From positions 620,001 through 684,000 of the forward strand of contig NZ_BBMP01000022.1 in assembly GCF_000755245.1 (NCBI RefSeq): a DNA stretch of 64,000 bases, written 5' to 3'. Source of the DNA: Halococcus sediminicola (GTDB lineage: Archaea; Halobacteriota; Halobacteria; Halobacteriales; Halococcaceae). Shown here one piece after another: positions 1-64,000 of the stretch; position 1 is the first letter of the stretch; each line of letters begins with the position of its first letter. The position numbers and the translations under genes are program-made. The notes under the pieces are model-generated. The model was not told where the DNA came from. It was given only the letters and a program-made list of their open reading frames with translations, and did no database searches.

Positions 1-139
1 CGTCTGTTCAAATAATTTCTCGGATGGTATGAACGATTTACTGATACGGCGAATTCGTCTTTCGACGGAGCGAAACGGCGTCCACGATGCGGGCAGCGTG
101 AACCCGTAGATTCACGCCGTCGGGCACGAATCACGGACC

Positions 140-1429
140 ATGACGACGCTCGAAATCAGCGGCGGACGGCTGCTCCGACCCGATATGACCGTCGAGCGCG
201 GCGACGTGCTCGCGGACGAGGACTCCGGCGAGATTCTGGCCGTCGGCGAGACCTCTGCTGGCGATGAGACGCTCGACGCGAGCGGCGGTCTCGTGATGCC
301 CGGCCTCGTCAACGCCCACACCCATATTGCGATGGCGCTACTGCGGGGCTACGCCGACGACAAACCCCTCCACGAGTGGCTGCGCGAGGACGTCTGGCCG
401 GTCGAGGGCGTGCTCGAACCCGGGGACGTCCGCGCGGGGGCTGAACTCGGACTGCTCGAAAGCATCGAGTCGGGAACCACGGGACTGTGCGACATGTACT
501 TCCACGTGCCCGCAATCGCCGACGCCATCGAACGGGTCGGGCTTCGCGCCCGCGTCGGCCACGGCGTCGTCACCGTCGGGAAAGACACGGACGAAGCCCG
601 CGCGGACTTCGAGGAAGGGCTGGCCGTCGCACGCGCGCAGGACGGCGCGGCGGGTGGACGAGTGTCGACGGCGTTCATGCCCCACAGCCTCACCACCGTT
701 TCGGGCGCGGAACTCGACGAATTCGTTCCCGAGGCCCGTGACGCCGGCATACCTATCCACCTCCACGCGAACGAGACGCGCGATGAGGTCGCCCCCATCG
801 TCGACGAACACGGCGAGCGACCGCTCGAATACGCCGCCGCGCACGGACTGCTCTCATCTACTGATTTCATCGCCCACGGGACCCACCTCGATGCGACCGA
901 AATCGAGCTGCTCGCCGAGACGGGGGCAGGCGTCGTCCACTGCCCGGCCTCGAACATGAAGCTCGCGAGCGGCATCGCCCCCGTTCAGGCGATGCTCGAT
1001 GCGGGTGTCACGGTTGGACTCGGTACCGATGGCGCGGCCTCAAACAACGACCTCGACATGTTCGACGAACTGCGCGACGCCGCGATGGTGGGCAAGCTCG
1101 CCGCCGAGGACGCCAGCGCCGTGGACGCTGTCACGGCGGTGCGGATGGCGACGGCGGGCAGCGCCGACGTGCTCGGGTTCGAAACGGGGAGAATCGCCGA
1201 GGGGAAGAAAGCCGACATCGCCGTGCTCGACCTCGACAAGTCCCATCTGACACCCGAACACGACCTCGTGAGCCACCTCGCCTACGCCGTCACCGGGAGC
1301 GACGTGCGCCACACTGTCTGCGACGGGGCGGTGCTGATGCGCGACCGCGAGGTGCTCACGCTCGACGCCGAACGGGTGCGAAAAGAGGCCGAAAAGCGGG
1401 CAACGGCGGCCGTCGAGCGCGCCGGCTGA
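140..1429 (+). CDS. mtaD: SAH/MTA deaminase (amidohydrolase)
   Basis: This 429-residue amidohydrolase most likely deaminates S-adenosylhomocysteine and/or 5'-methylthioadenosine to the inosyl compounds. Visible metal and catalytic residues are His60 and His62 (NAHTH), His209 and Glu212 (HLHANE), His246 (IAHGTH) and Asp297 (GTDGAASNN), the family's usual order. Start is ATG at 140. Its neighbour but one is SAH hydrolase, so a joint role in clearing SAH is likely. It ends directly against the convergent sugar dehydrogenase gene with no spacer. Other amidohydrolases of the guanine or cytosine deaminase group are possible but fit the motifs less well. Confidence 0.85.
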   Translation: MTTLEISGGRLLRPDMTVERGDVLADEDSGEILAVGETSAGDETLDASGGLVMPGLVNAHTHIAMALLRGYADDKPLHEWLREDVWPVEGVLEPGDVRAGAELGLLESIESGTTGLCDMYFHVPAIADAIERVGLRARVGHGVVTVGKDTDEARADFEEGLAVARAQDGAAGGRVSTAFMPHSLTTVSGAELDEFVPEARDAGIPIHLHANETRDEVAPIVDEHGERPLEYAAAHGLLSSTDFIAHGTHLDATEIELLAETGAGVVHCPASNMKLASGIAPVQAMLDAGVTVGLGTDGAASNNDLDMFDELRDAAMVGKLAAEDASAVDAVTAVRMATAGSADVLGFETGRIAEGKKADIAVLDLDKSHLTPEHDLVSHLAYAVTGSDVRHTVCDGAVLMRDREVLTLDAERVRKEAEKRATAAVERAG

Positions 1430-2959
1430 TCACTTGAGCGCTCGTGCGCCGAGAGCTGCCAGTCCCGCAAGCGCCGCGAGCACACTGAAACCCGGTCCTT
1501 CGGTGCTGCTCGTGCCGTTCGCCGCACCCGTCGCATTTGTTCGATTCCCCCTGGCTGCGGTCGGCGCGCCGGCGGTCCCGTTTCGTGTCCGGTTCGCCGC
1601 CGATGCGGGGACGAGTTTGTGGACCCCGCCGCCGAGGTCACCACCGGCAGTCAGCGCGTAGAGCTCGCCGGCACCGTCGCGACCGATCGCGATGAGGTGG
1701 GCGTTCAGTTCGCCATTCCTCGCCCCGGCGATGCGGAGTTTCTCGAACGACCGCAGCCCGTTTTGGCTCGGATCGGCGACGAACAACGATCCCTGGGGCT
1801 TGCCGGCGCGGATGCTGTAATCGCCGAAAACGTACTGGCCATCGAGCGCGTCGACGCTGCCCGTCGAGACGTAACCGCCGATGACCGAACTCCCGATCGG
1901 TTCGTCGTTACGCATGTGGGGATACTCGATGATGGGGCCGACGAGTCGTTCGCCACCGCGGACGTCCGGCGGCGTTTCGGTGGGACAGGAGGTGATGTCG
2001 CCGTTCGGGCTGAAACAGTGGGTTCCCTCGCGGACGTTCCAGCCGTAGTTCTTCCCCTTCTCGACGACGTTGACTTCCTCGTAGCGGTCCTGTCCGACGT
2101 CGGCGACGTAGAGTGTGCCGTCGGAAAATCCCATCCGCCACGGGTTGCGCAGCCCCCACGCGAAGTGCTCGTCCAATCCCTCCTTACCCACCAGCGGGTT
2201 GTCGTCCGGAATCCCGTAGGGTTTGTCGCCCGTTCGGCTATCGACGTCGATGCGGAGCATGCTCCCCAGGAAGTTCTCGGTGACGTCCTGGCCGTTGCCG
2301 CCGTCGAGTGCGCCGTACCAGTCGCTCGCGTGGCCGGTGCCCATGTCGTTTGCCGCGCCGCCGTCGCCGAAGGGCACGTAGAGATAGTCATCGGGTCCGA
2401 ACGCGACTGCGCCGGCGTTGTGGTTGCTCTGGGGTTCGGGCACTTCGAGCAGTCGGCGCTCGGTGTCGGGCCGGCCCGCACTCAGGTCGTCGGTGGCACG
2501 AAATTCCGCGAGCACCGCGACGTGTGAGTGGGTCGTCGGGGTGTCGTCGGTGGGTGGTCCGCTGTATCGTAGATAGAACTTCCCATTTTCCCGAAAGTCG
2601 GGATGAAAAGCCAGTCCCAACAGTCCCTGTTCGCCCTCGACGGGCGTCATGCGGTCGCTGACGTCGAGGAACGGTTCGCCCTGTGCGTTCGATGCGACCG
2701 TGTACATCCCCCCGGTGCGTTCGAGCACGAACCGGCGGTCGCCGCCGGGCTCTGGAGCGAAGTCGATGGGCTGTTCGAACCCGTCGGCGACGGTGTCGAG
2801 ACCGACCGTCGGCCCGCGCGGGACGGGCGACCGTTGCTGGAAGGAACTCGCGCGCGCACGACCGCCGGCGAGCGTGAGGGCGGCCGTGCCCGCCGTGAGA
2901 CCGAGAAAGCGGCGGCGTGACGCCGACGTGGGGGCTTGGTCGGGTGTGTACTCGTCCAT
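1430..2959 (-). CDS. PQQ-type sugar dehydrogenase, Tat-exported, PGF-CTERM tail
   Basis: A 509-residue beta-propeller protein of the soluble glucose/sorbosone dehydrogenase (GDSL, PQQ-dependent) family. The start at 2959 puts a twin-arginine signal (SRRRFLGLTAG) near residue 14; an in-frame start at 3019 would add an unrelated leader. Family motifs seen include LLGLAFHPDF, FGDGG and GLRNPWR. The C-terminus has an Asn/Thr-rich linker, then PGF, a hydrophobic helix and a basic end, the PGF-CTERM signal that archaeosortase A processes. The protein should therefore be outside the cell and lipid-anchored. Substrate is not known from sequence. A periplasm-like oxidation of an aldose with electrons to the respiratory chain is inferred. 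Confidence 0.85.
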   Translation of the reverse strand: MDEYTPDQAPTSASRRRFLGLTAGTAALTLAGGRARASSFQQRSPVPRGPTVGLDTVADGFEQPIDFAPEPGGDRRFVLERTGGMYTVASNAQGEPFLDVSDRMTPVEGEQGLLGLAFHPDFRENGKFYLRYSGPPTDDTPTTHSHVAVLAEFRATDDLSAGRPDTERRLLEVPEPQSNHNAGAVAFGPDDYLYVPFGDGGAANDMGTGHASDWYGALDGGNGQDVTENFLGSMLRIDVDSRTGDKPYGIPDDNPLVGKEGLDEHFAWGLRNPWRMGFSDGTLYVADVGQDRYEEVNVVEKGKNYGWNVREGTHCFSPNGDITSCPTETPPDVRGGERLVGPIIEYPHMRNDEPIGSSVIGGYVSTGSVDALDGQYVFGDYSIRAGKPQGSLFVADPSQNGLRSFEKLRIAGARNGELNAHLIAIGRDGAGELYALTAGGDLGGGVHKLVPASAANRTRNGTAGAPTAARGNRTNATGAANGTSSTEGPGFSVLAALAGLAALGARALK

Positions 2960-3100
2960 CGTCAGTTGTCGTCCGTGAGGAGTGCCCGCGCGGCTAAAGT
3001 CCTGCCGACAGGCCGCCACGTCGACGCGCCGCGGTGGGTCGTTCTCGACCGTCCGATGGGCTTCGGTAGCGTTTTGAGCGCGCTACCATTCGATACGGAC

Positions 3101-4375
3101 ATGACTACGGAGCCGATCACCGCACGCCTCGCAGAGCCCGAGAGCGCGCGCGAGTCCGGCCGTCAGAAGATCGACTGGGCGCGCCAACACATGCCGATCT
3201 GCGCCGCGCTGCGCGAGGAGTTCGAGGAGACGCAGCCACTCGACGGCGAGCGACTCGGCATGGCGATGCACGTCGAGGCCACGACCGCGGTCCTCACCGA
3301 GACGCTCGCGGCCGCCGGTGCCGAGGTCGCCATCACGGGCTGCAACCCGCTCTCGACGCACGACGACGTGAGCGCGGCGCTCGACGCACAGGAGGGAATC
3401 ACTTCCTACGCCGAGCGCGGCGTCGCGGACGACGACTACTACGCGGCCATCGAGGCCGTCATTTCCCACGAACCGACCATCACCGTCGACGACGGGATGG
3501 ACATGGTCGCGGCCATCCACGACGACCATCCCGAACTGATCGACTCGATTCTGGGTGGCTGCGAGGAGACCACCACGGGGGTCCACCGCCTGCGCGCGAT
3601 GGACGACGACGACGCGCTCGACTATCCCGTCTTCGCGGTCAACGACACGCCGATGAAGCGGCTGTTCGACAACGTGCATGGCACGGGCGAGTCCTCGCTC
3701 GCGGCCATCGCCATGACGACGAACCTCTCGTGGGCGGGCAAGACGGTCGTCGTCGCCGGCTACGGCTTCTGTGGTCGGGGCGTGGCGAAGAAGGCCGCCG
3801 GCCAGAACGCGAACGTGGTGGTCACGGAGGTCGACCCGCGGCGGGCGCTCGAAGCCCACATGGAGGGCTACGAGGTGCTTCCCATGGAAGAGGCCGCCGC
3901 CGAGGGCGACGTGTTCATCACGACCACTGGGAATCGTGACGTGCTCACGGGCGAGCACTTCGAGCGGATGAACGACGGCGCGCTGCTGGCGAACGCGGGC
4001 CACTTCGACATCGAGATCGACCTCGACGCGCTCTCTGAACTGGCCGACACAAGTCGTGAAGCGCGCCCCGGCGTGCGCGAGTACGAACTCAGTGATGGCA
4101 GACGTCTGAACGTGCTCGCGGAGGGTCGGTTGGTCAACCTCGCCGCTCCTGTGGCGCTCGGCCACCCGGTCGAGGTGATGGACCAATCGTTCGGCGTACA
4201 GGCCGTCTGCGTACGCGAACTCACGAACGAAGAGTATTCAGCAGGCGTTCACGACGTGCCCGACGAGTTGGATCGGGAGGTCGCCGAGATCAAACTCGAC
4301 GCCGAGGATCTCGCCATCGACGAACTGTCGAGCGTGCAGACCGAGTACATGGGTAGCTGGGATCACGGGACGTAG
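3101..4375 (+). CDS. ahcY: S-adenosylhomocysteine hydrolase
   Basis: A 424-residue NAD-dependent adenosylhomocysteinase that reversibly splits SAH to homocysteine and adenosine. The NAD-binding loop [11 protein letters not shown] and [10 protein letters not shown] are clear, as is the N-terminal stretch [12 protein letters not shown]. The start at 3101 ([10 protein letters not shown]) is chosen because the longer frame upstream runs into the promoter and antisense region of the sugar dehydrogenase. The hjc gene starts two bases after its stop, so they are likely co-transcribed. Some archaeal members prefer S-inosylhomocysteine; the nearby deaminase at 140-1429 makes that worth considering here. 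Confidence 0.93.
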
Positions 4376-4377
4376 CC

Positions 4378-4803
4378 ATGTCACACGCCAAGGGCGACCG
4401 GCGCGAACGCGAACTCGTCAATCGCCTCGACGCGGCCGGGTTCGCGGTGATGCGTGCACCGGCAAGCGGCAGCGCCACCGAGCGCGAACTGCCCGACGCG
4501 CTCGCCGGCGACGGCGAGACGTTCTACGCCATCGAGGCGAAATCCTCCTCGGGGAACCCCATCTACCTCACGGGCGAGGAGGTCGAGGCGCTGGTCTTCT
4601 TCGCGCGGAACTTCGGCGCGAAACCCCGGATCGGCGTGCGATTCGACCGCGAGGACTGGTATTTCTTCCACCCGAGCGACCTCCACGTGACCGACGGCGG
4701 CAACTATCGCGTGAAAAAGGAGACGGCACTCGAATCGGGAACCGACTTCGACGAACTCACCGGCGGTTCCTCGCGCACGCGCCTCGACGACTACGACCGC
4801 TGA
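4378..4803 (+). CDS. hjc: Holliday junction resolvase Hjc
   Basis: A 141-residue archaeal Holliday junction resolvase, which cuts four-way DNA junctions during recombination. The N-terminal [13 protein letters not shown] helix and the endonuclease core with Glu and Lys (YAIEAKSSS) match the PD-(D/E)XK-type Hjc family, including the family [11 protein letters not shown] segment. ATG at 4378 lies two bases after the ahcY stop codon, giving a tight pair. The acidic C-terminal extension of about 20 residues (after DFDELTGG) is typical of haloarchaeal versions. Confidence 0.93.
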
Positions 4804-4969
4804 CGGTTCCCGCGCCGCCCGTCGTGCGCACGTCTGACGTGGAGTTAAGTGCCGGTCGTCCGTCGTCCCGAACGGGCGCGCACCGCCGGTTTCACTCCCC
4901 ATCCTCCCCACTCGCGCGCCCCACGGTCCCCGCCCCGGCGGCCCTCCCTTTTCGTTTTCCGTTCGAGAG

Positions 4970-5629
4970 CTACGCCTCGGCTTGGAGCATCTCGCGGACG
5001 GTCGTGACCGCATCCGGGCGAGCCATGAGCGCGAGCTGGTCGCCCGCCTCGATCGCCGTTCTAGGTAGTGGAATCGTCATCGACTCGCCCGCCCGCCCGT
5101 GGGCGTACACCCGTGCTTCGTCGGGCACGTCGAGGGCGACGACCCGCTCGCCGACGACGGGCGACTCGTCGGGCACGGTGAGCGTGGCCGCCGAGAGCGT
5201 CTCGGTGATGTCGGCGAGCACGCTGAAATCCCCGCCCAGGAGGGCGGTCTTCGCGCTGGCTGCGCCGAGCTGTTCGGGGTAGATCAGTTCGTCGACACCC
5301 TCGCTGTACTCGCGGTAGACCTCCTCGGAGAACTCCTCGCTGATGCGGAGGACGGTGCGACAGCCGTGGTCGTTGGCGACCGCACAGACCGCGAAGTTGA
5401 TCTCGGGGTCGCCAGTGAGTCCGCCGACCGCGTCGGCTCCATCGAGGTCGGCCGCCGCCAGCACCTCCGTCGCGGCACCGTCACCCTCGACGACCGTGAA
5501 CCCGTCCTCGCGGGCGCGTTCGACTTTCGCCGGGTCGTTCTCGACGACGACGACCTCGTGGCCCTCCGTGGCGAGGAGGTCGGCCGTCCGGATGCCGACG
5601 CGGCCATACCCAACGATGACATATCTCAT
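4970..5629 (-). CDS. TrkA/KTN family NAD-binding regulator
   Basis: A 219-residue cytosolic protein with an N-terminal Rossmann RCK-N domain (MRYVIVGYGRVG, then VVVENDP) and a C-terminal TrkA-C/RCK-C domain from about residue 135. Such proteins gate potassium channels or Trk transporters by binding nucleotides. ATG at 5629 is chosen because the NAD-binding motif starts at residue 3, and the longer frame upstream has no homology. No transporter gene is next to it, so its partner is elsewhere. Confidence 0.88.
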   Translation of the reverse strand: MRYVIVGYGRVGIRTADLLATEGHEVVVVENDPAKVERAREDGFTVVEGDGAATEVLAAADLDGADAVGGLTGDPEINFAVCAVANDHGCRTVLRISEEFSEEVYREYSEGVDELIYPEQLGAASAKTALLGGDFSVLADITETLSAATLTVPDESPVVGERVVALDVPDEARVYAHGRAGESMTIPLPRTAIEAGDQLALMARPDAVTTVREMLQAEA

Positions 5630-5786
5630 GACCAACGTAGCAGGTCGGGGGTGAAAACCTTGTCTGCTCTCGACACCTGAGATCGATCGGCGAGCGTGAG
5701 ACGGGTGTGGACGACGAACGGGCGATACGCAGGATATGCATATGCCTGACCAAAGGCTATGTATCGACCCCGAGTACGAACGGCCG

Positions 5787-6566
5787 ATGACACGCATCGC
5801 CATCACCGGCGCGGCGGGTGGAGTCGGTCGAACGCTGCTGGAGGGCTTTTCCGACCACGACGTGACGCCACTGACCTACGACGAGCAAGACGACATGGAT
5901 AGCATCGTCTGTGACGTTCTCGACCGCGAGGCGTTCACGGAGGCGCTCGCCGGACAGGATGTTCTGATTCACCTCGCGGGCAACGCCTCGGCGTACGCCG
6001 ACTGGAGCGAGGTGCGCGAGGTCAACATCGACGGCGTCTACAACGCCTACGAGGCCGCCGTCGCCAACGGTCTCGACCGCGTGGTCTACGCGAGTTCGAA
6101 CCACGCGGTGAACATGGCCGACGTCACCGACCCGAGCGAACCCGAGACCATGCAGCCCGATGCACCGACGGTGTTCGCCGACACCGACGCGCGACCCGAT
6201 TCCTATTATGGCATCACGAAAGTCGCCGGCGAGGCCATCGGCAACTACTACGCCGTCCGCCACGGCATCGAAGCCGTCCACGCCCGCATCGGCTGGCTGA
6301 TGGATCGCGAGGAGCTGGTGGATACCCAAGAGAACCCCGACCACGAGTATCCGGAGGCGTACGCCCGCTTCGCCCGCGCGATGTGGCTCAGTCCGCGCGA
6401 CTGCCGGGACCTCATCGAACGGGCCGCCACGGCGGACCTCCCCGAGAACCCAGTGACCGCTCACGGCGTCTCCAGAAACGACGAACGGTATCTCTCGCTG
6501 ACCGAGACCCAGCGCGCGCTCGGCTACCGACCACGGGACAACGCTGGCGAGGCGCTCGACGGCTGA
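5787..6566 (+). CDS. NAD-dependent SDR, Azf/uronate dehydrogenase-like
   Basis: A 259-residue extended short-chain dehydrogenase. It has TGAAGGVGR for NAD binding, YASSNHAV, and the catalytic YYGITK (Tyr-x3-Lys). The C-terminal AMWLSPRDC segment and the ending GYRPRDNAGE resemble uronate dehydrogenases and the haloarchaeal NAD-dependent glucose-6-phosphate dehydrogenase Azf. Either sugar acid or glucose-6-phosphate oxidation is possible, and the substrate cannot be decided from sequence. The start at 5787 is preceded by a TATA-like stretch near 5755-5762, about 27 bases away, consistent with a leaderless transcript. Confidence 0.75.
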   Translation: MTRIAITGAAGGVGRTLLEGFSDHDVTPLTYDEQDDMDSIVCDVLDREAFTEALAGQDVLIHLAGNASAYADWSEVREVNIDGVYNAYEAAVANGLDRVVYASSNHAVNMADVTDPSEPETMQPDAPTVFADTDARPDSYYGITKVAGEAIGNYYAVRHGIEAVHARIGWLMDREELVDTQENPDHEYPEAYARFARAMWLSPRDCRDLIERAATADLPENPVTAHGVSRNDERYLSLTETQRALGYRPRDNAGEALDG

Positions 6567-6611
6567 CGAAGCGCCGCTGTCTGTGAATTAGAGTCTGCGC
6601 CGCAGGCGCAA

Positions 6612-6682
6612 GCCTAGGCCGGGATTTGAACCCGGGGTCTCGTCCTTACCAAGGACGCGCTTTACCGCTAAGCTACCCAGGC
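6612..6682 (-). tRNA. tRNA-Thr (GGT)
   Basis: A 71-nt cloverleaf read on the minus strand. The acceptor stem is 7 bp with one G-U pair, the D stem is 4 bp (GCTT/AAGC), the anticodon stem is CGTCC/GGACG with loop TTGGTAA, and the T stem is CCGGG/CCCGG with loop TTCAAAT. The anticodon GGT (6648-6650 on plus) reads Thr codons ACC/ACU. No intron is seen and CCA is not encoded. A perfect 7-bp hairpin (6679-6696) overlaps the 5' end and leader. Confidence 0.95.
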
Positions 6683-6725
6683 AGGCATTCCTGCCTACCG
6701 CCGAGCCGTCTTTATCCGTTTCGGT

Positions 6726-7373
6726 TCACGAGTCGGTCGCCGACGTGCGCGCACCGGTATCGGCCGACTCGAACGCTGCGCTCGCCCGCCGGGCGAGTGC
6801 GTCGCGCGTCGCGGCGTCGAACAGCGCCTCGGCGGCGGGAAGGTGGGTCGAATCCTCGGCAGCGAGGTTGGCGACGAACTCGCGGTAGTTGGCCGACGGA
6901 TGGCCGTCGACGGCCGTGGTGCCGGCGACGGCGGCGAGGCGGAAGACGTCGGCTTCGAGGCGGTGCTCGTCGAGCCCACTGGTGCGGTCGCGGCCGAAAT
7001 TCCGTACTGTTTCGACGGCGCTCCCGGCGGCCTCCGTGCGTGCGAGCAAGGAGAACCCACGGGCGACGAGCACGTCGGCGGCGAGCACCGCCACGTTGGC
7101 GTCGTCGCTTTCGTCGCTCGCCCACGGCACCTCCCTGGCGAGTCGGCGCGTCAGCCGCAGGCCCTCGTAGATGAGCTGCGTGCCGGCGGCGCGCTCGGCG
7201 ACGGTCTCGAAGTCGAGCGCGGAATCGAGGGCGCGTGCCGAGAGCACCACCAGAACGCCGGGGGCCATCGAGCCGGTGTCGAGGGCGGCCGTAACGCTCT
7301 GGTTGAACGGTTCGGGGTCGATATCACGGACGGCCTCCCGCGCTGCGGACCGGACGTGGGAGGCTTCCTCCAT
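6726..7373 (-). CDS. Conserved haloarchaeal helical protein, function unknown
   Basis: A 215-residue, mostly alpha-helical soluble protein that I recognise only as a conserved haloarchaeal family (I believe an assigned DUF). Helices with spaced Asp/Glu and Arg (QLIYEGLRLTRRLA) give a faint resemblance to a degenerate trans-prenyltransferase fold, but the DDxxD motifs are missing, so catalysis of that kind is unlikely. ATG at 7373 is preferred to the TTG six bases upstream. It is divergent from the enoyl-CoA hydratase gene, with 59 bases between the start codons. Confidence 0.7.
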   Translation of the reverse strand: MEEASHVRSAAREAVRDIDPEPFNQSVTAALDTGSMAPGVLVVLSARALDSALDFETVAERAAGTQLIYEGLRLTRRLAREVPWASDESDDANVAVLAADVLVARGFSLLARTEAAGSAVETVRNFGRDRTSGLDEHRLEADVFRLAAVAGTTAVDGHPSANYREFVANLAAEDSTHLPAAEALFDAATRDALARRASAAFESADTGARTSATDS

Positions 7374-7432
7374 CGACAAATCGTAGGGCCGCGGAGGGCA
7401 AAGGCCTTTGGAAACGGGCCGTACGTTCGCCC

Positions 7433-8122
7433 GTGATTACGACCAGTATCGACGGTTCGGTCGCCACCGTCACCCTCGACCGCCCCCGCAAACGCAACGC
7501 GCTCTCGCCCGCCGCGCTCGCCGACCTCGAAGCCACGGTCGCAGACTTCGACACACCCGTCGTCCACCTGCGCGGCGCTGGCCCGGCCTTCTGTGCCGGT
7601 GCCGACCTCGGCGCAGTTGCCGATCTCGACGGCGAGGCTGCCCACGAGTTCGCCCGCAGCGGCCAGCGCGTCGCAAACGCCATCGAAAGCACCGAATCGG
7701 TGTTCGTCGCGGGCATCGACGGGGCTGCTCGTGGGGGAGGGGTCGAACTCGCGCTCGCCTGCGACATCCGTCTCGCCACCCCGGACGCGACCTTCGCCGA
7801 AACGGGTGTGCGGCTCGGACTGTTCGGCGCGTGGGGCGGCACGCATCGGCTTCCCGAGGTGGTGGGAGCGGGCAACGCGCTCGATCTCGCGCTCTCGGGC
7901 CGTACCATCGACGCCGAGGAAGCGCTTCGGATGGGGTTGATCTCCAGAGTCGTCGAGGACCCTGCGGAAGTGGCCGCGACGATCGCCGGCCACGATTCCG
8001 ATGCGCTCGCCGCTTTGAAGGAGCGGATGCGCGACGACGCCCCACCCGAAGAACAGGACCGACGTGAGGCGGACACGTTCGCCGGTCTCGTCGAGCGCGC
8101 GGACCTCACGGAGTACCGCTAA
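7433..8122 (+). CDS. Enoyl-CoA hydratase/isomerase family
   Basis: A 229-residue crotonase-fold protein that would act on acyl-CoA thioesters. The oxyanion-hole segments are present (FCAGADLGAV and DGAARGGGVELALACDIR). At the usual first catalytic Glu position the sequence reads TFAETGVRLGLF, which keeps a Glu. It is shorter than typical crotonases (about 255-260) because the C-terminal helices are trimmed. It starts with GTG at 7433. Its stop codon overlaps that of nadE by 3 bases in convergent orientation. Specific reaction unknown. Confidence 0.85.
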   Translation: MITTSIDGSVATVTLDRPRKRNALSPAALADLEATVADFDTPVVHLRGAGPAFCAGADLGAVADLDGEAAHEFARSGQRVANAIESTESVFVAGIDGAARGGGVELALACDIRLATPDATFAETGVRLGLFGAWGGTHRLPEVVGAGNALDLALSGRTIDAEEALRMGLISRVVEDPAEVAATIAGHDSDALAALKERMRDDAPPEEQDRREADTFAGLVERADLTEYR

Positions 8123-8961
8123 TCGAACCGGGCGAGCGGGGCTGGCGCAGGCGGCGTGTGGCGCTTGTGCTCGCTGCGGGCGACCAACCTCTCGACGCGC
8201 TCGACGGTATCAGTATGGATATCGAGTTCGCGCGCCGTCGCCGTCCGCGAGAGCGGGCCGTCGACCCGCAGCGCGAGCACGGCGTCGAGGACGTCGTAGC
8301 CAACGCCCATCTCCTCCTCGTCGGTCTGACCGACCCACATTCCGGCCGTAGGCGTTTTGTCCACGAGGTCGTCGGGGACACCCACGTGACGAGCGAGTTG
8401 GCGGACCTGTCCCTTGTAGAGATTGCCAATGGGATGACAATCGACCGCGCCGTCGCCGTACTTGGTGAAGTAGCCGACGAGCGCCTCGCTGCGGTTGCCC
8501 GTACCGAGAACCATCATACCCTCCCGGTTGGCGACGAAGTAGTTGCACACGGCCCGCACCCGCACGCGGAGGTTGCCGACGGCGGTTCGGGCGGGTTCGC
8601 CGTCCGGAGAATCCGGGAAAGCATCGAGGAATGCTTCTACTATCGGCTCGATTGCGAGCACGTCGTAGTCGATGCCGAGGTCCTCGGCGACCCGCTCGGC
8701 GTCGCTCATGTTTTCGTCACTGTTGACCTCGCTCGGCAACACCAGTCCGTGGAGTCCATCGGTACCGAGCGCCTCGACGGCTAAGTACGCCGTCAGGGTG
8801 CTGTCGATACCGCCCGAAATGCCGAGCACGCCGCCGGTCGCGCCAGCGCTTGCGACGCGCTCGCCGATGAACTCGGTGATGTGTTCGCGGTGGGCGTCGA
8901 GTTCCGCTTCCGAGAGCGAGAGATCGAACGGAACGGTCGCCATCGTTTCGGAATCTGCCAT
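8119..8961 (-). CDS. nadE: NH3-dependent NAD+ synthase
   Basis: A 280-residue NAD synthetase performing the last step of NAD biosynthesis, amidation of nicotinate adenine dinucleotide. The ATP-pyrophosphatase loop SGGIDST is clear, as are GTGNRSE and FTKYGDGAVD. No glutaminase (nitrilase) domain is present, so it should use ammonia. The C-terminal 45 residues carry a helix-turn-helix-like segment (ARELDIHTDTVERVE), seen in haloarchaeal versions. ATG at 8961 is chosen over the longer frame because family proteins begin just before the first core helix; ATG at 8943 is also possible. Confidence 0.93.
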   Translation of the reverse strand: MADSETMATVPFDLSLSEAELDAHREHITEFIGERVASAGATGGVLGISGGIDSTLTAYLAVEALGTDGLHGLVLPSEVNSDENMSDAERVAEDLGIDYDVLAIEPIVEAFLDAFPDSPDGEPARTAVGNLRVRVRAVCNYFVANREGMMVLGTGNRSEALVGYFTKYGDGAVDCHPIGNLYKGQVRQLARHVGVPDDLVDKTPTAGMWVGQTDEEEMGVGYDVLDAVLALRVDGPLSRTATARELDIHTDTVERVERLVARSEHKRHTPPAPAPLARFD

Positions 8962-9043
8962 TGCGGCCCCGTAGGCGGTCGCGTCACTAATACTCACCAC
9001 TCGCGACGGGGAACCGACTGCTCGGTCGTTTTCGCAAGGAAGC

Positions 9044-9886
9044 CTACGGAGTGGCGATGGTGAACAAGAGGAGGTTGTGCGCGCCCGGTCCGAGACCGAC
9101 CGCGGCGACCGCCCCGAGCAGGAGATAGCCCTCGGCCGGTTCCTCGCGGACGTACTCGCTCAGGAAGACGACGACCGCCGCCGCGAGCGCGAGCTTGACG
9201 AGTACGAAGAGCCAGCCCGCGCCGATGAACGGGGTCGTGGGCAGTCCGGCAGCGAACTCGATGACCGCCCGCGAGACCGGCGAGCGCTCGCCGAAACCCA
9301 GAACATCGATTCCGACGGCCGTCGAGACGCCGTCGAGCGCGTGCCCGAACACCGCGAGCGCGCCGACCGCGCCCGCACACTCGGTCTTCGGCACCGCTCG
9401 GCGCAGCCCGCCCCAGACGACCGCCGCCAGAACCGTTGCGACGACCGCTCCCACGGCGGGCCACGCGACAGTGAGGCCGGGCGCGCCGACCGAAAGCGCC
9501 CAGCCCACGGCCACGACGGCGAGCACGCCCCCGAGAAGGGCGACGACGCCCGGCACCGATGGCGGTCGCCAGCGGTCCGTGGGAAGTTCGGCCGCCGCCG
9601 TGACGGCCCAAACACCACCGGCGACGGCCGCGACCGAGATGTACACCGTGGGCGAGCCGAAAAACGGTCGCAGGATGGGGGGAACGCCGTCGACCTGATA
9701 CAGCACATAGAGACTCGACCCCAGCATCATCCACGGCGCGAACGCGACGACCACCCGGTCGGTGACTCGTGGACCGAGCCGGCGCAGCGAGAGGGCGACG
9801 GCGACGAACACGACTCCGAGAACGAGGAGATAGCCGACCGGCGGGAGCGCCGAACCGGCGGGCAGCAACTGCGCGGGCACCTGCAT
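9044..9886 (-). CDS. DUF63 family membrane protein
   Basis: A 280-residue integral membrane protein with about eight hydrophobic helices. The segment [16 protein letters not shown] and the C-terminal [10 protein letters not shown] match the archaeal DUF63 family, whose function is unknown. The conserved His and Asp inside a membrane helix (GHALDG) hint at a proton- or metal-related role, which is only a guess. ATG at 9886 follows a short intergenic region shared with the divergent deoC gene. Confidence 0.85.
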
Positions 9887-9932
9887 ACTCGACGGGTGGT
9901 CGGCCCGGGCGAAAGCGTTCCGGTCGACGGGG

Positions 9933-9946
9933 GCGGATTTATCCGC
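9933..9946 (+). promoter_or_regulatory. deoC TATA box inside a palindrome
   Basis: GCGGAT-TT-ATCCGC, a perfect inverted repeat with 6-base arms, contains the TATA-like core and is centred about 27 bases before the deoC ATG (9967). That is the expected TATA position for a leaderless transcript. The symmetry could mark an operator or be chance. Confidence 0.5.
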
Positions 9947-9966
9947 GGCGCTCCCGCAGGCTCGGC

Positions 9967-10590
9967 ATGGACCGCGCTACCTTCGCCGCGAGCATCGATC
10001 ACACCGTTCTGGGTCCCGAAACCACGCCCACAGACGTCGAGCGCGTGCTCGGCGAGGCGGCCGAATACGGGATGAACGCCTGCATTCCGCCCTGTTTTCT
10101 CGATAGCGCCGAAGGGGCGGTGACCGTCGCCACCGTTATCGGCTTCCCACACGGCCAGCACGCTCCCGAGGCGAAACGCGAGGAGGCGGTCGCCGCGTGG
10201 GAGGCCGGGGCCGACGAACTCGACGTCGTGATCAACGTCGGGCGGCTTCGGGCCGGAGAGGACGAACGGGTCACCGAGGAACTCGCCGACGTGGTGGCCG
10301 CCGTACCGGTTCCAGTGAAAGTCATCATCGAGGCTCCCCTGTTGAGCGACGACGAGAAGCGCCGCGCCTGCGAGTGTGCGGTCGATGCCGACGCCGACTT
10401 CGTGAAGACCGCCACCGGCTTCGAGGGCGGCGCGACGGTCGAGGACGTCGAACTCATGAGCGAGTATCTCCCCGTGAAGGCGAGCGGTGGCATCGGCAGC
10501 TCCGAGAAAGCCACGAAAATGTTGTCGGCGGGAGCCGAGCGCATCGGCGCGTCGAGCGGCGTCGCGCTCGTCGAGGGCTTCGACGACTGA
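9967..10590 (+). CDS. deoC: Deoxyribose-phosphate aldolase
   Basis: A 207-residue class I aldolase that splits 2-deoxyribose-5-phosphate to glyceraldehyde-3-phosphate and acetaldehyde in deoxynucleoside breakdown. The Schiff-base lysine is Lys147 (DFVKTATGF), with the helper Asp86 (ELDVVIN) and Lys171 (PVKASGGIG). Length is normal for archaeal DeoC. ATG at 9967 is supported by the TATA box 27 bases upstream. It ends directly against the convergent gene at 10591-10866. Confidence 0.94.
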
Positions 10591-10866
10591 TTAGCGCTCG
10601 ATGGCGCGGACGACGCCGGTGACGACGAGCCACGGGACCACGACGAGCGAGCCGAAACCGACCACCGAGGCGGCGAACAGCCACGCCAGGGCCGGCAGCG
10701 AGACGGCGAACCAGAGGGCCACAAAGCCGAACGTCAGGGCCGCGAGTACCGCCGCCGCGAGCATCGTCGCGCGTTCGGCCGTCCGCCCCCGTCGTGCGCG
10801 CGCACCGGCGCGCCCGTTCCTGTGCAGTACCGCTCGTCCGGCGTCAGCAGAACTGTCGTAGTTCAT
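10591..10866 (-). CDS. Small two-helix membrane protein
   Basis: A 91-residue protein with a polar, Arg-rich N-terminal 40 residues and two hydrophobic helices (about 42-65 and 68-85). Function unknown. ATG at 10866 is preferred to a GTG seven codons upstream, because a TATA-like CTTATCC (minus strand, about 10893-10899) lies about 30 bases before it. A strong 44-base palindrome at 10907-10950 sits immediately upstream of that box, so this gene is probably regulated. Confidence 0.6.
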   Translation of the reverse strand: MNYDSSADAGRAVLHRNGRAGARARRGRTAERATMLAAAVLAALTFGFVALWFAVSLPALAWLFAASVVGFGSLVVVPWLVVTGVVRAIER

Positions 10867-10906
10867 TCTCGTCCGTTCGTAGGCCACCTACCTGGATAAG
10901 TGTTAT

Positions 10907-10950
10907 CTGAAGAACATTTCTGTAACGTCGGTTACCGAAATCTGCTTCAG
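10907..10950. promoter_or_regulatory. 44-base imperfect palindrome, candidate regulator site
   Basis: Arms 10907-10926 and 10931-10950 pair at 17 of 20 positions around the spacer GTCG. It lies between the end of the regulator gene (10977) and the small membrane protein gene (start 10866), just upstream of the latter's TATA-like box. It could be an activator or repressor site, or a stem-loop at the 3' end of the regulator mRNA. Confidence 0.6.
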
Positions 10951-10976
10951 TAATCGGTCGGGAAAGTGCGAGCCGT

Positions 10977-11852
10977 TCACTCGCGTGTCGCGTTGAGAAC
11001 GCTCGCCTCGCCGTCGATAGTCACAGTGAGAGCGGCGTCGTCGAGTGGGATTTCCAGTTCGACCCGCCACGGGTCGGTGCGCTCGACGGTCAGATAGTCG
11101 TCGCTCCAGAGGAAGGGTAGCTCCCACGAAGGGGTTTTCGAGATATCGATGCCGTGGTCGTAGAGGAAGGCGATCACGGCGGGGTGATTCTGGAACGTTT
11201 CGCCCACGGTGGTCGTCATGTCGGCGCTACAGCGCTCGCAGGTGTGGACGACGTGCACTTTCGGGTCCGCCGGCGACTCGCCCGCGCGGAGTCCGGTCGT
11301 CCGGCGGCCGAAACACCACGTGCAGAGACCGTCGGCCGAGAGGGCTGTCTGTGAGCGCATCCACCCATCATAAATCGAGAGCAGTTCCTCGCGGCTCCGC
11401 CCGGCGAGCGTGCCCGGCGGAAAGGGAAAGTCGTGGAACTCGATACCGCAGTTCGGACAGCGGATGACGACGTACTCGTAATCGTACTGGGCGGCGAGCG
11501 TCGCCCCGCAGTTGTAACAGTCGCTGTCGAGGTCGAACGGCGCGACGCTTCGCTTGTCGGTGTCGAGCGCCGCCAGCATCGACCGACAGACCGCCAGCCC
11601 GCTAAACAGGAGGCCATAGCCCTCCTCGGTGCGGTAGATGAACGTGCCGGTGAGCTGCTTGAGGTGGTAGTTGAACCGGCCGCTGTCGCCGAGGCCGACG
11701 CGCTCGTTGAGCGCCGAGAACGGAATCACCTGTTCGGGAGCCTCGTACAGCGCGAACAGGATTCGGACCCGGGTCTCGTTGGCCAGCAGGGAAAAGGCTT
11801 CCTCCAAGCGGCTCTCGGTGGTCCAGTCGGTCGCGGTGTCACCGCGTTTCAT
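10977..11852 (-). CDS. ArsR-like winged-helix regulator with zinc fingers
   Basis: A 291-residue transcription factor. The N-terminal 85 residues form a winged helix (EAFSLLANETRVRILFALYE, then SGRFNYHLKQL). After residue 105 come two paired CxxC zinc ribbons: CYNCG with CPNCG, then CTWC with CERC. The C-terminal 60 residues are a beta-rich domain. This layout is common in haloarchaeal regulators. ATG at 11852 is chosen because the HTH begins about 15 residues later and upstream codons show no conservation. It lies upstream of the 44-base palindrome, which it might bind; that is inference. Confidence 0.85.
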   Translation of the reverse strand: MKRGDTATDWTTESRLEEAFSLLANETRVRILFALYEAPEQVIPFSALNERVGLGDSGRFNYHLKQLTGTFIYRTEEGYGLLFSGLAVCRSMLAALDTDKRSVAPFDLDSDCYNCGATLAAQYDYEYVVIRCPNCGIEFHDFPFPPGTLAGRSREELLSIYDGWMRSQTALSADGLCTWCFGRRTTGLRAGESPADPKVHVVHTCERCSADMTTTVGETFQNHPAVIAFLYDHGIDISKTPSWELPFLWSDDYLTVERTDPWRVELEIPLDDAALTVTIDGEASVLNATRE

Positions 11853-11959
11853 CGTTCCTCCGCGGTGCAGAGTGGCGCATGATGGCGCGTGGGTCCCGGT
11901 CGTGATAAGCGCATGGCGCACGGAAAGCAGTTATCCCCGGGGACACTCTCGTGGAAACC

Positions 11960-12454
11960 GTGGTTCCGAACGAACCGAGACCCGTTCGTGGTGAGAATGG
12001 CCCATCAGAGCCACTCGTCCGCCCGTTCGGGTACGTGGCGGACGAACCGGTCATCCGTCGTCTTGGCGACCGGGAGCTGTATCTCGGAAACTGGCGTGCG
12101 GCCGACGGCGCACGTCACGACAGGGAGTTTCGGTACGTGCTGTCGGTCACCGAAAACGAGTACCCGCTGACGACCCACCATCGCCCGCTCGACGATGGTC
12201 CCGACAACGACTGGCTCGCGTTCGAGGGAGCCGTCGATACCGCTCGAACGCTCTTCCGTCGGGACGGCTCGGTGCTGATTCACTGTACTGCCGGCATCTC
12301 GCGGAGCAGCACGCTCGTTGCGACGACACTCGCCGCCGAGGAGCATCGACGGTTCGACGACGCGCTCGCCATCGTCCATGACGCGCGGCCGCACGCGCTT
12401 CCGCACCCGGCGCTCCACGAGTGGGCGGTGGTGTATCTCGCCGCACGGTCGTAG
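11960..12454 (+). CDS. Dual-specificity protein phosphatase
   Basis: A 164-residue phosphatase with the active-site P-loop HCTAGISRSST, nucleophile Cys109 and Arg115, and an upstream acidic loop (DDGPDND). It should remove phosphate from Ser/Thr/Tyr residues. GTG at 11960 is chosen because the TATA-like AGTTATCC near 11929-11936 is then about 28 bases away; GTG at 11951 is the longer alternative. It is divergent from the zinc-finger regulator. Confidence 0.82.
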   Translation: MVPNEPRPVRGENGPSEPLVRPFGYVADEPVIRRLGDRELYLGNWRAADGARHDREFRYVLSVTENEYPLTTHHRPLDDGPDNDWLAFEGAVDTARTLFRRDGSVLIHCTAGISRSSTLVATTLAAEEHRRFDDALAIVHDARPHALPHPALHEWAVVYLAARS

Positions 12455-12528
12455 TCGCGCAATCGAACGGTGAGTCGGCGTCGAGCCGTCGCGTTTTTGC
12501 CCGCGCGCGCCGGAACAACGGTAAGCGG

Positions 12529-13773
12529 ATGGCCAGCTATCACATCGAGACCTACGGCTGCACCGCGAACCGTGGCGAGAGCCGCGCCATCGAGCGGCGG
12601 CTCCGCGACGGCGGCCATCACCCCGTCGACGGCCCCGCGAACGCCGACGTGGCCATCCTGAACACGTGCACCGTGGTCGAGAAGACCGAGACGAACATGC
12701 GCCGCCGGGCCGAGGAACTCGACGCCGAGACTGCTGACGTCGTCGTCACCGGCTGCATGGCGCTCGCACAGGGCGAACAGTTCGCCGACCTCGATGCAAC
12801 TGTGTGTGGCTGGGACGAGGTCCCCGAGGTCGTCCGCAACGGCGAGTGCCCGCGCCCGACGCCCGACGCCGAACCGGTGCTCGACGGCGTGGTGGGGATT
12901 CTCCCCATCGCCCGCGGCTGCATGAGCGATTGTTCCTATTGTATCACCAAGCACGCCACCGGCAAGATCGACTCGCCACCTGTGGAAGAGAACGTCCGGA
13001 AGGCGCGCGCGCTCGTCCACGCCGGCGCGAAGGAGATTCGCGTCACGGGCCAGGATACAGGGGTGTACGGCTGGGACACCGGCGAGCGCAAACTCCACGA
13101 GCTACTCGAACGCATCTGCGCCATCGACGGCGATTTTCGAGTACGGGTAGGGATGGCCAACCCGAAAGGAGTACATGGGATCCGCGAGGAGCTCGCGGAC
13201 GTCTTCGCCGCCGAAGAGAAACTCTACAACTTCCTCCACGCACCAGTCCAGTCGGGCAGCAACGACGTGCTGGGCGACATGCGCCGCCAGCACCAGGTGA
13301 GCGAGTTCCGCGACGTCGTGGAGACGTTCGACGACCGACTCGACCACTGGACGCTCGCCACGGACTTCATCGTGGGCTTCCCGACCGAGACCGACACCGA
13401 CCACGAGCAGTCGATGGCCCTGCTCCGTGAGACGACCCCCGAACGGATTAACGTCACCCGATTCTCGAAACGACCCGGTACCGACGCCGCCGAGATGAAG
13501 GGGCTCGGTGGCACCCTCAAAAAGGAGCGCTCGAAGGCGATGAGCGACCTGAAGATGGACGTCGTGGGCGATGCCTACGAGTCGATGGTTGGCGAGCGCC
13601 ACGAGGTGCTGGTCGTCGAACCCGGCACCGCGGACTCGGTGAAGTGCTACGACGAGGCCTACCGTCAGGTGATCATCCAGGACGCGCCCACCCACGGCGT
13701 CGAACCCGGCGATCTCGTCGACGTCGAGATCACGGGCCAGAACACCGTGTACGCCTTCGGAAACCCCGTTTAG
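12529..13773 (+). CDS. tRNA t6A37 methylthiotransferase (e-MtaB type)
   Basis: A 414-residue radical-SAM enzyme that adds a methylthio group to N6-threonylcarbamoyladenosine at tRNA position 37. The N-terminal cluster cysteines are Cys11, Cys47 and Cys76; the radical-SAM cysteines are CMSDCSYC (131, 135, 138). The C-terminal 60 residues form a TRAM RNA-binding domain. ATG at 12529 starts the family's YHIETYGC signature; the longer frame reads antisense-like sequence. A terminator-like hairpin overlaps the stop codon. Confidence 0.93.
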   Translation: MASYHIETYGCTANRGESRAIERRLRDGGHHPVDGPANADVAILNTCTVVEKTETNMRRRAEELDAETADVVVTGCMALAQGEQFADLDATVCGWDEVPEVVRNGECPRPTPDAEPVLDGVVGILPIARGCMSDCSYCITKHATGKIDSPPVEENVRKARALVHAGAKEIRVTGQDTGVYGWDTGERKLHELLERICAIDGDFRVRVGMANPKGVHGIREELADVFAAEEKLYNFLHAPVQSGSNDVLGDMRRQHQVSEFRDVVETFDDRLDHWTLATDFIVGFPTETDTDHEQSMALLRETTPERINVTRFSKRPGTDAAEMKGLGGTLKKERSKAMSDLKMDVVGDAYESMVGERHEVLVVEPGTADSVKCYDEAYRQVIIQDAPTHGVEPGDLVDVEITGQNTVYAFGNPV

Positions 13774-13781
13774 GGGGTTTT
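13761..13781 (+). terminator. Hairpin with T-tract at the methylthiotransferase stop
   Basis: AAACCCC (13761-13767) pairs perfectly with GGGGTTT (13774-13780), and the stem ends in four T residues. The loop contains the TAG stop codon, so this looks like a termination or 3'-end signal. Confidence 0.55.
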
Positions 13782-13940
13782 GGAGGCGCGACGTTTCGCC
13801 GATCGACGGGGAGCGGCGACTCCCGCGGGTTTGATTCGGGAGTGATCGGCTCGACGACGATTTCTACCGGTAATGAGGGACTGCGACCGCACCCGCGGGG
13901 GTTCCGAAGCGGCTATCCCGGCGGCCCGGCGAGGCGAGGT

Positions 13941-14858
13941 ATGCAGGTGACGTTTCTCGGGACCGGCGGCGCAGTCCCGACGACCCGGCGCAACACGAGC
14001 GCCCTCATGGTTCGCCGCGAGGGCGAGCGCCTCCTCTTCGACTGCGGCGAGGGCACCCAGCGCCAGATGATGCGCTTTGGCACCGGCTTTTCGATCTCCC
14101 ATATCTTCGTGACCCATCTCCACGGCGATCACGTGCTCGGATTGCCGGGGCTCTGCCAGACTCTCGATTTCAACGACCGCGAGCAGGCGCTCGCCATCCA
14201 CACGCCGCCGGGTACCAAGGCCACGGTCGAGAACCTCGTCGGCGTCACCGGCGCGCGCCCCGGCTATCCGATTCGAGTCCACGAGGCACAGCCGAGCGGG
14301 GTCGCGCTTCGCGAGGACGAGTACGAGGTTCGTGCCTTCGAGACCGATCATCGAACTCAGTCGGTCGGCTACGCGCTCGTCGAGGACGACCGGAAGGGGC
14401 GGTTCGATCGCGAGCGCGCCGAGGAACTCGGCGTTCCGGCGGGCCCGCTGTTCTCGGAGCTCCACGAGGGGAACGCGGTCGAACTCGACGACGGTCGAAC
14501 GATCGACCCCGACCAAGTGGTGGGATCGCCCCGCCCCGGACGGCGAATCGTCTACACCGGCGACACCCGGCCTACCGGCGCGACCGTCGAGGCCGCTGCC
14601 GACGCCGACCTGCTGGTCCACGAGGCGACCTTCGGCGAGGACAGGTCCGAACGCGCCGGGAAAACCGGCCACTCGACCGCGCGACAGGCCGCCGACCTCG
14701 CTGTCAGGGCGGGTGCGAAACGCCTCGCGCTCACGCACGTCTCGTCGCGCTACGCCGGCGAGAGCGACCGACTCGCGGTCGAAGCCCGTGAGATCTTCGA
14801 CGACGCCTTCCTGCCCGACGACGGCGACGACATCGAGATCCCCTATCCGGACGGATAG
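13941..14858 (+). CDS. rnz: Ribonuclease Z (tRNA 3' processing)
   Basis: A 305-residue metallo-beta-lactamase-fold endonuclease that cuts the 3' trailer of tRNA precursors. The zinc motif THLHGDH (His59, His61, Asp63, His64), the N-terminal FLGTGGAVP and the C-terminal THVSSRY match the short archaeal form. ATG at 13941 begins exactly at the family MQVTFLGTG start. It follows the tRNA-modifying methylthiotransferase, so tRNA maturation genes are clustered here. Confidence 0.95.
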   Translation: MQVTFLGTGGAVPTTRRNTSALMVRREGERLLFDCGEGTQRQMMRFGTGFSISHIFVTHLHGDHVLGLPGLCQTLDFNDREQALAIHTPPGTKATVENLVGVTGARPGYPIRVHEAQPSGVALREDEYEVRAFETDHRTQSVGYALVEDDRKGRFDRERAEELGVPAGPLFSELHEGNAVELDDGRTIDPDQVVGSPRPGRRIVYTGDTRPTGATVEAAADADLLVHEATFGEDRSERAGKTGHSTARQAADLAVRAGAKRLALTHVSSRYAGESDRLAVEAREIFDDAFLPDDGDDIEIPYPDG

Positions 14859-14888
14859 CGTTTTCCCGGCGAGTGCCGTGGCTCGGAT

Positions 14889-15566
14889 ATGCCGAGTGCG
14901 ACAGCCGCCGAACTACTGGCTCGCAACCGTGACCACGTCGACCAGCTCCCGGACGATTACTTCGACGACGTGCTCGACGCCCAAACGCCCCCCGTGGTAT
15001 CGCTGTGCTGTGCGGACTCGCGGGTCTCACAGGAGAAGATGTGGAGCGTCGATGAGCCGGGCTGGCTGTTCACGCCCGCGAACATCGGCAACGTCGCGTG
15101 GGATGTCGACGACTCCTCGACCGTCGACGGAAACCTCCTCTATCCGGTCGCCAACACCGACACCCGAACGGTGGCCGTCGTCGGCCACACCGGTTGCGGT
15201 GCCGTCACCGCCGCCTACGAAGCCGTCACCGACGGCTCGCTACCCAACGAACCCGGCATCAGAAAGCGCGTCGAGCCGCTCGTGCCCGTCGTCGAGGACG
15301 CACTCGATGGCGGCGTCACGGACGACGAGAACGTCGTCGACCGCCTCGTCGAGTACAACGTCCGCGAGCAGGTCGCCTTCCTTGACGGGAGCGACGAGGT
15401 GCCCGACGACACGCTCGTCCTGGGGTTCGTCTACGACTTCCACGAGAGCTACGGCGACACGCCGGGACGCACCTACCTCGTCGCCGCCGACGGCGAGACC
15501 GACCCCGCAGCACTCGGCGAGCGGGTCGATGGCGACGACGAGATTGCCGTGCAATCGCTGCTGTGA
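14889..15566 (+). CDS. Beta-class carbonic anhydrase
   Basis: A 225-residue enzyme that hydrates CO2 to bicarbonate. The zinc ligands are Cys41 (CCADSR), His100 and Cys103 (GHTGCGA), with the Asp43-Arg45 pair of the active site. Length and the central YNVREQVAFL segment fit the family. It starts 30 bases after rnz and is probably transcribed with it. Confidence 0.93.
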   Translation: MPSATAAELLARNRDHVDQLPDDYFDDVLDAQTPPVVSLCCADSRVSQEKMWSVDEPGWLFTPANIGNVAWDVDDSSTVDGNLLYPVANTDTRTVAVVGHTGCGAVTAAYEAVTDGSLPNEPGIRKRVEPLVPVVEDALDGGVTDDENVVDRLVEYNVREQVAFLDGSDEVPDDTLVLGFVYDFHESYGDTPGRTYLVAADGETDPAALGERVDGDDEIAVQSLL

Positions 15567-15581
15567 CTCTCGGGGAACTCT

Positions 15582-15854
15582 TCACCGTGACTGCCGCTCG
15601 GCTTCCGACAGCTCTTCGGCCTGCTGTTGAACGGCGGCGATCTCGCGGTTCGCGTCGGCCTTCTCGACGTCGTAGACGTAGCGCCACGAGGCGAGCGGAG
15701 TGCCCACCGCGCCCTCCTGCTCGTGTTCTGTGTCGTCGGACGAGGATTTGACGTCCCACCGATAGACGAACCCAGCGAGAACGGCGAGCACGACGAGAGC
15801 GGTGCCTGTGCCCGCGAGGACCTCCATCTGAACGACAACCGATGGCACGGTCAT
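15582..15854 (-). CDS. Small single-helix membrane protein
   Basis: A 90-residue protein with one N-terminal membrane helix (about residues 10-30) and a polar cytosolic part ending in a charged coiled-coil-like tail (EIAAVQQQAEELSEAERQ). The arrangement resembles small respiratory or cytochrome-associated subunits, but I cannot assign it. ATG at 15854. Convergent with the carbonic anhydrase gene, 15 bases between stops. Confidence 0.65.
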   Translation of the reverse strand: MTVPSVVVQMEVLAGTGTALVVLAVLAGFVYRWDVKSSSDDTEHEQEGAVGTPLASWRYVYDVEKADANREIAAVQQQAEELSEAERQSR

Positions 15855-15923
15855 GTCGATAGCTTGTCTCCTGTGCGACTAAAACGTTTGTCCGGCTCGA
15901 CCGTTCCTTCGAACCCCGCCGTG

Positions 15924-15930
15924 GATTTAT
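15924..15930 (+). promoter_or_regulatory. TATA box of the DUF460 gene
   Basis: GATTTAT is centred 28 bases before the GTG at 15955, the spacing of a leaderless archaeal promoter; it supports that start. Confidence 0.55.
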
Positions 15931-15954
15931 GCCCGAAGGACCCCTATCCGGTGC

Positions 15955-17931
15955 GTGAGCAGTCGCATCAGCGCGCTCGATGCGGTGGTGTTCGGCGTCG
16001 ACGTCCAGAGCGGGGACGTCCGTGGCGACGCGCCCTCCTACGCCGTGGTGGCCTTCGACGGCGAGAACCTCGACCGCGACGTGGTCTCGTATCGAAAGCT
16101 TCGGCGGCTCGTCGATCGCGAGGAGCCGGCCATCGTCGCCACGGACAACGTCTTCGAACTCGCCGCCGACAAGGACGCGCTCGTCCGCCTTCTGGGAAGC
16201 CTACCCGACGAGACCAAACTGGTGCAGGTCACCGGCGACGAACAGCCCGAACCCCTCTCGCGGGTGGCCTCCCGTCACGGGGTTCCGTACGGCAAGAAAC
16301 CCATGAAGGAGGCCGAAGCCGCCGCCCGTCTGGCCGCCGCCAACGTGGGCTGTGAGGTCTCTGCGTTCACCGACACGACCGAAGTGAAGGTCGCGCGCGG
16401 GCGCTCGACGGGCAGCGGCGGCTGGTCCGAAGACCGCTTCACGCGCCGGATTCACGGTTCAGTGAAGCGCCGGGCCAGAGAGGTCGCCTCCGCACTCGAC
16501 GAGGCGGGACTCGACTACGAGATGGACGAAACCGAGAAGTACGGTGGCTACTCGAACGCCGTCTTCACCGTCGAGGCCCGGCCCGCCGATATTCCAGTCT
16601 CGCGGAACCGCTCGGGCGACACCAGAGTCGAAATCGGGCGCGTCAGGCGCGACGGCATCGAGTTCCGCCCGCTCGCGAAACGCCGCGATCACGTGCTCGT
16701 CGGCATCGATCCCGGAACGACCACGGCGGTCGCCATCGTCGGACTCGACGGCCAAGTATTGGATGTGCTGAGCACCAGAACCGCCGACACGGCGGCGGTC
16801 ATCGAGTGGATAATCGAACGCGGGCGGCCCGTCGTCGTGGCCGCCGATGTCGAACCGATGCCCTCCACCGTGGAGAAGATCAGGCGGAGTTTCTCTGCAG
16901 CGGGCTGGGTGCCCGAATCGGATTTGCCGGTCGACGAGAAACAACACCGCACCCGCGAGGAGGGCTACGACAACGATCACGAGCGCGACGCGCTGGCGGC
17001 CGCTCTCCACGCGTTCGACGACTACGAGGATACCTTCGAGCGCATCGGGGGGAAGGTTCCGGCGCGCATCGAGACCGGCACGGTCGTCGCGCGCGTGGTC
17101 GCCGGCGAGGAATCCGTCGAAGCGGTTCTTTCCGACCTCGCCGAGAACGATGGTTCCGAGGAGGACGAAGAGAAACACGAGCCGCGCGAACTCACGGCCG
17201 AGGAAAAGCGCATCAAACGCCTCGAATCGCGCGTCGAGCGCCTCGATTCGCACGTCGACGACCTCGAAGCCACCATCGAGGAGAAGGACGACGAACTCGC
17301 CGAGTACGAGCGCGAACTCACCGACGCCAGACGAAACGAGCGCCGCGAGGCCAGAGAGCGCCGCGAGGTCGACAGGCTAAAGCGCGAAAACGAACAGTTA
17401 GAGCAGAAACTCGACGCCCAGCGCGAGGCGACCGAGCAGGTCGAGGCGAAGCTCGACAGACTGAAAGAACTCTGGCGGCTCGACCACTCGAACTTCGCCG
17501 ACGTGGCGGCGAAACGACAGGGTCTCACACCGGTCAAACCAGTTGCAAAGTTCACCACGAGCGCGCTCCGGGCGGCCGACGAGCGCTGGGAACTCGCACC
17601 GGGTGACGTCGTCTATCTGCGCGACGCGAGCGGTGCGGGTCGCTCGACCGCCGAGACGCTCGCCGAGCGCGAGCCACGAGTCGTGCTCAAATCGGGCGGT
17701 CTCTCCGAAATCGCTCGCGAGGTGCTGTTCGACCACGAGATACCGACCGCGCCCGCCGAGGAAGTGACCATCGAGGAACTCGACGACCTCGCGGTCGCAC
17801 GCGAAAGCGAAGTCGAGGCGGCCATCGAGGGCTGGCGCGAGCGCGCCAGAGAGCGCCGGAAATCACAAACCGGCGAGATGGTCGACAAACTCATCAGCGA
17901 ACATCGAGCCGACCGCGGCGAGAGCGACTAG
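15955..17931 (+). CDS. DUF460 protein, RNase H-like fold with coiled coil
   Basis: A 658-residue archaeal DUF460 protein of unknown role. The N-terminal domain ends near residue 235. It is followed by an RNase H/RuvC-like domain beginning HVLVGIDPGTTTAV, with further acidic residues in ADVEPMPSTV and NDHERDALAAA. A long charged coiled coil fills about residues 390-515, then a C-terminal domain of about 130 residues. The DxGT motif and the later His-Asp pair suggest a nuclease- or ATPase-like site. Start is GTG at 15955. Its stop overlaps a small membrane protein gene. Confidence 0.85.
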   Translation: MSSRISALDAVVFGVDVQSGDVRGDAPSYAVVAFDGENLDRDVVSYRKLRRLVDREEPAIVATDNVFELAADKDALVRLLGSLPDETKLVQVTGDEQPEPLSRVASRHGVPYGKKPMKEAEAAARLAAANVGCEVSAFTDTTEVKVARGRSTGSGGWSEDRFTRRIHGSVKRRAREVASALDEAGLDYEMDETEKYGGYSNAVFTVEARPADIPVSRNRSGDTRVEIGRVRRDGIEFRPLAKRRDHVLVGIDPGTTTAVAIVGLDGQVLDVLSTRTADTAAVIEWIIERGRPVVVAADVEPMPSTVEKIRRSFSAAGWVPESDLPVDEKQHRTREEGYDNDHERDALAAALHAFDDYEDTFERIGGKVPARIETGTVVARVVAGEESVEAVLSDLAENDGSEEDEEKHEPRELTAEEKRIKRLESRVERLDSHVDDLEATIEEKDDELAEYERELTDARRNERREARERREVDRLKRENEQLEQKLDAQREATEQVEAKLDRLKELWRLDHSNFADVAAKRQGLTPVKPVAKFTTSALRAADERWELAPGDVVYLRDASGAGRSTAETLAEREPRVVLKSGGLSEIAREVLFDHEIPTAPAEEVTIEELDDLAVARESEVEAAIEGWRERARERRKSQTGEMVDKLISEHRADRGESD

Positions 17932-18116
17932 ATCATTCCGTCCATTCCAAAGGCCGAGAGCATTCCGGAGAGCAGGCCGCGTAGGACGAGCACGAGACCG
18001 ACCAGCACGAGCGCCAACCCGCCCGCGACGACCGGCGCGACGTACGCGATGACGGCCAACCCGCCGAGACAGCAGAGGACGCCGACGATGCCAGCGAGGC
18101 CGAGTTTATCGAGCAT
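17928..18116 (-). CDS. Small two-helix membrane protein (62 aa)
   Basis: A 62-residue hydrophobic protein with two membrane helices separated by Pro-Val, and a Met/Gly-rich C-terminus (SAFGMDGMI). Similar small proteins are common in haloarchaea and are uncharacterised. ATG at 18116. The stop codon overlaps that of the convergent DUF460 gene by 3 bases. Confidence 0.65.
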   Translation of the reverse strand: MLDKLGLAGIVGVLCCLGGLAVIAYVAPVVAGGLALVLVGLVLVLRGLLSGMLSAFGMDGMI

Positions 18117-18197
18117 ACTCGTGTGTCCGCCGTCGGCGAGTTAAAGACGATGACTCGTGGCGGCTGGCGGGCCACGACGGGTTTCGACGGGCCGGAT

Positions 18198-19265
18198 TCA
18201 GAACTCGTTACAGACCGGAATCCCGACGTTGTCGTACTCGCCGAAGGCGGCGACCTTGTCGGGGACCTCCTCCAGCGAGATGGTCTCGGTGACGATGCGA
18301 CCGGGATCGAGTTTTCCGCGACTCATCATTCGGAACATCTCGTCGTACTCGTGGGGTGGCATTCCGTACGAGCCGTAGAACTCGCGTTCGTCCTGCACTA
18401 TCGTGTCCACCGGTAACGAAACCTCGCCGCCCTCCTCGGATGTCGTCAGCCCGATCTGGAGGTGCTGGCCGCCCGCCATCAGGCTGTTGACGGAGTTCCG
18501 GCAGGTCTCGGCGATGCCCAGGGCATCGACGCTCACCTCGACGCCGCGGCTCGACTGGGTGAACCCCTTGACCTGCTGGGGCACGTCCTTCACCTCGTCG
18601 GCCTTCACGACTTCGTCCGCACCGAGGTCTTCGGCCTTGTCGAGCGCCTCCTGATTCAGATCGACGCCGATGACGTTCGCGCCGAGCGCGTCGGCGACGT
18701 GGATCGCCGAGAGTCCGACCCCGCCACAGCCGTGCACCGCGACCCAATCGCCGGGGTCGACGTCGACCTTGTGGGCCACCCCATGGAACGCCGTGGCGAA
18801 CCGACAGCCGAGGCCGGCGACGTCGACCGAATCGACCCCGTCGGGGAGGACGATGGCGTTCTGGTCGGCGACTCTGACTGGGTACTCCTCGGCGTAGGCC
18901 CCCTGCTGGAAGTCGAGAAAGCCCATCGGCACCGAGCGCTCGCAGATGTTCGCTCTCCCTGCTCGGCAGTGGACGCAGGTGCCGTCGCTCATGTTGAAGG
19001 GGTTCGTCACGCGATCGCCCTCCCGGATGCGCTCGACGTCCTCGCCGACCTCCACGACCGTGCCCGCGGGTTCGTGGCCGAAGACCAGTCCGGGGCGCAT
19101 CATCAGCCCGATCCAGTCCCAGTCGCCCTTCCAGGCGTGCCAGTCCGACCGACAGACCCCACAGGCCTCGGTCTCGACGACGATCCCATCGGAATCGGGT
19201 TCGGGTCGGTCGATGTCCTTGATCTCCATCGGTTCCTCCGGTCCCTGAAAGACTACGGCGCGCAT
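18198..19265 (-). CDS. Zinc-dependent alcohol dehydrogenase
   Basis: A 355-residue medium-chain dehydrogenase that oxidises an alcohol or sugar alcohol with NAD(P). Catalytic zinc ligands are Cys38 (CGVCRSDWH), His64-Glu65 (GHEPAGT) and Cys154. The NAD motif is VHGCGGVGLSA with an acidic residue at the end of the second strand (VIGVDLN), favouring NAD. In the structural zinc lobe only Cys97, Cys100 and Cys108 remain; the first usual Cys is Asp94. ATG at 19265 is supported by GTTTAA 28 bases upstream. Confidence 0.9.
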   Translation of the reverse strand: MRAVVFQGPEEPMEIKDIDRPEPDSDGIVVETEACGVCRSDWHAWKGDWDWIGLMMRPGLVFGHEPAGTVVEVGEDVERIREGDRVTNPFNMSDGTCVHCRAGRANICERSVPMGFLDFQQGAYAEEYPVRVADQNAIVLPDGVDSVDVAGLGCRFATAFHGVAHKVDVDPGDWVAVHGCGGVGLSAIHVADALGANVIGVDLNQEALDKAEDLGADEVVKADEVKDVPQQVKGFTQSSRGVEVSVDALGIAETCRNSVNSLMAGGQHLQIGLTTSEEGGEVSLPVDTIVQDEREFYGSYGMPPHEYDEMFRMMSRGKLDPGRIVTETISLEEVPDKVAAFGEYDNVGIPVCNEF

Positions 19266-19290
19266 CGTCGCCCCATGCCGGGCCAGCGAC

Positions 19291-19296
19291 TTAAAC
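19291..19296 (-). promoter_or_regulatory. TATA box of the alcohol dehydrogenase gene
   Basis: On the minus strand GTTTAA is centred about 28 bases before the ATG at 19265, fitting a leaderless transcript. Confidence 0.5.
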
Positions 19297-19459
19297 CATT
19301 GGTACAGCATATCATAGCCCGGTTGACGCCGGTTTCGCGGTTATCCCTCTTCGTGATTCGTCGCGATGGATTCGACGACGAGTCGAGAACAGGGGGAGCA
19401 TAAAAACGGCCCGTCACCGGCGGAGGAACGCTTTTTATCGGTGGCGGCGAGTCCGATCT

Positions 19460-19996
19460 ATGGCGACCGACACCGGTTCGGGGACGCGCATGAGCGGCGA
19501 CGGGATACTGGCGGTGATCGCGGGGAGTTTCGTCGGCGCGATCCTCGTCGGTCTCGTCCTGCAGGCGGGTCTCGGCCGTGGTGGCATCCTCCAGTTCGGC
19601 GCGCTCGTCGCGCGGCCCGAATACAACGTCAGCTGGGCGCTGCTGTTCGTCCTGAGCACGCTGTTCACGCTTCTCTTCGTGCGCTTCGTCTCCCGCTCGA
19701 TCAACTCCTTCGTCAACCGCGTCATCGGCCTCTCGCGACGCAACGAGGTGTTCAAAGAGATCCTCGTGCCGCTGCTCCAGCGCTCTGCGCTCACCGTGAC
19801 GACGAACGCGCTCGGGATCATCTACGGGTTCGCCATCTGGCTCGTCGTGTATGTACTGTTCATCCCGCTCTGGCTCGCGTTCGTCATCGGCGTCGAGCAG
19901 GTGACGATTCCGAACCTCCAGTTCGCGGGTCTGCTCGCATGGCTGGGCTACGGCGCGCTCGTGGGCTTGCTCTACGGACTCATCATGGAGTCGTGA
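19460..19996 (+). CDS. Four-helix membrane protein, unknown
   Basis: A 178-residue integral membrane protein with about four helices (near 15-35, 55-75, 115-140 and 150-172) and an amphipathic cytosolic loop (NRVIGLSRRNEVFKEI). No family recognised. ATG at 19460 has TTTTTATC about 25 bases upstream; an in-frame ATG at 19490 would give a shorter form. It precedes the aIF1A gene in the same direction, but a separate TATA box lies between them. Confidence 0.7.
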   Translation: MATDTGSGTRMSGDGILAVIAGSFVGAILVGLVLQAGLGRGGILQFGALVARPEYNVSWALLFVLSTLFTLLFVRFVSRSINSFVNRVIGLSRRNEVFKEILVPLLQRSALTVTTNALGIIYGFAIWLVVYVLFIPLWLAFVIGVEQVTIPNLQFAGLLAWLGYGALVGLLYGLIMES

Positions 19997-20007
19997 CCTG
20001 CTGGAAG

Positions 20008-20015
20008 ATTTAAAC
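20008..20015 (+). promoter_or_regulatory. TATA box of the aIF1A gene
   Basis: ATTTAAAC is centred about 26 bases before the ATG at 20038 and just after the upstream stop codon (19996), so aIF1A has its own promoter and a leaderless mRNA. Confidence 0.6.
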
Positions 20016-20037
20016 CGCTCGCTGTCGAAGCCACGGT

Positions 20038-20322
20038 ATGAGCGACGGCAATCAGAAAAGTCTCCGGATGCCCGAGGAGGGCGAGGTGTTCGCCGTCGTC
20101 ACGGGCATGCACGGGGCCAATCGCGTGGGGGTTCGGTGTATGGACGGCACCGACCGCACCGCACGGATTCCGGGCCGGATGCAAAAGCGCGTCTGGATCC
20201 GCGAGGGCGACGTCGTGCTCGTCTCGCCGTGGGATTGGCAGGACGAGAAGGCCGATATCGAGTGGCGCTACGACAAGGGCGATGCCGACCGACTGCGAGA
20301 GGAGGGTCACGTTCAGGAGTAG
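20038..20322 (+). CDS. eif1A: Translation initiation factor aIF1A
   Basis: A 94-residue OB-fold factor that binds the ribosomal A site and helps 30S initiation. The core signatures [23 protein letters not shown] (split over residues 15-37), [16 protein letters not shown] and [17 protein letters not shown] are unmistakable. It heads a cluster with RIO1 kinase and a KH protein, a gene order widely kept in archaea. Confidence 0.97.
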
Positions 20323-20344
20323 CGTGACACGCTTTCATCCGTCC

Positions 20345-20361
20345 AGTGCGCTCTGCGCACT
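20345..20361. repeat. Perfect 7-bp hairpin between aIF1A and rio1
   Basis: AGTGCGC-TCT-GCGCACT lies 22 bases after the aIF1A stop and 63 bases before the rio1 start. It may be an RNA stem at the aIF1A 3' end or a processing point within the cluster. Confidence 0.5.
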
Positions 20362-20424
20362 CCCGCGTCCCGTCCGCTTGCATCGCGCCGCGACCGCTCC
20401 GTCTGTGTCGGGGGTCGATACTCC

Positions 20425-21276
20425 GTGAGCGACGAGTACGGCCTGCTCGACGAGGAGGCGACCGACGCGCCGGGCGACGAGTGGGAACACCTCGACGTTT
20501 CGGACACCGCAGTCGACCGCACCGCCCGCACGCAGGACCGCGAATTTTCGAAGTTCCGCGAGCGCATCAAGGACGCCGACCAGTTCAAAGTCGAGGGCGG
20601 CGTCTTTGACGAGGCGACGCTGGGCGCGCTCTACACGCTGGTCCAGCACGGCCACATCGACGCGCTTGGCGGGCCGATCTCGACTGGAAAAGAAGCGCAC
20701 GTCTTCCTCGCGAGCGCCGGCGAGCGCGACGTCGCGGTGAAGATCTACCGCATCAACGCGAGTGACTTCACGCAGATGCGCCGGTATCTGGAGGGCGACC
20801 CGCGCTTCGAGGAGATCGGTGGCAAGAAAAAGAAGGTCGTACTCGCGTGGACGAAAAAGGAGTTCGCCAACCTCAAGCGAGCACAGGCGGCGGGTATCAG
20901 GGTACCCAACCCGCATGCGGTCGAGCGCAACGTCCTCGTGATGGAGTTCCTGGGCACCGACGGCGAGCGCGCCAGACGTCTCGGCGAGGTCCACCTCGAA
21001 AACCCGGAGACGGCCTACGAAGTCGTCCGCGAGTACATGCGCCGGCTCCATCGTGCCGGACTGGTCCACGGCGACCTCTCGGAGTACAACGTTCTGGTCC
21101 ACGATTCGCAACTGTGGTTCCTCGACCTCGGGCAGGCGGTGACGGTCCACCATCCCAATAGTCGAGAATTCCTCGAACGCGACTGCGAGAACGTGGCGAA
21201 CTTCTTCGCCCGGCAGGGTCTCGCCGTCGATGGTGAGACGCTGCTCGGGGACGTGACTGCCGTGCGCGAAGACTGA
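20425..21276 (+). CDS. rio1: RIO1-type serine/threonine kinase
   Basis: A 283-residue atypical kinase/ATPase acting in small ribosomal subunit maturation. The nucleotide loop is GGPISTGKEAHVF, the ATP-binding Lys106 is in VAVKIYRI, the catalytic Asp217 in LVHGDLSEYN and the metal Asp234 in FLDLGQAV. The flexible loop around residues 130-140 is Lys-rich (GGKKKKV), unusual among these acidic proteins and typical of RIO1. Start is GTG at 20425. Confidence 0.95.
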   Translation: MSDEYGLLDEEATDAPGDEWEHLDVSDTAVDRTARTQDREFSKFRERIKDADQFKVEGGVFDEATLGALYTLVQHGHIDALGGPISTGKEAHVFLASAGERDVAVKIYRINASDFTQMRRYLEGDPRFEEIGGKKKKVVLAWTKKEFANLKRAQAAGIRVPNPHAVERNVLVMEFLGTDGERARRLGEVHLENPETAYEVVREYMRRLHRAGLVHGDLSEYNVLVHDSQLWFLDLGQAVTVHHPNSREFLERDCENVANFFARQGLAVDGETLLGDVTAVRED

Positions 21277-21301
21277 TTATCACGGGGGGCGTTCACACGG
21301 T

Positions 21302-21793
21302 ATGGAACCCACAGTCAGGGAGGCGACCGACGAGGACATCTCCGGCATCCAGCGTGTCGCGCGCCGCAGTTGGCCCGAGACCTACGGGAAGTTCCTGACC
21401 GAGGCGGCCATCGAGACCATCCTGAACGATTGGTACGCGGCCGACGAACTCGACGGTCAGATCGCCACACCGGAGAACGTCTATCTCGTCGCCGAGACCG
21501 ACGACATCGGCGGTTACGCGAGCGCCGCGCCGACCGCCAACGAGGAGGCCCAACTCTATGCGATCTACGTCGACCCCGACCACTGGGACGAGGGTCTCGG
21601 CACGGCGCTGCTCGACGGCGTTCGTGACCGTCTCGACGACCACGGCATTCGGCGGCTGCGCGTCGAGGTGCTCGCCGAGAACTCGGTGGGTGTCTCCTTC
21701 TACGAATCGCGCGGGTTCGAGCGCACCAGCGAGCGCGAGCGCGAGGTCGGCTCGCAGACGCTCGTCGAGTACGTCTACTACCGCGACGTGTGA
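21302..21793 (+). CDS. GNAT family N-acetyltransferase
   Basis: A 163-residue acetyl-CoA-dependent acetyltransferase. The acetyl-CoA loop is DEGLGTALLDG, preceded by YAIYVDPDHWD and followed by ENSVGVSFYESRGFE. Substrate unknown. It lies between rio1 and the KH gene, which are neighbours in other archaea, so modification of a ribosomal or translation protein is an attractive but unproven idea. ATG at 21302, 25 bases after the rio1 stop. Confidence 0.88.
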   Translation: MEPTVREATDEDISGIQRVARRSWPETYGKFLTEAAIETILNDWYAADELDGQIATPENVYLVAETDDIGGYASAAPTANEEAQLYAIYVDPDHWDEGLGTALLDGVRDRLDDHGIRRLRVEVLAENSVGVSFYESRGFERTSEREREVGSQTLVEYVYYRDV

Positions 21794-21837
21794 GGTGCGT
21801 GCGAAGAGTTGAAATCGTCGGGTTTCGTAGGGCGAAT

Positions 21838-22386
21838 ATGCGACACGTGACGATTCCGCAGGACCGCATCGGCGTCCTCATCGGCGAGGGCGGCGCGACG
21901 ATGCGCGACATCGAGGAACGCGCGGGCATCCGTCTCGATATCGACTCCGAGACCGGCTCGGTCGGCGTCGAATCGGTCGACGACCCGGTACAGGGGCTGA
22001 AGGGTCCCGACATCGTCCGGGCCATCGGCCGCGGCTTCGCGCCCGAGGACGCCCTCACCTTGCTCGAAGACGAGATGATGCTGCTCGAACTCATCGACAT
22101 CGAGGCCGCCACACGAAACGACAACGACCTCACGCGCAAGAAAGGCCGCCTCATCGGCGAGAACGGCCGCACACGGCAACTGATGGCCGAACTCTCCGGC
22201 GCGTCGGTCGTCATCTACGGCACCACCGTGGGTGCTATCGGCACGCCAGAGGAGGTCGAGGTGGTCAGAAACGCCGTCGAGATGATCCTGGATGGTGCGC
22301 CCCACGGCGCGGTCTACTCGTACCTCGAACGCAAGCACAACGAACTGAAGAGTCCCGGCATGGAATACCACCAGTACACCGGCTAA
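21838..22386 (+). CDS. KH-domain RNA-binding protein (Pno1/Dim2-like)
   Basis: A 182-residue archaeal protein with two KH domains. The first carries IPQDRIGVLIGEGGATMRDIEE and the second KGRLIGENGRTRQLMAE. It corresponds to eukaryotic Pno1/Dim2, which binds 18S rRNA near its 3' end, and pairs functionally with RIO1. ATG at 21838 is the family start; a GTG 16 codons upstream overlaps the GNAT gene end. The stop overlaps that of the convergent tetR gene. Confidence 0.93.
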   Translation: MRHVTIPQDRIGVLIGEGGATMRDIEERAGIRLDIDSETGSVGVESVDDPVQGLKGPDIVRAIGRGFAPEDALTLLEDEMMLLELIDIEAATRNDNDLTRKKGRLIGENGRTRQLMAELSGASVVIYGTTVGAIGTPEEVEVVRNAVEMILDGAPHGAVYSYLERKHNELKSPGMEYHQYTG

Positions 22387-23012
22387 GAACCGTCTTCAAC
22401 GCCTCTACCGTTTTCTTCGACGACCAATCGTGATTCGATATACGCGTCGAGTTCGTCGAGCACGGGCGTCACCGACGCGTCGGTCGTCACACGGGTGAGC
22501 ATCGCCCCGTTGACTGCCGTCATCAGCATGGTGGCCACCTGTTCGGGGTCGACCTCGTGAAAGACGCCCCGTTCGATGCCAGCACGCACGACGCTTGCGA
22601 TGCACTCGCGGAAGAACGCGTCCGTCTTTGCGAACTGCTCGCGGAACGCCGGGTCGTGGGTCGCCTGCGCCCGGAGTTCGGTGAGGGCGCTCGTGAATTC
22701 ACGGCGGTCGGCCGCGAGCGGGCCAGTGCGCACGCCGGCAAGCGACGCGCGTAGCTGTGCGCGCGGGTCCTCGCCGTCCTCGACGGCGACTTCGGTTCGG
22801 AACTGGTCGAGCATGTAGCCCAGGAAATCCACCAGCAGGTCGTCCTTGCCGTCGTAGTGGTGATAGACCAGCGAGACGCTCTTGTCGAACTCCGCGCCGA
22901 TGTGGGCGATGGTGAGATCCGCGTAGCCGTGTTCGCACAGCGCACGGTAGGTCGCGGCCATGATCGCCTCGCGAGTCCCGTCCGGCTCCTCGCCGAAGGG
23001 TTCCGACTTCAT
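22383..23012 (-). CDS. TetR/AcrR family repressor
   Basis: A 209-residue regulator. The N-terminal helix-turn-helix (MAATYRALCEHGYADLTIAHIG, then FDKSVSLVYHHYDGKDDLL) is standard TetR; the rest is a helical ligand domain with a C-terminal TetR_C segment. ATG at 23012 is chosen because a shared TATATA box lies 28 bases upstream; a TTG at 23033 would run through the operator. It is divergent from an ABC exporter that it presumably controls, with the operator-like palindrome at 23014-23033 touching its own start. Confidence 0.92.
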   Translation of the reverse strand: MKSEPFGEEPDGTREAIMAATYRALCEHGYADLTIAHIGAEFDKSVSLVYHHYDGKDDLLVDFLGYMLDQFRTEVAVEDGEDPRAQLRASLAGVRTGPLAADRREFTSALTELRAQATHDPAFREQFAKTDAFFRECIASVVRAGIERGVFHEVDPEQVATMLMTAVNGAMLTRVTTDASVTPVLDELDAYIESRLVVEENGRGVEDGS

Positions 23013-23013
23013 G

Positions 23014-23033
23014 TTGAGTGAATACTCATTCAA
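23014..23033. promoter_or_regulatory. TetR-type operator palindrome
   Basis: A 20-base imperfect inverted repeat of the TTGA-TGA-TA-TCA-TCAA kind, with 16 of 20 positions symmetric. It lies between the tetR start codon and the shared TATA box, where a bound repressor would block transcription of tetR itself and the TFB contact of the exporter promoter. Confidence 0.75.
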
Positions 23034-23037
23034 CAGC

Positions 23038-23043
23038 TATATA
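23038..23043. promoter_or_regulatory. Shared bidirectional TATA box
   Basis: The self-complementary TATATA is centred 27.5 bases before the exporter ATG (23068) and 28.5 bases before the tetR ATG (23012). One box can therefore serve two leaderless divergent transcripts. Confidence 0.6.
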
Positions 23044-23067
23044 CGCTCGCATCATCATTGAGAGACA

Positions 23068-24075
23068 ATGAATGCCATCGAAGCCACGGGTGTCGAACTC
23101 ACCTATTCCGATGGGACCGAGGCGGTGCGTGGCATCGACCTCGCGATCCCGGAGGGCGAGTTCTTCGGCTTTCTCGGGCCGAACGGTGCTGGCAAGACGA
23201 CAGCCATCAAGACCTTCACCACCCTGCTCTATCCGACCGCCGGCACGGTGACGGTCAACGGGTTCGACGTCATCGAGGAGGCCCAATCCGTTCGGGAGAC
23301 CATCGGCTATATGGCTCAAGAGACCAGCGTCGACGAGGAACTCACCGCCCGCGAGAACATCAAGTTCGCCTGCGAGGCCTACGGCGTCTCCCGGGACGAG
23401 CGCAAAGCGCGCATCGACGAACTGCTCGATCTCGTGGATCTGGCCGACGTCGCCGACAAGGAGGCGACGGAGTTCTCGGGCGGGATGAAAAAGCGCCTCG
23501 ACGTGGCGACCGCGCTCGTCCACGAACCACCCCTCGTGTTTCTCGACGAACCCACAACGGGACTGGACCCCAAGGCCAGGATCCGCCTCTGGGAGTACTT
23601 CCGCGAGATCAACGAGCAGGGGACGACCGTATTCCTCACGACGCAGTATCTGGAGGAGGCCGACGAACTCTGCGACCGGCTCTCGGTGATCCAAGATGGG
23701 AAGATCGTCGCCACGGACGCGCCCGACACGCTGAAATCCGAGGTCGGCGGCGACGTGCTCGCCATTACGATCGACGACGCGAGCGAGGAACGGCGAGCGC
23801 GCGCCGAGGAGGTCGCCCGCGAGTCGGGGCTGTTCGCGGACGGCACGGTCGAGCGCACCGACGACGGCATCAGCGTCGCCTCCGAGCACGCCCGCAGCCG
23901 CGGGACCGACCTGTTGGTGGCACTCCGTGACGCCGGCTTCACCGTCACGGGATTCGACGTGCGCTCACCGACGCTGGACGACGTGTTCCTCGCCATCACT
24001 GGCGAACCGGCGAGCGAGGACGAGGAAACGAGTGCCGACATCGAGCAATCGGCCGCGCCGGAGGCCGCCCGATGA
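23068..24075 (+). CDS. ABC exporter ATP-binding protein (DrrA-like)
   Basis: A 335-residue ATPase of the ABC-2 drug/antibiotic exporter class. Walker A is GPNGAGKTT, the signature is FSGGMKKRL, Walker B is VFLDEPTTGLDP and the switch His is replaced by Gln in the TTQYLEEAD segment, as in many DrrA proteins. The C-terminal 110 residues form the usual accessory domain, followed by an acidic tail. It overlaps the permease gene by four bases (ATGA) and is divergent from the TetR gene. Confidence 0.95.
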   Translation: MNAIEATGVELTYSDGTEAVRGIDLAIPEGEFFGFLGPNGAGKTTAIKTFTTLLYPTAGTVTVNGFDVIEEAQSVRETIGYMAQETSVDEELTARENIKFACEAYGVSRDERKARIDELLDLVDLADVADKEATEFSGGMKKRLDVATALVHEPPLVFLDEPTTGLDPKARIRLWEYFREINEQGTTVFLTTQYLEEADELCDRLSVIQDGKIVATDAPDTLKSEVGGDVLAITIDDASEERRARAEEVARESGLFADGTVERTDDGISVASEHARSRGTDLLVALRDAGFTVTGFDVRSPTLDDVFLAITGEPASEDEETSADIEQSAAPEAAR

Positions 24076-24953
24076 GCACCGTCGAGGCGGGCAACAGCAA
24101 CGGCTTTCTCGTCGACGTCTGGATAAACCTCAAGCGCTGGCTGGTCAAAACCACCCGCAACCCGTTCGTCGTCGTCGGCTCGCTCGTCCAGCCGGTCATC
24201 TTTCTGGTGCTCTTTACCGAGGTGTTCGGCGGCGCGGTCGGCGGCGCGCTCAGTCAGGCGCTCGGTCCGGACATTTCCTACGTGACCTATCTTACTCCTG
24301 CTATCATCATCCAGTCGGCGCTCGTCGCCGCAGCCGGTTCGGGCATCGGACTCGTCGACGACATGGAGAACGGCATGTTCGAGAAGGTGCTCGTCTCGCC
24401 CATCAACCGCGCGGCGATGTTCCTCGGGAAGTCGCTCTCGGAGATCGTGCGCATCATCGTCCAGACGCTCATCATCCTCGCGCTCGGCTACGTCCTGCTC
24501 TGGTTCGATACTGGAGGAGCCGTCGGCACCTACATCGAGACCGGAATTTTGGGCGCGCTCGGCATCATCCTCATCGCCATCGTCTTCGCGGTCTGGTTCA
24601 CCGCCTTCTCGAACATCGTCGCGCTCGTCACCGAAGACCAGGAGTCGACCATCATCGGCGCGAACCTGCTCCAGTTCCCGCTCCTGTTCGTCTCCAGCGC
24701 CTTCCTGCCGGTCGATATCCTGCCGAACTGGGTCCAGACCGTCGCCACGTTCAATCCCATCACCTACGGCGTCGACGCCGCCCGCGCGCTGATGCTCGGG
24801 CGCGATGTCTTGACGGTGATCGACGTGACAGCCTTCGGCGGCATCTGGAACACCCTGATCCCATCCTTTGCCATCCTGCTCGCGCTCGATGTCGCCCTCG
24901 GCGCGATCGCGGTGCGATTCCTGAACCGGGCGTCGAGTTCGAGCGCGCAGTAA
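24072..24953 (+). CDS. ABC-2 type exporter permease
   Basis: A 293-residue membrane protein with about six helices and the ABC-2 core VSSAFLPVDILPNWVQTVATFNPITYGVDA (residues roughly 215-245). It forms the membrane part of the exporter with the upstream ATPase. The substrate may be a drug or lipid; the TetR regulator beside it suggests efflux of a toxic compound. It ends against the convergent PhnP-like gene without spacer. Confidence 0.93.
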   Translation: MSTVEAGNSNGFLVDVWINLKRWLVKTTRNPFVVVGSLVQPVIFLVLFTEVFGGAVGGALSQALGPDISYVTYLTPAIIIQSALVAAAGSGIGLVDDMENGMFEKVLVSPINRAAMFLGKSLSEIVRIIVQTLIILALGYVLLWFDTGGAVGTYIETGILGALGIILIAIVFAVWFTAFSNIVALVTEDQESTIIGANLLQFPLLFVSSAFLPVDILPNWVQTVATFNPITYGVDAARALMLGRDVLTVIDVTAFGGIWNTLIPSFAILLALDVALGAIAVRFLNRASSSSAQ

Positions 24954-25772
24954 TCAGAGGTCGTACCGTTCGCCATCGACCGCGAGTGGCTCTTCGAATG
25001 CCTCGTCGGCGGGAAAGAAATGTGAGACGTGGACCAACCGCGTTCTCGTGGCTCCGAGTTCGTCGGCCAACGAGAGCGCCCCCTCGCGGGTCATGTGTTT
25101 CGTGCCGAAGGTTCGGGGCACGTCCCCCGAATCGTGATGGCCGCCGCCGAGCGGGTGGTGTTCACAGAACGCCGCCGGCGCGATGGCGTCGGCGAGCAGG
25201 AGGTCCGGGTCGGCCAGTTTCTCGCGCGATGCGTCGGGAATCGCGTAGCTCGTGTCGCCGGTAATCGAGAGCTTTGCGTCCGCCCTCTCGATGACGACCC
25301 CATAACAGACGAGCGGCGGGTGGGATACCGGAACGAGCGTCACGTCGAAGCCACACGCCTCGAACGATTCCAACGGACGCTGCCCGTGTACCGAGAGCGC
25401 GTCGAGGTAGTCGTACTTTCGACTCACCGTGTCAGCGACGCTCTCGCCCGTTTTGGGGTCGGTCTCGTCCGTGGCATGGACCGGCAGCTCCGAGAAGAGT
25501 CGGAAGGCGTTGCCCAGTCCATCGAGATGGTCGAAGTGGATGTGCGTGACGAGCACCGCATCCGGGAGCCGTACATCGGTATCGAGGAACTGCTGGCGAA
25601 AGTCGGGACTCACGTCGACGAGTAGCGACTCGTCGGTTCGTTCGTTGCGCACGTGGACGGAAAACCGACTGCGCTCGACGTCCTTCTCGCGGGCGGCGGT
25701 GCAGGTGTCGCAGTCACAGCCGACGGTCGGTGTGCCGGTCGTGTCGCCGGTTCCCAGGAGCGTGACCTCCAC
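24954..25772 (-). CDS. PhnP-like metallo-beta-lactamase phosphodiesterase
   Basis: A 272-residue MBL-fold hydrolase. The metal motif is THIHFDHLDGLG, with later His in VSHPP, Asp in SITGDTS and His in LVHVSHF. The N-terminal GCDCDTC cysteines are the zinc motif of the PhnP family, which cleaves cyclic phosphodiesters such as ribose 1,2-cyclic phosphate. An inserted stretch (CEHHPLGGGHHDSG, His-rich) is unusual. GTG start at 25772 is two bases after the AAA ATPase stop, so they form an operon. Confidence 0.85.
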   Translation of the reverse strand: MEVTLLGTGDTTGTPTVGCDCDTCTAAREKDVERSRFSVHVRNERTDESLLVDVSPDFRQQFLDTDVRLPDAVLVTHIHFDHLDGLGNAFRLFSELPVHATDETDPKTGESVADTVSRKYDYLDALSVHGQRPLESFEACGFDVTLVPVSHPPLVCYGVVIERADAKLSITGDTSYAIPDASREKLADPDLLLADAIAPAAFCEHHPLGGGHHDSGDVPRTFGTKHMTREGALSLADELGATRTRLVHVSHFFPADEAFEEPLAVDGERYDL

Positions 25773-25774
25773 GA

Positions 25775-27127
25775 TCAGTGGTCGTGTGCGTGGTCGTCGG
25801 CACCGTGGTCGTGACCGTCGGAGCCGCCATCGGCGCTAATGTCGCCGCCGGCCACGAGCGCGTCGTGGTCACCCTCGATCATGTCGAGATCTTTCAGGCT
25901 GTCGCGCTCCTCGAAGTCCCTGACAGCGGCTTCGAGGTCGTCCTGTGTCAGGGTGGTGCGCTCCTCGGTGAGCGCATCCAGGACGGCCTCGCGGAGCACG
26001 AGCCGGAGGTCACTTCCGGTGAGTCCTTCGGTGTCGGCGGCCAGCGCCTCGGGGTCGAACTCCTCGATGTCCATGTTCCGGGTGACGATGCGGAGGATGT
26101 CAGCCCGCATCAGCGAGTCGGGCTTCGGGAAGTTGACGATCTCGTCGAAGCGCCGCCACGCCGCCGCGTCGAGCTGGTCGGGGTGGTTGGTCGCGCCGAT
26201 CAGGAGGACTTCGTCGTTGATGAGGCTGATCTCGTCGATTGATTTGAGCAGAGTGTTCACCGCGCGCTTCAGGGCGGCGTGCTCGTCGGAGTTGCGGGTC
26301 TTGGCGACGAAATCGAACTCGTCGATGAAGAGGATACACGGCGAGAGCCGTTTGGCCACCTCGAAGGTCTTCTCGACGTTTTTCGCGGTTTCCCCGAGAT
26401 ACTGGCTCGTGACCATCGACAGCTTCACCTCGACGAAGGGGAGGTCGAGTTCGTGGGCGAGCGCTCTGGCCGTGGTCGTCTTGCCCGTCCCCGGTGGCCC
26501 CACGTACAGAAGTTTCCCGATCTCGCGCAGGCCGATGGTGGCGAGATACTCGCGGTGCTCGATGGCCTTCATTATCTTCACGATCTCGTTTTCCTGATCA
26601 GCCGTGAGCACGAGGTCGTCGAGAGTCATCTCGACCTCTTCGGGCGCGCGCACGTCCACGAGGTCGAGCATCTCGTCGTCTTCCTCGTCGTCCTCGTCGA
26701 AGTACTCCGCCAGCAGGCTGTCTATCCACACCCGATCGGCTCGTACCGGCCTGTTGGCTTCGCGGGCAGCCTCGTAGTCACCTTCTTCGAGGACGGCTGC
26801 GAGCGTCGGGTTCTCGTCGATGCGCTCGCCGTCGGCGCGCTCCGTGAACCACTCTCTGGCCATGTCGGGTTCGGTCAGCGACAGCGACCCCGAGAACTCG
26901 TCGTGATCGGTGAACATCAGCCCCGAGACGGCGCTCCACGGGTCCGCGATCTCGGTGGCCTCCCGTGCGGTGCTCTCGGTGGCAGCGAGCGGTCGTTCGA
27001 TGCCGTCGTCCGACCAGAACGCGCGGCGGTAGCGTGGCGGCAGGTCGTCGGCGTCGCGCTCACGGTCGTCGTTGTAGACGTGTGTCGTGAGCAGGAATTC
27101 CACGACGTCCAGTTCCGGACTGCTCAT
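25775..27127 (-). CDS. AAA+ ATPase with His-rich tail
   Basis: A 450-residue classical AAA ATPase. After an N-terminal region of about 170 residues with an acidic stretch, the AAA core has Walker A GPPGTGKTTT, Walker B LFIDEFDF, sensor GATNHPDQLDAAAWRRFDE and a lid helix. The C-terminus is HDHGADDHAHDH, a likely metal-binding tail. It resembles haloarchaeal Cdc48/proteasome-activator-like single-ring AAA proteins; I cannot assign a substrate. TATA-like CTTATTC lies 26 bases before the ATG at 27127. Confidence 0.85.
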   Translation of the reverse strand: MSSPELDVVEFLLTTHVYNDDRERDADDLPPRYRRAFWSDDGIERPLAATESTAREATEIADPWSAVSGLMFTDHDEFSGSLSLTEPDMAREWFTERADGERIDENPTLAAVLEEGDYEAAREANRPVRADRVWIDSLLAEYFDEDDEEDDEMLDLVDVRAPEEVEMTLDDLVLTADQENEIVKIMKAIEHREYLATIGLREIGKLLYVGPPGTGKTTTARALAHELDLPFVEVKLSMVTSQYLGETAKNVEKTFEVAKRLSPCILFIDEFDFVAKTRNSDEHAALKRAVNTLLKSIDEISLINDEVLLIGATNHPDQLDAAAWRRFDEIVNFPKPDSLMRADILRIVTRNMDIEEFDPEALAADTEGLTGSDLRLVLREAVLDALTEERTTLTQDDLEAAVRDFEERDSLKDLDMIEGDHDALVAGGDISADGGSDGHDHGADDHAHDH

Positions 27128-27212
27128 TCCCGACTGTGTAGGTCACCGGGACGAATAAGACCGTCGAACTCCTCCCGGAAACCTCGATGAAAGAACTGGG
27201 GGTTTGCGTGGG

Positions 27213-27217
27213 TTTAA
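27213..27217 (+). promoter_or_regulatory. TATA box of the thiolase gene
   Basis: TTTAA within GGGTTTAACCC is centred 27 bases before the ATG at 27242, indicating a leaderless transcript. Confidence 0.55.
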
Positions 27218-27241
27218 CCCGACACGGGACCGACGGCGCGC

Positions 27242-28378
27242 ATGGTCGATACGACCCCGGTCGTCGCGGCGGCGTACCGCACCCCCCAAGGCAAGGAGGA
27301 CGGCGTCTTCTCGGAGGTCAGGAGCGAGGACCTCTCGATCCCCCTCATCAACGAGATCCTCGCCGACACAGGGTTGGCGGGCGAGGACGTCGACGACCTG
27401 ATGTGGGGCTGTGCCCAGCAGCGCGGCGAGCAGGGCAATAACGTCGCGCGGGTCATCTCGCTGCTGTCGGATCTGGGCGAATCCGTCCCGGCGACCACCA
27501 TCAACCGCTGGTGTGCCTCCTCGGCTCAATCGATCATCTCGGCCTCGGACGCGATCCGGGCCGGCCAGCGCGACGCCATCATCGCCGGCGGCGTCGAGAA
27601 CATGAGCCGGACGAAGATGGGCCAGAACTCACAGAACGTCCATCCCCGGCTGAACGAGGCCCACAACGTCGCCGCGCTCCAGATGGGGATGACCGCCGAG
27701 GAGGTCGCCGAGCGCTACGACGTTTCGCGCGAACAGCAGGACGAGTACGCCGCTCGCAGCCAGCAGCGCGCCGTCGAGGCCACCGAAGACGGCCGTTTCG
27801 ACGACGAAATCGTACCCATCGACAACGGTGAGGACCAAATCGACACCGACGAGGGACTCAGACCGGGCACCACGGCCGAAAAGCTCGCCGACCTCCCGAC
27901 GGTATTCAAATCCGACGGAACCGTCACACCGGGCAACGCCTCGCAGGTCTCCGATGGGGCCTCCGCGACGCTCATCACGAGCCGCGACTTCGCCGAGGAT
28001 CACGGCCTCGACGTGCTCGCCGAAGTCGGCTCGAACAACGTCGCGGGCGTCGAACCCGAAGTAATGGGAATCGGTCCCGTGCCCGCCACCGAGGGACTGC
28101 TCGAACGCACGGGGAAGAATATCGACGACTACGGTCTCGTGGAACTCAACGAGGCGTTCGCCTCGCAGACGCTCTACTGCCAGCGCGAACTCGGTATCGA
28201 CGACGAGATATTCAACGTCAACGGCGGCGCGATCGCCATCGGTCACCCGCTCGGCGCGAGCGGCGCGCGCCTGCCGGTGACGCTGATTCACGAGATGGAA
28301 AAGCGCGGCGTCGAGCGCGGGCTCGCCACCGAATGCGTCGGCTTCGGACAGGGTGCAGCCATCGAGTTTTCGCGCTGA
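27242..28378 (+). CDS. Acetyl-CoA C-acyltransferase (thiolase)
   Basis: A 378-residue thiolase that condenses or cleaves acyl-CoA units. The acyl-accepting Cys91 (NRWCASS), His335 (GHPLGASG) and Cys365 (TECVGFGQG) form the active site. It could act in fatty acid degradation or supply acetoacetyl-CoA for PHA or isoprenoids. The last 28 bases of coding sequence plus stop are repeated with one mismatch at 28503-28530, after a dispersed repeat. Confidence 0.93.
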   Translation: MVDTTPVVAAAYRTPQGKEDGVFSEVRSEDLSIPLINEILADTGLAGEDVDDLMWGCAQQRGEQGNNVARVISLLSDLGESVPATTINRWCASSAQSIISASDAIRAGQRDAIIAGGVENMSRTKMGQNSQNVHPRLNEAHNVAALQMGMTAEEVAERYDVSREQQDEYAARSQQRAVEATEDGRFDDEIVPIDNGEDQIDTDEGLRPGTTAEKLADLPTVFKSDGTVTPGNASQVSDGASATLITSRDFAEDHGLDVLAEVGSNNVAGVEPEVMGIGPVPATEGLLERTGKNIDDYGLVELNEAFASQTLYCQRELGIDDEIFNVNGGAIAIGHPLGASGARLPVTLIHEMEKRGVERGLATECVGFGQGAAIEFSR

Positions 28379-28379
28379 G
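28352..28379 (+). repeat. Thiolase 3' end, first copy of a 28-base direct repeat
   Basis: These 28 bases, the thiolase C-terminal codons and stop, recur at 28503-28530 with a single G/A change. The copies are 151 bases apart and bracket repeat copy A. Confidence 0.85.
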
Positions 28380-28411
28380 TGACGGCCAGCCACCGCGAGC
28401 GACATTGGGTC

Positions 28412-28499
28412 CGAGCGGGCCGAGGAACCTCCGGAGGGGGTGACGACGGCTTTTGATCCAGCTTTTGCGAGGGAGCGCACAGCGACCGTAGCAAAAGGT
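28412..28499 (+). repeat. Dispersed intergenic repeat, copy A
   Basis: Starts CGAGCGGGCCGAGGAACC and ends GTAGCAAAAGGT. It contains the inverted pair CTTTTGC (28462-28468)/GCAAAAG (28491-28497). Copy B at 29149-29254 has the same order of blocks with small insertions. No coding capacity. Confidence 0.75.
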
Positions 28500-28502
28500 G
28501 GT

Positions 28503-28530
28503 GGTGCAGCCATCGAATTTTCGCGCTGAG
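28503..28530 (+). repeat. Thiolase 3' end, second copy
   Basis: A 27/28 match to 28352-28379, placed directly after the right end of dispersed repeat copy A. It has no upstream thiolase sequence and is not a gene. Confidence 0.85.
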
Positions 28531-28553
28531 CGGGGCGTGCGGCGTGCTCGACG

Positions 28554-28979
28554 TTATTCGTGTCCGTCCGGCAGCACCACGACCGGCCGCTCGCTGTCGG
28601 TGACGAGCGCGCTCGTCAGGTCACCTGAGAGGAGTTTGAGCCAGCGGCCGCCGGCGCGTGGCGTGAACGCGATGGCGCTGGCGTCCACCTCGTCGGCCAC
28701 GGCGAAGACGACCTCGGGGATCGATTCGCCGTATTCGAGACGCGTCTCGACGGTGACGTCGCCCCCACCGAACGCCTCGCGGGCGGCTGCGAACGTCTCT
28801 GCGGCGTGTTCGGGGTGTGTACCGTCGGACGGCGCAGTACCTTCGATGACGTGGACGACGATCGCGCGCCCGCCCGCTCGGCGGAGGTGGGCCGCCGCGC
28901 CGGCGCAGGTGGTGCGTGCGTCCTCGGCGCTCGCCACCGGCAACACCACGACCTCGAAGAGGTCTCTGGCCTCGCTCAC
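28554..28979 (-). CDS. Universal stress protein (UspA family)
   Basis: A 141-residue UspA-fold protein. The last strand-loop has GGRWLKLLSGDLTSALVTDSERPVVVLP, a partial version of the ATP-binding G-2x-G-9x-G-S/T motif in which the second Gly lies in LLSGD, so nucleotide binding is uncertain. Start is GTG at 28979. It sits between the two dispersed repeat copies, whose 5'-3' orientation is the same, so the gene may have been carried or boxed in by them. Confidence 0.85.
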   Translation of the reverse strand: MSEARDLFEVVVLPVASAEDARTTCAGAAAHLRRAGGRAIVVHVIEGTAPSDGTHPEHAAETFAAAREAFGGGDVTVETRLEYGESIPEVVFAVADEVDASAIAFTPRAGGRWLKLLSGDLTSALVTDSERPVVVLPDGHE

Positions 28980-29257
28980 GAATCATCACCGCCGCCGGAA
29001 TCTTGCGATCGTCTCACAGGCGAGCGACGGTGCGATGGCTCAAAAATGTAGGGTCAGCCGCGGGGACGGCTGCGTACCCGCGCGCCGCCCGATGCGGCTT
29101 GCGGTTGCGGAGGGGACACCTATCCCATCGCGAGCGAACGGAGTGAGCGAGCGGGCCGCGGAACCCCCGGGAGTGAGGGGGTGACGAAGGCTTTTGATCG
29201 ACATTTTGCGAGCGAAGGAGCGACCGCAGGGAGCGACTGAGCGTAGCAAAAGGTCGG
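28980..29257. other. Intergenic region with repeat copy B
   Basis: These 278 bases hold no convincing gene. The second half (29149-29254) is the dispersed repeat; the first half is GC-rich, with short runs (GCGGCTTGCGGTTGCGGAGG, 29092-29111) that resemble text near 47905 (CTTGCGGCTGCGGAGG). Confidence 0.6.
29149..29254 (+). repeat. Dispersed intergenic repeat, copy B
   Basis: Aligns with copy A block by block: CGAGCGGGCCG, GGAACC, GGGGGTGACGA, GGCTTTTGATC, TTTTGCGAG and GTAGCAAAAGG. It ends four bases from the stop codon of the antiporter gene on the other strand. The arms TTTTGC (29204-29209)/GCAAAA (29246-29251) are kept. Confidence 0.75.
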
Positions 29258-31135
29258 TTAGTCGGCAGGGTGGAACCGTTCGAGAGCGTCTTGGACCGAT
29301 TCGTTGAGACCGACGAGCGTGATGCGGTCACCCTGTTCGAGTTCGAAATCCCCATCTGGAACCTTGTTCTCGCCATCGCGGCTGACGAGTGCGATGAGAC
29401 AGCCTTCGGGGATGGCGCTCGCGAGTTCGGCGATGGTCTTGCCGGCGACGTCGGCAGCGGTGACCTCGAACTCCTGGACGTCGCCCGAGCGGCCGAGTTC
29501 GGTCATCCAGTTCCAGAGTGCGGGCCGCTCGATGCGGTTGTCGATGGCCCACGAGGTGGCGATGGGCGAGGAGATGGTCTCGACGTCGAGTTCCTCGAAG
29601 GCGTCCTCGTTTTCGGGCTGGTTGACCCGTGCGATGACCTGCTCGGTGTCGAAGGTGGTGGCCGCTAGTTGGGCCACGAGCAGATTCACGTCGTCGTCGC
29701 CGGTGGTCGCCACGACCGTCGAGGCTTTCTCGGCTCCCGCCGACTGGAGGACGTCGCGGTCGGTCCCGTCGCCGATGTGAACCGAGAATCCCTCCCTTCG
29801 GGCGGTCTCGACGTTCTCTTCGTCGTGTTCGACGATGACGACGTTCTCGCCGCGGGCATCGAGGCGCGTGGCGAGGTCGCGTCCGACTTTGCCGCCGCCG
29901 ACGATGATGGCACGCATGGGAATCACGTCGAGATACTCCGCTATGTATCTGGCTAACCCGCCCTCGACTAGAACTGTGGCGAAGATGACGAGGAAGACGG
30001 TGCCGACGAGCGTCTCGGCGGCCGCACCCATCCCCTCGGCCTGGAGGCGCACGGCAAAGAGCGTCGCCACGGAGGCGGGGATGATGCCCCGCGGGCCGAT
30101 GGCACTCATGAACACTCGCTCCTCGCGGGTGAACCGCCCGCCCGACGTCGAGAGGAAGACGACCAGCGGCCGGAGCACGACCATCACAGTAATGACGACC
30201 GCCAACCCGCCGAGTCCGAACGGGAGGTCCGAGAAGTTGAGCAGTGCGGCGAGCGCGATGAACACGAACGAAAGCACGATGAGCGTGATGTCGCCTTTGA
30301 AGTCGGTGATGTCCTCTTCGTAGGGAATGTCGAGGTTGCCGACGATGAGACCGGCGGTGGCGACGGCGGCGATGCCCGCCTCGGAGGCCCAGACGTTCGC
30401 CAGCCCGTAGGCCACCAGCGCACCGGCGAGCACGAGCAGGCGGGCGTTCCGGGGTGCGTTGCCCGGCGAGAGGTCGACGTAGCGGATGAGATACCAGAGC
30501 GCGATGGCGACCGCCGTGCCGACGACGATGCCGACGCCGAGTTTGATGGCGAAGACGACGAGGATGGCGGTGATTCCCGCCGAGGCCTCGAAGACGACCT
30601 CGAAGACGACGACCGCGAGGATCGCCGCCGTCACGTCGTTGACGATACCCTCGGTTTCGAGCGTGGTCGCCACGCGGTCGCGCACCGGCACCACCTCCAG
30701 GATCGGCGCGATGACCGTTGGTCCTGTGGCCACCAGTAGCGCGCCGACGAGAAAGGAGACGTCCCACGGGGCCGTGAGCGCGTAGTGGACGACGACTGCG
30801 GTGCCGACCAGTGAGATGGCCGCGCCGACGGTGGCGAGCCGTATCGTCGCCGACGAGGTCTGCCTGAGGTCCTCGATGCGGAGGTGGAATGCCCCCTCGA
30901 AGACGATGATGGCGACCGCAAGCCCGACGATGGCCGGCAGCGCGCCGCCGAATGTGTCGGCGCTGATGACCCGCGAGGGGAGTACCAGCCCCGACACCGG
31001 ACCGAGCACGAGACCCGTCGTCAGCAGGAAGATGATACTCGGCACGCGAAAGCGATCGCCGAGGACCTGCGAGGCGATCCCCAGGGCGATGATACCCGCG
31101 ACGAGCGCTATCAGCCCCGCTCCGCCAGATGCCAC
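29258..31135 (-). CDS. NhaP-type Na+(K+)/H+ antiporter with RCK domains
   Basis: A 625-residue monovalent cation:proton antiporter. About 12 membrane helices fill residues 1-395, with the CPA1 core GIVNDVTAAIL. Then come an RCK-N Rossmann domain (RAIIVGGGKVGRDLA, VIVEHDEENV) and a C-terminal RCK-C domain, so transport is probably gated by NAD(H) or another nucleotide. GTG at 31135 is chosen because TTATATAA at 31173-31180 lies too close to the earlier GTG at 31171 but fits this start with a leader of about 14 bases. Confidence 0.9.
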   Translation of the reverse strand: MASGGAGLIALVAGIIALGIASQVLGDRFRVPSIIFLLTTGLVLGPVSGLVLPSRVISADTFGGALPAIVGLAVAIIVFEGAFHLRIEDLRQTSSATIRLATVGAAISLVGTAVVVHYALTAPWDVSFLVGALLVATGPTVIAPILEVVPVRDRVATTLETEGIVNDVTAAILAVVVFEVVFEASAGITAILVVFAIKLGVGIVVGTAVAIALWYLIRYVDLSPGNAPRNARLLVLAGALVAYGLANVWASEAGIAAVATAGLIVGNLDIPYEEDITDFKGDITLIVLSFVFIALAALLNFSDLPFGLGGLAVVITVMVVLRPLVVFLSTSGGRFTREERVFMSAIGPRGIIPASVATLFAVRLQAEGMGAAAETLVGTVFLVIFATVLVEGGLARYIAEYLDVIPMRAIIVGGGKVGRDLATRLDARGENVVIVEHDEENVETARREGFSVHIGDGTDRDVLQSAGAEKASTVVATTGDDDVNLLVAQLAATTFDTEQVIARVNQPENEDAFEELDVETISSPIATSWAIDNRIERPALWNWMTELGRSGDVQEFEVTAADVAGKTIAELASAIPEGCLIALVSRDGENKVPDGDFELEQGDRITLVGLNESVQDALERFHPAD

Positions 31136-31172
31136 TCCCGACCCTCCATATGCGAACTGATACGCAACCACG

Positions 31173-31180
31173 TTATATAA
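31173..31180 (-). promoter_or_regulatory. TATA box of the antiporter gene
   Basis: TTATATAA, self-complementary, predicts transcription near 31149 on the minus strand, downstream of the GTG at 31171. It supports the GTG at 31135 as the true start. Confidence 0.5.
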
Positions 31181-31210
31181 GCGCGTTCACTTCCGGCGAC
31201 GCGAGAGGTC

Positions 31211-33142
31211 TCAGTCGGCGTACAACGAGTCGATTTCGTCGTCGTAGCGCTCCCGGATGTCCCGGCGTTTCTTCTTCATCGTCGGCGTCAGCAGGTCGTT
31301 GTCCTCGGTGAACTCCTCGGGCACGAGCGCGAACTTCTTGATACGCTCGTGGGACTCGAAGTCCTCGTTGACCGCCTCGACCACCTCGCTAACGTGTGCC
31401 TGTACCCGCTCGTTCCGACAGATCTCTTGTGAGTCGTCGGGCAGGTCGATGCCCTCCCCGTCGGCCCACTCGCGGACGCGCTGCTCGTTGGGCACGACGA
31501 GCGCACTCACGAACTTCTCGCCATCGCCGAGCACCATCGCCTGCTCGACCAACTGCCGCTGGGCGAAGGCGTCCTCGATGGGACCGGGCGCGACGTTCTT
31601 GCCCGTCGAGAGCACGAGCAACTGCTTCGAGCGCTCGCGGAAGGCGATATACCCATCGGGACGGAGTTCGACCACGTCACCCGTCCGAAACCAATCGTTC
31701 TCGAAACTGTCCTCGGTCGCCTCGGGGTTCTGCCAGTATCCCTCGGTGACGTTCGGCCCGCGCACGAGGAGTTCGCCCACCTCGCCGTCGGCGTCGAAGT
31801 CGTCGGGGACGACCGTCGAATCGACTTTCACTTCCTCGTCGGAGACGGGCGGGCCGATCGTCCCGATTTCGGGTGCTTCGGGCGGATTGACGGCCACGAC
31901 GGGCGCGGTCTCGGTGAGACCATAGCCCTCGAGGATGGGCAGTCCCATCCCGTCGAACAGCCGGCCGAGTTCGGGCGAGAGGCTGCCGCCGCCGCTGATG
32001 AAGAAGTCGATGTTGCCGCCGACACCCTCGCGGACCTGCCCGAATACTAGCCTATCGGCGAGCGCGCGCTTGGCTCGCAGGGAAAGTCCGGGCGCATCGC
32101 GCTCTTGGTACCGCTGTCCGACGTCGACGGCCCACTCGAAGATGCGCTCTTTGACCGCGGATTCGCTGGCCTGCTCGCGGATGGAATCGTACAATTTTTC
32201 ATAGACTCGGGGCACGCTCGTGCCCGTCGAGGGGTTCACGAGCGGGAAGTCCTCCTGCAGGGTGTCCGGACTCTCGGCGTAGGCGACGGTCGCGCCGGCG
32301 GCGAACATCATGAAATGCCCCGCAAGCCGCTCGAAGACGTGTGCGAGCGGGAGAAAGGAGAGAGTGCTCGCGCCGGGACCGATGGTCGGGAGGTCGCCCT
32401 TGTCCTCGCGCGGGCCGAAGCGGCGATAGACCTGGTCGACGTTCGACTTGAAGTTGCGGTGGCTGAGCCGGACGCCCTTCGGCCGTCCGGTGGTTCCCGA
32501 TGTATAGACGAGGCTCGCGAGGTCCCCGGGGTCGCGCGCATCGAGCCAGCTTTCGTACTCGTTGGGATCGAACGCGCCGACGCCACGCTCGTGGACCTGC
32601 GCGAGCGTCAGCACGTCCTCGCGGTCGCCGTACCCGTCGAGTTCGTCCATCGAGACGACGAAGTCGAGGTCGAGTTCGTCCTCGACTTCGAGGACGCGTT
32701 CGAGCAGTTCCTGATTTTCGACGATCACTCCCGTGGCCCCGGGATCAGAGAGGAGATACTCGACTTGGTCGGGCGAGGAGCTCGTATAAACTGTGGTGAC
32801 GACGCCGCCGGCGGCGAGCACGGCGAAGTCGGTCTGTGCCCACTCCATGCGCGTATTGGCGAAGAGACCGATTCTGTCACCTGCCTCGACGCCGAGGCTG
32901 CGAAAGCCCGCCGCGAGGCGCTTGACGATCCGGTGCATCTGTCGGTAGGTCAGGTCCGCGAACTCGCCGTCGGGTGCGCGCGGGACGACCGGCCCGGCCA
33001 GCGAGCGGTCGTAGATGCCCCCTTTGTACTGCTGGGCGATCTCCTCGTCGTGGCGCGTCGCGCTCCGTGCGAACATCGCTGACAGCGTCCTGTCGCCGAG
33101 CACCTCGCTCTCGAAGTTCGCCTCCGCCTCCTGCCAGTCCAT
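31211..33142 (-). CDS. Long-chain acyl-CoA synthetase
   Basis: A 643-residue AMP-forming ligase that activates fatty acids to acyl-CoA. The P-loop YTSGTTGRPKGV, the adenylate motif GYGLTETAP and the late WFRTGDVVEL are clear, and near the C-terminus LLVLSTGKNVAPGPIED carries the catalytic lysine region. Length fits FadD/ACSL enzymes of the long type. ATG at 33142 has TTTATTAC (33164-33171 on the minus strand) about 26 bases upstream. With thiolase nearby it points to fatty acid use. Confidence 0.93.
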   Translation of the reverse strand: MDWQEAEANFESEVLGDRTLSAMFARSATRHDEEIAQQYKGGIYDRSLAGPVVPRAPDGEFADLTYRQMHRIVKRLAAGFRSLGVEAGDRIGLFANTRMEWAQTDFAVLAAGGVVTTVYTSSSPDQVEYLLSDPGATGVIVENQELLERVLEVEDELDLDFVVSMDELDGYGDREDVLTLAQVHERGVGAFDPNEYESWLDARDPGDLASLVYTSGTTGRPKGVRLSHRNFKSNVDQVYRRFGPREDKGDLPTIGPGASTLSFLPLAHVFERLAGHFMMFAAGATVAYAESPDTLQEDFPLVNPSTGTSVPRVYEKLYDSIREQASESAVKERIFEWAVDVGQRYQERDAPGLSLRAKRALADRLVFGQVREGVGGNIDFFISGGGSLSPELGRLFDGMGLPILEGYGLTETAPVVAVNPPEAPEIGTIGPPVSDEEVKVDSTVVPDDFDADGEVGELLVRGPNVTEGYWQNPEATEDSFENDWFRTGDVVELRPDGYIAFRERSKQLLVLSTGKNVAPGPIEDAFAQRQLVEQAMVLGDGEKFVSALVVPNEQRVREWADGEGIDLPDDSQEICRNERVQAHVSEVVEAVNEDFESHERIKKFALVPEEFTEDNDLLTPTMKKKRRDIRERYDDEIDSLYAD

Positions 33143-33227
33143 GCCCCATCACCGGCTGGCTCGGTAATAAACATCGGCCATCGGATTTCCAGCCGGCTGA
33201 CGTCTGGGGCGGGATGGATTCGGCGGT

Positions 33228-34130
33228 CTACCGCTGGTCGAGATACGCGAGTACGCCCCGAACGTTCAGGCGCTCCTCGGCGCTAGCCTTGCGCTCGGAC
33301 CACGCATCGGCCATCTCGCTCTCGGTGATGAAGTGGTCGATGACCGCCTCGTCACTATCGAGTTCGGCGCGTGCGTCCTCGATGTCGCCGACCCACTCCT
33401 CCAGCACCCGCGCGTACTCGTCCATCAGCGCGTCGTCGTACTCTCGGGGACCGAAGTGGCCGAAGCACAGTACCTCGGGGTCGATGTCGCGGATGGTCTC
33501 GATGTCGTCGAGGCAGGCTTCGAGGTCGAAGTTCGAGGGCGGCGAGGTCTGGCGAATCGTCTCGATGCTCGGAATCCAGATGCCCGCCGCGTCCGCCGTG
33601 AACAGGGCGTCGCTCTCGCGGTCGTGGAACATCACCTGATGGGGGGCATGCCCCGGTGCGTGATGGACATCAAGCGTGTGGTCCCCGCAATCGATCTCGT
33701 CGCCGTCCGAGACTCCCTCGATGCGCGCTTCGGGCACGGGTTTCGGCTCGGCGTAGAACTGCCATTGGCTCTCGACTGCTGCCTTAGTGCCCGCGACCAG
33801 TCGCTCCGGGTCGACGAGGTGGGGCACGCCGATGTCGTGGGTCATCACGGTGGCGTTCGGGCACTCGGCTGCGAGATAGCCCGCTCCGCCCGCGTGGTCG
33901 AGGTGCACATGGGTGGGAAGGATGTACGAGAGTTCCTCGCGGGCGATGCCTACCTCGGCGAGCGCGTCGAGGATGTTTTCATATCTGGTGCCGATACCGG
34001 TGTCGATGAGCGCGGGTTCGTCGGCATCGAGGATGTAGACCGCGCCGTACTCGGGTGTGTCGTACATCCCGGTATCGACGTAGTAGAGATCCGAACAGCC
34101 GTCGACCGCGAAGACGTCGCCGATTGCCAT
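33228..34130 (-). CDS. Metallo-beta-lactamase-fold hydrolase
   Basis: A 300-residue MBL-fold protein with the metal motif THVHLDHAGGAG, followed by His, Asp and His ligands (HAPGHAPHQ, FTADAAG, FGHFGPRE). The C-terminal 90 residues form a helical cap. Such enzymes include glyoxalase II-like thioesterases and flavoprotein-like hydrolases; no specific substrate can be given. ATG at 34130 (MAIGDVFAVDG) is the natural family start. Divergent from serS. Confidence 0.85.
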   Translation of the reverse strand: MAIGDVFAVDGCSDLYYVDTGMYDTPEYGAVYILDADEPALIDTGIGTRYENILDALAEVGIAREELSYILPTHVHLDHAGGAGYLAAECPNATVMTHDIGVPHLVDPERLVAGTKAAVESQWQFYAEPKPVPEARIEGVSDGDEIDCGDHTLDVHHAPGHAPHQVMFHDRESDALFTADAAGIWIPSIETIRQTSPPSNFDLEACLDDIETIRDIDPEVLCFGHFGPREYDDALMDEYARVLEEWVGDIEDARAELDSDEAVIDHFITESEMADAWSERKASAEERLNVRGVLAYLDQR

Positions 34131-34210
34131 GTCTCCGGGAACGACGAGCGCCGTGAAAAACCTCCCGTCGAACAATAGGATTTTGGCACGCGGCGCGCAA
34201 TCGCCGGCAA

Positions 34211-35590
34211 ATGCTCGACAGACAGTACCTCCGCGAGCACACCGACGAGGTGCGCGCGGCCCTCGACGCCCGCGGGGCCGACGTCGACCTCGACCGCGTG
34301 CTCGACATCGACGACCGGTGGCGCGAGGCGAAGAATCGCGGCGACGAACTCCGTCACGAGCGCAACGAGGTCTCCAGTCGTATCGGCGAACTCAAACAGG
34401 CCGGCGAGGACGAGGAAGCCGACGAGGCCATCGCGCGCTCGCAGGACCTCAAAGCCGACATCGCAGCGGTCGAGGAGCGCGCCGACGACCTCGAAGCAAA
34501 ACTGGACGGGGCGCTGCTCGAACTCCCCCAGATTCCCCACGAGAGTGTGCCCGAGGGCGCAGACGAGTCCGAGAACGTCGAAGTCCGCCGCGAGAGGTTC
34601 GACGACCTGCGCGACCTGCCCGACGAGGTGACGCCCCACTACGATCTGGGCGAAGAGATGGAGATCCTGGATTTCGAGCGCGGCGCGAAGACGACGGGTG
34701 CGGGCTTTTACTTCCTCAAGGGTGACGGCGCGCGCCTCGAACACGCGCTCATCCAGTTCATGCTCGACGTCCACCGCGAGCAGGAGTACGTGGACGTGTT
34801 TCCGCCGGTGCCCGTCAACAGCACGTCGATGACGGGCACGGGTCAACTGCCGAAGTTCAACGACGACGCCTACCGGCTCGGCGGGGCTGAACGGGACGAC
34901 TACGAAGACGACGACCTCTGGCTCTGTCCCACCGCCGAGGTCCCGGTGACAAACATGTACCGTGAGGAGATTCTGCTCGACGACGATTTGCCGCTCAAAC
35001 ATCAGGCTTACACGCCCAACTTCCGACGCGAGGCGGGCGAACACGGCACCGAAACCCGCGGTATCGTCAGGGTCCACCAGTTCAACAAAGTCGAGTTGGT
35101 GAACTTCGCCCGGCCCGACGAGAGCTACGACCGCCTCGAAGCCCTGTTGGGCGAGGCTGAGGAAGTGCTCCAGCGACTCGCCCTCCCCTATCGAATACTC
35201 GAACTCTGTACTGGCGACCTCGGCTTCACGGCCGCGAAGACCTACGACATCGAAGTCTGGGCCCCTGGCGACGACATGGACGACGGTCCCGAGGAGGGTG
35301 GTCGTTGGCTCGAAGTCTCCTCGGCTTCCAATTTCGAGGCGTTCCAGGCCCGACGGGCCGGACTTCGCTACCGCCCCGAACGCCACGAATCGGCCGAGTA
35401 CCTCCACACTCTGAACGCCTCGGGCACCGCCATCGGGCGCGTGATGGTCGCCATCCTGGAATACTACCAGAACCCGGACGGCACGGTCGAGGTTCCCGAA
35501 GCGCTCCGGCCGTACATGGGCGGTCAGGAAATCATCGAGGGCCACGAACCGGTCGGCGAGAGCGCGGTCGGCGCGGGTCGAAAGGAATAG
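34211..35590 (+). CDS. serS: Seryl-tRNA synthetase
   Basis: A 459-residue class II synthetase that charges tRNA-Ser. The N-terminal coiled-coil arm (residues about 30-100) is followed by the class II core with YTPNFRREAGEHGTETRGIVRVHQFNKVE (motif 2, about 268-297) and the motif 3 segment ASGTAIGRVMVAILE. It is the common bacterial-like type, not the rare methanogen type. ATG at 34211. A T-tract follows the stop. Confidence 0.97.
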   Translation: MLDRQYLREHTDEVRAALDARGADVDLDRVLDIDDRWREAKNRGDELRHERNEVSSRIGELKQAGEDEEADEAIARSQDLKADIAAVEERADDLEAKLDGALLELPQIPHESVPEGADESENVEVRRERFDDLRDLPDEVTPHYDLGEEMEILDFERGAKTTGAGFYFLKGDGARLEHALIQFMLDVHREQEYVDVFPPVPVNSTSMTGTGQLPKFNDDAYRLGGAERDDYEDDDLWLCPTAEVPVTNMYREEILLDDDLPLKHQAYTPNFRREAGEHGTETRGIVRVHQFNKVELVNFARPDESYDRLEALLGEAEEVLQRLALPYRILELCTGDLGFTAAKTYDIEVWAPGDDMDDGPEEGGRWLEVSSASNFEAFQARRAGLRYRPERHESAEYLHTLNASGTAIGRVMVAILEYYQNPDGTVEVPEALRPYMGGQEIIEGHEPVGESAVGAGRKE

Positions 35591-35620
35591 CTAAAATAGA
35601 CAATTCACCATTTTGACGCC

Positions 35621-35626
35621 TTTTTT
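35621..35626 (+). terminator. Oligo-T tract after serS
   Basis: Six T residues lie 31 bases after the serS stop, following a TTTTGACG stretch. Oligo-T of this kind ends transcription in archaea. Confidence 0.5.
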
Positions 35627-35644
35627 GACCGAAATCGTATATCT

Positions 35645-35992
35645 ATGATTCCTGAAATTTGTTTATTCTTAAGTGTTGGACAATATCTTACTGCACTCGG
35701 TCTTGTATTTAATCTCCTCGGTGTGTCTCTAATCACGTTTTCAGGGATAATCGGCCAGAAGCCGATACGCCGTCTTGTTCGTCTCTATCGAGTGGATCAA
35801 ACTGAATTGGAAGAAGGAGGACCGGTTAGCGATATCGATCTGGAGCGTGTCATCGACAAATCCAGTCACAACATGCCGACAACTGAATCCGGTTACGTCG
35901 AACTGAGACGAAAGTTGTTGCGTTTGTTGCTCGGTGCGATTTCTATTGCTCTCGGAATGCTTCTCCAATTGTTTGGTGTGGTTGTTTCGTGA
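35645..35992 (+). CDS. AT-rich orphan two-helix membrane protein
   Basis: A 115-residue protein with an N-terminal hydrophobic hairpin (residues about 5-37), a charged middle (KPIRRLVRLYRVDQTELEE) and a C-terminal membrane helix (about 93-113). No family recognised. Its codons are clearly poorer in G and C than those of its neighbours (many ATT, TTT, TTA, AAA), which suggests recent acquisition. Start is ATG at 35645. The stop is 1 base from the convergent SnoaL-like gene. Confidence 0.65.
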   Translation: MIPEICLFLSVGQYLTALGLVFNLLGVSLITFSGIIGQKPIRRLVRLYRVDQTELEEGGPVSDIDLERVIDKSSHNMPTTESGYVELRRKLLRLLLGAISIALGMLLQLFGVVVS

Positions 35993-35993
35993 T

Positions 35994-36314
35994 TCAGTCG
36001 GTGTAGGTCATGATGTTGGCTATCTTTCCGTCGTCGATCGTGTGGACGTCGACGAATCCGAACAGGCGCTCGTCCCCGCCGAGCAGGCGGCCGCGGACGG
36101 CGATCTCGTCGCCGTCGTCGTAGAGCCTGTCGAGTTCGTGGTCCGTCTCGGTTCGCGGGCGGCCCTCGCGCATGAACCCGATGAACGTCTCCCGCCCCTC
36201 GAACGTCCGGTCGGGGCGCTCGTGGACGAACTCGGATGTGAGGAGTTCCCGGAGGTCGTCGTAGCGCTTCCCGTCGATGGTCCGGTAGTACGATCGGACG
36301 GTGTGGGCGCTCAT
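35994..36314 (-). CDS. SnoaL-like / NTF2-fold protein
   Basis: A 106-residue protein of the NTF2-like (ketosteroid isomerase, SnoaL) fold. It reads VRSYYRTIDGKRYDDLRELLTSEFVHERPDRTFEGRETFIGFM (residues about 6-48), then a beta-rich half. Function unknown; such proteins bind small hydrophobic ligands or act as isomerases. ATG at 36314 is the fold's normal beginning; the longer frame upstream is antisense. Confidence 0.82.
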   Translation of the reverse strand: MSAHTVRSYYRTIDGKRYDDLRELLTSEFVHERPDRTFEGRETFIGFMREGRPRTETDHELDRLYDDGDEIAVRGRLLGGDERLFGFVDVHTIDDGKIANIMTYTD

Positions 36315-36399
36315 GACTGGTCTGGGAAAGCGACCGGAAAGAGCCTGCCGGCTCCACGCAGCCCGAGGGCTTTTGTCGGCCACGAGTCTCCCGACGTCA

Positions 36400-37404
36400 A
36401 TGAGTGATTCCGGCGCGGGGACGAACAACGGCCGGCTGCGGTCGTGGCTGTTGCTCACCGCCAACCGCGTCGTCATCGCCGCGCTGCTCACGGCTGGGCT
36501 GTTCGTCGTGCTCGTCGCCGCCGGTGCGGTCAACACGACCTCGCTGCGGGTGCTCATCCGGCAGGGAACGCACGTCGAGCGGCTGTTCCAGTCGTTCGTC
36601 ATGTCGCTGGTCACCGGCATCACGCTCGTCGTCACGCTCACCCAACTGGTCCTCTCGCGGGAACTCGGGCCGCTCGGCGAGCAGCGCGACCGGATGGCCG
36701 GTGCGGTCGACTTCCGCCAGGACATCGAGGAGCTGAGTGGCTCCGTCGCGCCGCCGGACCCCGCCTCGTTCATGCAGCTGTGCGAGGCGCGCGCGTCGAC
36801 GCTCGAAGAACGGGTCGCGGACAACGACGACGCGGCGCTGCGCGAGAACGTCACCGACCTCGCCGAGCGCATCGGCGAGCACGCGGCCACCATCGGCGAC
36901 CAGTTGGCCGACGCCGACTTCGGCGACTTCGACGTCGTCGGCGTCATTCTGAACTACGACTACTCGTGGAACATCTACGCGACCCGGCGAGTCCGTGCGG
37001 CCTACGGGGACGCGCTCGGCGAGGCCGAACACGACGCCTTCGAGGACCTGCTTGACGTGCTCTTCCTGTTCGGCCCCGCACGCGAGCACTTCAAGACGCT
37101 GTACTTCCGGCGCGAACTGGTCGACCTCTCGCGGGACATGCTCTACGCCGGCGTGCCCGCCCTCGCCATCGCCATCATGGGATTGCTCTATCTCAACCCG
37201 AACTCCTTCATCGGCTCGACGCTCGGCATCGAGAACGTCGTCTTCGTCGTCAGCGCGGCCGTCGCGATCGCCTCGACGCCGTTTTTCGTGCTCGTGGCGT
37301 ACATCGTCCGTCTCGCGACGATCGCCCAGCGAACGCTCGCCATCGGGCCGTTCGTCCTCCGGGACTCACAGCGCTCGCTCGATCTCGGGGTGGAAGACGA
37401 ATGA
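36400..37404 (+). CDS. Four-helix membrane protein, unknown
   Basis: A 334-residue membrane protein. Two helices near residues 18-42 and 65-86 are followed by a large soluble region (about 90-235, rich in Asp/Glu and helical) and two more helices near 247-270 and 285-310. I do not recognise the family. ATG at 36400. It overlaps the lipoprotein gene by four bases (ATGA), so the two proteins are translationally coupled and probably work at the same membrane. Confidence 0.75.
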   Translation: MSDSGAGTNNGRLRSWLLLTANRVVIAALLTAGLFVVLVAAGAVNTTSLRVLIRQGTHVERLFQSFVMSLVTGITLVVTLTQLVLSRELGPLGEQRDRMAGAVDFRQDIEELSGSVAPPDPASFMQLCEARASTLEERVADNDDAALRENVTDLAERIGEHAATIGDQLADADFGDFDVVGVILNYDYSWNIYATRRVRAAYGDALGEAEHDAFEDLLDVLFLFGPAREHFKTLYFRRELVDLSRDMLYAGVPALAIAIMGLLYLNPNSFIGSTLGIENVVFVVSAAVAIASTPFFVLVAYIVRLATIAQRTLAIGPFVLRDSQRSLDLGVEDE

Positions 37405-37907
37405 CGGGCGACCCGGAGGACCCCGCGCACTCGACCCGGCGTCGTTTCCTCGTACTGGCCGGCGCAGGCGTCTCGACCGCTCTCGCCGGCTGTAGCGGCC
37501 GACCGGACACCGCCGAGTACGAGTCCAGTGGGACGATCGATCCACCCTCGAAGGACGAACCGAACGCCAGCGCGGCGAGCGCTGCGGCCGCGCGCGCCGA
37601 ACTCGACGGCCACGACTACGCCGTCCCGCTCGACACGCTCGCGCTCCGGGGCCACGAACTCGACGTCAAGGACGACTACCGCGGCGTCGTGATTCAGGGC
37701 AGCGTCGAGAACACCGGTCAGCAACGCCTCGAACTGGTCGAGGTCCGTGCGCGCGTCTACGACACCAACGGCGAACAGCTCGGTCAGTACCTCGACAGTA
37801 CCCACGATCTCGCGGCCGGCGCGACGTGGAGTTTCGACGTCATCGTGCTCGAAACGCCGAGCGACGTCGGCTCGTACGACATCGCCGTGCTCGGCTCGCT
37901 GGCCTGA
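37401..37907 (+). CDS. FxLYD-domain lipoprotein
   Basis: A 168-residue exported lipoprotein. A twin-arginine signal (STRRRFLVLAGAG) ends in the lipobox ALAGC, with lipidation on that Cys (about residue 31). The C-terminal half is a FxLYD-type immunoglobulin-like domain (RGVVIQGSVENTGQQRL then VRARVYDTNGEQLG). Overlaps the upstream membrane protein gene by four bases. Role unknown. Confidence 0.85.
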   Translation: MTGDPEDPAHSTRRRFLVLAGAGVSTALAGCSGRPDTAEYESSGTIDPPSKDEPNASAASAAAARAELDGHDYAVPLDTLALRGHELDVKDDYRGVVIQGSVENTGQQRLELVEVRARVYDTNGEQLGQYLDSTHDLAAGATWSFDVIVLETPSDVGSYDIAVLGSLA

Positions 37908-38002
37908 TGCTATGGACGGAAAGGGAATATCGAACGACGGAGACGTCGAACGAACTGGATATTCCGGCCGTGTCTCCGGGCCAGCACCATCCGACAGTAT
38001 GA

Positions 38003-38245
38003 CTACGGGATGATCTGCTCGCCGTCGTCGTAGACCGTGATGGCGTCGACCGGGCAGGCACGGGCGGCGAACTTCGCATCTAACTCCGCGTCGGCGGGCA
38101 CCTCCCGGACGAATTTTTCGGGCTCGTCCTCCTCGCCGTCGACCAGCACTGCCTTGCCGGCATCCTCGTCGCGTTCGAAACCCTCCCACTCGGCGACGCA
38201 CTGGAACATCCCGATGCAGGTCTCGCGGTCGTACTCGATTCGCAT
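38003..38245 (-). CDS. Ferredoxin with only three cluster cysteines
   Basis: An 80-residue acidic ferredoxin. The cysteines are Cys10, Cys16 (CIGMFQC) and Cys64 (ACPVDAI); a fourth cluster cysteine is absent. That spacing (Cx5C...CP) is that of [3Fe-4S] ferredoxins, such as those supplying electrons to P450s in actinobacteria. No P450 gene is close. ATG at 38245. Divergent from hel308. Confidence 0.85.
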
Positions 38246-38294
38246 ACCGTCGCTTCCCCCGGCGCGACCATATGGCTGACGGCGTACTCCGACG

Positions 38295-38302
38295 GTTTAA
38301 AC
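38295..38302 (+). promoter_or_regulatory. TATA box of hel308
   Basis: GTTTAAAC is centred 28.5 bases before the ATG at 38327, fitting a leaderless transcript. Confidence 0.55.
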
Positions 38303-38326
38303 GGCGAGCGGCACACAGAACGGATA

Positions 38327-40555
38327 ATGAACGTCTCGGAGCTGTCGGGCGTCCCCGAGTGGCTGCCCGAGCATCTGCGCGGGGACGGCATCGAGGAGCT
38401 GTATCCACCGCAGGCGGAAGCCGTCGATGCGGGCGTCACCGAGGGCGAGAGTCTCGTGGCGAGCGTCCCCACGGCGTCGGGGAAGACCCTCATCGCGGAA
38501 CTCGCCATGACCGCGAGCGTCGCCCGCGGTGGCAAGGCGCTCTACATCGTGCCGCTGCGTGCGCTCGCCGGCGAGAAGCGCACCGAGTTCGAGACCTTCG
38601 AGCAGTACGGACTCACCATCGGGGTCTCCACCGGCAACTACGATTCGGACGGCGAGTGGCTCGCCTCGTGTGACATCATCGTCGCCACCAGCGAGAAGGT
38701 CGACTCGCTCGTCCGCAACGACGCACCGTGGATCTCGCAGTTGAGCTGTGTGGTCGCCGACGAAGTCCACCTCGTCGACGACGGCCATCGCGGCCCCACG
38801 TTGGAGGTCACGCTCGCGAAACTCCGCCAGCGCAATCTCGGTCTGCAAACGGTGGCGCTCTCGGCGACGATCGGCAACCCCGAGATCCTCGCCGACTGGC
38901 TCGACGCCGAACTCGTCGACTCGACGTGGCGACCGATCGACCTGAAGAAAGGCGTCCACTTCGGGCAGGCGGTCCACTTGGAGGACGGCGAACAACACGA
39001 ACTCGGGGTCGAGGACGGCGAGAAGCCGACTGCGGCCATCGTGCGCGATACGCTCGCCGACGAGGGATCGACGCTCGTGTTCGTCAACTCCCGGCGCAAC
39101 GCCGAGGCCGAAGCCCGCCGGCTCGCCAACACAGTCGAAAGCGAACTCACAGGGGAGGAACGCGACCGCCTCGCCGGCGTGGCCGCCGATATCCGCGACG
39201 TGAGCGACACCGAGACGAGTACCGATCTGGCGAACGCGGTCGAAAGCGGGGCGGCCTTTCACCATGCCGGTCTGGCCTCTGACCATCGCGAACTCGTCGA
39301 GGACGCCTTCCGCGAGCGCCTGCTGAAGGTGGTCTCGGCGACACCAACGCTCGCGGCGGGCGTCAACACGCCGAGTCGCCGGGTCGTCGTCCGCGACTGG
39401 CGGCGCTACTCCGGCGAAGCCGGCGGGATGCAACCGCTCTCGGTGCTCGAAGTCCACCAGATGTGCGGCCGTGCGGGCCGGCCGGGTCTCGATCCCTACG
39501 GCGAAGCGCTGCTGCTCGCCAAGAGCCACGACGAACTCGACGAACTCTTTGACAGGTATATCTGGACCGAACCCGAACCTGTCCGCTCGAAACTCGCCGC
39601 CGAACCCGCTCTCAGAACCCATCTGCTCGCCACCATCGCCTCCGGGTTTGCGGGGTCGCGCGAGGGACTGCTCGAATTCCTCGACAGAACCCTCTATGCC
39701 ACCCAGACCACCGAAGGTGGCCGTCTCGAACGGGTCACGGACTCGATGCTCGACTATCTCGTCGCCAACGACTTCCTCGAACGCGACGGCGATGACCTGG
39801 CCGCGACCTCGCTCGGCCATACGGTCTCGCGACTCTATCTCGACCCGATGAGCGCCGCCGAAATCGTCGACGGTCTCGAGAGCGCCGACGATCGCCCGAG
39901 CGCGCTCGGCCTCTTCCATCTCGTGAGTCGCACACCCGACATGTACGAACTCTATCTCCGATCCGGTGACCGCGAGGAGTACACCATGATCGCCCACGAG
40001 CACGAGACCGAGATGCTGGGCAGCGTTCCGAGCGAGTTCGAGGAACGCTGGGAGGACTGGCTCTCGGCGCTCAAGACTGCGAACATGCTCGACGACTGGG
40101 CGAGCGAACTCGACGAAAGCACCATCACCGACCGCTACTCGATCGGGCCGGGCGACCTCCGAGGGAAGGTCGACACTGCCGAATGGCTGCTGTCGGCCGC
40201 CGAGCGTCTCGGGGGCGAACTCGGACTGGAGTGGGCACCCGCCGTCAGAGAAGCCAGGACGCGCGTCGCCCACGGCATCCGTCCGGAACTCATCGACCTC
40301 GCGGGCGTGCGCGGCGTCGGTCGCAAGCGCGCCCGCCGGCTGTTCGAGAACGACATCGAGACGCGCGCCGACCTCAGAAACGCCGAGAAATCGGTCGTGC
40401 TAGGCGCGCTCCGCGGGCGGACGAAGACTGCAGAGAACGTGCTGGAGAACGTCGGTCGGAGCGATCCCTCGATGGCGGACGTCGAACCGGCGGGGTCGGT
40501 GGCGGTCGTCGAGGGCGAGGAACGCGAAGACCAGTCGAACCTCGGTGAGTTCTGA
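38327..40555 (+). CDS. hel308: Hel308 DNA repair helicase
   Basis: A 742-residue Ski2-like superfamily 2 helicase that unwinds stalled replication forks. Motif I is PTASGKTL, motif II VADEVHL (DEVH), motif [11 protein letters not shown] and motif [12 protein letters not shown] winged helix, ratchet and C-terminal HhH-like domain ([20 protein letters not shown]) complete the family order. ATG at 38327. The KEOPS gene cgi121 follows 25 bases later, an arrangement seen in other archaea. Confidence 0.96.
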
Positions 40556-40580
40556 TGGCCGGAGTTCGGAGGAGACGCTG

Positions 40581-41078
40581 ATGGAACTCGTCGAGGGCCG
40601 GGCGACAGTCGAGAACGTGGACGAGTTCGTCGCCCGCCTCGGGGCGATTGGCGACGAGCATGACTGTGCGATACAGGCGTTCGACGCGCGCTACATCGTC
40701 TCGCGTACTCATCTCGAACGCGCGCTCGAACTCGCCGACCGGGCACGTGAGCGCGGCGAGGCGGTCGCGCGCGAGCGTGCGGTCGAAATCCTGCTGTACG
40801 CCGCCGGACGCCGGCAAATCGAGCAGGCGCTCGAACTCGGTGTCGGCGAGGGCGAACAGCCGGTCGTCGTACTCGTCGCCGGCGAGAACGGGCGCGCGGA
40901 GCGGGCAGCGGCGAACGACGTCGAAGCGCTGCTCGACGCCGAGGACACGCTCGATTCGTTCGACACCGAGCGCGTCGGTGAGTTCTTCGACATCGACGAG
41001 CGCGAACTCGTGGCGACGGACGCGGGTCTCGCGGCACTCGTCTGTGAACGGGTCGCGCTGCTCGACGTCGAGAAATAA
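40581..41078 (+). CDS. cgi121: KEOPS complex subunit Cgi121
   Basis: A 165-residue protein of the KEOPS complex that makes t6A37 in tRNA. The signature pieces are IQAFDARYIVSRTHLERALELA, AVEILLYAAGRRQIEQAL (residues about 60-77) and VVLVAGE, with Ala/Asp-rich ends. ATG at 40581 is the family start, 25 bases after the hel308 stop. The e-MtaB enzyme at 12529 acts on the same modified base. Confidence 0.93.
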   Translation: MELVEGRATVENVDEFVARLGAIGDEHDCAIQAFDARYIVSRTHLERALELADRARERGEAVARERAVEILLYAAGRRQIEQALELGVGEGEQPVVVLVAGENGRAERAAANDVEALLDAEDTLDSFDTERVGEFFDIDERELVATDAGLAALVCERVALLDVEK

Positions 41079-41186
41079 TCGTTGCGGCGGTCGTGAAGGC
41101 AGTCTCGATGTGGGGGCGAGCGAACACAGGCCGGTTATATACTGTTACGAAGATCGATGGTGCCGGTAGCCGCGGTGGCGGATACT

Positions 41187-41714
41187 TCAGCTCGTCGTCG
41201 ATGTCGAGTCGGAGCTCGTTCCATCGGACTCCGGTGGCGTGTATCCGTTCTTCGAGAACTGGGTGAGTGCTGCACCGGCAAACACACCGACAGCAACCGG
41301 CAACGAGATAGTGGCGAATAGGCGCACAATCAGTGCTGTCGTCACGAGAACACTGAACCCGCCGAAGCTCCCGAGGACGAACGCTCCTGCCACTACTACC
41401 CACGCTACGACGAGAGGAATCGTCGTCCCAGCCACGACTGCCGCGCAGAACTGTCGGTATGCATCACGAAGGTCGAGTTCTCGGCTCGCGTAATACCCGA
41501 ACCCGACCGCGAGGGCTACCATCAGAACGGCTCCAACGATATCCGCACCATAGATATACAGCGTCGTTGATTGCCCAACCGTTCCGAACATGGGTAGCCA
41601 GCCCGGAGGCCCGCGCTCGAACAGGCCACCGAGAAGAATCCCAGGCACGATCTTCACGACTGCACTAAGGATACCAATCGCACCGGCCAATATAGCGATA
41701 CGTTTGCCGTCCAT
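41187..41714 (-). CDS. Four- to five-helix membrane protein, unknown
   Basis: A 175-residue hydrophobic protein: helices near 8-28, 55-75, 88-115 and 125-150, then a Ser/Thr/Asp tail (DGTSSDSTSTTS). No family recognised. ATG at 41714 in an AT-rich stretch of non-coding DNA. Its codon choice is slightly less GC-rich than usual here. Confidence 0.7.
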   Translation of the reverse strand: MDGKRIAILAGAIGILSAVVKIVPGILLGGLFERGPPGWLPMFGTVGQSTTLYIYGADIVGAVLMVALAVGFGYYASRELDLRDAYRQFCAAVVAGTTIPLVVAWVVVAGAFVLGSFGGFSVLVTTALIVRLFATISLPVAVGVFAGAALTQFSKNGYTPPESDGTSSDSTSTTS

Positions 41715-42025
41715 AATAGAATCAAGCTCTCATCTCGTAATAAAACCATTGGCGACATGATGAGTTTGGTGCTCTGCCAGCAACCACCCTCGTTTACGGG
41801 CTGTACGCAACGCCGACTCTTTCCATAATCGAAAAGATGCAAACGAGAGCGGCCTACCGAGGATCGATAGTCATACGCGCTTCGTCGGTGTCGCTGAGCA
41901 GGCGGTCGGTATCGTCGCTTTAGTGAGGGGAGATCGGCGTGTCTCGTTTTGCGCCACTCACGTCGTGAGTTCGTCGTCGTTTGGCGTTTGCGAACCCTCA
42001 TGCGCGTGCTCCACGAGTGGTAGAC
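41715..42025. other. Intergenic region (311 bases) with palindrome
   Basis: No gene is visible on either strand. The left half is AT-rich (AATAATAGAATC-like text around the start of the 41187-41714 gene). A perfect palindrome lies at 41956-41970. The right part leads into the hydrolase gene at 42026 without a clear TATA box. Confidence 0.6.
41956..41970. promoter_or_regulatory. Perfect 15-base palindrome
   Basis: ACTCACG-T-CGTGAGT, 56 bases before the hydrolase ATG (42026). It is a candidate operator; a chance match of this size would be expected a few times in 64 kb. Confidence 0.4.
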
Positions 42026-42871
42026 ATGACTCGGGGGCAAGCGGGCGCGGAGTCGAAACGAATCGAGGTCGATACCGGCGACGAATCCGTCGACATCCGA
42101 TACCTGACCGCCGGCGAGGGCGACCCTATAATCTTGCTCCACGGCATCGGACTCGACGCGGCGAGCGTCTCGTGGAAACACACTCTCCCGCATCTCGCCG
42201 AGAATCACCGAGTCATCGCGCCGGACTTCCCGGGTCACGGCGAGAGCGACGGGGCCGAGGAGTACACGATGGAGTCGTATCTCGCCGTTCTCGACGGTCT
42301 CCTCGACGCGCTCGCCATCGAGCACGCGAGTCTCGTCGGCATCTCGATGGGCGGGGCCGTCGCGCTCGGGCACGTACTCGACGATGGAGAGCGAATCGAG
42401 CGGCTCGTACTCGTCGATAGCTACGGACTGGGCCGCGACGCGCCGTGGCGACCGGGTGGGGCGGCGCTACTCAATACTCCCGGGTTCGACGGGTTGATGG
42501 GTGCAGGATTGCTCAATCCGGCGCTCGTCGCGACCAGCCTCACGGGACTCACGGTGAGCCCTTCTCCGGAGTTCGTCACTGATGTCCAGCGGGCGGTCAG
42601 TCCGGCGGCGGCGCGCGCGCTCGGCGCGTGGCAGCGCGACGAGTTCCGGGCCTGTGGACTACGAACCTGTTATCTCGACCGGCTCGACGAACTCGAAGCC
42701 CCAACGCTGCTGGTTCACGGCCGCGAGGACCCCATCTTTCCCATCGCGTGGTCCGAGCGGGCCGCCGAGCGAATCCCCACCAGTGAGTTCGTCCCGTTCG
42801 AGCGATGTGGTCACTGGCCGCCGCGAGAACATCCCGAAAAGTTCGACCGTGTCGTGAGCGACTTTCTCTAG
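42026..42871 (+). CDS. Alpha/beta hydrolase
   Basis: A 281-residue hydrolase. The catalytic triad is Ser (GISMGGAV), Asp (HGREDPIFP) and His (CGHWPPRE), and the oxyanion region is LLHGIGLDAAS. Substrate unknown; esterase, lactonase or C-C hydrolase activity are all possible. ATG at 42026 (MTRGQAGAESK). It is convergent with the PhaJ-like gene (4-base overlap), so it borders the PHA locus but may not belong to it. Confidence 0.88.
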   Translation: MTRGQAGAESKRIEVDTGDESVDIRYLTAGEGDPIILLHGIGLDAASVSWKHTLPHLAENHRVIAPDFPGHGESDGAEEYTMESYLAVLDGLLDALAIEHASLVGISMGGAVALGHVLDDGERIERLVLVDSYGLGRDAPWRPGGAALLNTPGFDGLMGAGLLNPALVATSLTGLTVSPSPEFVTDVQRAVSPAAARALGAWQRDEFRACGLRTCYLDRLDELEAPTLLVHGREDPIFPIAWSERAAERIPTSEFVPFERCGHWPPREHPEKFDRVVSDFL

Positions 42872-43443
42872 GGTTCGTCGAGCATGACGACCGCCTCGCC
42901 GTCGATGACCGTCTCCTCAGCGTCCCGTACCGTCGTCCGCAGTCGATAGCGGTTCTCGCCGAGGTCCTCGACGATCTCGCACTCGGCGGTCACGCGGTCG
43001 TCGATGCCTACCGGGTTGTGGAACTCGACGTCCTGTGAGAGGTAGATGACGAGTCCGGGTAGGCGTGCGAGCGCGGCGCTGATGAGTCCCGAGACGAGGG
43101 TCCCGTGGGCGATGCGTTCGCCGAACATCGTCTCCTCTGCGTACTCCTCGTCGAGGTGGAGCGGGTTCGTGTCGCCGCTGGCCGCGGCGAACGCGCGCAC
43201 GTCGTCGTCGGTGAGTCGCTTCGAGAACTCGACTCTGTCGCCGACCGAGAGCGCGGCGCGCCGGTGTTCGGTGAGTTCGACGTTCCACTCCGGGCGCTCC
43301 TCGCCGGCGACGACTTCCTCGTCGCTGTCGACGCCGAATGCGGCGAGCGTGGCGCGGTTGGCCGCGAGAACGCTGTCGAGGAGGAACGTGGAGTTGCGGA
43401 CCCACGCATCGGTCAGCGTGGAGGGCTTCGATTCGGAACTCAT
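42868..43443 (-). CDS. phaJ: (R)-specific enoyl-CoA hydratase (MaoC/PhaJ-like)
   Basis: A 191-residue hot-dog fold hydratase. The active-site loop is ASGDTNPLHLDEEYA, with Asp91 and His96 as catalytic pair, followed by FGERIAHGTLVSGLI. PhaJ proteins convert fatty acid breakdown intermediates to (R)-3-hydroxyacyl-CoA for PHA synthase, and it is divergent from phaRPEC, which supports that role. The first 60 residues are an extra helical N-terminal part not found in short PhaJ. Confidence 0.88.
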   Translation of the reverse strand: MSSESKPSTLTDAWVRNSTFLLDSVLAANRATLAAFGVDSDEEVVAGEERPEWNVELTEHRRAALSVGDRVEFSKRLTDDDVRAFAAASGDTNPLHLDEEYAEETMFGERIAHGTLVSGLISAALARLPGLVIYLSQDVEFHNPVGIDDRVTAECEIVEDLGENRYRLRTTVRDAEETVIDGEAVVMLDEP

Positions 43444-43469
43444 GGGCTACCTCGTATATGTGACCGACG

Positions 43470-43478
43470 TATATAAAA
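43470..43478 (-). promoter_or_regulatory. TATA box of the phaJ-like gene
   Basis: TTTTATATA on the minus strand is centred 31 bases before the ATG at 43443; the expected mRNA leader is only a few bases. Confidence 0.6.
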
Positions 43479-43625
43479 GGTTCCAACTCCCATGCAGGTG
43501 CTTTTTGTCGCCTGTGGGCGTCCACTCGTCCGATTCCGGCCCGAATCCGATAGCAAACACGACGCCACCCGCCCCCGACGAACCATCCTTTGCCATCGAA
43601 TGGTTCTCTGTGGTGACGAGCGCAA

Positions 43626-43633
43626 CACTTATC
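43626..43633 (+). promoter_or_regulatory. TATA box of phaRPEC
   Basis: CACTTATC lies about 32 bases before the phaR ATG (43663), leaving a leader of about 5 bases. Confidence 0.5.
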
Positions 43634-43662
43634 CTCTCAGGGGATGTAGGTGGGGATGAGCG

Positions 43663-43968
43663 ATGACCGACGAAGACGACGCGACGTGGCCGCCGGCACT
43701 GTGGGCAAAGCAGTTTCAAGAGGCCAGCGAGCAGGCCGTCGAGCAGCAGACGGCGTTCGCAAAGCAGATGATGAACGCCGGGTCGGGAACGGGAGGTCTC
43801 CCGGAGATCGCCGCCACGACCATGGGAACGGCGACGTTCAAGACGCGCGTCCAGAGCGGCGGGCGGATCTCGATTCCCGACGCCGAACGCGAGGCGCTCG
43901 ACATCGAGGAAGGCGACATCGTTCAGACGGTCGTCGTCCCGGTCAAACGCAACAGAGACACATCATGA
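43663..43968 (+). CDS. phaR: PHA regulator PhaR (AbrB-type)
   Basis: A 101-residue protein. The N-terminal half is a helical segment resembling phasin (WAKQFQEASEQAVEQQTAF). The C-terminal half is a SpoVT/AbrB swapped-hairpin DNA-binding domain (FKTRVQSGGRISIPDAEREALDIEEGDIVQ, residues about 62-91). In Haloferax mediterranei the protein of this type represses phaP and itself. Its stop codon overlaps the phaP ATG by four bases. Confidence 0.9.
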   Translation: MTDEDDATWPPALWAKQFQEASEQAVEQQTAFAKQMMNAGSGTGGLPEIAATTMGTATFKTRVQSGGRISIPDAEREALDIEEGDIVQTVVVPVKRNRDTS

Positions 43969-44633
43969 GTCAGTACACCACACCGATCGAAGCGACGTTC
44001 GCGATGCAGCGCACAGCCCTGAAAGGGAGTCAGCAGGCCATCGAGCAGGGTATCGATCTCCAGCAGAACATGGGGAAGATGCTGCTCTCGGGCATCGAGA
44101 GCCAAGAACAGCTCCAGCGACAGAGCGTCGAGGCCGCCGAAGGCGCGACGAAGCAGTACTTCCAGGCGATGGAGACCGCCACGCCCGCCGGGGGCAGCGT
44201 CCGCGGGCTCCGCGAGCCGACCGAGGAGGGCTTCGCCCAGCTGAAGGAGGTCCACGCCGAGAGCTTCGACCAGCTCACGAGCGCTGTCGAGCAGGGTCTC
44301 GACAGCCACGAGGAGTTCGCGGGCGAATACACCGCGACGATGGACGAGGGCTTCGACGAACTGTTCGAGGCCCACGAGGAGATCCAAGAGCGGATGGTCG
44401 AGATGGTCGAACAGGCCGAGAGCCAGAACGAGGAACTCGCCGAGAGCTTCGAGGCACAGCTCGACGAGCAGATGGAGCGCATGGCCGACCTGCAAGAGCA
44501 GTTCGAGGCCCAGTCCGAGCGCCAGCTCGAACAGGCCACGGAGTTCCAAGAACAGCTCCAGTCACAGGTCGAGCAGTTCCAGAGCCAACTCGAATCCCAG
44601 GCCGAGCAGTTCGAGTCGCAGGTCTCGGCCTAG
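43965..44633 (+). CDS. phaP: Phasin PhaP
   Basis: A 222-residue acidic, entirely helical and Gln/Glu-rich protein that coats PHA granules. Repeating EQF, QEQL and SQLE heptads over residues about 130-222 give a long coiled coil. It starts inside the phaR stop (ATGA) and is followed by phaE after 31 bases. Phasins are usually the most abundant granule protein, so one expects a strong ribosome-binding or promoter effect at phaR. Confidence 0.92.
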   Translation: MSQYTTPIEATFAMQRTALKGSQQAIEQGIDLQQNMGKMLLSGIESQEQLQRQSVEAAEGATKQYFQAMETATPAGGSVRGLREPTEEGFAQLKEVHAESFDQLTSAVEQGLDSHEEFAGEYTATMDEGFDELFEAHEEIQERMVEMVEQAESQNEELAESFEAQLDEQMERMADLQEQFEAQSERQLEQATEFQEQLQSQVEQFQSQLESQAEQFESQVSA

Positions 44634-44664
44634 ACGGACACACACTTTTCACACCCACACACCA

Positions 44665-45216
44665 ATGAGCAGCATGTCCAATACCGACCCCGAGGAGATA
44701 CAGGAGAACTGGGCGACGATGATGAACGACATGAACGACGCGGTCGCCAAATCGTTCGAGCAGAACATGGAGGCCCAAGCGGCGTTCATGGAGTCGTGGA
44801 TGGGCGCGTTCGAGGACTCGACGCCCGACGCCGACACGATGGAGGAGGGCATGGCCGGCTACGGCCGCGCCTACGAGGTATGGGTCGAGGCCGCCGAACA
44901 GATGAGTTCGCGCATCGCCGACGCCGCCGAGGGCGAGGACGTGAACATGACCGAGTTCCGTGACATCTGGCTCCAGAGCGCCAACGAGGCCTTTTCCGAG
45001 GTGATGGGCACGACCGCCTTCGCCGCCGGCACTGGTGAACTGGTCGGCGACATGATGGACCTCCAGCAGGAGGTCGACGACATGAGTCAGGACACCCTCG
45101 AAAGCCTCGGCTTCGCCACCCGCGACGACGTCGACGAGGTGGCCGAGCGCCTCATCGAACTCGAACGCCGCCAGCACGAGGTCTCGAAGAAACTCGACCG
45201 GCTCCTGGAGGAATAA
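44665..45216 (+). CDS. phaE: PHA synthase subunit PhaE
   Basis: A 183-residue Met- and acid-rich protein, the small subunit of the class III PHA synthase. Features are a helical body with [12 protein letters not shown] and a C-terminal helix [23 protein letters not shown] matching PhaE. Its TAA overlaps the phaC ATG by one base, so synthesis of the two subunits is coupled. The 31-base gap before it is a CA-rich run with TTTTC that may lower readthrough from phaP. Confidence 0.92.
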
Positions 45217-46613
45217 TGAGCGAACGCGACGCGCCGTTCAATCCGTTCACGACGAGTCTCGACGCCCAGCGCCAGACGTTCGAAGCCGCGGCCGACGCCA
45301 TCGAGAAGACCGAACTCGGTCCCGAGCAGCTGTCGCAGATGGCCTCCGTCGAGGTGGGCCAGACCGAAAGCGACGTGGTCTACACCGAGAACAAACTCGA
45401 ACTGCTGCACTACGAGCCACGGACCGACGAGCAACACGACGTGCCGATCCTCGTCATCTACGCGCTCATCAACAAGCCGTTCATCCTCGATCTCCAGCCC
45501 GATCGGTCGGTGATCCGGCGGCTGCTGGAGGCGGGCTTCGACGTCTACATGATCGACTGGAACGAGCCGTCCAGACTCGACCAACATCTGACGCTCGAGG
45601 ACTACGTCACTAGATATATCGACAACTGCGTCGACGTCGTGCGCGAGGAGTCGGGACAGGACTCGATCAACGTGCTTGGCTACTGCATGGGCGGGACGAT
45701 GTCGGCGATGTACGCCGCGCTCAACCCCGAGAAAGTCAGGAATCTCGGTCTGATGGCCGCCGGACTCTGCTTCGACGATACTGGGGGAGTGCTCGAACTC
45801 TGGGGCGACGACGAGTACTTCTCGCCCGACGATTTGACCGAGACCTACGGCAACGCTCCCGCCGAGATGCTCGACGTGGGCTTTGCGCTGATGGACCCCG
45901 TGTCGAACTACGTCTCGAAGTACGTCCGACTCTACGACAACCTGGAGAACGACGACTTCATCGAGAACTTCGGGCGCATGGAGCGCTGGCTCTCGGAGGG
46001 TATTGATGTTGCTGGCGACACGTTCGCCCAGTTCGTCACGGACATCTATCAGGACAACAAGCTCTACAACAACGAACTGTATCTGGGCGACCGACACGTC
46101 GACATCGGGAACATCGACATGCCCGTCCTCCAGATCACGGGCGAGTACGACCACCTGATCCCCTCCGAGACGAGCAAACCGTTCAACGACGTCATCGGCA
46201 GCGAAGACACGGACGTCATCGAATACCCCACAGGTCACATCGGGCTGTCGGTCTCGGGAAGCTCTCACGCGAACGTCTGGCCCGAGGTCTGTGAGTGGTT
46301 CGAGGAGCGCTCACAGGTCGATGCCGAGGACATCGAAATCGAAGATGCGAGCGACGAAGCGGATGCGGCGGTCGATACTCAGGAACCGACCAGCACCCAC
46401 GACGACACCGAGGAGAGCACGGACGCCGCCGAAGACGATGGAGACGACGTCGAGGGCGTCGAGGGTATCGGCCCGACCTACGCCGACCGTCTGCGCGAGG
46501 CGGGCATCGAGACGATCGCCGACCTCGCCGCCGCGGACGTCGAAACGCTGACTGACGCCGCCGAAATACCCGAGAGCCGCGCCGAGGAGTGGCTCGAACA
46601 GGTTTCCGACTAA
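45216..46613 (+). CDS. phaC: Class III PHA synthase PhaC with C-terminal HhH domain
   Basis: A 465-residue polyhydroxyalkanoate synthase. The lipase-like box GYCMGG carries nucleophile Cys157; Asp312 (GEYDHL) and His341 (PTGHIGL) complete the triad. After about residue 365 comes an acidic linker and then, from about 411 to 465, a helix-hairpin-helix domain ([37 protein letters not shown]). Family synthases normally end near residue 360-370, so the last 90 residues are an extension that is longer than in bacterial class III PhaC. Confidence 0.95.
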
Positions 46614-46718
46614 TTCGCGGATCGTGTAGTCTAATTTTCATAATAGAGATAACTATAAACGTATCCATCTCGTCGGTCGTGTACAGCCCTGCTTTGCGGG
46701 GGTTGGGGGTGAGTTATC

Positions 46719-47855
46719 ATGAAGATAGGAGTCGAAACCGAGTACTGGGTAGTCGATGAAACGGGCGCGCTCCGTGACGGGCGCGAGTTAGTTACCGCAC
46801 ACGAGTGCGTCGAACCCGAGTTCGTCGCCGCGATGATCGAAGTCAAGACGCCACCGGTGGCGAGCGAGTTCGAACTCCGTCACACGCTGCAGTCGACGCT
46901 GCAAACGGTGCTCGCTGCGGCCGACGCGGAGGGGTTGCGCCTCGTCCCGCTCGGGACACCCCTTGCCGATGGCTCCTCGCCCATCGTGTGCGAGCGGGGG
47001 CGACTCCTCGAACGCATCTATGGGGACGGACTGAAGCCCGCGACGCAGTGTGCGGGGACACACGTCCACTTCGACGCCGGCAACGTCGCGCGACAGGTGA
47101 ACCTCCTCACCGCGCTCGACCCCGCGCTCGCGCTCGTGAGTTCGTCGCCGTACTACGCCGGTGAGGGACTCGCGGCCGCCTCGCGCCCGCACGCCTATCG
47201 CACGCTATGTGGCGAGGAGTTCGTTCGATTCCGGGACCTCTGGGAGTACACGACGGACGTCGCGGCGTGGGACGACCGACTCGCCGCGTCCTACGAGGCG
47301 TTCCGTGCGCTCGCCCTCGACCGCGGCGTCACGGAGCAGGAGTTCGGGGCCCACTTCCGGCCCGAAGACGCCATCATGGCCCCGATTCGGGTGCGACGTG
47401 ACTTCCCGACCGTCGAGTGGCGAGCACCGGACACGACGCTTCCCTCGCAGGTCGTGAAACTGACCACCGACGTCTCGCGGCTCGTCGCCCAGACCGCGGT
47501 CAAGCCGGTCGAGATCGGCGACCCGGGCGTCGGCCCCCAGCGCATCCGCGTTCCGGCCTTCGAGGACCTCACGGAACTCACGACGGCGGCGATCGAGGAC
47601 GGTCTCGACTCGCCGGCGGTCTGGACGTATCTCGAACGGATGTCGATCGACCCGCGGGAGTACCGGCCGATCGCGGCGGAGATCGAACGCCGCTCCAGCA
47701 TCACCGTCCCCGAAGCACGACGAATCCGGCTCGAATACGCCGACCGACTCGAAGACGACGTGCGAACGCTGCTGCGTGGTACCGAAATGCAGCGCTCCCG
47801 GAGCGCTTCGATGGGGTGGTCTCGAGCTACGACCGATCGGCTGGAGTCGTGGTGA
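46719..47855 (+). CDS. Glutamate-cysteine ligase-like (GCS2 / YbdK family)
   Basis: A 378-residue ATP-grasp-like carboxylate-amine ligase. The N-terminal GVETEYWVVDETG and the central QCAGTHVHFD, with basic RP residues (MAPIRVRRDFPTVEWRAPDT near residue 218-237), match the GCS2 family, to which haloarchaeal gamma-glutamylcysteine synthetase belongs. It could make gamma-glutamylcysteine, the main thiol of haloarchaea, but other gamma-glutamyl products are possible. ATG at 46719; a CTATAAAC box near 46654 predicts a leader of about 30 bases. Confidence 0.82.
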   Translation: MKIGVETEYWVVDETGALRDGRELVTAHECVEPEFVAAMIEVKTPPVASEFELRHTLQSTLQTVLAAADAEGLRLVPLGTPLADGSSPIVCERGRLLERIYGDGLKPATQCAGTHVHFDAGNVARQVNLLTALDPALALVSSSPYYAGEGLAAASRPHAYRTLCGEEFVRFRDLWEYTTDVAAWDDRLAASYEAFRALALDRGVTEQEFGAHFRPEDAIMAPIRVRRDFPTVEWRAPDTTLPSQVVKLTTDVSRLVAQTAVKPVEIGDPGVGPQRIRVPAFEDLTELTTAAIEDGLDSPAVWTYLERMSIDPREYRPIAAEIERRSSITVPEARRIRLEYADRLEDDVRTLLRGTEMQRSRSASMGWSRATTDRLESW

Positions 47856-48030
47856 CGGTCGGACCACGACCGTAATCGACGGGCGACCGCAGCGTCACGG
47901 ACACGCTTGCGGCTGCGGAGGGTTCGCGCCACACTCCCGAATCGTGTAACCCATTGAAACGTCGAACACGGCTCGTCGAGTGTGCAACGGGAAACACTCT
48001 GCGGGGAACACAACGTACAATAGGCAGGAG

Positions 48031-48045
48031 TGCCAAGCATTGGCA
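48031..48045. promoter_or_regulatory. Perfect 15-base palindrome before the amidotransferase gene
   Basis: TGCCAA-GCA-TTGGCA lies between a weak TATA-like stretch (48017-48023) and the ATG at 48051, i.e. over the predicted transcription start. A repressor site is plausible. Confidence 0.5.
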
Positions 48046-48050
48046 GTTAG

Positions 48051-48731
48051 ATGCGTCGGCCCCGGATCGCACTCCTCAACGCCTCACAAGCACCCTCCAC
48101 ACCGCGAAACTTCCGTCGAGAACTCGACGCCGACCTCGTCGAGTTCGACGTTCATCGGGACCTGCCCGACACGTTCGCCTTCGATGCCGCGGTCGTCACC
48201 GGTTCGCGTGCCTCCGTCTACTGGGACGAACCGTGGATCGATTCGCTCACCGAGTGGGTGAGCGAAGCCCACGACCGAGGACTCCCCATCCTCGGCATCT
48301 GTTTCGGCCATCAGCTGCTCGCCGAAGCGCTCGGGGGAACGGTCGAGGACATGGGTGAGTACGAGATCGGCTACCGCGAGGTCGACGGCGACGGACCCCT
48401 TTTCGATGGCTCGGTGACGGTCTTTACGACCCACTCCGACACCGTGACTGAACTCCCACCCGGTGCGGAGCAAACCGCCGACAACGACTACGGGATCCAC
48501 GGCTTCCGCGTCGGGAACGCCTTCGGCGTGCAGTTCCACCCCGAATACGACATGGACACGGCCGAGAGCGTGACCCGCGGGAAGGACCTTCCAGACGACC
48601 GTATTCGAACCGTTCTCGATGGCATCACCGAGGCGAACTACGCGAAGGCCTGCGAGGCAAAGGGGCTGTTCGAGAACTTCACCGAACTCGTCCGTACGGC
48701 CGCCGACCGACCGGCGAGCCACACCGCGTAG
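48051..48731 (+). CDS. Class I glutamine amidotransferase
   Basis: A 226-residue type 1 glutamine amidotransferase domain protein. The nucleophile is Cys84 (GICFGHQLL) with His163 and Glu165 (QFHPEYD). It hydrolyses glutamine to ammonia for a partner enzyme or acts as a peptidase-like hydrolase (gamma-glutamyl hydrolases share this fold). It follows the gamma-glutamyl ligase-like gene, so hydrolysis or recycling of gamma-glutamyl compounds is an idea. ATG at 48051 with palindrome at its promoter. Confidence 0.88.
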   Translation: MRRPRIALLNASQAPSTPRNFRRELDADLVEFDVHRDLPDTFAFDAAVVTGSRASVYWDEPWIDSLTEWVSEAHDRGLPILGICFGHQLLAEALGGTVEDMGEYEIGYREVDGDGPLFDGSVTVFTTHSDTVTELPPGAEQTADNDYGIHGFRVGNAFGVQFHPEYDMDTAESVTRGKDLPDDRIRTVLDGITEANYAKACEAKGLFENFTELVRTAADRPASHTA

Positions 48732-48744
48732 GCCCATCCCGACG

Positions 48745-49344
48745 TCAGCCGAACAGATGCGTGGTCTCGACTTCTGCCGCGATGTCGCCCAGCAGGGCGG
48801 TCGCGTCCGAATACTGGAGGATCTTCTGCATGTCGCCCTCGACTGCCAGGTCGCCACTCATCACGGCCGGGATGGGTTCGACCTCGCCGTCGACCAGCCC
48901 ACGCCACGTCTCGTGAGTCCCGCGGAGCCTGAATCCCACGTCGCGTTCGGTGGGATCCTCGACGACGCCGATCTCCTCGCAGCCGCCGTCCTTCAGCCCG
49001 ACGAAGGCGTAGATCGTGCCGTCGGTGATATCCTCGTCGAGTTGGCGCATGAGGTCGCGGCTCGTCTCCGGCATCTCGTCTCTCACGTCGTCGTCGATGA
49101 GGTCGTTCGCCGTCTCCAGTGGGATGTCCGCGAGTTGGTCTCGTAACTGGTCGGGCAGGCCCGCCATCGCTTCCTCCGGGAGATCGCCGAGGGTCGTCTC
49201 GTCGAGGGGCAGGTCGGTGATGACGAAGTAGATGTCGCCGTCGAAATCGACGCCCCAGCCCGCGCCGGCCTCGTCGAGTTCGTCGCTGTCGTCGAGGTGT
49301 GTCTTGTACTCGTCCAGCCACTGTTCGGTGGGATAGAGCGGCAT
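48745..49344 (-). CDS. SCP2 sterol-binding-type protein
   Basis: A 199-residue protein with an SCP2-like lipid-binding fold (GWGVDFDGDIYFVITDLPL near residues 24-42, then THETWRGLVDGEVEPIPAVMSGDLAVEGDMQKIL near 147-178). SCP2 domains bind lipids or acyl-CoA. The start may be ATG at 49344 (MPLYPTEQW) or four codons earlier at 49356. It is divergent from the acyl-CoA dehydrogenase gene, a likely functional partner. Confidence 0.85.
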   Translation of the reverse strand: MPLYPTEQWLDEYKTHLDDSDELDEAGAGWGVDFDGDIYFVITDLPLDETTLGDLPEEAMAGLPDQLRDQLADIPLETANDLIDDDVRDEMPETSRDLMRQLDEDITDGTIYAFVGLKDGGCEEIGVVEDPTERDVGFRLRGTHETWRGLVDGEVEPIPAVMSGDLAVEGDMQKILQYSDATALLGDIAAEVETTHLFG

Positions 49345-49397
49345 TCGTCCGTCCATCGACGGAGACGGGCAAAGCGATTGCGCGCCGCATACGGGGA

Positions 49398-49405
49398 GAT
49401 TTATC
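49398..49405 (+). promoter_or_regulatory. TATA box of the acyl-CoA dehydrogenase gene
   Basis: GATTTATC is centred 27.5 bases before the ATG at 49429. Confidence 0.55.
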
Positions 49406-49428
49406 AGGGTCTGCCGTGTAGGTCGTTC

Positions 49429-50592
49429 ATGCTCGACTACGTGGGACTGGAGACCGACCTCGACCAGGAAGAGCGGATGATCCGTGACACAGCGAGGGAA
49501 TTCGTCGAGGAGCAGGTGAACCCGGACATCGGCGAGCACTTCGAGAACGGCACCTTCCCCGACGAACTGATCTCCGAGATGGGCGAACTGGGGTTCTACG
49601 CACCCAACCTGGAAGGTTACGGCCTGCCGAACGTCTCGGAGACTGCCTACGGACTCCTGATGCAGGAACTCGAAGCGGGCGACTCGGGCATCCGCTCGAT
49701 GGCGAGCGTGCAGGGTGCGCTGGTGATGTATCCCATCCACGCCTTCGGTTCCGACGAGCAGAAGGAGGAGTGGCTCGCCGATCTCGGGACCGGCGAGAAG
49801 ATCGGCTGTTTCGGGCTGACCGAACCCGAGCACGGCTCCAATCCTTCCGCAATGGAGACGCGCGCCGAGAAAGACGGCGACGAGTACGTGCTCTCCGGCT
49901 CGAAGACGTGGATTACCAATTCCCCGATTGCGGACGTCGCCGTCGTCTGGGCGCGCGACACCTCCGCCGAGGACTCACCGGTCAGAGGGTTTCTGGTCGA
50001 GACCGACCGCGACGGCGTCAGTACGAACAAGATCGACGAGAAGCTCTCGATGCGCGCCTCCGTGACCGGCGAAATCGGCCTCTCGAACGTCAGAGTTCCT
50101 GAGGAGAACGTCCTGCCGGGCGTCGAGGGGATGAAAGGGCCGCTGTCGTGTCTCACGCAGGCCAGATACGGCATCACGTGGGGTGCAGTCGGCGCGGCCC
50201 GGGACTGCTTCGAGACTGCCCGTGACTACGCGACCGACCGCGAGCAGTTCGACAAGCCCATCGCGAGTTTCCAGCTCCAGCAGGGCAAACTCGCCGAGAT
50301 GGCGACTCAAATCACGACCGCACAGCTGCTTTCGCATCGGTTGGCCGACCTCAAGGAACGCGGCGACCTCAGACCACAGCAGGTCTCGATGGCCAAATAC
50401 AACAACGTCAGCATGGCGCGCGACCAGGCCAGAGTCGCCCGCGAGATGCTCGGCGGCAACGGGATCACCACCGATTATTCGCCGATGCGCCACCTCGCCA
50501 ACCTCGAAACGGTCTACACCTACGAGGGCACCCACGACATCCACGCGCTGATCCTCGGCCAAGATCTGACCGGAATCGCGGCCTTCGAGTAG
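49429..50592 (+). CDS. Acyl-CoA dehydrogenase, glutaryl-CoA dehydrogenase-like
   Basis: A 387-residue FAD enzyme. The text SMASVQGALVMYPIHAFGSDEQ, GCFGLTEPEHGSNPSAM and SKTWITNSPIADVAVVWA (all in residues 80-170) follows glutaryl-CoA dehydrogenase closely, and the catalytic Glu366 sits in TYEGTHDIHALILG, the placement used in that subfamily. Glutaryl-CoA (from lysine or tryptophan breakdown) is a reasonable substrate, but other short acyl-CoAs are not excluded. ATG at 49429. Confidence 0.9.
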   Translation: MLDYVGLETDLDQEERMIRDTAREFVEEQVNPDIGEHFENGTFPDELISEMGELGFYAPNLEGYGLPNVSETAYGLLMQELEAGDSGIRSMASVQGALVMYPIHAFGSDEQKEEWLADLGTGEKIGCFGLTEPEHGSNPSAMETRAEKDGDEYVLSGSKTWITNSPIADVAVVWARDTSAEDSPVRGFLVETDRDGVSTNKIDEKLSMRASVTGEIGLSNVRVPEENVLPGVEGMKGPLSCLTQARYGITWGAVGAARDCFETARDYATDREQFDKPIASFQLQQGKLAEMATQITTAQLLSHRLADLKERGDLRPQQVSMAKYNNVSMARDQARVAREMLGGNGITTDYSPMRHLANLETVYTYEGTHDIHALILGQDLTGIAAFE

Positions 50593-50632
50593 CGGGGTGA
50601 ACTGTTAAGAGGCGGCCATCCATTTGCGGTCC

Positions 50633-51586
50633 ATGACCCGCCGGGTTCTCCTCGATACCGACACCGCCGGTGACGACACGCAGGCCATCCTGCTCGCGGC
50701 GCTCGCCGATTCCATCGACCTCGAAGCGCTCACCATCGTCGCGGGCAACGTCCCCTTCGAGTACGAGGTTGAGAACGCCAAATACAGTCTCGACCTCGCG
50801 GACGCCACCGACGTGCCGGTTTATGAGGGCGCGCGCACGCCGCTGGTCAAGGGTATCGAGCACGCGACCCACGTCCACGGCGAGGGCGGTCTCGGTGGCG
50901 ACCTCGTCGCCGACACCGACATCCCTTCGGCCGATGGTCACGCCGTCGACGCCATCGTCGAAACCCTTCGTGACTCGCCCGGCGAGGTGACGCTCGTCTG
51001 TATTGGCCCGCTCACCAATATCGCGCTCGCGCTCCGGCGCGAACCCGACCTGAACGACCTCGCCGACGAGATCTGGGTCATGGGCGGGGCTATCGGTACG
51101 TTCGGCAACGACACGCCGGCCGCCGAGTTCAACTTCTGGGTCGACCCCGACGCGGCGAAAGTGGTACTGAACGAGTGCGACGTCACGCTCGTCGATTGGG
51201 GCCTCTGTCTCCGACGGGGGACCTTCGACGCCGACACGCTCGCCCGCCTCGATGCTGGCGACACGCCGTATGCCGACTTCTTCATCGAAATCACGAAACA
51301 GGTCCGCGAGATGAACCGCGAGCGGCGGGGCGAACCGGCCACGACACAGCCCGACCTGCTCACCGCCGCCTGCGTCCTCCATCCCGAACTCGTCACCGAG
51401 ACCGAGACGCTGTACGTGGACGTCGACGAACGCGAGGGGATGACGCGCGGGTACAGCCTCGCCGACGTTCACGGCATCACCGACGGCGAGCCACGCACAC
51501 GAGTCGTGCGCGACGTCGACGCCGACCTGTTCGAGACGATGGCGACGGACATGATTCTGCACGGCGACCCCGAGCGCTCGCTGTGA
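50633..51586 (+). CDS. Nucleoside hydrolase (IU-type)
   Basis: A 317-residue calcium-dependent N-ribohydrolase. The signature DTDTAGDD gives Asp8, Asp10, Asp14 and Asp15 for metal and ribose binding. The body has GPLTNIALALRREPDL and VMGGAIGTFGND (GxGG region). It hydrolyses purine or pyrimidine nucleosides to base and ribose. ATG at 50633 is used; a TTG three codons earlier is not needed. It follows the dehydrogenase gene by 40 bases. Confidence 0.92.
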   Translation: MTRRVLLDTDTAGDDTQAILLAALADSIDLEALTIVAGNVPFEYEVENAKYSLDLADATDVPVYEGARTPLVKGIEHATHVHGEGGLGGDLVADTDIPSADGHAVDAIVETLRDSPGEVTLVCIGPLTNIALALRREPDLNDLADEIWVMGGAIGTFGNDTPAAEFNFWVDPDAAKVVLNECDVTLVDWGLCLRRGTFDADTLARLDAGDTPYADFFIEITKQVREMNRERRGEPATTQPDLLTAACVLHPELVTETETLYVDVDEREGMTRGYSLADVHGITDGEPRTRVVRDVDADLFETMATDMILHGDPERSL

Positions 51587-51610
51587 GTCTGGAGATGGGT
51601 TCTCGTCCGG

Positions 51611-51979
51611 TCAGCGCCGTACCGGCGGGTCGGCGCTCACGACCTTTCCCAACTGGTCGCGGTGGTCGGCGACGAACCGGTAGGCGTCCTCGCGGAAGCG
51701 CTCGTAATCGGCGAACCCACTCAAGAAATTGAACGGCTCGGCCGGGAGTTTTCCAGTGCGCACCAGTACTTCCTCGGTGGCCCTACCACACGAATACACC
51801 CTGTCGTCGGCGATGAGGTGGACACACTCCTCGTAGTCGTCGGGCAGGCGGCGCTGTTCGTCGGGCGTGAGTTCGGCGAATCCGACGGGTTCGAACTCGC
51901 CGTTCCGCACGGCCCAGTCGGCACACCACGTACAGAACCCGCAGTCGTCGTCGTAGACGAGTCGCGGCTGTTCGGTCAT
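51611..51979 (-). CDS. DCC-family thiol-disulfide oxidoreductase-like
   Basis: A 122-residue protein of the DUF393 (DCC) family, predicted thioredoxin-like. The signature YDDDCGFCTWC holds Cys13, Cys16 and Cys19. Role unknown. It ends with a basic RR tail. ATG at 51979; convergent with the nucleoside hydrolase gene. Confidence 0.88.
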   Translation of the reverse strand: MTEQPRLVYDDDCGFCTWCADWAVRNGEFEPVGFAELTPDEQRRLPDDYEECVHLIADDRVYSCGRATEEVLVRTGKLPAEPFNFLSGFADYERFREDAYRFVADHRDQLGKVVSADPPVRR

Positions 51980-52035
51980 GGCCCCACTTGCACTCGTGTC
52001 CGAAAAATACCGTCGGTTCCGTCGGTGCTGCCGGT

Positions 52036-52275
52036 TCAGTGCGTTCCTTGGAGGTGGACGCCGTCGTCGTCGACGGTATCGACCATCTCGTCGCGCAGCG
52101 CGTAGGTGTCGTCGTCGGTGTCGCCGAAGCCGAGACTCGACTTCACCTCGTCGGTGAGACCGGGGTCGAGGTCGACGTAGGCCGTGTCGTCCTCAACGGT
52201 GGCGACCGTCCCCACTTCGTCGCCGTGGGCGTCGTAGACGTCCATCCCGGAATCGATGTCGTTTGTATCCATCAT
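52036..52275 (-). CDS. Small PRC-barrel-like protein
   Basis: A 79-residue very acidic protein: DIDSGMDVYDAHGDEVGTVATVEDDTAYVDL (residues about 6-36) resembles a PRC-barrel beta-sandwich, followed by GLTDEVKSSLGFGDTDDDTYAL. ATG at 52275 (or the adjacent ATG at 52272). Small PRC proteins in haloarchaea are often involved in ribosome or cell-division regulation, but this one is unassigned. Confidence 0.8.
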   Translation of the reverse strand: MMDTNDIDSGMDVYDAHGDEVGTVATVEDDTAYVDLDPGLTDEVKSSLGFGDTDDDTYALRDEMVDTVDDDGVHLQGTH

Positions 52276-52331
52276 TGCAGGCACACAAACGGATGGCAAC
52301 GGGCTATGGGTTGTGCCGTCGAGTGCAAGCC

Positions 52332-52823
52332 TCACTCCTCGCCGGCGACGTCTTCCCAGAAATCGAGACGGTCGTCTTCCCGGAAGAACCCCGACAGCAC
52401 GCGCTCGTTTTCGTCGCCACCGGGCGGCGTGCCGGCGTAGACGCCGAGCGCGTCCGCGTCGGGATAGCCCACGACATCGGGTTCGTCCATCGTCGAGATC
52501 ACGAGATACCGAAGCAGCTCTTCGGCATCGTTGACGACGCGGTGGGCACTCTCTTCACCCGTGGGGAAGGCGACGTACGTGCCCGGTGCGAGATCGCGCT
52601 CCTCGTCGTTCACTCTGAGTGTTCCGGTACCGGCGAGGACGTACAGCGCCTCCTCGTTGCTCGTGTGGTAGTGATACGGCCACGCGCGCTCGCCGGCCGG
52701 GAGTTCATAGAGGCTACAGCCGATGTCCTCGCTGCCGGCGGCCGCCCCGAGCTGTCTGCGTCGGAAGCCAGTGTCGTCGGGTCCGATATCCTGCCACTCG
52801 ACGTCGGTTTCGTCGATGCGCAT
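52332..52823 (-). CDS. Cupin-domain protein
   Basis: A 163-residue protein with a single cupin barrel. Motif 1 is PYHYHTSNEEALYVLAG (residues near 48-64), with two His and a Glu as metal ligands, and motif 2 is PTGEESAHRVVN with a final His. Small-molecule dioxygenase, isomerase or binding protein; no substrate assigned. ATG at 52823 is used; the longer frame upstream is antisense to the promoter of the next gene. Confidence 0.88.
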   Translation of the reverse strand: MRIDETDVEWQDIGPDDTGFRRRQLGAAAGSEDIGCSLYELPAGERAWPYHYHTSNEEALYVLAGTGTLRVNDEERDLAPGTYVAFPTGEESAHRVVNDAEELLRYLVISTMDEPDVVGYPDADALGVYAGTPPGGDENERVLSGFFREDDRLDFWEDVAGEE

Positions 52824-52924
52824 CGGGCGATGGGAGGCGCGTCCGACGCATAGTCGTTGTCCCCGTATAGTGGTCCGCGCATGACCGGCCGAGGGGTTAT
52901 ACGCCCGGTCCTCACAGGAATGGC

Positions 52925-53554
52925 ATGCGACGCCGGGAAGCACTCGTCACGCTTGCGGCCGTCGGCACGACCGGCTGTCTCGGCGGCGTGCGCTCGTCGC
53001 TCGGTCTCGACGGCGACGAGCCTCCGAAACCCGTTTCACCCACCAAACCGCTCGGCCAGTACGACTGCCCGAAGTTCCAGAATCTGGACTTCGACGCCGT
53101 TACGCGCACGATCTGCTACCGCGAGGACGACGACGGGCCGAAGGCCATCACCTACACGGCCTCGAAACGGGAAGCACACCTCCCGCCGGACCTCGTCGAA
53201 TTCACGGTCAAGCGGGTCGGGTCGGGTGCGGCCTTCTACGTCACCTCTGGTGGTCTCGTGACCCGCCTCACCGAGGAGGGCTGGCGGCTCGTCGCACCCA
53301 CGAGCGGGGCGAGCGCCGACGAGGCCAACCCGGTCGCGCTCCGCTCTGGCGAGTCGTATACCTGGACTGTGGGAATCGGCGGCGAGGCCCCCAACGAGAA
53401 GGCCGCCGGCAACGTGCTCCGCCTCGGCGACGTCGGTCCCGGCGTCTACGCCTTCCGGGCGCGCGGGCGCGTCGACGACGGCATCACCGACGCCACGGAC
53501 ATCGACGTCGCCCACGCGATGCTGTTCACGGTGCGGAAACCGAGTGGAGAATAA
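52925..53554 (+). CDS. Tat-exported lipoprotein, unknown
   Basis: A 209-residue exported protein. The N-terminus MRRREALVTLAAVGTTGC has twin Arg and a lipobox-like TTGC, so Cys18 is probably lipid-anchored. The rest is beta-rich, starting with CPKFQNLDFD and ending in a domain that could be an Ig-like fold (GPGVYAFRARGRV). I do not recognise the family. ATG at 52925. Confidence 0.72.
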   Translation: MRRREALVTLAAVGTTGCLGGVRSSLGLDGDEPPKPVSPTKPLGQYDCPKFQNLDFDAVTRTICYREDDDGPKAITYTASKREAHLPPDLVEFTVKRVGSGAAFYVTSGGLVTRLTEEGWRLVAPTSGASADEANPVALRSGESYTWTVGIGGEAPNEKAAGNVLRLGDVGPGVYAFRARGRVDDGITDATDIDVAHAMLFTVRKPSGE

Positions 53555-53557
53555 ACA

Positions 53558-53725
53558 TCAGAATTCCGAGCGGTCGATGTCGAGTTCGTCCTGCAGGCCG
53601 GCGAGCGCGTCGTCGTCTGCGAGTTCGCTGAGTCGTTCGCGGAGATGTTCGCGGCAGAGGCCGACTTTCAGAGAATCCTTTTCGACGGCGACGGCGGCCT
53701 CGCGGTCGCAGTAGTGACACTGCAT
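53558..53725 (-). CDS. Small CxxC protein (55 aa, DUF6757-like)
   Basis: A 55-residue protein: MQCHYCDREAAVAVEKDSLK, then VGLCREHLRERLSELADDDA and an acidic tail. The CxxC plus Cys-x2-His pattern suggests a small zinc site. It belongs to a widely kept haloarchaeal family that I believe is DUF6757. ATG at 53725, TGA at 53558-53560. Convergent with the lipoprotein gene with a 3-base gap. Confidence 0.82.
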   Translation of the reverse strand: MQCHYCDREAAVAVEKDSLKVGLCREHLRERLSELADDDALAGLQDELDIDRSEF

Positions 53726-53802
53726 CAGCCGTGTTTGGGGGCGACGGGCATTGAACCCTCCGCTATCCTGTTAGCGAGAGTGCCTTTCGGCCGGCGGTCG
53801 GT

Positions 53803-54606
53803 TCACGACCGGACTTCCGCGAGCGACGCCGACAGCCGCTCGTCGAACGCGCCGTATTCCTCAACGTCGAGTCCGGCACGGCCGAGGGTGTCGTCGTGGG
53901 CGTCGCTGCCGCCGGTCGCGAGCAATCCATACTGTTCGATTGCGCGCTCCACAGGCGAGCAATCGACCGAGCGGCCGTAGTCGTAGTGGCGCTCGACGGC
54001 ATCGACGTGTGGCGATTCGGTGAGCGCGAGCGCGCTCTCGGGGTCGCCGTAGCGAAGCGGGTGGGCGAGCGAGACCACGCCACACGACTCGGCGAGAAGG
54101 GCGGCCCCGCGCTCGAAGGTTGGGAGGTCACGGGCGACGAAACACGGGCAGTCGTTGCCGATGACGTCGGCGAACGCTTCCTGATAATCGTAGTCCGTGC
54201 TGTCGGCGATGGCACGGGCGATGTGCGGGCGGCCGATGCCCTCGGTCGATTCGAGCGCGAGATCGCAGTCGAGGCGCTCCTCCACGCAATCGATGATGGC
54301 TCGCCCGCGCTCGATGCGATCCTTTTGGAGGCGATCGAGTTCCGTGCGGAAGTCGCTGGTCGGTTCCACGCCGTAGCCCAACAGGTCGACCTGCCCGCTC
54401 CCGGTCTCGACGCGGAGTTCGATGCCGTGAACCACCGCTATTCCGTCGCAGTCGTCGGTCGGCGCGTCGAGAGCGGGGTGGAGGCGTTCGTGGTCGGTGA
54501 TAGCGACCACCTCGACGCCGGCCGTATGGGCCGCTGCGGGGACCTCGGCGAGTTGCATCGTCCCATCGGAGTTCGTCGTGTGGACGTGGAGGTCGGCGAC
54601 GGGCAT
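53803..54606 (-). CDS. PHP-domain phosphoesterase
   Basis: A 267-residue PHP (polymerase and histidinol phosphatase) protein. Metal-binding residues are seen in DLHVHTTNSDGT (His7, His9, Asp), AITDHE, VVHGIELRV, SLAHPLR and GSDAHDD (the last three His/Asp pairs). Related to YciV/RNase AM-type exonucleases that act on nucleoside 3',5'-bisphosphates or short RNA. ATG at 54606 is the natural beginning. Confidence 0.9.
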   Translation of the reverse strand: MPVADLHVHTTNSDGTMQLAEVPAAAHTAGVEVVAITDHERLHPALDAPTDDCDGIAVVHGIELRVETGSGQVDLLGYGVEPTSDFRTELDRLQKDRIERGRAIIDCVEERLDCDLALESTEGIGRPHIARAIADSTDYDYQEAFADVIGNDCPCFVARDLPTFERGAALLAESCGVVSLAHPLRYGDPESALALTESPHVDAVERHYDYGRSVDCSPVERAIEQYGLLATGGSDAHDDTLGRAGLDVEEYGAFDERLSASLAEVRS

Positions 54607-54703
54607 GCTCGCCAAAAACGGGCCGCGGATAAGTCCGTTCTGGGCGATACGGTTCCCTAGATGAACTATTAGGTTCGGGGCAGAGTCTCCAGACAACGTT
54701 TAT

Positions 54704-54718
54704 GATGGTTCGACCATC
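54704..54718. promoter_or_regulatory. Palindrome at the start site of the 54729 gene
   Basis: GATGGT-TCG-ACCATC, a perfect 6+3+6 repeat, lies between the TATA-like GTTTATGA (54698-54705) and the ATG at 54729, so it covers the transcription start region. Confidence 0.45.
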
Positions 54719-54728
54719 CTCATCGACC

Positions 54729-55016
54729 ATGCGGTTCATGACCGATATCGACGAGCGGCTCGATGCACACAGCTATCCCGCCACGACCGGCGAACTCATC
54801 GACGCCCACGGCGACCTCGAACTCGCGCTACCGAACGGGACCGAGACCCTCGGCGACGCACTCGGTCGGGTGGAGTCCACGACCTTCGAGACGGCCGAGG
54901 AGGCACGGCTCACGGCCTACAGCGCACTCGGCGAGGAAGCGATCGGTCGCAAGCACTACTCCGACCGCGACCCGACGGCGCTCGGCGTCGAGGGTCACGA
55001 ACCGGTCTCGCTCTGA
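54729..55016 (+). CDS. Small DUF5789-like protein
   Basis: A 95-residue acidic protein of a haloarchaeal family that I believe is DUF5789: SYPATTGELIDAHGDLELALPNG (residues about 15-37), then an SDRDP segment (KHYSDRDPTALG) and a C-terminal EPVSL. Function unknown. ATG at 54729 is chosen because the TATA-like stretch at 54698-54705 is about 27 bases away; the ATG at 54738 is an alternative. Ends 1 base from the convergent DUF5784-like gene. Confidence 0.78.
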   Translation: MRFMTDIDERLDAHSYPATTGELIDAHGDLELALPNGTETLGDALGRVESTTFETAEEARLTAYSALGEEAIGRKHYSDRDPTALGVEGHEPVSL

Positions 55017-55017
55017 A

Positions 55018-56016
55018 TCACGGATCGATGCCGACCGCGGCGAGGTCGAGCGCCACCTCGCCATCACAGTAGCCCGCAATGGAGCCGTCCGGTCGCGCAC
55101 GGAAGACGACCGCCGGGCGGTGGCCCACCGCCGACCGTTCGCCGGCGAGGGCGGCCCATTCGTCGTCGCGGAAGGAACTACAATCGACGAACAGTATGGT
55201 TTCGGGATGGGCGGCGAGCTGACCGTCGGTCTTCGAGCGCGCCGTCTCGCGGGCGGCCGCGGTCGGCGTGTCGGCGGCCCGGCCGGTCGGGCGGCCCGGT
55301 CGCGTGACCTCGACGAGCGCGCTCTCGCCGTTTTTCGTCGCCCGGAAATCGAGCGCGTAGCCCGAGTCCATCTCGATTTCGGGTTCCGGGGCGTAGCCGG
55401 CGTCGGCGAGGACTTTCGCGGCGTTGAACTCGCCCATCGTCGCGCTCATGCGGGTGCTGTCGACGTGTTCGCTAGTGCCGAGTTTCGCGGCCATCGTGTA
55501 GCGCTCGTCGTCGAAGACGCCTGTCGAGAGGAAGCGCTCGTAGAAGGCGAGTGCGTCGTCGCGGTCGGCGTCGGGAAAGCCCGCGGCGTGGTCGGCGAAG
55601 AAGGCCCGCGAACTCCGGCGACCGTCCTTCGAGAAGAGCACGGGAAGGAAGAACCACGCGAGATGTCGATAGCGAGCGAGCCACGGGTCCTGGAGTTCGA
55701 GTTCGGCGAGCAGTTCGCGCTGTGCCCAGCGCGCGACCGGATAGGCCACCTCGTCGAAACTGTATTTGTCGGTGCGCCAGAGCGCTTCCGGGGTCTGGGT
55801 GTTGCCGAGCCAGTAGGCGTCGTCGCCCCAGACGAAGAGCGCGCGGTCGCCGTTGTCCATTTCGAGCCGTCGAGCGTCGTAGCCACCGGGCGGTTTGAAC
55901 CACGGGGTGGTGAGCCGCGCGCCGATGGTGGCGTCGAGCGGCTCGTAGAGGTCCCGTCGCAGGCGAGCGCCGTCCCAGTGCTCGTGCGACAGACGGAAGC
56001 GAAGCGGTCCAGCCAC
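55018..56016 (-). CDS. Conserved haloarchaeal protein, possible nuclease fold
   Basis: A 332-residue protein of a conserved haloarchaeal family (possibly DUF5784). The C-terminal third reads DFRATKNGESALVEVTRPGRP, then QLAAHPETILFVDCSSF; an Asp followed by Glu-Val-Thr resembles a PD-(D/E)XK nuclease core, but the catalytic Lys is not obvious. Start is GTG at 56016, with a TATA-like GGATAAACG about 26 bases upstream. It is divergent from the small gene at 56138. Confidence 0.75.
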   Translation of the reverse strand: MAGPLRFRLSHEHWDGARLRRDLYEPLDATIGARLTTPWFKPPGGYDARRLEMDNGDRALFVWGDDAYWLGNTQTPEALWRTDKYSFDEVAYPVARWAQRELLAELELQDPWLARYRHLAWFFLPVLFSKDGRRSSRAFFADHAAGFPDADRDDALAFYERFLSTGVFDDERYTMAAKLGTSEHVDSTRMSATMGEFNAAKVLADAGYAPEPEIEMDSGYALDFRATKNGESALVEVTRPGRPTGRAADTPTAAARETARSKTDGQLAAHPETILFVDCSSFRDDEWAALAGERSAVGHRPAVVFRARPDGSIAGYCDGEVALDLAAVGIDP

Positions 56017-56092
56017 GCTCTTTGTCGGCGTTCCGGGCGTTTATCCGTGTCGATAGCGCCGTTCGGCGGCGATTCACCCGAATCCGAACCAC

Positions 56093-56128
56093 CGATACAT
56101 TCATGGTCGTGAATGAACAATCGTATCG
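56093..56128. repeat. Nested inverted repeats between divergent genes
   Basis: CATTCA (56098-56103)/TGAATG (56110-56115) lie inside CGATAC (56093-56098)/GTATCG (56123-56128). Both pairs are perfect. The region between the 55018-56016 gene and the 56138 gene could hold a shared operator. Confidence 0.45.
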
Positions 56129-56137
56129 TGTATCACT

Positions 56138-56308
56138 ATGTCAATGGGTGCCTATGACGCGGCCGAACACCAGCGCCGTGAGGAGAAAGCGAGTGCGGTC
56201 GATACGAGCAGTGACGACGACCGCACCGACTACGAGGGAACCGTTGAGTACGACATCACGGACGCCGAGGACCTCCTCGCACAGTTCCGCGAGATCAAAT
56301 CGCGGTAG
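56138..56308 (+). CDS. Small DUF5786-like protein (56 aa)
   Basis: A 56-residue acidic protein starting MSMGAYDAAEHQRREEK and ending AEDLLAQFREIKSR. It matches a small conserved haloarchaeal family that I believe is DUF5786; function unknown. ATG at 56138. Its last 14 bases overlap the end of the convergent membrane protein gene. Confidence 0.83.
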   Translation: MSMGAYDAAEHQRREEKASAVDTSSDDDRTDYEGTVEYDITDAEDLLAQFREIKSR

Positions 56309-57020
56309 CGCCCGCGCTGCCCTCCCCGCCTCGCCACAGCAACCACATCGAGACGCACGTCACCACGAGCACCGCCGCGACGTGGGCGAGCAACACCGCG
56401 AGGAGTACCGGGAAGTCGAGCACGAACGGCACCAGTAGCAGTTGGAGTAGGCCGAACGCGATGGTCTCGGCGTCGGCCCGGAGGAAGGTCCTCGTCGTTG
56501 CGGCGTCGAACGTGTAGCGATAGGAGCGCCAGACCGCCGTGACGGTCGCCCACCACCCAGTACCGATGCGATAGCAGACGTCCCAGAGCACGAGGAGGAG
56601 GAAGTAGACGACCAAGACCGGTGGATTCGGCCCGAGCAGGCGGTCGAGAAACGGTGCGCGCCCGGTCGCGGGGTTGGGCACGAACAGGTAGGTAAGCATC
56701 GCGCTGAAGGCGAGCACGGCGAGGACGACCTCCATGTTCGAGCCGAAGAGCAGGCGGCGGTAGGCTCCCGGCATCTCGACGCTGCGGATGCGCCGGGCGA
56801 CACGGACCATCTCGATCGAGCCGATGCCGGCGACGAAGACGGCCGCGCTCCCCGCGAGCGCGACGTTCCAGAGGTCGTAGTACCACGCGAGGACGACCAC
56901 GCCTACCTCGAAGATACCGAGTTGAATGGCGAGCGCGAGCGTCGTCGAGACGTGAATGCCCGGAAGCGCGCCGACGATGCTCTCGTAGGTCCACGTCTCG
57001 CCGAACTCGGGACCCGCCAT
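56295..57020 (-). CDS. Six-helix membrane protein, unknown
   Basis: A 241-residue integral membrane protein with about six helices (near 26-46, 54-70, 92-110, 130-150, 180-210 and 212-232). I recognise only a conserved haloarchaeal family. ATG at 57020 overlaps the TGA of the upstream SDR gene (ATGA), so the two proteins are translated together. Confidence 0.75.
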   Translation of the reverse strand: MAGPEFGETWTYESIVGALPGIHVSTTLALAIQLGIFEVGVVVLAWYYDLWNVALAGSAAVFVAGIGSIEMVRVARRIRSVEMPGAYRRLLFGSNMEVVLAVLAFSAMLTYLFVPNPATGRAPFLDRLLGPNPPVLVVYFLLLVLWDVCYRIGTGWWATVTAVWRSYRYTFDAATTRTFLRADAETIAFGLLQLLLVPFVLDFPVLLAVLLAHVAAVLVVTCVSMWLLWRGGEGSAGATAI

Positions 57021-57946
57021 CAGTCGGCCCGCACGCGCGCCGTGAGGCGTTCGGGGTCGGGTTCAGGGGCCTTCCCGAACGCGCGCTCGACGGCCGTCTC
57101 GAAGTCGGTGCGCTCGAAGGGGAGCAGCTCCTCGATGCGCTCGTCGGTGACGACGACGCGGTTCTTCAATCCGAGAATCAGCGGGCGAGCGACCGATTTG
57201 GGAACGTCGGTGACGAGGTCGACCCAGTACGTCGAGAGACTCGGCGAGAGCACCGGAACGGGGATGATGTACAGGGGCCGGCCCGCGACCGCGGCCGTGC
57301 GCCGGAGCAACTGCTGGTAGGTGAGCACCTCCGGCCCGCCGATCTCGTACGTTTTTCCTGCGGTTTCGGACACGTCGAGCACGCCGACAAGATAGGTCAC
57401 GACGTCCGCGATGGCGATGGGTTGGCACTCGGTGCGTACCCACTGTGGAGTAACCATCACCGGCAGGCGGTGGACCAGTTGGTCGATCATGTTGAAACTC
57501 GACGAGCCGTCGCCGACGATGATGGCCGCTCGAAGCGTCGTGAGGTCGAACTCGCCCCGTTCGAGGATGGTCTCGACCTCGCGGCGCGACTGGAGGTGTT
57601 TCGAGAGGCGCTCGCGCGTCTCGCCAAGCCCGCCGAGATAGACGACCCGCTCGATGCCGGACTCGCTCGCCGCGCGCTGGAAGTTGTGGGCGGCCTTCCG
57701 GTCGCGGGCGGCGAAATCGGTGCCCGACCCCATCGAGTGGATGAGGTAGTAGGCGCTCTCGATGTCGTCGAGGGCGTGCTCGAAACTGCCGGGGTCGAGG
57801 ATGTCGCCTTCCCTCACTTCCTCGGCCGGCCCGTCGTAGTCGTCGGCGTCGCGGGTGAGCACGACGACCTCGTGGCCCGCCGTGAGGAGGGCGGGCACGA
57901 GCCGACTGCCCACGAAGCCCGTCGCACCGGTGACCAGAACGCGCAT
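57020..57946 (-). CDS. Atypical SDR, NAD(P)H-binding (NDUFA9-like)
   Basis: A 308-residue atypical short-chain dehydrogenase. NAD(P)-binding is TGATGFVGSRL, and AYYLIHSMG and VVYLGGLG follow; the classical Tyr-x3-Lys is absent, as in NDUFA9-like and nucleoside-diphosphate-sugar epimerase-like subgroups. Likely a redox-sensing or lipid-modifying protein rather than a classical dehydrogenase. ATG at 57946; shares a four-base overlap with the membrane protein gene. Confidence 0.85.
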   Translation of the reverse strand: MRVLVTGATGFVGSRLVPALLTAGHEVVVLTRDADDYDGPAEEVREGDILDPGSFEHALDDIESAYYLIHSMGSGTDFAARDRKAAHNFQRAASESGIERVVYLGGLGETRERLSKHLQSRREVETILERGEFDLTTLRAAIIVGDGSSSFNMIDQLVHRLPVMVTPQWVRTECQPIAIADVVTYLVGVLDVSETAGKTYEIGGPEVLTYQQLLRRTAAVAGRPLYIIPVPVLSPSLSTYWVDLVTDVPKSVARPLILGLKNRVVVTDERIEELLPFERTDFETAVERAFGKAPEPDPERLTARVRAD

Positions 57947-58182
57947 GTGACGTCGAGTAGCGGACGGGTCATAAGTTCACGCTCGGCGGTAGCGAACGCA
58001 CCGCGCGAATCGGCTGGGGAGGCGTGTGGGCGGTTGCGGGGCGGTGGCGGTCTCTCGCTTGATGCAGGACTCGTGCTGTGCCAAGTAGCGGTTGCTGCCG
58101 ACCAACTCAATCACAAGCAGGCTGCTCCACGGTCACGACACTGTCGAGAAAGGGCTATCCGCCCTCGAACCCGTTCGTGGAC
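57947..58182. other. Intergenic region (236 bases)
   Basis: No convincing gene. GC-rich first half with CGCGCGAATCGGCTGGGGAG-like text, then GTCGGCAGCAACCGC-type sequence on the other strand. I have a recollection, not a match I can show, that such text recurs between haloarchaeal genes. Confidence 0.4.
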
Positions 58183-58392
58183 ATGGCCACCGAGTCGTGT
58201 GACGGCTGCGGGCGTGCGGTGCAGATCGCTGGTGGGGTCGCCAACCTCTGGACGTTCGGCGGCGATAGAGGTGAAGGCCTCACGCTCGAATTCGAGGACG
58301 GCTCGGAGCGTTTCCTCTGCTACGACTGTATCGAGGAACTTCCCGAGAACCCCTGTGCGGACGATGTCACAGCCCTCGACGAGCGCGTGTAG
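58183..58392 (+). CDS. Small zinc-ribbon protein (69 aa)
   Basis: A 69-residue protein: CDGCGRAVQIAGGVANLWTFGG (Cys6, Cys9) and FLCYDCIEELPENPC (Cys46, Cys49), two CxxC pairs that should hold zinc. Conserved in haloarchaea, function unknown. ATG at 58183 is chosen because the longer frame upstream runs through the intergenic region. The Fe-S helicase gene follows 71 bases later. Confidence 0.82.
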   Translation: MATESCDGCGRAVQIAGGVANLWTFGGDRGEGLTLEFEDGSERFLCYDCIEELPENPCADDVTALDERV

Positions 58393-58463
58393 CGTCCTCG
58401 GTACGTGTTCTGCGAGCGCCCGTCGCTCGGAGGATTTACGTGCCGGGCGGCGGTTCTCTCCTT

Positions 58464-60194
58464 GTGAACCCCGCGCGGCTCGAAGCCGAATTTCCCGCCC
58501 CCTCCTACCGCGGGAACCAGCAGCAGGCCCTCGGGAAAATCGGCGAGGCGTTCGCGGCGGGCAACGACGTCGTGCTCGTGCGCGCGCCGACCGGTTCCGG
58601 GAAATCCCTTCTCGCCCGCGCCATCGCTGGCTGTGCGCGCCGACCCGACGAAGCCGACCCGCAGGACGCCATCGGGGCGTACTACACCACCCCCCAAGTG
58701 TCCCAGCTCGACGACGTCGCCGCCGACTCCCTCCTCTCGGATTTGCAGGTGATTCGGGGAAAGCGCAACTACTCGTGTCTCCTCCCCGGTGAAACCGACA
58801 CACCCGTCGACCGCGCGCCGTGTGCGCGCGAGACCGGCTTCGACTGTGAAATACGCCATCGCTGTCCGTACTTCTCCGATCGGACCATCGCCGCCAACCG
58901 CTCGATCGCCGCGATGACGCTCGCCTACTTCATGCAGACCGCCGGCTCGGACGCCTTCGGTCGGCGCGACGTGGTCGTCGTCGACGAGGCGCACGGACTC
59001 GCCGAGTGGGCCGAGATGTACGCGACCATCGACCTCCGACCGCGGACGGTACCGGTCTGGGACGAGGTCTCGATACCTGACATCGACGGCGTGGAGGCGG
59101 CGGCGCGTTTCGCCGACCGACTCGTCGACGTCTGTACGCGCCGAAAGGATACCTTGGTGGGGGCGAAGGAACTCTCGATCGCCGAAGTCACCGAGCGCGA
59201 CCGCCTGCAGGAACTCATCTCGAATCTGAAGTGGTTCGTCTCGGACTATCGGAACCCGCAGAGTGCGAGCACGTGGGTCGTCGACGGCGAGGGGGAGGGC
59301 AGTCCCGTGACCATCAAGCCGCTGAACCCCGAGCGGTATCTCAAACACACCGTCTGGGACAGAGGCAACAAGTTCGCGCTGTTGTCGGCGACGATGCTGG
59401 ACAAGGAGGGCTTTTGTCGCGGCGTGGGACTCGACCCTGATGCAACGGCGCTGGTCGACGTTTCGCACACCTTTCCGGTCGAGAACCGGCCGCTCTACGA
59501 CGTCACCCAAGGAAAGATGACCTACGAGCAGCGTGAGGAAACCGTCCCCAAAGTCGCCCGGCTGCTCGTCCGCTTGCTGGCGAAACACACGGACGAGAAG
59601 GGGATCGTTCACGCTCACTCCTACGCGATCGCGGAGGCGCTCGTCGACCGACTTCGGGAGTTCGGCGTCGACGGGCGCATCAGGACTCACGACCGCGAGA
59701 ACCGAGATAGCCAGTTGGCGTCGTGGCTTGCGACCGATGACCCCGAACTGTTCGTCTCGGTGAAGATGGAGGAGGCGCTCGATCTGGAGGGCGATCTCGC
59801 GCGCTGGCAGGTGCTCTGTAAGGCTCCCTATCCCAACACGCGCGATTCGCGCGTCGCCCGCCGTCTCGAAGAGGGTCAGTGGGGTTGGTACTACCGTACG
59901 GCCCTCAAAACGGTGATTCAGGCCTGCGGTCGCGTCGTGCGCTCGCCCGACGACTATGGACGGACGTATCTCGCCGATGCGAGCCTGCTCGACCTGTTCG
60001 AGCGGTCCCGCAGTGCGATGCCCGACTGGTTCGCCGCGCAGGTCGAGCGGATGACCCGTCCGCAGCTACCGGATTTCGACCCGAGCGCCGCCGGCGGGTC
60101 GTCGAGCACACCCCCGTCGCGGACCGACCGACGCGAGCGCTCGCGGCGCAATCCCGATAACCACCCGCTCGCCGACGTCTGGGGTACGGACTGA
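58464..60194 (+). CDS. Fe-S DNA helicase (XPD/DinG-like)
   Basis: A 576-residue superfamily 2 helicase of the XPD/Rad3/DinG group. Walker A is APTGSGKSL (near residue 41), motif II VVVVDEAHGL (DEAH near 174) and the four cluster cysteines are Cys105, Cys120, Cys128 and Cys134. Motif V/VI parts are AYAIAEALVDRLREF and VIQACGRVVRSPDDYG. It acts in DNA repair, perhaps nucleotide excision. GTG at 58464 (MNPARLEAEFPAP) is used; GTG at 58440 is the longer form. The C-terminal 55 residues are disordered and polar. Confidence 0.92.
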   Translation: MNPARLEAEFPAPSYRGNQQQALGKIGEAFAAGNDVVLVRAPTGSGKSLLARAIAGCARRPDEADPQDAIGAYYTTPQVSQLDDVAADSLLSDLQVIRGKRNYSCLLPGETDTPVDRAPCARETGFDCEIRHRCPYFSDRTIAANRSIAAMTLAYFMQTAGSDAFGRRDVVVVDEAHGLAEWAEMYATIDLRPRTVPVWDEVSIPDIDGVEAAARFADRLVDVCTRRKDTLVGAKELSIAEVTERDRLQELISNLKWFVSDYRNPQSASTWVVDGEGEGSPVTIKPLNPERYLKHTVWDRGNKFALLSATMLDKEGFCRGVGLDPDATALVDVSHTFPVENRPLYDVTQGKMTYEQREETVPKVARLLVRLLAKHTDEKGIVHAHSYAIAEALVDRLREFGVDGRIRTHDRENRDSQLASWLATDDPELFVSVKMEEALDLEGDLARWQVLCKAPYPNTRDSRVARRLEEGQWGWYYRTALKTVIQACGRVVRSPDDYGRTYLADASLLDLFERSRSAMPDWFAAQVERMTRPQLPDFDPSAAGGSSSTPPSRTDRRERSRRNPDNHPLADVWGTD

Positions 60195-60326
60195 GAGACG
60201 GCCTGAAAAACAGTCACGTGGCGGGAGTCGGATGGAACCTTGTGAAACGACACATCGTACGTTATCATAGGTCGATATTGAATAGTCTCCGAAACATTCA
60301 TCGTTATATCGGGTGGATCGGAGTCC

Positions 60327-61634
60327 GTGTCATACTCGGTGACGTCTCTCTGGGGACGCTATCGCTCGATACCGATCGTCTATCGCATCGGGGTGGCGTT
60401 CGTCCTCGGTTCGATCGCCGGACTCGTCGTCGGTCAGCCAATGACGGCGCTGCAACCGATCGGCGACCTGTTCGTTCGACTGCTGAAGATGATCATCGTC
60501 CCCATCGTCTTCTTCACCCTGTTGATGGGCGCACGCCGTCTCACGCCGTCGACGCTCGGGCAAATCGGTGGTGTCACAGTCCTGTGTTACGTCGTGACGA
60601 CGGCAGTCGCGATCGTGATCGGACTCGGCGTCGGCAACTTCGTGAACCCGGGCGTGGGTCTGGACCTCGTCAGCACGGACGTCCAGACCAAGCAGGCCCC
60701 GAACATCGGCGACGTCTTTCTGGGAATCGTGCCGACGAACCCGCTCGGCGCGATGGCCGAGGGCGACATCCTCCCGATCATCTTCTTCACGCTCGTCTTC
60801 GGCATCGCGCTCACACTCCTTCAAGAAGAGTTCGACGCCGACACCGCCGTCCACCGTGGCGTCGAGACGATCTTCGACGTCGTCGAGGCGGGGGCCGAGG
60901 CGATGTTCAAGATCGTCTGGGGCGTGATGGAGTTCGGTATCATCGGGGTGTTCGCGCTGATGGCCGCGACCTTCGGGACCGCCGGTGTCGACGCCATCGT
61001 CCCCTACGCGAAACTCATCGCGGCGCTCGCGCTCGCCGTTGGCATCCACATCACGTTCACCTATCTTCTCGTGATTCAGTGGGGGGTGCTTCGAGAATCA
61101 CCGATCGCGTTCCTCCGGGGCGCACGCGAGGCGATGGTGACGGCACTCAGCATTCGCTCGTCGAGCGGCACGCTTCCGGTGACGATGAGCGACGCCGACG
61201 AGAACTTCGGCATCGCCGAGGAGATTTACAGTTTCTCGCTCCCGCTCGGAGCGACCATCAACATGGACGGCACCGCGATGTATCAGGGTGTGGCGGCCAT
61301 CTTCGCGGCGAACCTCGTCGGTGAGGCACTCACACTCGGCGAGCAGTTCACCGTCGTCGTCACCGCACTCCTCGCGAGCATCGGCACGGCGGGCGTGCCG
61401 GGCAGCGGTCTCATCATGCTGACGCTCGTGCTCACACAACTGGGCCTGCCGCTGGAGGTGGTCGGGATGGTCGCGGGCGTCGACCCGCTGCTCGACCGAC
61501 TCCGAACGATGAACAACGTCACCGGCGACCTCGCCGTGACGACGCTCGTTGCGCACGTCTACGATGGCATCGACCGAACGGCGAGCGTCTGGTCGTCCAG
61601 TGGCGAACCCGCTGGCACGCCCCAGAACGACTGA
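60327..61634 (+). CDS. Dicarboxylate/amino acid:cation symporter
   Basis: A 435-residue DAACS-family (GltP/DctA) transporter with about eight helices plus two re-entrant loops. The serine-rich tip is SSSGTLPVT and the signature NMDGTAMYQ, followed by TAGVPGSGLI. It imports C4-dicarboxylates or glutamate/aspartate with Na+ or H+. GTG start at 60327; TTATATC at 60303-60309 is somewhat close (22 bases). The C-terminal part has a polar tail (SSGEPAGTPQND). Confidence 0.93.
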   Translation: MSYSVTSLWGRYRSIPIVYRIGVAFVLGSIAGLVVGQPMTALQPIGDLFVRLLKMIIVPIVFFTLLMGARRLTPSTLGQIGGVTVLCYVVTTAVAIVIGLGVGNFVNPGVGLDLVSTDVQTKQAPNIGDVFLGIVPTNPLGAMAEGDILPIIFFTLVFGIALTLLQEEFDADTAVHRGVETIFDVVEAGAEAMFKIVWGVMEFGIIGVFALMAATFGTAGVDAIVPYAKLIAALALAVGIHITFTYLLVIQWGVLRESPIAFLRGAREAMVTALSIRSSSGTLPVTMSDADENFGIAEEIYSFSLPLGATINMDGTAMYQGVAAIFAANLVGEALTLGEQFTVVVTALLASIGTAGVPGSGLIMLTLVLTQLGLPLEVVGMVAGVDPLLDRLRTMNNVTGDLAVTTLVAHVYDGIDRTASVWSSSGEPAGTPQND

Positions 61635-61650
61635 AAAATGCAGGAAGCGG

Positions 61651-63321
61651 TCAGTACGGGATGAGCGAGAAATCTCCCGGCACCAGGAAGCCGAGCACGA
61701 GAAAGAGCGTGCCGGCGATGGTCGCCGTCACGAGCGCGTAGGGGATCTGCGTACGGACGTGAACCATGTGGTCCGACCCGCTGGTCGAGGAAGAAAGGAC
61801 CGTGGTATCGGAGATGGGCGAGCAGTGGTCGCCGAAGATCCCACCCGAAAGCACCGCGCCGAGCGCGAGTGGGAGGTTCGCGCCGGTGGTGAACGCCACC
61901 GGGATGACGATGGGGAACATGATGCCGTAGGTCGCCCACGAACTCCCATCGGAGAAGCTGACGAACGCGGTCACGGCGAAGACGAGCACCGGGATGAGAC
62001 CGACGGGGACGCCCCGAAACCAGTCGGTAACGAAGTCCGAAATCCCGAGCGTCGAGACGGTGTTCTGGATCGTGATGGCGAGCGTCAAAATCGCGGCCGC
62101 GAGGAAGATACCTTTAAATCCGTTGACCATCGCGTCGGTCGCGTCGGCGTTTGAGGGGATGTCCCCGCGCGCTCGGAAGAGGACGAACCCGACGAGCAAG
62201 CCCATCATCGCGGCGAGACCGAGGCGAATCCCGCCGATGTTGAACGACCACGGACCGCCCGCGGGGACGAGCAGCTCGTAGCCGGCGACCGAGAACAGCG
62301 TCGACATCTGCGGGGCGTTGATGACTGGCGAGGCGTGCCAGAACATCGCCATGAGACCGACGCCGACGATGGTGAGCACAGGGATGGCGAAGTTGCGCCA
62401 GTCGGGCGTCGCGGCCGCGGACATCTCGTAGTTCGCCACCTCGTCGGAGATGAGCGGGTCGGCGTCCGGGCCGACCACGCCGTCGCCCGCACGGGCGCGC
62501 GACTCCTCGCGGCCCATCCCGAAGATGTTCGGGACTATCTGCCACGCGACCAGCGCGGCGATAATGAGTGCGGTCCACGAGTAGAAGGCGAATCCGAGCG
62601 TATTGAAAAACAGCGGCCAGACCGCGTCGGTGGCCGCCTGCACGCCGTTTCCCGTCTGGGTGACGTAGCCAGACATATCTGGAGGAAGCACGTTCTGTTT
62701 CGCCGCGGCGGCGAGACCCGCGCCGATGAAGCCCACGAGTGCGACACCCCACGTCGAGTAGAAGGCGAGTCGAGCGGCCGGACTCCCAGCAGAATCGACG
62801 TAGTAGGCGAGTTTCGCCCGCGAGACGTCGTATTCGTCGGTGAGGGGACGCATCATCGAGCCGACCACTAAACAGTTGAAGTAGTCGTCGATGTGGATAA
62901 TGACGCCGGCGAGAAACGAGGCTTTCTCGGCGTCGGCGGGCGACTCGACGCGACTGGCGAGCGCCTCCAACACGCCACGAATCGCTCCGGCGCGGATCAT
63001 CAGGCCCATCAACCCGCCGATGGCGAAGAGCGCGAGCAGCACGTTCTTGACGTACCACGGGTCGGCAAAGAGCGGCGACGTGGCGACGAGGTCGGGCACG
63101 ACGGTGATGCCGAGGAGCGCCCCGAAAACCGATCGAGCGACGCCATCGAGTCCGGCCGGTACGCCGACGGTTTCGGGACGGAAGACGCCGTAGACCATCG
63201 CGCCGCCGGCGATCCCAACGAACAGTCCGATGAGTGCGTCCCGGACGTACCACGCCAGCGAGATGGCGAGCAGCGCCGGCAGCAGCGACCATGGGCCCGC
63301 CGAGATAGCTTCGAGCGGCAT
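61651..63321 (-). CDS. NhaC-type Na+/H+ antiporter
   Basis: A 556-residue secondary transporter of the NhaC family with about 12-13 helices. The core motifs are IHIDDYFNCLVVGSMMRPLTDEY and FSDGSSWATYGIMFP with GDHCSPISDTTVLSS (about residue 505). It exchanges Na+ for H+, or carries an amino-acid or citrate-like substrate in related families. ATG at 63321. A perfect 8-bp hairpin lies directly before it (63323-63345). Confidence 0.93.
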   Translation of the reverse strand: MPLEAISAGPWSLLPALLAISLAWYVRDALIGLFVGIAGGAMVYGVFRPETVGVPAGLDGVARSVFGALLGITVVPDLVATSPLFADPWYVKNVLLALFAIGGLMGLMIRAGAIRGVLEALASRVESPADAEKASFLAGVIIHIDDYFNCLVVGSMMRPLTDEYDVSRAKLAYYVDSAGSPAARLAFYSTWGVALVGFIGAGLAAAAKQNVLPPDMSGYVTQTGNGVQAATDAVWPLFFNTLGFAFYSWTALIIAALVAWQIVPNIFGMGREESRARAGDGVVGPDADPLISDEVANYEMSAAATPDWRNFAIPVLTIVGVGLMAMFWHASPVINAPQMSTLFSVAGYELLVPAGGPWSFNIGGIRLGLAAMMGLLVGFVLFRARGDIPSNADATDAMVNGFKGIFLAAAILTLAITIQNTVSTLGISDFVTDWFRGVPVGLIPVLVFAVTAFVSFSDGSSWATYGIMFPIVIPVAFTTGANLPLALGAVLSGGIFGDHCSPISDTTVLSSSTSGSDHMVHVRTQIPYALVTATIAGTLFLVLGFLVPGDFSLIPY

Positions 63322-63322
63322 G

Positions 63323-63345
63323 GTCCCGTCTTCGAGGGACGGGAC
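63323..63345. promoter_or_regulatory. Perfect inverted repeat at the nhaC start site
   Basis: GTCCCGTC and GACGGGAC are separated by seven bases and lie between the nhaC ATG (63321) and a TTTTTT tract (minus strand, 63346-63351) that could act as TATA or as terminator of the micro-gene. A repressor over the start site or an mRNA stem is possible. Confidence 0.55.
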
Positions 63346-63366
63346 AAAAAAGTGCGTTCGTGACTC

Positions 63367-63450
63367 TCAGATGAGCGTGATGGCGTAGGCGAACGACGAC
63401 CCGACCATCAGGAGGACGAACAGGATGGCGAACAGCTGTTGACGGTTCAT
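63367..63450 (-). CDS. 27-residue single-helix membrane micro-protein
   Basis: ATG at 63450 begins MNRQQLFAILFVLLMVG, ending in AITLI with TGA at 63367-63369. The whole peptide is one membrane helix with two Gln and one Arg at the start. No promoter is seen in the bases between it and nmd3 (17 bases after the nmd3 end is 63473; the micro-gene starts at 63450), so it is probably transcribed with nmd3. I recall similar tiny peptides in haloarchaea, but no family name. Confidence 0.6.
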   Translation of the reverse strand: MNRQQLFAILFVLLMVGSSFAYAITLI

Positions 63451-63473
63451 ACTTCCACGAGTGCCGCGAGCGA

Positions 63474-64000
63474 TTAGTCGGTTTCGGCTGGGAGCACGTA
63501 CAGCCCCGCCCGGCTCTTGAGGACGTCTACCGTGTCGGCGTCGGTATCGAGATACGCCGGCCGCGCAACCGTCTTCGCGGCGTATGTCTCGGGGTCGAGC
63601 ACCTGCACCGCCCTGTCGTCCTCGACGGTAACGAGCGTCGTCTCCTCGCCGTCCGCGCGCCGACCGAGCAGCGTCGCCGCGGGCGCGATGCCGTCCTCGA
63701 AGGCCGCCTCGTAGGGTTCGCCCGTCGTTATTCGTACTCCCTTCAAGTTGCCTCGAACGCTCTCGACCAGCACCGGTCCGCCCTCGTCGTCGGGGTCGAT
63801 GACGTCGCCGGGCGTGAACTCCGGGAGGTGGACGGCGTACGTAACTCTGTACACTTCGTTGCCGTCCTCGTCTTCGGTGACGAGCGTCGCCGACTCATCG
63901 AACTCGCCGCCGAAGCGTCGGACGATGCGCTCGGCGACCGCCTGTCCGAGTTTCGTCGTCGAGAGCTTGACGTCCGCGCCGTCGCTCGTCTCGTCGATCT
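63474..64000 (-). CDS. nmd3: NMD3-related protein (3' part, runs off the window)
   Basis: The C-terminal 175 codons of an NMD3-like ribosomal protein; the 5' end lies beyond 64000. Visible sequence reads TKLGQAVAERIVRRFGG, then TLVTEDEDGNEVYRVTYAVHLPEFTPGDVI and GNLKGVRITTGEPY (a TGF-like beta domain), and ends ADTVDVLKSRAGLYVLPAETD. NMD3 in eukaryotes exports the 60S subunit; archaeal forms bind the large subunit. The GTG at 63854 is internal, not the start. Confidence 0.88.
   Translation of the reverse strand, partial: IDETSDGADVKLSTTKLGQAVAERIVRRFGGEFDESATLVTEDEDGNEVYRVTYAVHLPEFTPGDVIDPDDEGGPVLVESVRGNLKGVRITTGEPYEAAFEDGIAPAATLLGRRADGEETTLVTVEDDRAVQVLDPETYAAKTVARPAYLDTDADTVDVLKSRAGLYVLPAETD

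Follow-up and report, generated by a model that had tools for sequence, protein, structure and literature searches.

Integrative elements that use the 3′ ends of genes, such as islands in tRNA genes, leave the restored gene end duplicated on both sides of the insert. In the fungal mitochondrial gene hybrids, described for atp6, atp9, cox2 and nad3 of Glomus and for atp6 of Allomyces, a mobile open reading frame brings a foreign C-terminal end that displaces the native one (PMC3630166, in the part of that account available to us). Two haloarchaeal systems are also relevant. The PATEs of Haloquadratum, considered alongside its IS200/IS605 elements, are transposase-free and have near-terminal palindromes related to IS605-type transposon ends, and the accessible part of their description reports them as lacking target duplications (PMC3119063). 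Termination sites in Haloferax are characterized by T stretches, sometimes with a hairpin (PMC7237163, from the portion available).

Here, we analyzed a 64-kb stretch of the Halococcus sediminicola genome (the window) in which the end of a thiolase gene is duplicated around a dispersed repeat. We refer to the functional gene end as E1, the repeat as R and the second copy of the gene end as E2, so that the complete arrangement reads E-R-E. The features of the locus are as follows.

27242–28378, plus strand: acetyl-CoA acyltransferase (thiolase) gene with the duplicated 3′ end, an open reading frame matching Pfam Thiolase_N (3.2e-74) and Thiolase_C (3e-42)
28352–28379, plus strand: E1, the functional thiolase end, with stop codon TGA at 28376–28378; 27/28 identical to 28503–28530
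28380–28502, plus strand: R (copy A), the intergenic repeat with a left extension; conserved core at 28451–28501, fitting TTTTGRTCCAGVTTTTGCRAGN{10,40}CAAAAGGTSG
28458–28501, plus strand: R hairpin, outer stem CCA/TGG (28458–28460 with 28499–28501); fold −22.4 kcal/mol, z −2.74
Within 28458–28501, plus strand: inner stem of the R hairpin, CTTTTGC/GCAAAAG (28462–28468 with 28491–28497), with variable interior
28503–28530, plus strand: E2, repeating the thiolase end; the next bases are CGGGGC, as at the uninterrupted H. thailandensis locus
28554–28979, minus strand: universal stress protein gene oriented towards the repeat (Pfam Usp, 4e-8); same neighbor in G001, G004 and G009
29125–29254, plus strand: second R copy (copy B), without duplication, adjoining the 3′ end of the following gene; outer stem CGA/TCG, not CCA/TGG
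29258–31171, minus strand: Na/H exchanger with TrkA domains, 3′ end abutting copy B (Pfam Na_H_Exchanger 7.1e-37, TrkA_N 5.2e-32)

The thiolase gene ends in GGTGCAGCCATCGAGTTTTCGCGCTGAG, and the preliminary description of this DNA was right that this end recurs with one mismatch and that copy A is bracketed by the resulting direct repeat. Nowhere else in the window does a 28-mer find a 27/28 match at a distance of 30–600 nt, and the next best match to the thiolase end there is 18/28. Between the two ends lies an insert of 123 nt that holds R; it contains no endonuclease open reading frame and is too short for one. The second repeat copy, previously placed at 29149–29254, is real but extends slightly further, and it is 73% identical to copy A. 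In total, the window genome carries nine good copies of R (E ≤ 5e-6), copy A included, and only the copy at the thiolase gene is bracketed by a duplicated gene end.

Five stretches were folded, of which those from L184 and L126 were poorly chosen and set aside. After its T-run, R has an outer stem of three pairs and a TTTTGC/GCAAAA stem, separated by a small internal loop, and the interior of the hairpin varies. In the window, the T-run (TTTT at 28451) precedes the hairpin rather than following it. The outer stem occurs as CCA/TGG, GCA/TGC, CGA/TCG or GGA/TCC and is paired at 97 of the 102 sites, from a total of 134, at which the right end of R could be located; both window copies fit this pairing. 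These compensatory changes argue for selection on the structure of R, either in RNA or in single-stranded DNA. R is a short haloarchaeal hairpin element, non-coding and located immediately 3′ of genes, and by analogy with the Haloferax terminators it is plausible that it is kept through a contribution to ending transcription. A search of Rfam with six loci returned no family, with only a tRNA passing its gathering score, and the exact R core had no matches in viral contigs. Five of the nine copies in the window genome adjoin the 3′ ends of tRNA genes (Met, Pro, Val, Leu and Tyr), with the CCACCTTTTGC end facing the tRNA. Such tRNA-adjacent copies (L003, L005, L006, L008 and L009 in Halococcus sediminicola; L110, L112, L115, L117 and L124 in relatives) have a constant orientation, lie partly at the same tRNAs in several species and show no duplicated tRNA end. 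At five other loci (L172, L189, L201, L202 and L224), a second dispersed repeat (GGTTCGGAACGAACGGAGTGAG...GAACCGCGG with GCGAGCGGGGA...CCCGCGAGC, and variants) lies inside R, in its loop or spacer.

Comparison with ten relatives places the window structure in a wider context. The thiolase gene and its convergent universal stress protein neighbor occur in this order in H. morrhuae (G001), G004 and H. thailandensis (G009). In G001 and G004, the thiolase end occurs twice with a shorter R between the copies, whereas G009 has a lone thiolase end with the native flank directly after it, supplying the kind of empty site that the preliminary description had proposed looking for. Of these four genomes, the window genome (G000), G001 and G004 share the thiolase E-R-E, and G009 alone lacks it. 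In thiolase sequence, G009 is nearest to G004 (41 differences in 1080 nt, compared with 133 from G000), and G000 stands furthest from the other three (133–147 differences). Because G009 is nested within a group that otherwise has E-R-E, the arrangement is not a recent event peculiar to the window genome; it is an older member of its kind, common to G001 and G004. The simplest history for this locus would be ancestral presence followed by precise loss in G009, and exchange between species may be another.

The arrangement also occurs at a second gene. The Elp3 gene of G009, recognized by its radical SAM and acetyltransferase Pfam domains, carries a 65-nt duplicate around an R at its end. In G000, G001 and G004, Elp3 has one uninterrupted end, with the same flank as that found after E2 in G009, and R is absent there; six other genomes showed no Elp3 E-R-E within the stretch inspected. 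E1 of G009 encodes SKQL followed by TGA, whereas E2 and the three relatives have SKRL followed by TAA. Relative to G004, the G009 gene has 3 differences in the 60 nt preceding the last 36 nt but 8 within the last 36, an interval in which G001 and G004 differ at only 2 positions. The end peptides, the stop codons and this concentration of divergence suggest that the final codons of E1 were replaced and that E2 runs into the native flank. In the left part of E2, all differences from E1 are synonymous, and the native sequence after E2 bears no sign of another R. No donor of the G009 E1 end was found. The outer stem of this R copy, CAA/TCG, is unpaired. Separately, the Elp3 coding region of G002 (L145, G002:C54) contains an insert of the dispersed-repeat type (GAGGCGCGAAGCGCCTCGG...), apparently in frame, at which the protein match ends.

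The E-R-E order is recurrent: a hairpin repeat follows certain housekeeping genes, and a second copy of the gene end follows the repeat. Of 117 genomes of the order, 10 matched a strict R pattern; in the family of genome G106, 61 of 111 matched the R core when two mismatches were allowed. Neither the pattern nor the core matched any genome when reversed. Among 52 thiolase loci in named genomes, ends duplicated around R were found in H. morrhuae, Natronococcus, Natrialba, Halomarina, Natronolimnohabitans, Haloterrigena and a Natrialbaceae MAG. For the G106 family, we assembled 105 loci with 134 R sites, omitting one place at a contig edge (G122:C3:32-52). A flanking duplication (score ≥18) was present at 81 of these loci and at 101 of the sites, compared with 2 of 535 control positions elsewhere in the same loci; a first null was unsuitable, as many loci share a gene and 16% scored ≥20. 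R adjoins at least 11 different gene ends, named from Pfam matches; the isoleucyl-tRNA synthetase (IleRS) is presumably such, from its anticodon-binding and class I synthetase match.

Thiolase: 54 R loci, 43 duplicated
M29 peptidase: 10 R loci, 5 duplicated
Radical SAM protein: 9 R loci, 8 duplicated
IleRS: 8 R loci, 8 duplicated
Glyoxalase: 6 R loci, 4 duplicated
Metallo-beta-lactamase: 5 R loci, 5 duplicated
TGQRSF gene: 3 R loci, 3 duplicated
NifU-like, GatB, PheT and DARQLFA gene: 1 R locus each, all duplicated
No assigned target gene: 6 R loci, 1 duplicated

Further gene ends duplicated in the same manner, which the preliminary description had suggested seeking, are thus found both in Elp3 of G009 and at these 81 loci. 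That description had also counted two things against its own reading: the same arrangement at every copy in relatives, which would mark an old fixed structure, and a lack of terminal duplications at other copies. The relatives are not uniform, but the eight other R copies in the window genome have no duplication. The thiolase junction between GGTGGTCGCG and CAGGG is alike between families, and many of the loci may accordingly descend from few events. Tandem arrays of the E-R-E-R-E type occur in G172, G175, G081 and G196, the longest, in G172, having five R cores spaced 124 nt apart. Arrays of four to five cores lie at L199 (G172:C24:2100-5800) and L257 (G175:C11:45200-49500), with spacings of 119–124 nt. 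At two thiolase ends (L084 and L256), R has its right end doubled (GACAAAAGGTGGGTGGGACAAAAGGTGG) and the second gene end is missing, which may reflect a deletion. At L195 (G095:C1:3654200-3657300), a 125-nt duplication around R spans the 5′ half of an apparent tRNA gene and the sequence upstream of it, and the duplicated stretch is thus not always a gene 3′ end.

How the two ends of a locus differ from one another bears directly on their origin. We compared E1 and E2 at 61 single-unit loci, from the 81 duplicated, in which the gene end could be recognized by a peptide motif. Identity was 93% before the stop codon (2157/2310), fell to 52% over the first 5 nt past it (155/299) and was 40–46% further on. 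The 153 coding differences fell at codon positions 1, 2 and 3 in the numbers 32, 28 and 93, a third-position share of 61%; the loci are related to one another, which makes p-values for this pattern too small. An in-register stop is kept in 48 of the 61 E2 copies and lost in 13. For thiolase, E1 and E2 of the same locus match at a mean of 30.79 of 33 positions (19 loci), and ends from different species of a genus at 29.99 of 33. Plain copying followed by neutral decay of E2 is disfavored by the break in similarity at the stop and by a third-position share above the value of about 45% that, by our own rough estimate, such decay would give. Together with divergence similar to that between species, they make E1 and E2 resemble two alleles of the gene rather than a sequence and its copy. 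Some copying or conversion between the ends is nonetheless likely, since identity within a locus is slightly above that between species.

The distribution of states at the thiolase gene points to rapid turnover. Among 47 loci from three genera, 19 were filled (E-R-E), 10 had R only and 18 were without R. On the thiolase gene tree, from which G226 and second thiolase paralogues were left out, these states (assigned by hand) are scattered: sister species often differ, and the filled label requires 15 changes, compared with a mean of 15.1 for shuffled labels. At least one locus labelled empty, that of G224, holds a truncated R, and R was probably older and more widespread than the labels would indicate.

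We favor a model in which recombination exchanges the gene end jointly with R and pushes the native end aside, with later loss, amplification and conversion; we assign it a probability of about 0.5. In this model, a unit consisting of the gene end and R from a related allele would recombine into the native gene end. The incoming end would become the functional E1 with R next to it, and the native end would be displaced downstream, together with its own flank, as E2. Later recombination between E1 and E2 could then remove R and one end precisely, amplify the unit into E-R-E-R-E arrays or convert one copy to the other. We infer from these comparisons that E1 would be the foreign end, originating in another lineage, and that the joining probably occurs by homologous recombination. 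The Elp3 pattern, the break at the stop codon, the allele-like divergence, the excess of duplications at R over control positions, the random-like scatter on the thiolase tree and the tandem arrays all support this model. The insertion or recombination with duplication at a gene end that had been proposed for the window is likewise supported by the empty site, by Elp3 and by the recurrence at 81 loci, whereas a simple target-site duplication is a poor fit. Several observations weaken the exchange model. The third-position share is below the expectation for purely coding alleles, and 13 of the 61 E2 copies lack an in-register stop; the duplication at L195 lies on the 5′ side of a tRNA gene; and Elp3 lacks an identified donor.

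A bolder version of the exchange model assigns agency to R itself. The hairpin of about 55 nt, although non-coding, would be the mobile agent, using the conserved gene end as a homology arm to enter the same gene of another species, replacing its C-terminal codons and leaving the native end behind as a scar. We offer this possibility only tentatively.

Tandem duplication is the likeliest of the alternatives. R would already have been a downstream hairpin, replication slippage would have doubled the gene end together with R, and the distal R would have decayed because the first one suffices. Consistent with this idea, 24 of the 105 R loci, at the same set of genes, have R after the gene end without a clear second end (no duplication of score 18), multi-unit arrays exist, and several loci have a truncated second R after E2. 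Moreover, similarity between the copies reaches the T-run or enters R at 17 of the 81 duplicated loci, which tandem duplication explains better than exchange does. However, doubling of the whole unit does not predict that similarity should fall at the stop codon or that differences should favor third positions. Nor does it fit Elp3 of G009, where E2 continues directly as native sequence and R is missing from the relatives. A minority of loci agree with tandem duplication, and we regard it as rather unlikely to be the general explanation.

It is improbable that R is the remnant or miniature of an integrative element, with the gene 3′ end as attachment site, E1 and E2 as attL and attR, and a tyrosine recombinase acting in trans. 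Such an element would share several features with R: the gene is restored by a duplicated 3′ end that carries synonymous changes, uninterrupted sites exist, and R adjoins tRNA 3′ ends in Halococcus. Yet the ends of thiolase, Elp3, IleRS, GatB, PheT and other genes have no common core by eye, which makes a single site-specific recombinase unfit, and we rejected a single integrase site given that the ends carrying R are unrelated and of at least 11 kinds. In the loci inspected, which cover L194–L229 in part, R alone lies between the end copies, with no integrase gene. Among the thiolase loci L054–L086, no distant second end was found, the best other match beyond the local duplicates being at most 19/24.

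A non-autonomous transposon of the MITE or PATE type, inserting past stop codons with a long target-site duplication, is a similarly poor candidate. R is dispersed in many copies, as a hairpin whose interior varies, and in H. morrhuae the duplicate spans the thiolase end to the native T-run, both in keeping with transposition. In single-unit loci, however, the duplicate varies in length from about 23 to 125 nt, and we rejected a uniform target-site duplication, or the constant short one of a MITE, on this ground. No transposase ends were identified, most copies diverge after the stop, and PATEs, in the part of the source available, are without target duplications (PMC3119063). Finally, an old and immobile 3′ structure, with both ends functional and held by selection and concerted evolution, would account for the shared thiolase junction across families and the covariation in R, but it is very improbable given the random-like distribution of filled, R-only and other states, the E2 copies that lack an in-register stop and the R-only loci, which suggest that E2 can be lost without consequence.

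Joint exchange of gene end and hairpin would mean that conserved genes such as IleRS, GatB or thiolase carry recombined 3′ ends, and R would represent a protein-free and harmless way of entering important genes. If the hairpin is itself the mobile agent, it would be a protein-free element that exchanges gene ends across haloarchaeal families. Even if tandem duplication is correct, R would still be structured and widespread, and it would be gained and lost very quickly at particular gene ends. The arrangement is easily missed in annotation, and it is directly testable in haloarchaea that are genetically tractable.

We found no description of gene-end duplication around a haloarchaeal hairpin in the open-access literature searched, which was covered in part. 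Like haloarchaeal terminators, R has a T stretch after the gene and a hairpin, but its T-run comes before the hairpin, and the available part of the terminator study mentions no duplicated gene end (PMC7237163). R also resembles the PATEs as a transposase-free haloarchaeal element with palindromes, differing from them, as far as the accessible description of those elements extends, in its flanking duplication at 81 of 105 loci (PMC3119063). With integrative elements at gene 3′ ends, E-R-E shares its layout and the restoration of the gene by a duplicated end, and it departs from them in that the ends it occupies are many and unrelated, share no visible core and have no integrase gene between their copies. 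The closest parallel is with the fungal gene hybrids, in which, as we propose for E-R-E, an element arrives with a foreign 3′ end and the native end is displaced downstream; the differences between ends are mostly synonymous there too (PMC3630166, for the part available). This layout of foreign and displaced native ends fits Elp3 of G009 and is suggested elsewhere by the E1/E2 statistics. In contrast, the same portion of that account has the hybrids carrying an endonuclease open reading frame, whereas R is a non-coding hairpin of roughly 50–150 nt with no open reading frame, and it places them in fungal mitochondria, whereas R is found at archaeal chromosomal housekeeping genes and sometimes in tandem arrays (PMC3630166).

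Follow-up and report, generated by a model that had tools for sequence, protein, structure and literature searches.

The gene phaC of Halococcus sediminicola (45216..46613, plus strand; 465 aa by reading frame) lies in the window, by which we mean the whole analysed stretch of 64,000 nucleotides, and it encodes a class III PHA synthase with a C-terminal helix-hairpin-helix (HhH) tail. The locus raises the question whether a synthase can itself tie PHA granules to the nucleoid. Bacteria leave this task to separate proteins, as the preliminary description had rightly stated: the known nucleoid tethers of bacterial granules are PhaM, PhaF and PhaH (review, PMC13052382). PhaH is reported to use an HhH domain to bind DNA non-specifically and to distribute the granules (PMC13052382, PMC12028471), while PhaM of Cupriavidus combines activation of PhaC with DNA binding (PMC13052382). 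Both the PhaC-HhH fusion and the tether hypothesis of the preliminary description, which is a sensible one, are already in print, the HhH domain of Hfx. mediterranei PhaC having been described and likened to PhaH of Caulobacter in 2025 (PMC12028471). The long C-terminus of haloarchaeal PhaC has been known since 2010, and its truncation is reported to reduce the activity of the synthase or to remove it altogether (Han 2010, via PMC2939530 and PMC7137286). In Hfx. mediterranei, granules were reported to co-localise with DNA spots at low resolution (PMC8156647). In the literature we came across neither data on DNA binding by a PhaC tail of haloarchaea nor a paper on haloarchaeal tailed phasin-like proteins. 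Two points are fresh here: HhH and basic tails occupy equivalent positions on archaeal synthases, and phasin-like proteins bear the HhH tail as well.

Results and Discussion

The window shows the gene order of the known haloarchaeal cluster maoC-phaR-phaP-phaE-phaC (PMC7137286), with maoC on the opposite strand. This known cluster member, a MaoC-like (R)-enoyl-CoA hydratase (42868..43443, minus strand), matches Pfam MaoC_dehydratas with E=5.5e-22. It is followed on the plus strand by phaR (43663..43968), an AbrB-type regulator assigned from its cluster position and a TIGR01439 match of E=3.5e-5 that stays below the cut-off of the model, and by phaP (43965..44633), a coiled-coil phasin without a tail, assigned from its reading frame, its cluster position and its 37% identity with one of the tailed phasin-like proteins discussed below. 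The class III synthase subunit gene phaE (44665..45216, plus strand; Pfam PHA_synth_III_E, E=1.4e-13) overlaps phaC by one base. Among relatives collected by peptide patterns, which is not a census, the closest PhaC proteins are those of Halococcus thailandensis and H. morrhuae at 87-88%. Elsewhere in the window, at 40295-40393, a partial HHH_5 match lies in the frame of an ordinary Hel308-type helicase of 823 aa.

The catalytic part of PhaC (aa 24-365; 45285..46310, plus strand) is matched by the class III model TIGR01836 with 411.7 bits against a cut-off of 365.3, and contains the lipase-like box GYCMGG and the residues Cys157-Asp312-His341, all three invariant in 36 homologues. A score above the curated cut-off, the Cys-Asp-His triad and the adjoining phaE assign the enzyme to class III. 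The acidic linker, put at about 40 residues in the preliminary description, measures about 44; its disordered core (aa 371-408; 46326..46439, plus strand) consists of 46% D/E in the part measured and reaches a pLDDT below 50 (about 30-40) in the AlphaFold2 model of the full-length protein. Behind it follows the HHH_5 domain (aa 411-465; 46446..46610, plus strand). Pfam HHH_5 (PF14520) covers aa 411-463 with E=2.5e-13 and 50.7 bits, above the gathering cut-off of 27, and the full-length model places aa 411-464 at a pLDDT of 89-96; the isolated tail gave a mean pLDDT of 90.3. The domain was rightly located before, except that residue 411 begins at 46446, not at 46449, and that 46611-46613 is the stop codon. 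A chance match of HHH_5 is ruled out by the E-value, the presence of the domain in relatives and the confident fold. That the protein combines a class III part with an HhH fold is confirmed, and we regard the architecture of core, acidic linker and HhH domain as practically certain.

When the predicted tail was compared with solved structures (Foldseek), the N-terminal domains of RadA/Rad51 came out best, followed by Y-family polymerases. The top rows for RadA/Rad51 gave TM-scores of 0.73-0.78 on the query (about 0.77, with an rmsd of 0.9-1.9 Å over 51-58 aligned columns), with a modest E-value of 0.0085, which is usual for domains of such small size. The RadA/Rad51 N-terminal domain is known to bind DNA and proteins; it differs from the PhaC tail in being part of a recombinase and shares 23-35% identity with it. 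The tail is an HHH_5 domain by its score and its RadA-like predicted fold, yet the HhH pair expected earlier stands only as a fold and not as two motifs. The first hairpin, G417-I418-G419 (46464..46472, plus strand), is a canonical GIG with both glycines invariant in the 36 homologues. The second, E450-I451-P452 followed by the conserved Arg455 (46563..46580, plus strand; 31/36 in the same alignment), reads EIPESR and lacks the GxG that a canonical (HhH)2 carries in both hairpins. The domain has a net charge of -13.

This fusion is standard for haloarchaeal PhaC and nothing special to one strain. A search of 292 haloarchaeal genomes with the 36-sequence alignment as model found the HhH tail on PhaC in all 149 genomes among the best 150 matches; this is the search of other haloarchaeal synthases suggested beforehand, and a peculiarity of the Halococcus genome is ruled out. 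The match runs continuously through the tail in 141 of these 149 genomes. In the other eight, where it stops early, a tail-less PhaC was considered and excluded, as all eight carry the tail behind a longer linker; linker length indeed varies among the 149 genomes. Since the model contains the tail, the best matches are biased toward tailed synthases and weaker paralogues fall outside them, and we therefore read the result as tail-less main synthases being rare, which does not imply their absence; PhaC2 of Hfx. mediterranei has no long C-terminus (PMC2939530). All 36 haloarchaeal tails keep G417, G419 and L426, nearly all keep Y422 and W459, and arginines persist after the hairpins of the acidic domain (R425 in 29/36, R427 in 23/36, R455 in 31/36). 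The long synthases PhaC, PhaC1 and PhaC3 of Hfx. mediterranei have the same build of class III core, linker and HhH domain (PhaC3 scores 61 bits with the tail model; for PhaC the build is given in PMC12028471), and nothing essential distinguishes the Halococcus enzyme, whose linker is fairly short. Class III synthases of bacteria and Thaumarchaeota in our sample end tail-less 3-9 aa past the core, with one planctomycete as the exception. Candidatus Methanolliviera carries two adjacent PhaC-like genes (L078, L083).

The non-halophilic Thermoplasmatota offered a second view of the same position. PhaC was found in 25 of 300 genomes of the class searched (26 genes), and a phylum-wide sample added one further, tail-less PhaC. 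Behind the core, four of these 27 synthases carry an HhH tail, ten a Lys/Arg-rich tail (L196, L231, L235, L236, L244, L245, L246, L248, L251, L252) and 13 essentially nothing; HhH and basic tail together were found on none of the 27. The Lys/Arg-rich tails are histone-H1-like and 14-48 residues long, as exemplified by KTTKTKNKTKKKTKKKGKK and KKSAPAAAKAPKARARRRRSK. The four HhH domains have net charges of -2 to +7 and show Lys at the positions of the haloarchaeal hairpin arginines (GIGKK, TGISxKR). While the ten basic tails were counted by eye, a fixed rule of net charge >= +7 in the last 28 residues picked out 9/26 PhaC against 8/249 other ORFs of the same genomes (Fisher p about 2e-6, kinship ignored). 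A general genome bias as the source of the basic tails is not supported by these control ORFs, again with kinship ignored. In a quick tree of 64 PhaC cores the basic tail accounts for six changes, of which supported branches force four or more; the HhH label requires two and could have a single origin.

Two unrelated devices of a nucleic-acid-binding type at one position of PhaC suggest that they share a job. A Lys-rich tail should bind poorly at molar KCl, and an HhH motif grips phosphate largely via backbone amides, which may explain why halophiles use the HhH domain. PhaM of Cupriavidus and PhaF of Pseudomonas, which have the same proposed role, possess histone-like tails that resemble the basic tails of Thermoplasmatota PhaC; they differ from our case in being separate proteins, and in sequence they are unrelated to the HhH tail.

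Using the tail of PhaC, we searched 41 genomes for other carriers. The 21 non-synthase carriers that we read comprise 16 copies of an acidic protein, two phasin-like proteins, one Hsp20, one HEAT-repeat protein and one CheA. The acidic protein scores almost as high as PhaC and begins with an amphipathic helix (M-x-LL-x-K-L-K-S-L-L-G-L; for example G000:C7:206640-207464, that is L167:3341-4165). By eye, it was identified directly downstream of a shikimate-dehydrogenase-like gene at the loci inspected. Nearly all haloarchaeal genomes that we checked have it, among them some that lack PhaC (G006, G008, G024, G129). The small heat-shock protein Hsp20 carries the tail at its C-terminus (L179:1787-2578, minus strand), the HEAT-repeat protein, from a genome without PhaC, at its N-terminus (L189:2417-3637, minus strand), and the chemotaxis kinase CheA embedded in an acidic linker (L195:1231-4266). 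These last three are not DNA proteins. More distant HHH_5 copies sit on the ribosomal proteins uS3 and eL32 of this Halococcus genome, and the NCBIfam models of L21 and S2 belong to the same Pfam family. On uS3 the domain also follows an acidic stretch, as in PhaC. The uS3 and eL32 copies form another sequence subfamily, with two intact GxG hairpins unlike PhaC, without the Tyr/Trp signature and with much lower tail-model scores. The preliminary description had reasoned that the same tail on many non-DNA proteins would speak against a DNA role, and this is partly what we see: the close subfamily occurs on Hsp20, CheA, the HEAT-repeat protein and the acidic protein, while the ribosomal copies are distant.

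Proteins related to PhaP and fused to the PhaC-type HhH tail were found in nine haloarchaeal genomes (G005, G144, G143, G004, G116, G092, G132, G134, G296; loci L193, L194, L201-L208). In G296 the protein bears two tails in tandem (L194), and in G005 about 1 Mb separates the gene from phaC. They are putative phasins by similarity to the PhaP of the window (37% identity), a protein that is partly coiled coil. PhaC shares with PhaH of Caulobacter crescentus the combination of granule protein and HhH domain, which is C-terminal in PhaH, the granule location of PhaC being taken from the literature. PhaH is a separate phasin, whereas PhaC is the synthase itself. The PhaH model NF045508 (cut-off 250 bits) showed no full-length match to PhaC and recognised only its tail part, weakly (E=3.8e-4, 17-21 bits). 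The closer archaeal counterpart of PhaH is the tailed phasin-like protein, a PhaH look-alike.

What, then, does the tail hold? We see about an even chance that it is a nucleic-acid tether for granules. The flexible acidic leash and the one HhH domain would allow the synthase, seated at the surface of the granule, to grip nucleic acid irrespective of its sequence, the chromosome being the most likely target. Granules would stay beside the nucleoid and be shared between the daughters, as is held for PhaM, PhaF and PhaH, with the haloarchaeal tether built into the synthase itself; many synthases per granule could offset a weak, half-degenerate site. We infer DNA binding, granule positioning and inheritance by the tail from several lines of evidence: the HHH_5 domain has a confident fold closest to RadA/Rad51 and Y-family polymerases, it is kept in the 149 genomes while the linker varies in length, Thermoplasmatota synthases hold an HhH or a basic tail at the same position, the same tail recurs on the phasin-like proteins of nine genomes (in tandem in one), the arginines after each hairpin persist in an otherwise acidic domain, and PhaH as well as the granule-DNA co-localisation in Hfx. 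mediterranei provide precedents. Against the tether speak the net charge of -13 with a second hairpin lacking GxG, the occurrence of the subfamily on Hsp20, CheA, the HEAT-repeat protein and an acidic protein of PhaC-less genomes, and the reported lowering or loss of activity upon C-terminal truncation, an effect not expected of a tail that serves purely as a tether. Net charge was dropped as a test of DNA binding, as the DNA enzymes PolX (-12), LigA (-10) and Hef (-9) of this archaeon come close to it in acidity (eL32: -10 to -14), and it leaves the case of the PhaC tail undecided.

Alternatively, the tail may be a protein-protein module that aids self-association of PhaC or binding to PhaE or a phasin and supports polymerase activity with no part for DNA, a reading to which we give a chance of about one in three. 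It would account for the other carriers, for the HHH_5 copies on uS3 and eL32, for the reported truncation effect (PMC7137286, PMC2939530) and for the charge, the degenerate hairpin and the conserved Tyr422 and Trp459. It leaves unexplained why related synthases bear PhaM/PhaF-like Lys/Arg-rich tails at the same spot and why arginines are conserved after both hairpins, and it sits poorly with the tail-less class III synthases of bacteria and Thaumarchaeota. Grafting the PhaC3 C-terminus onto PhaC2 likewise failed to activate the latter, which has other defects (PMC2939530). Tether and activation are compatible readings, as shown by PhaM of Cupriavidus, an activator of PhaC that is also a DNA-binding protein (PMC13052382). 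Binding of RNA or the ribosome, which would hold the synthase or the granules close to sites of translation, appears unlikely: uS3 and eL32 of the same genome bear HHH_5 copies and RNA, like DNA, would be a ligand for basic tails, yet the nearest folds are those of DNA repair proteins. A neutral or purely stabilising addition passed around among the acidic proteins of haloarchaea would fit a module so clearly mobile among unrelated proteins, and is nevertheless very improbable given its presence in all of the 149 best-scoring PhaC genomes, with Gly417, Gly419 and Leu426 invariant behind a freely varying linker.

Conclusion

In summary, we tentatively propose, at rather less than even confidence, that archaeal PHA synthases carry their own C-terminal nucleoid tether in two interchangeable builds, with the tailed phasin-like proteins as a second carrier. 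The builds would be the HhH domain of halophiles and a few others, and the H1-like Lys/Arg tail of non-halophilic Thermoplasmatota, gained or lost several times. HhH and basic tails seem to replace each other, which makes a direct test possible in strains amenable to genetics. If the tail is instead a protein-protein module, the case would warn against taking HHH_5 tails in halophiles for DNA-binding by default. If the tether is real, archaea make the link between granule and chromosome part of the synthase instead of relying on a separate phasin, and granule number in bioplastic-producing haloarchaea could be controlled through the tail. Should the reading with two builds be true, the attachment of PHA granules to the chromosome would be general in archaea and would have been invented repeatedly.
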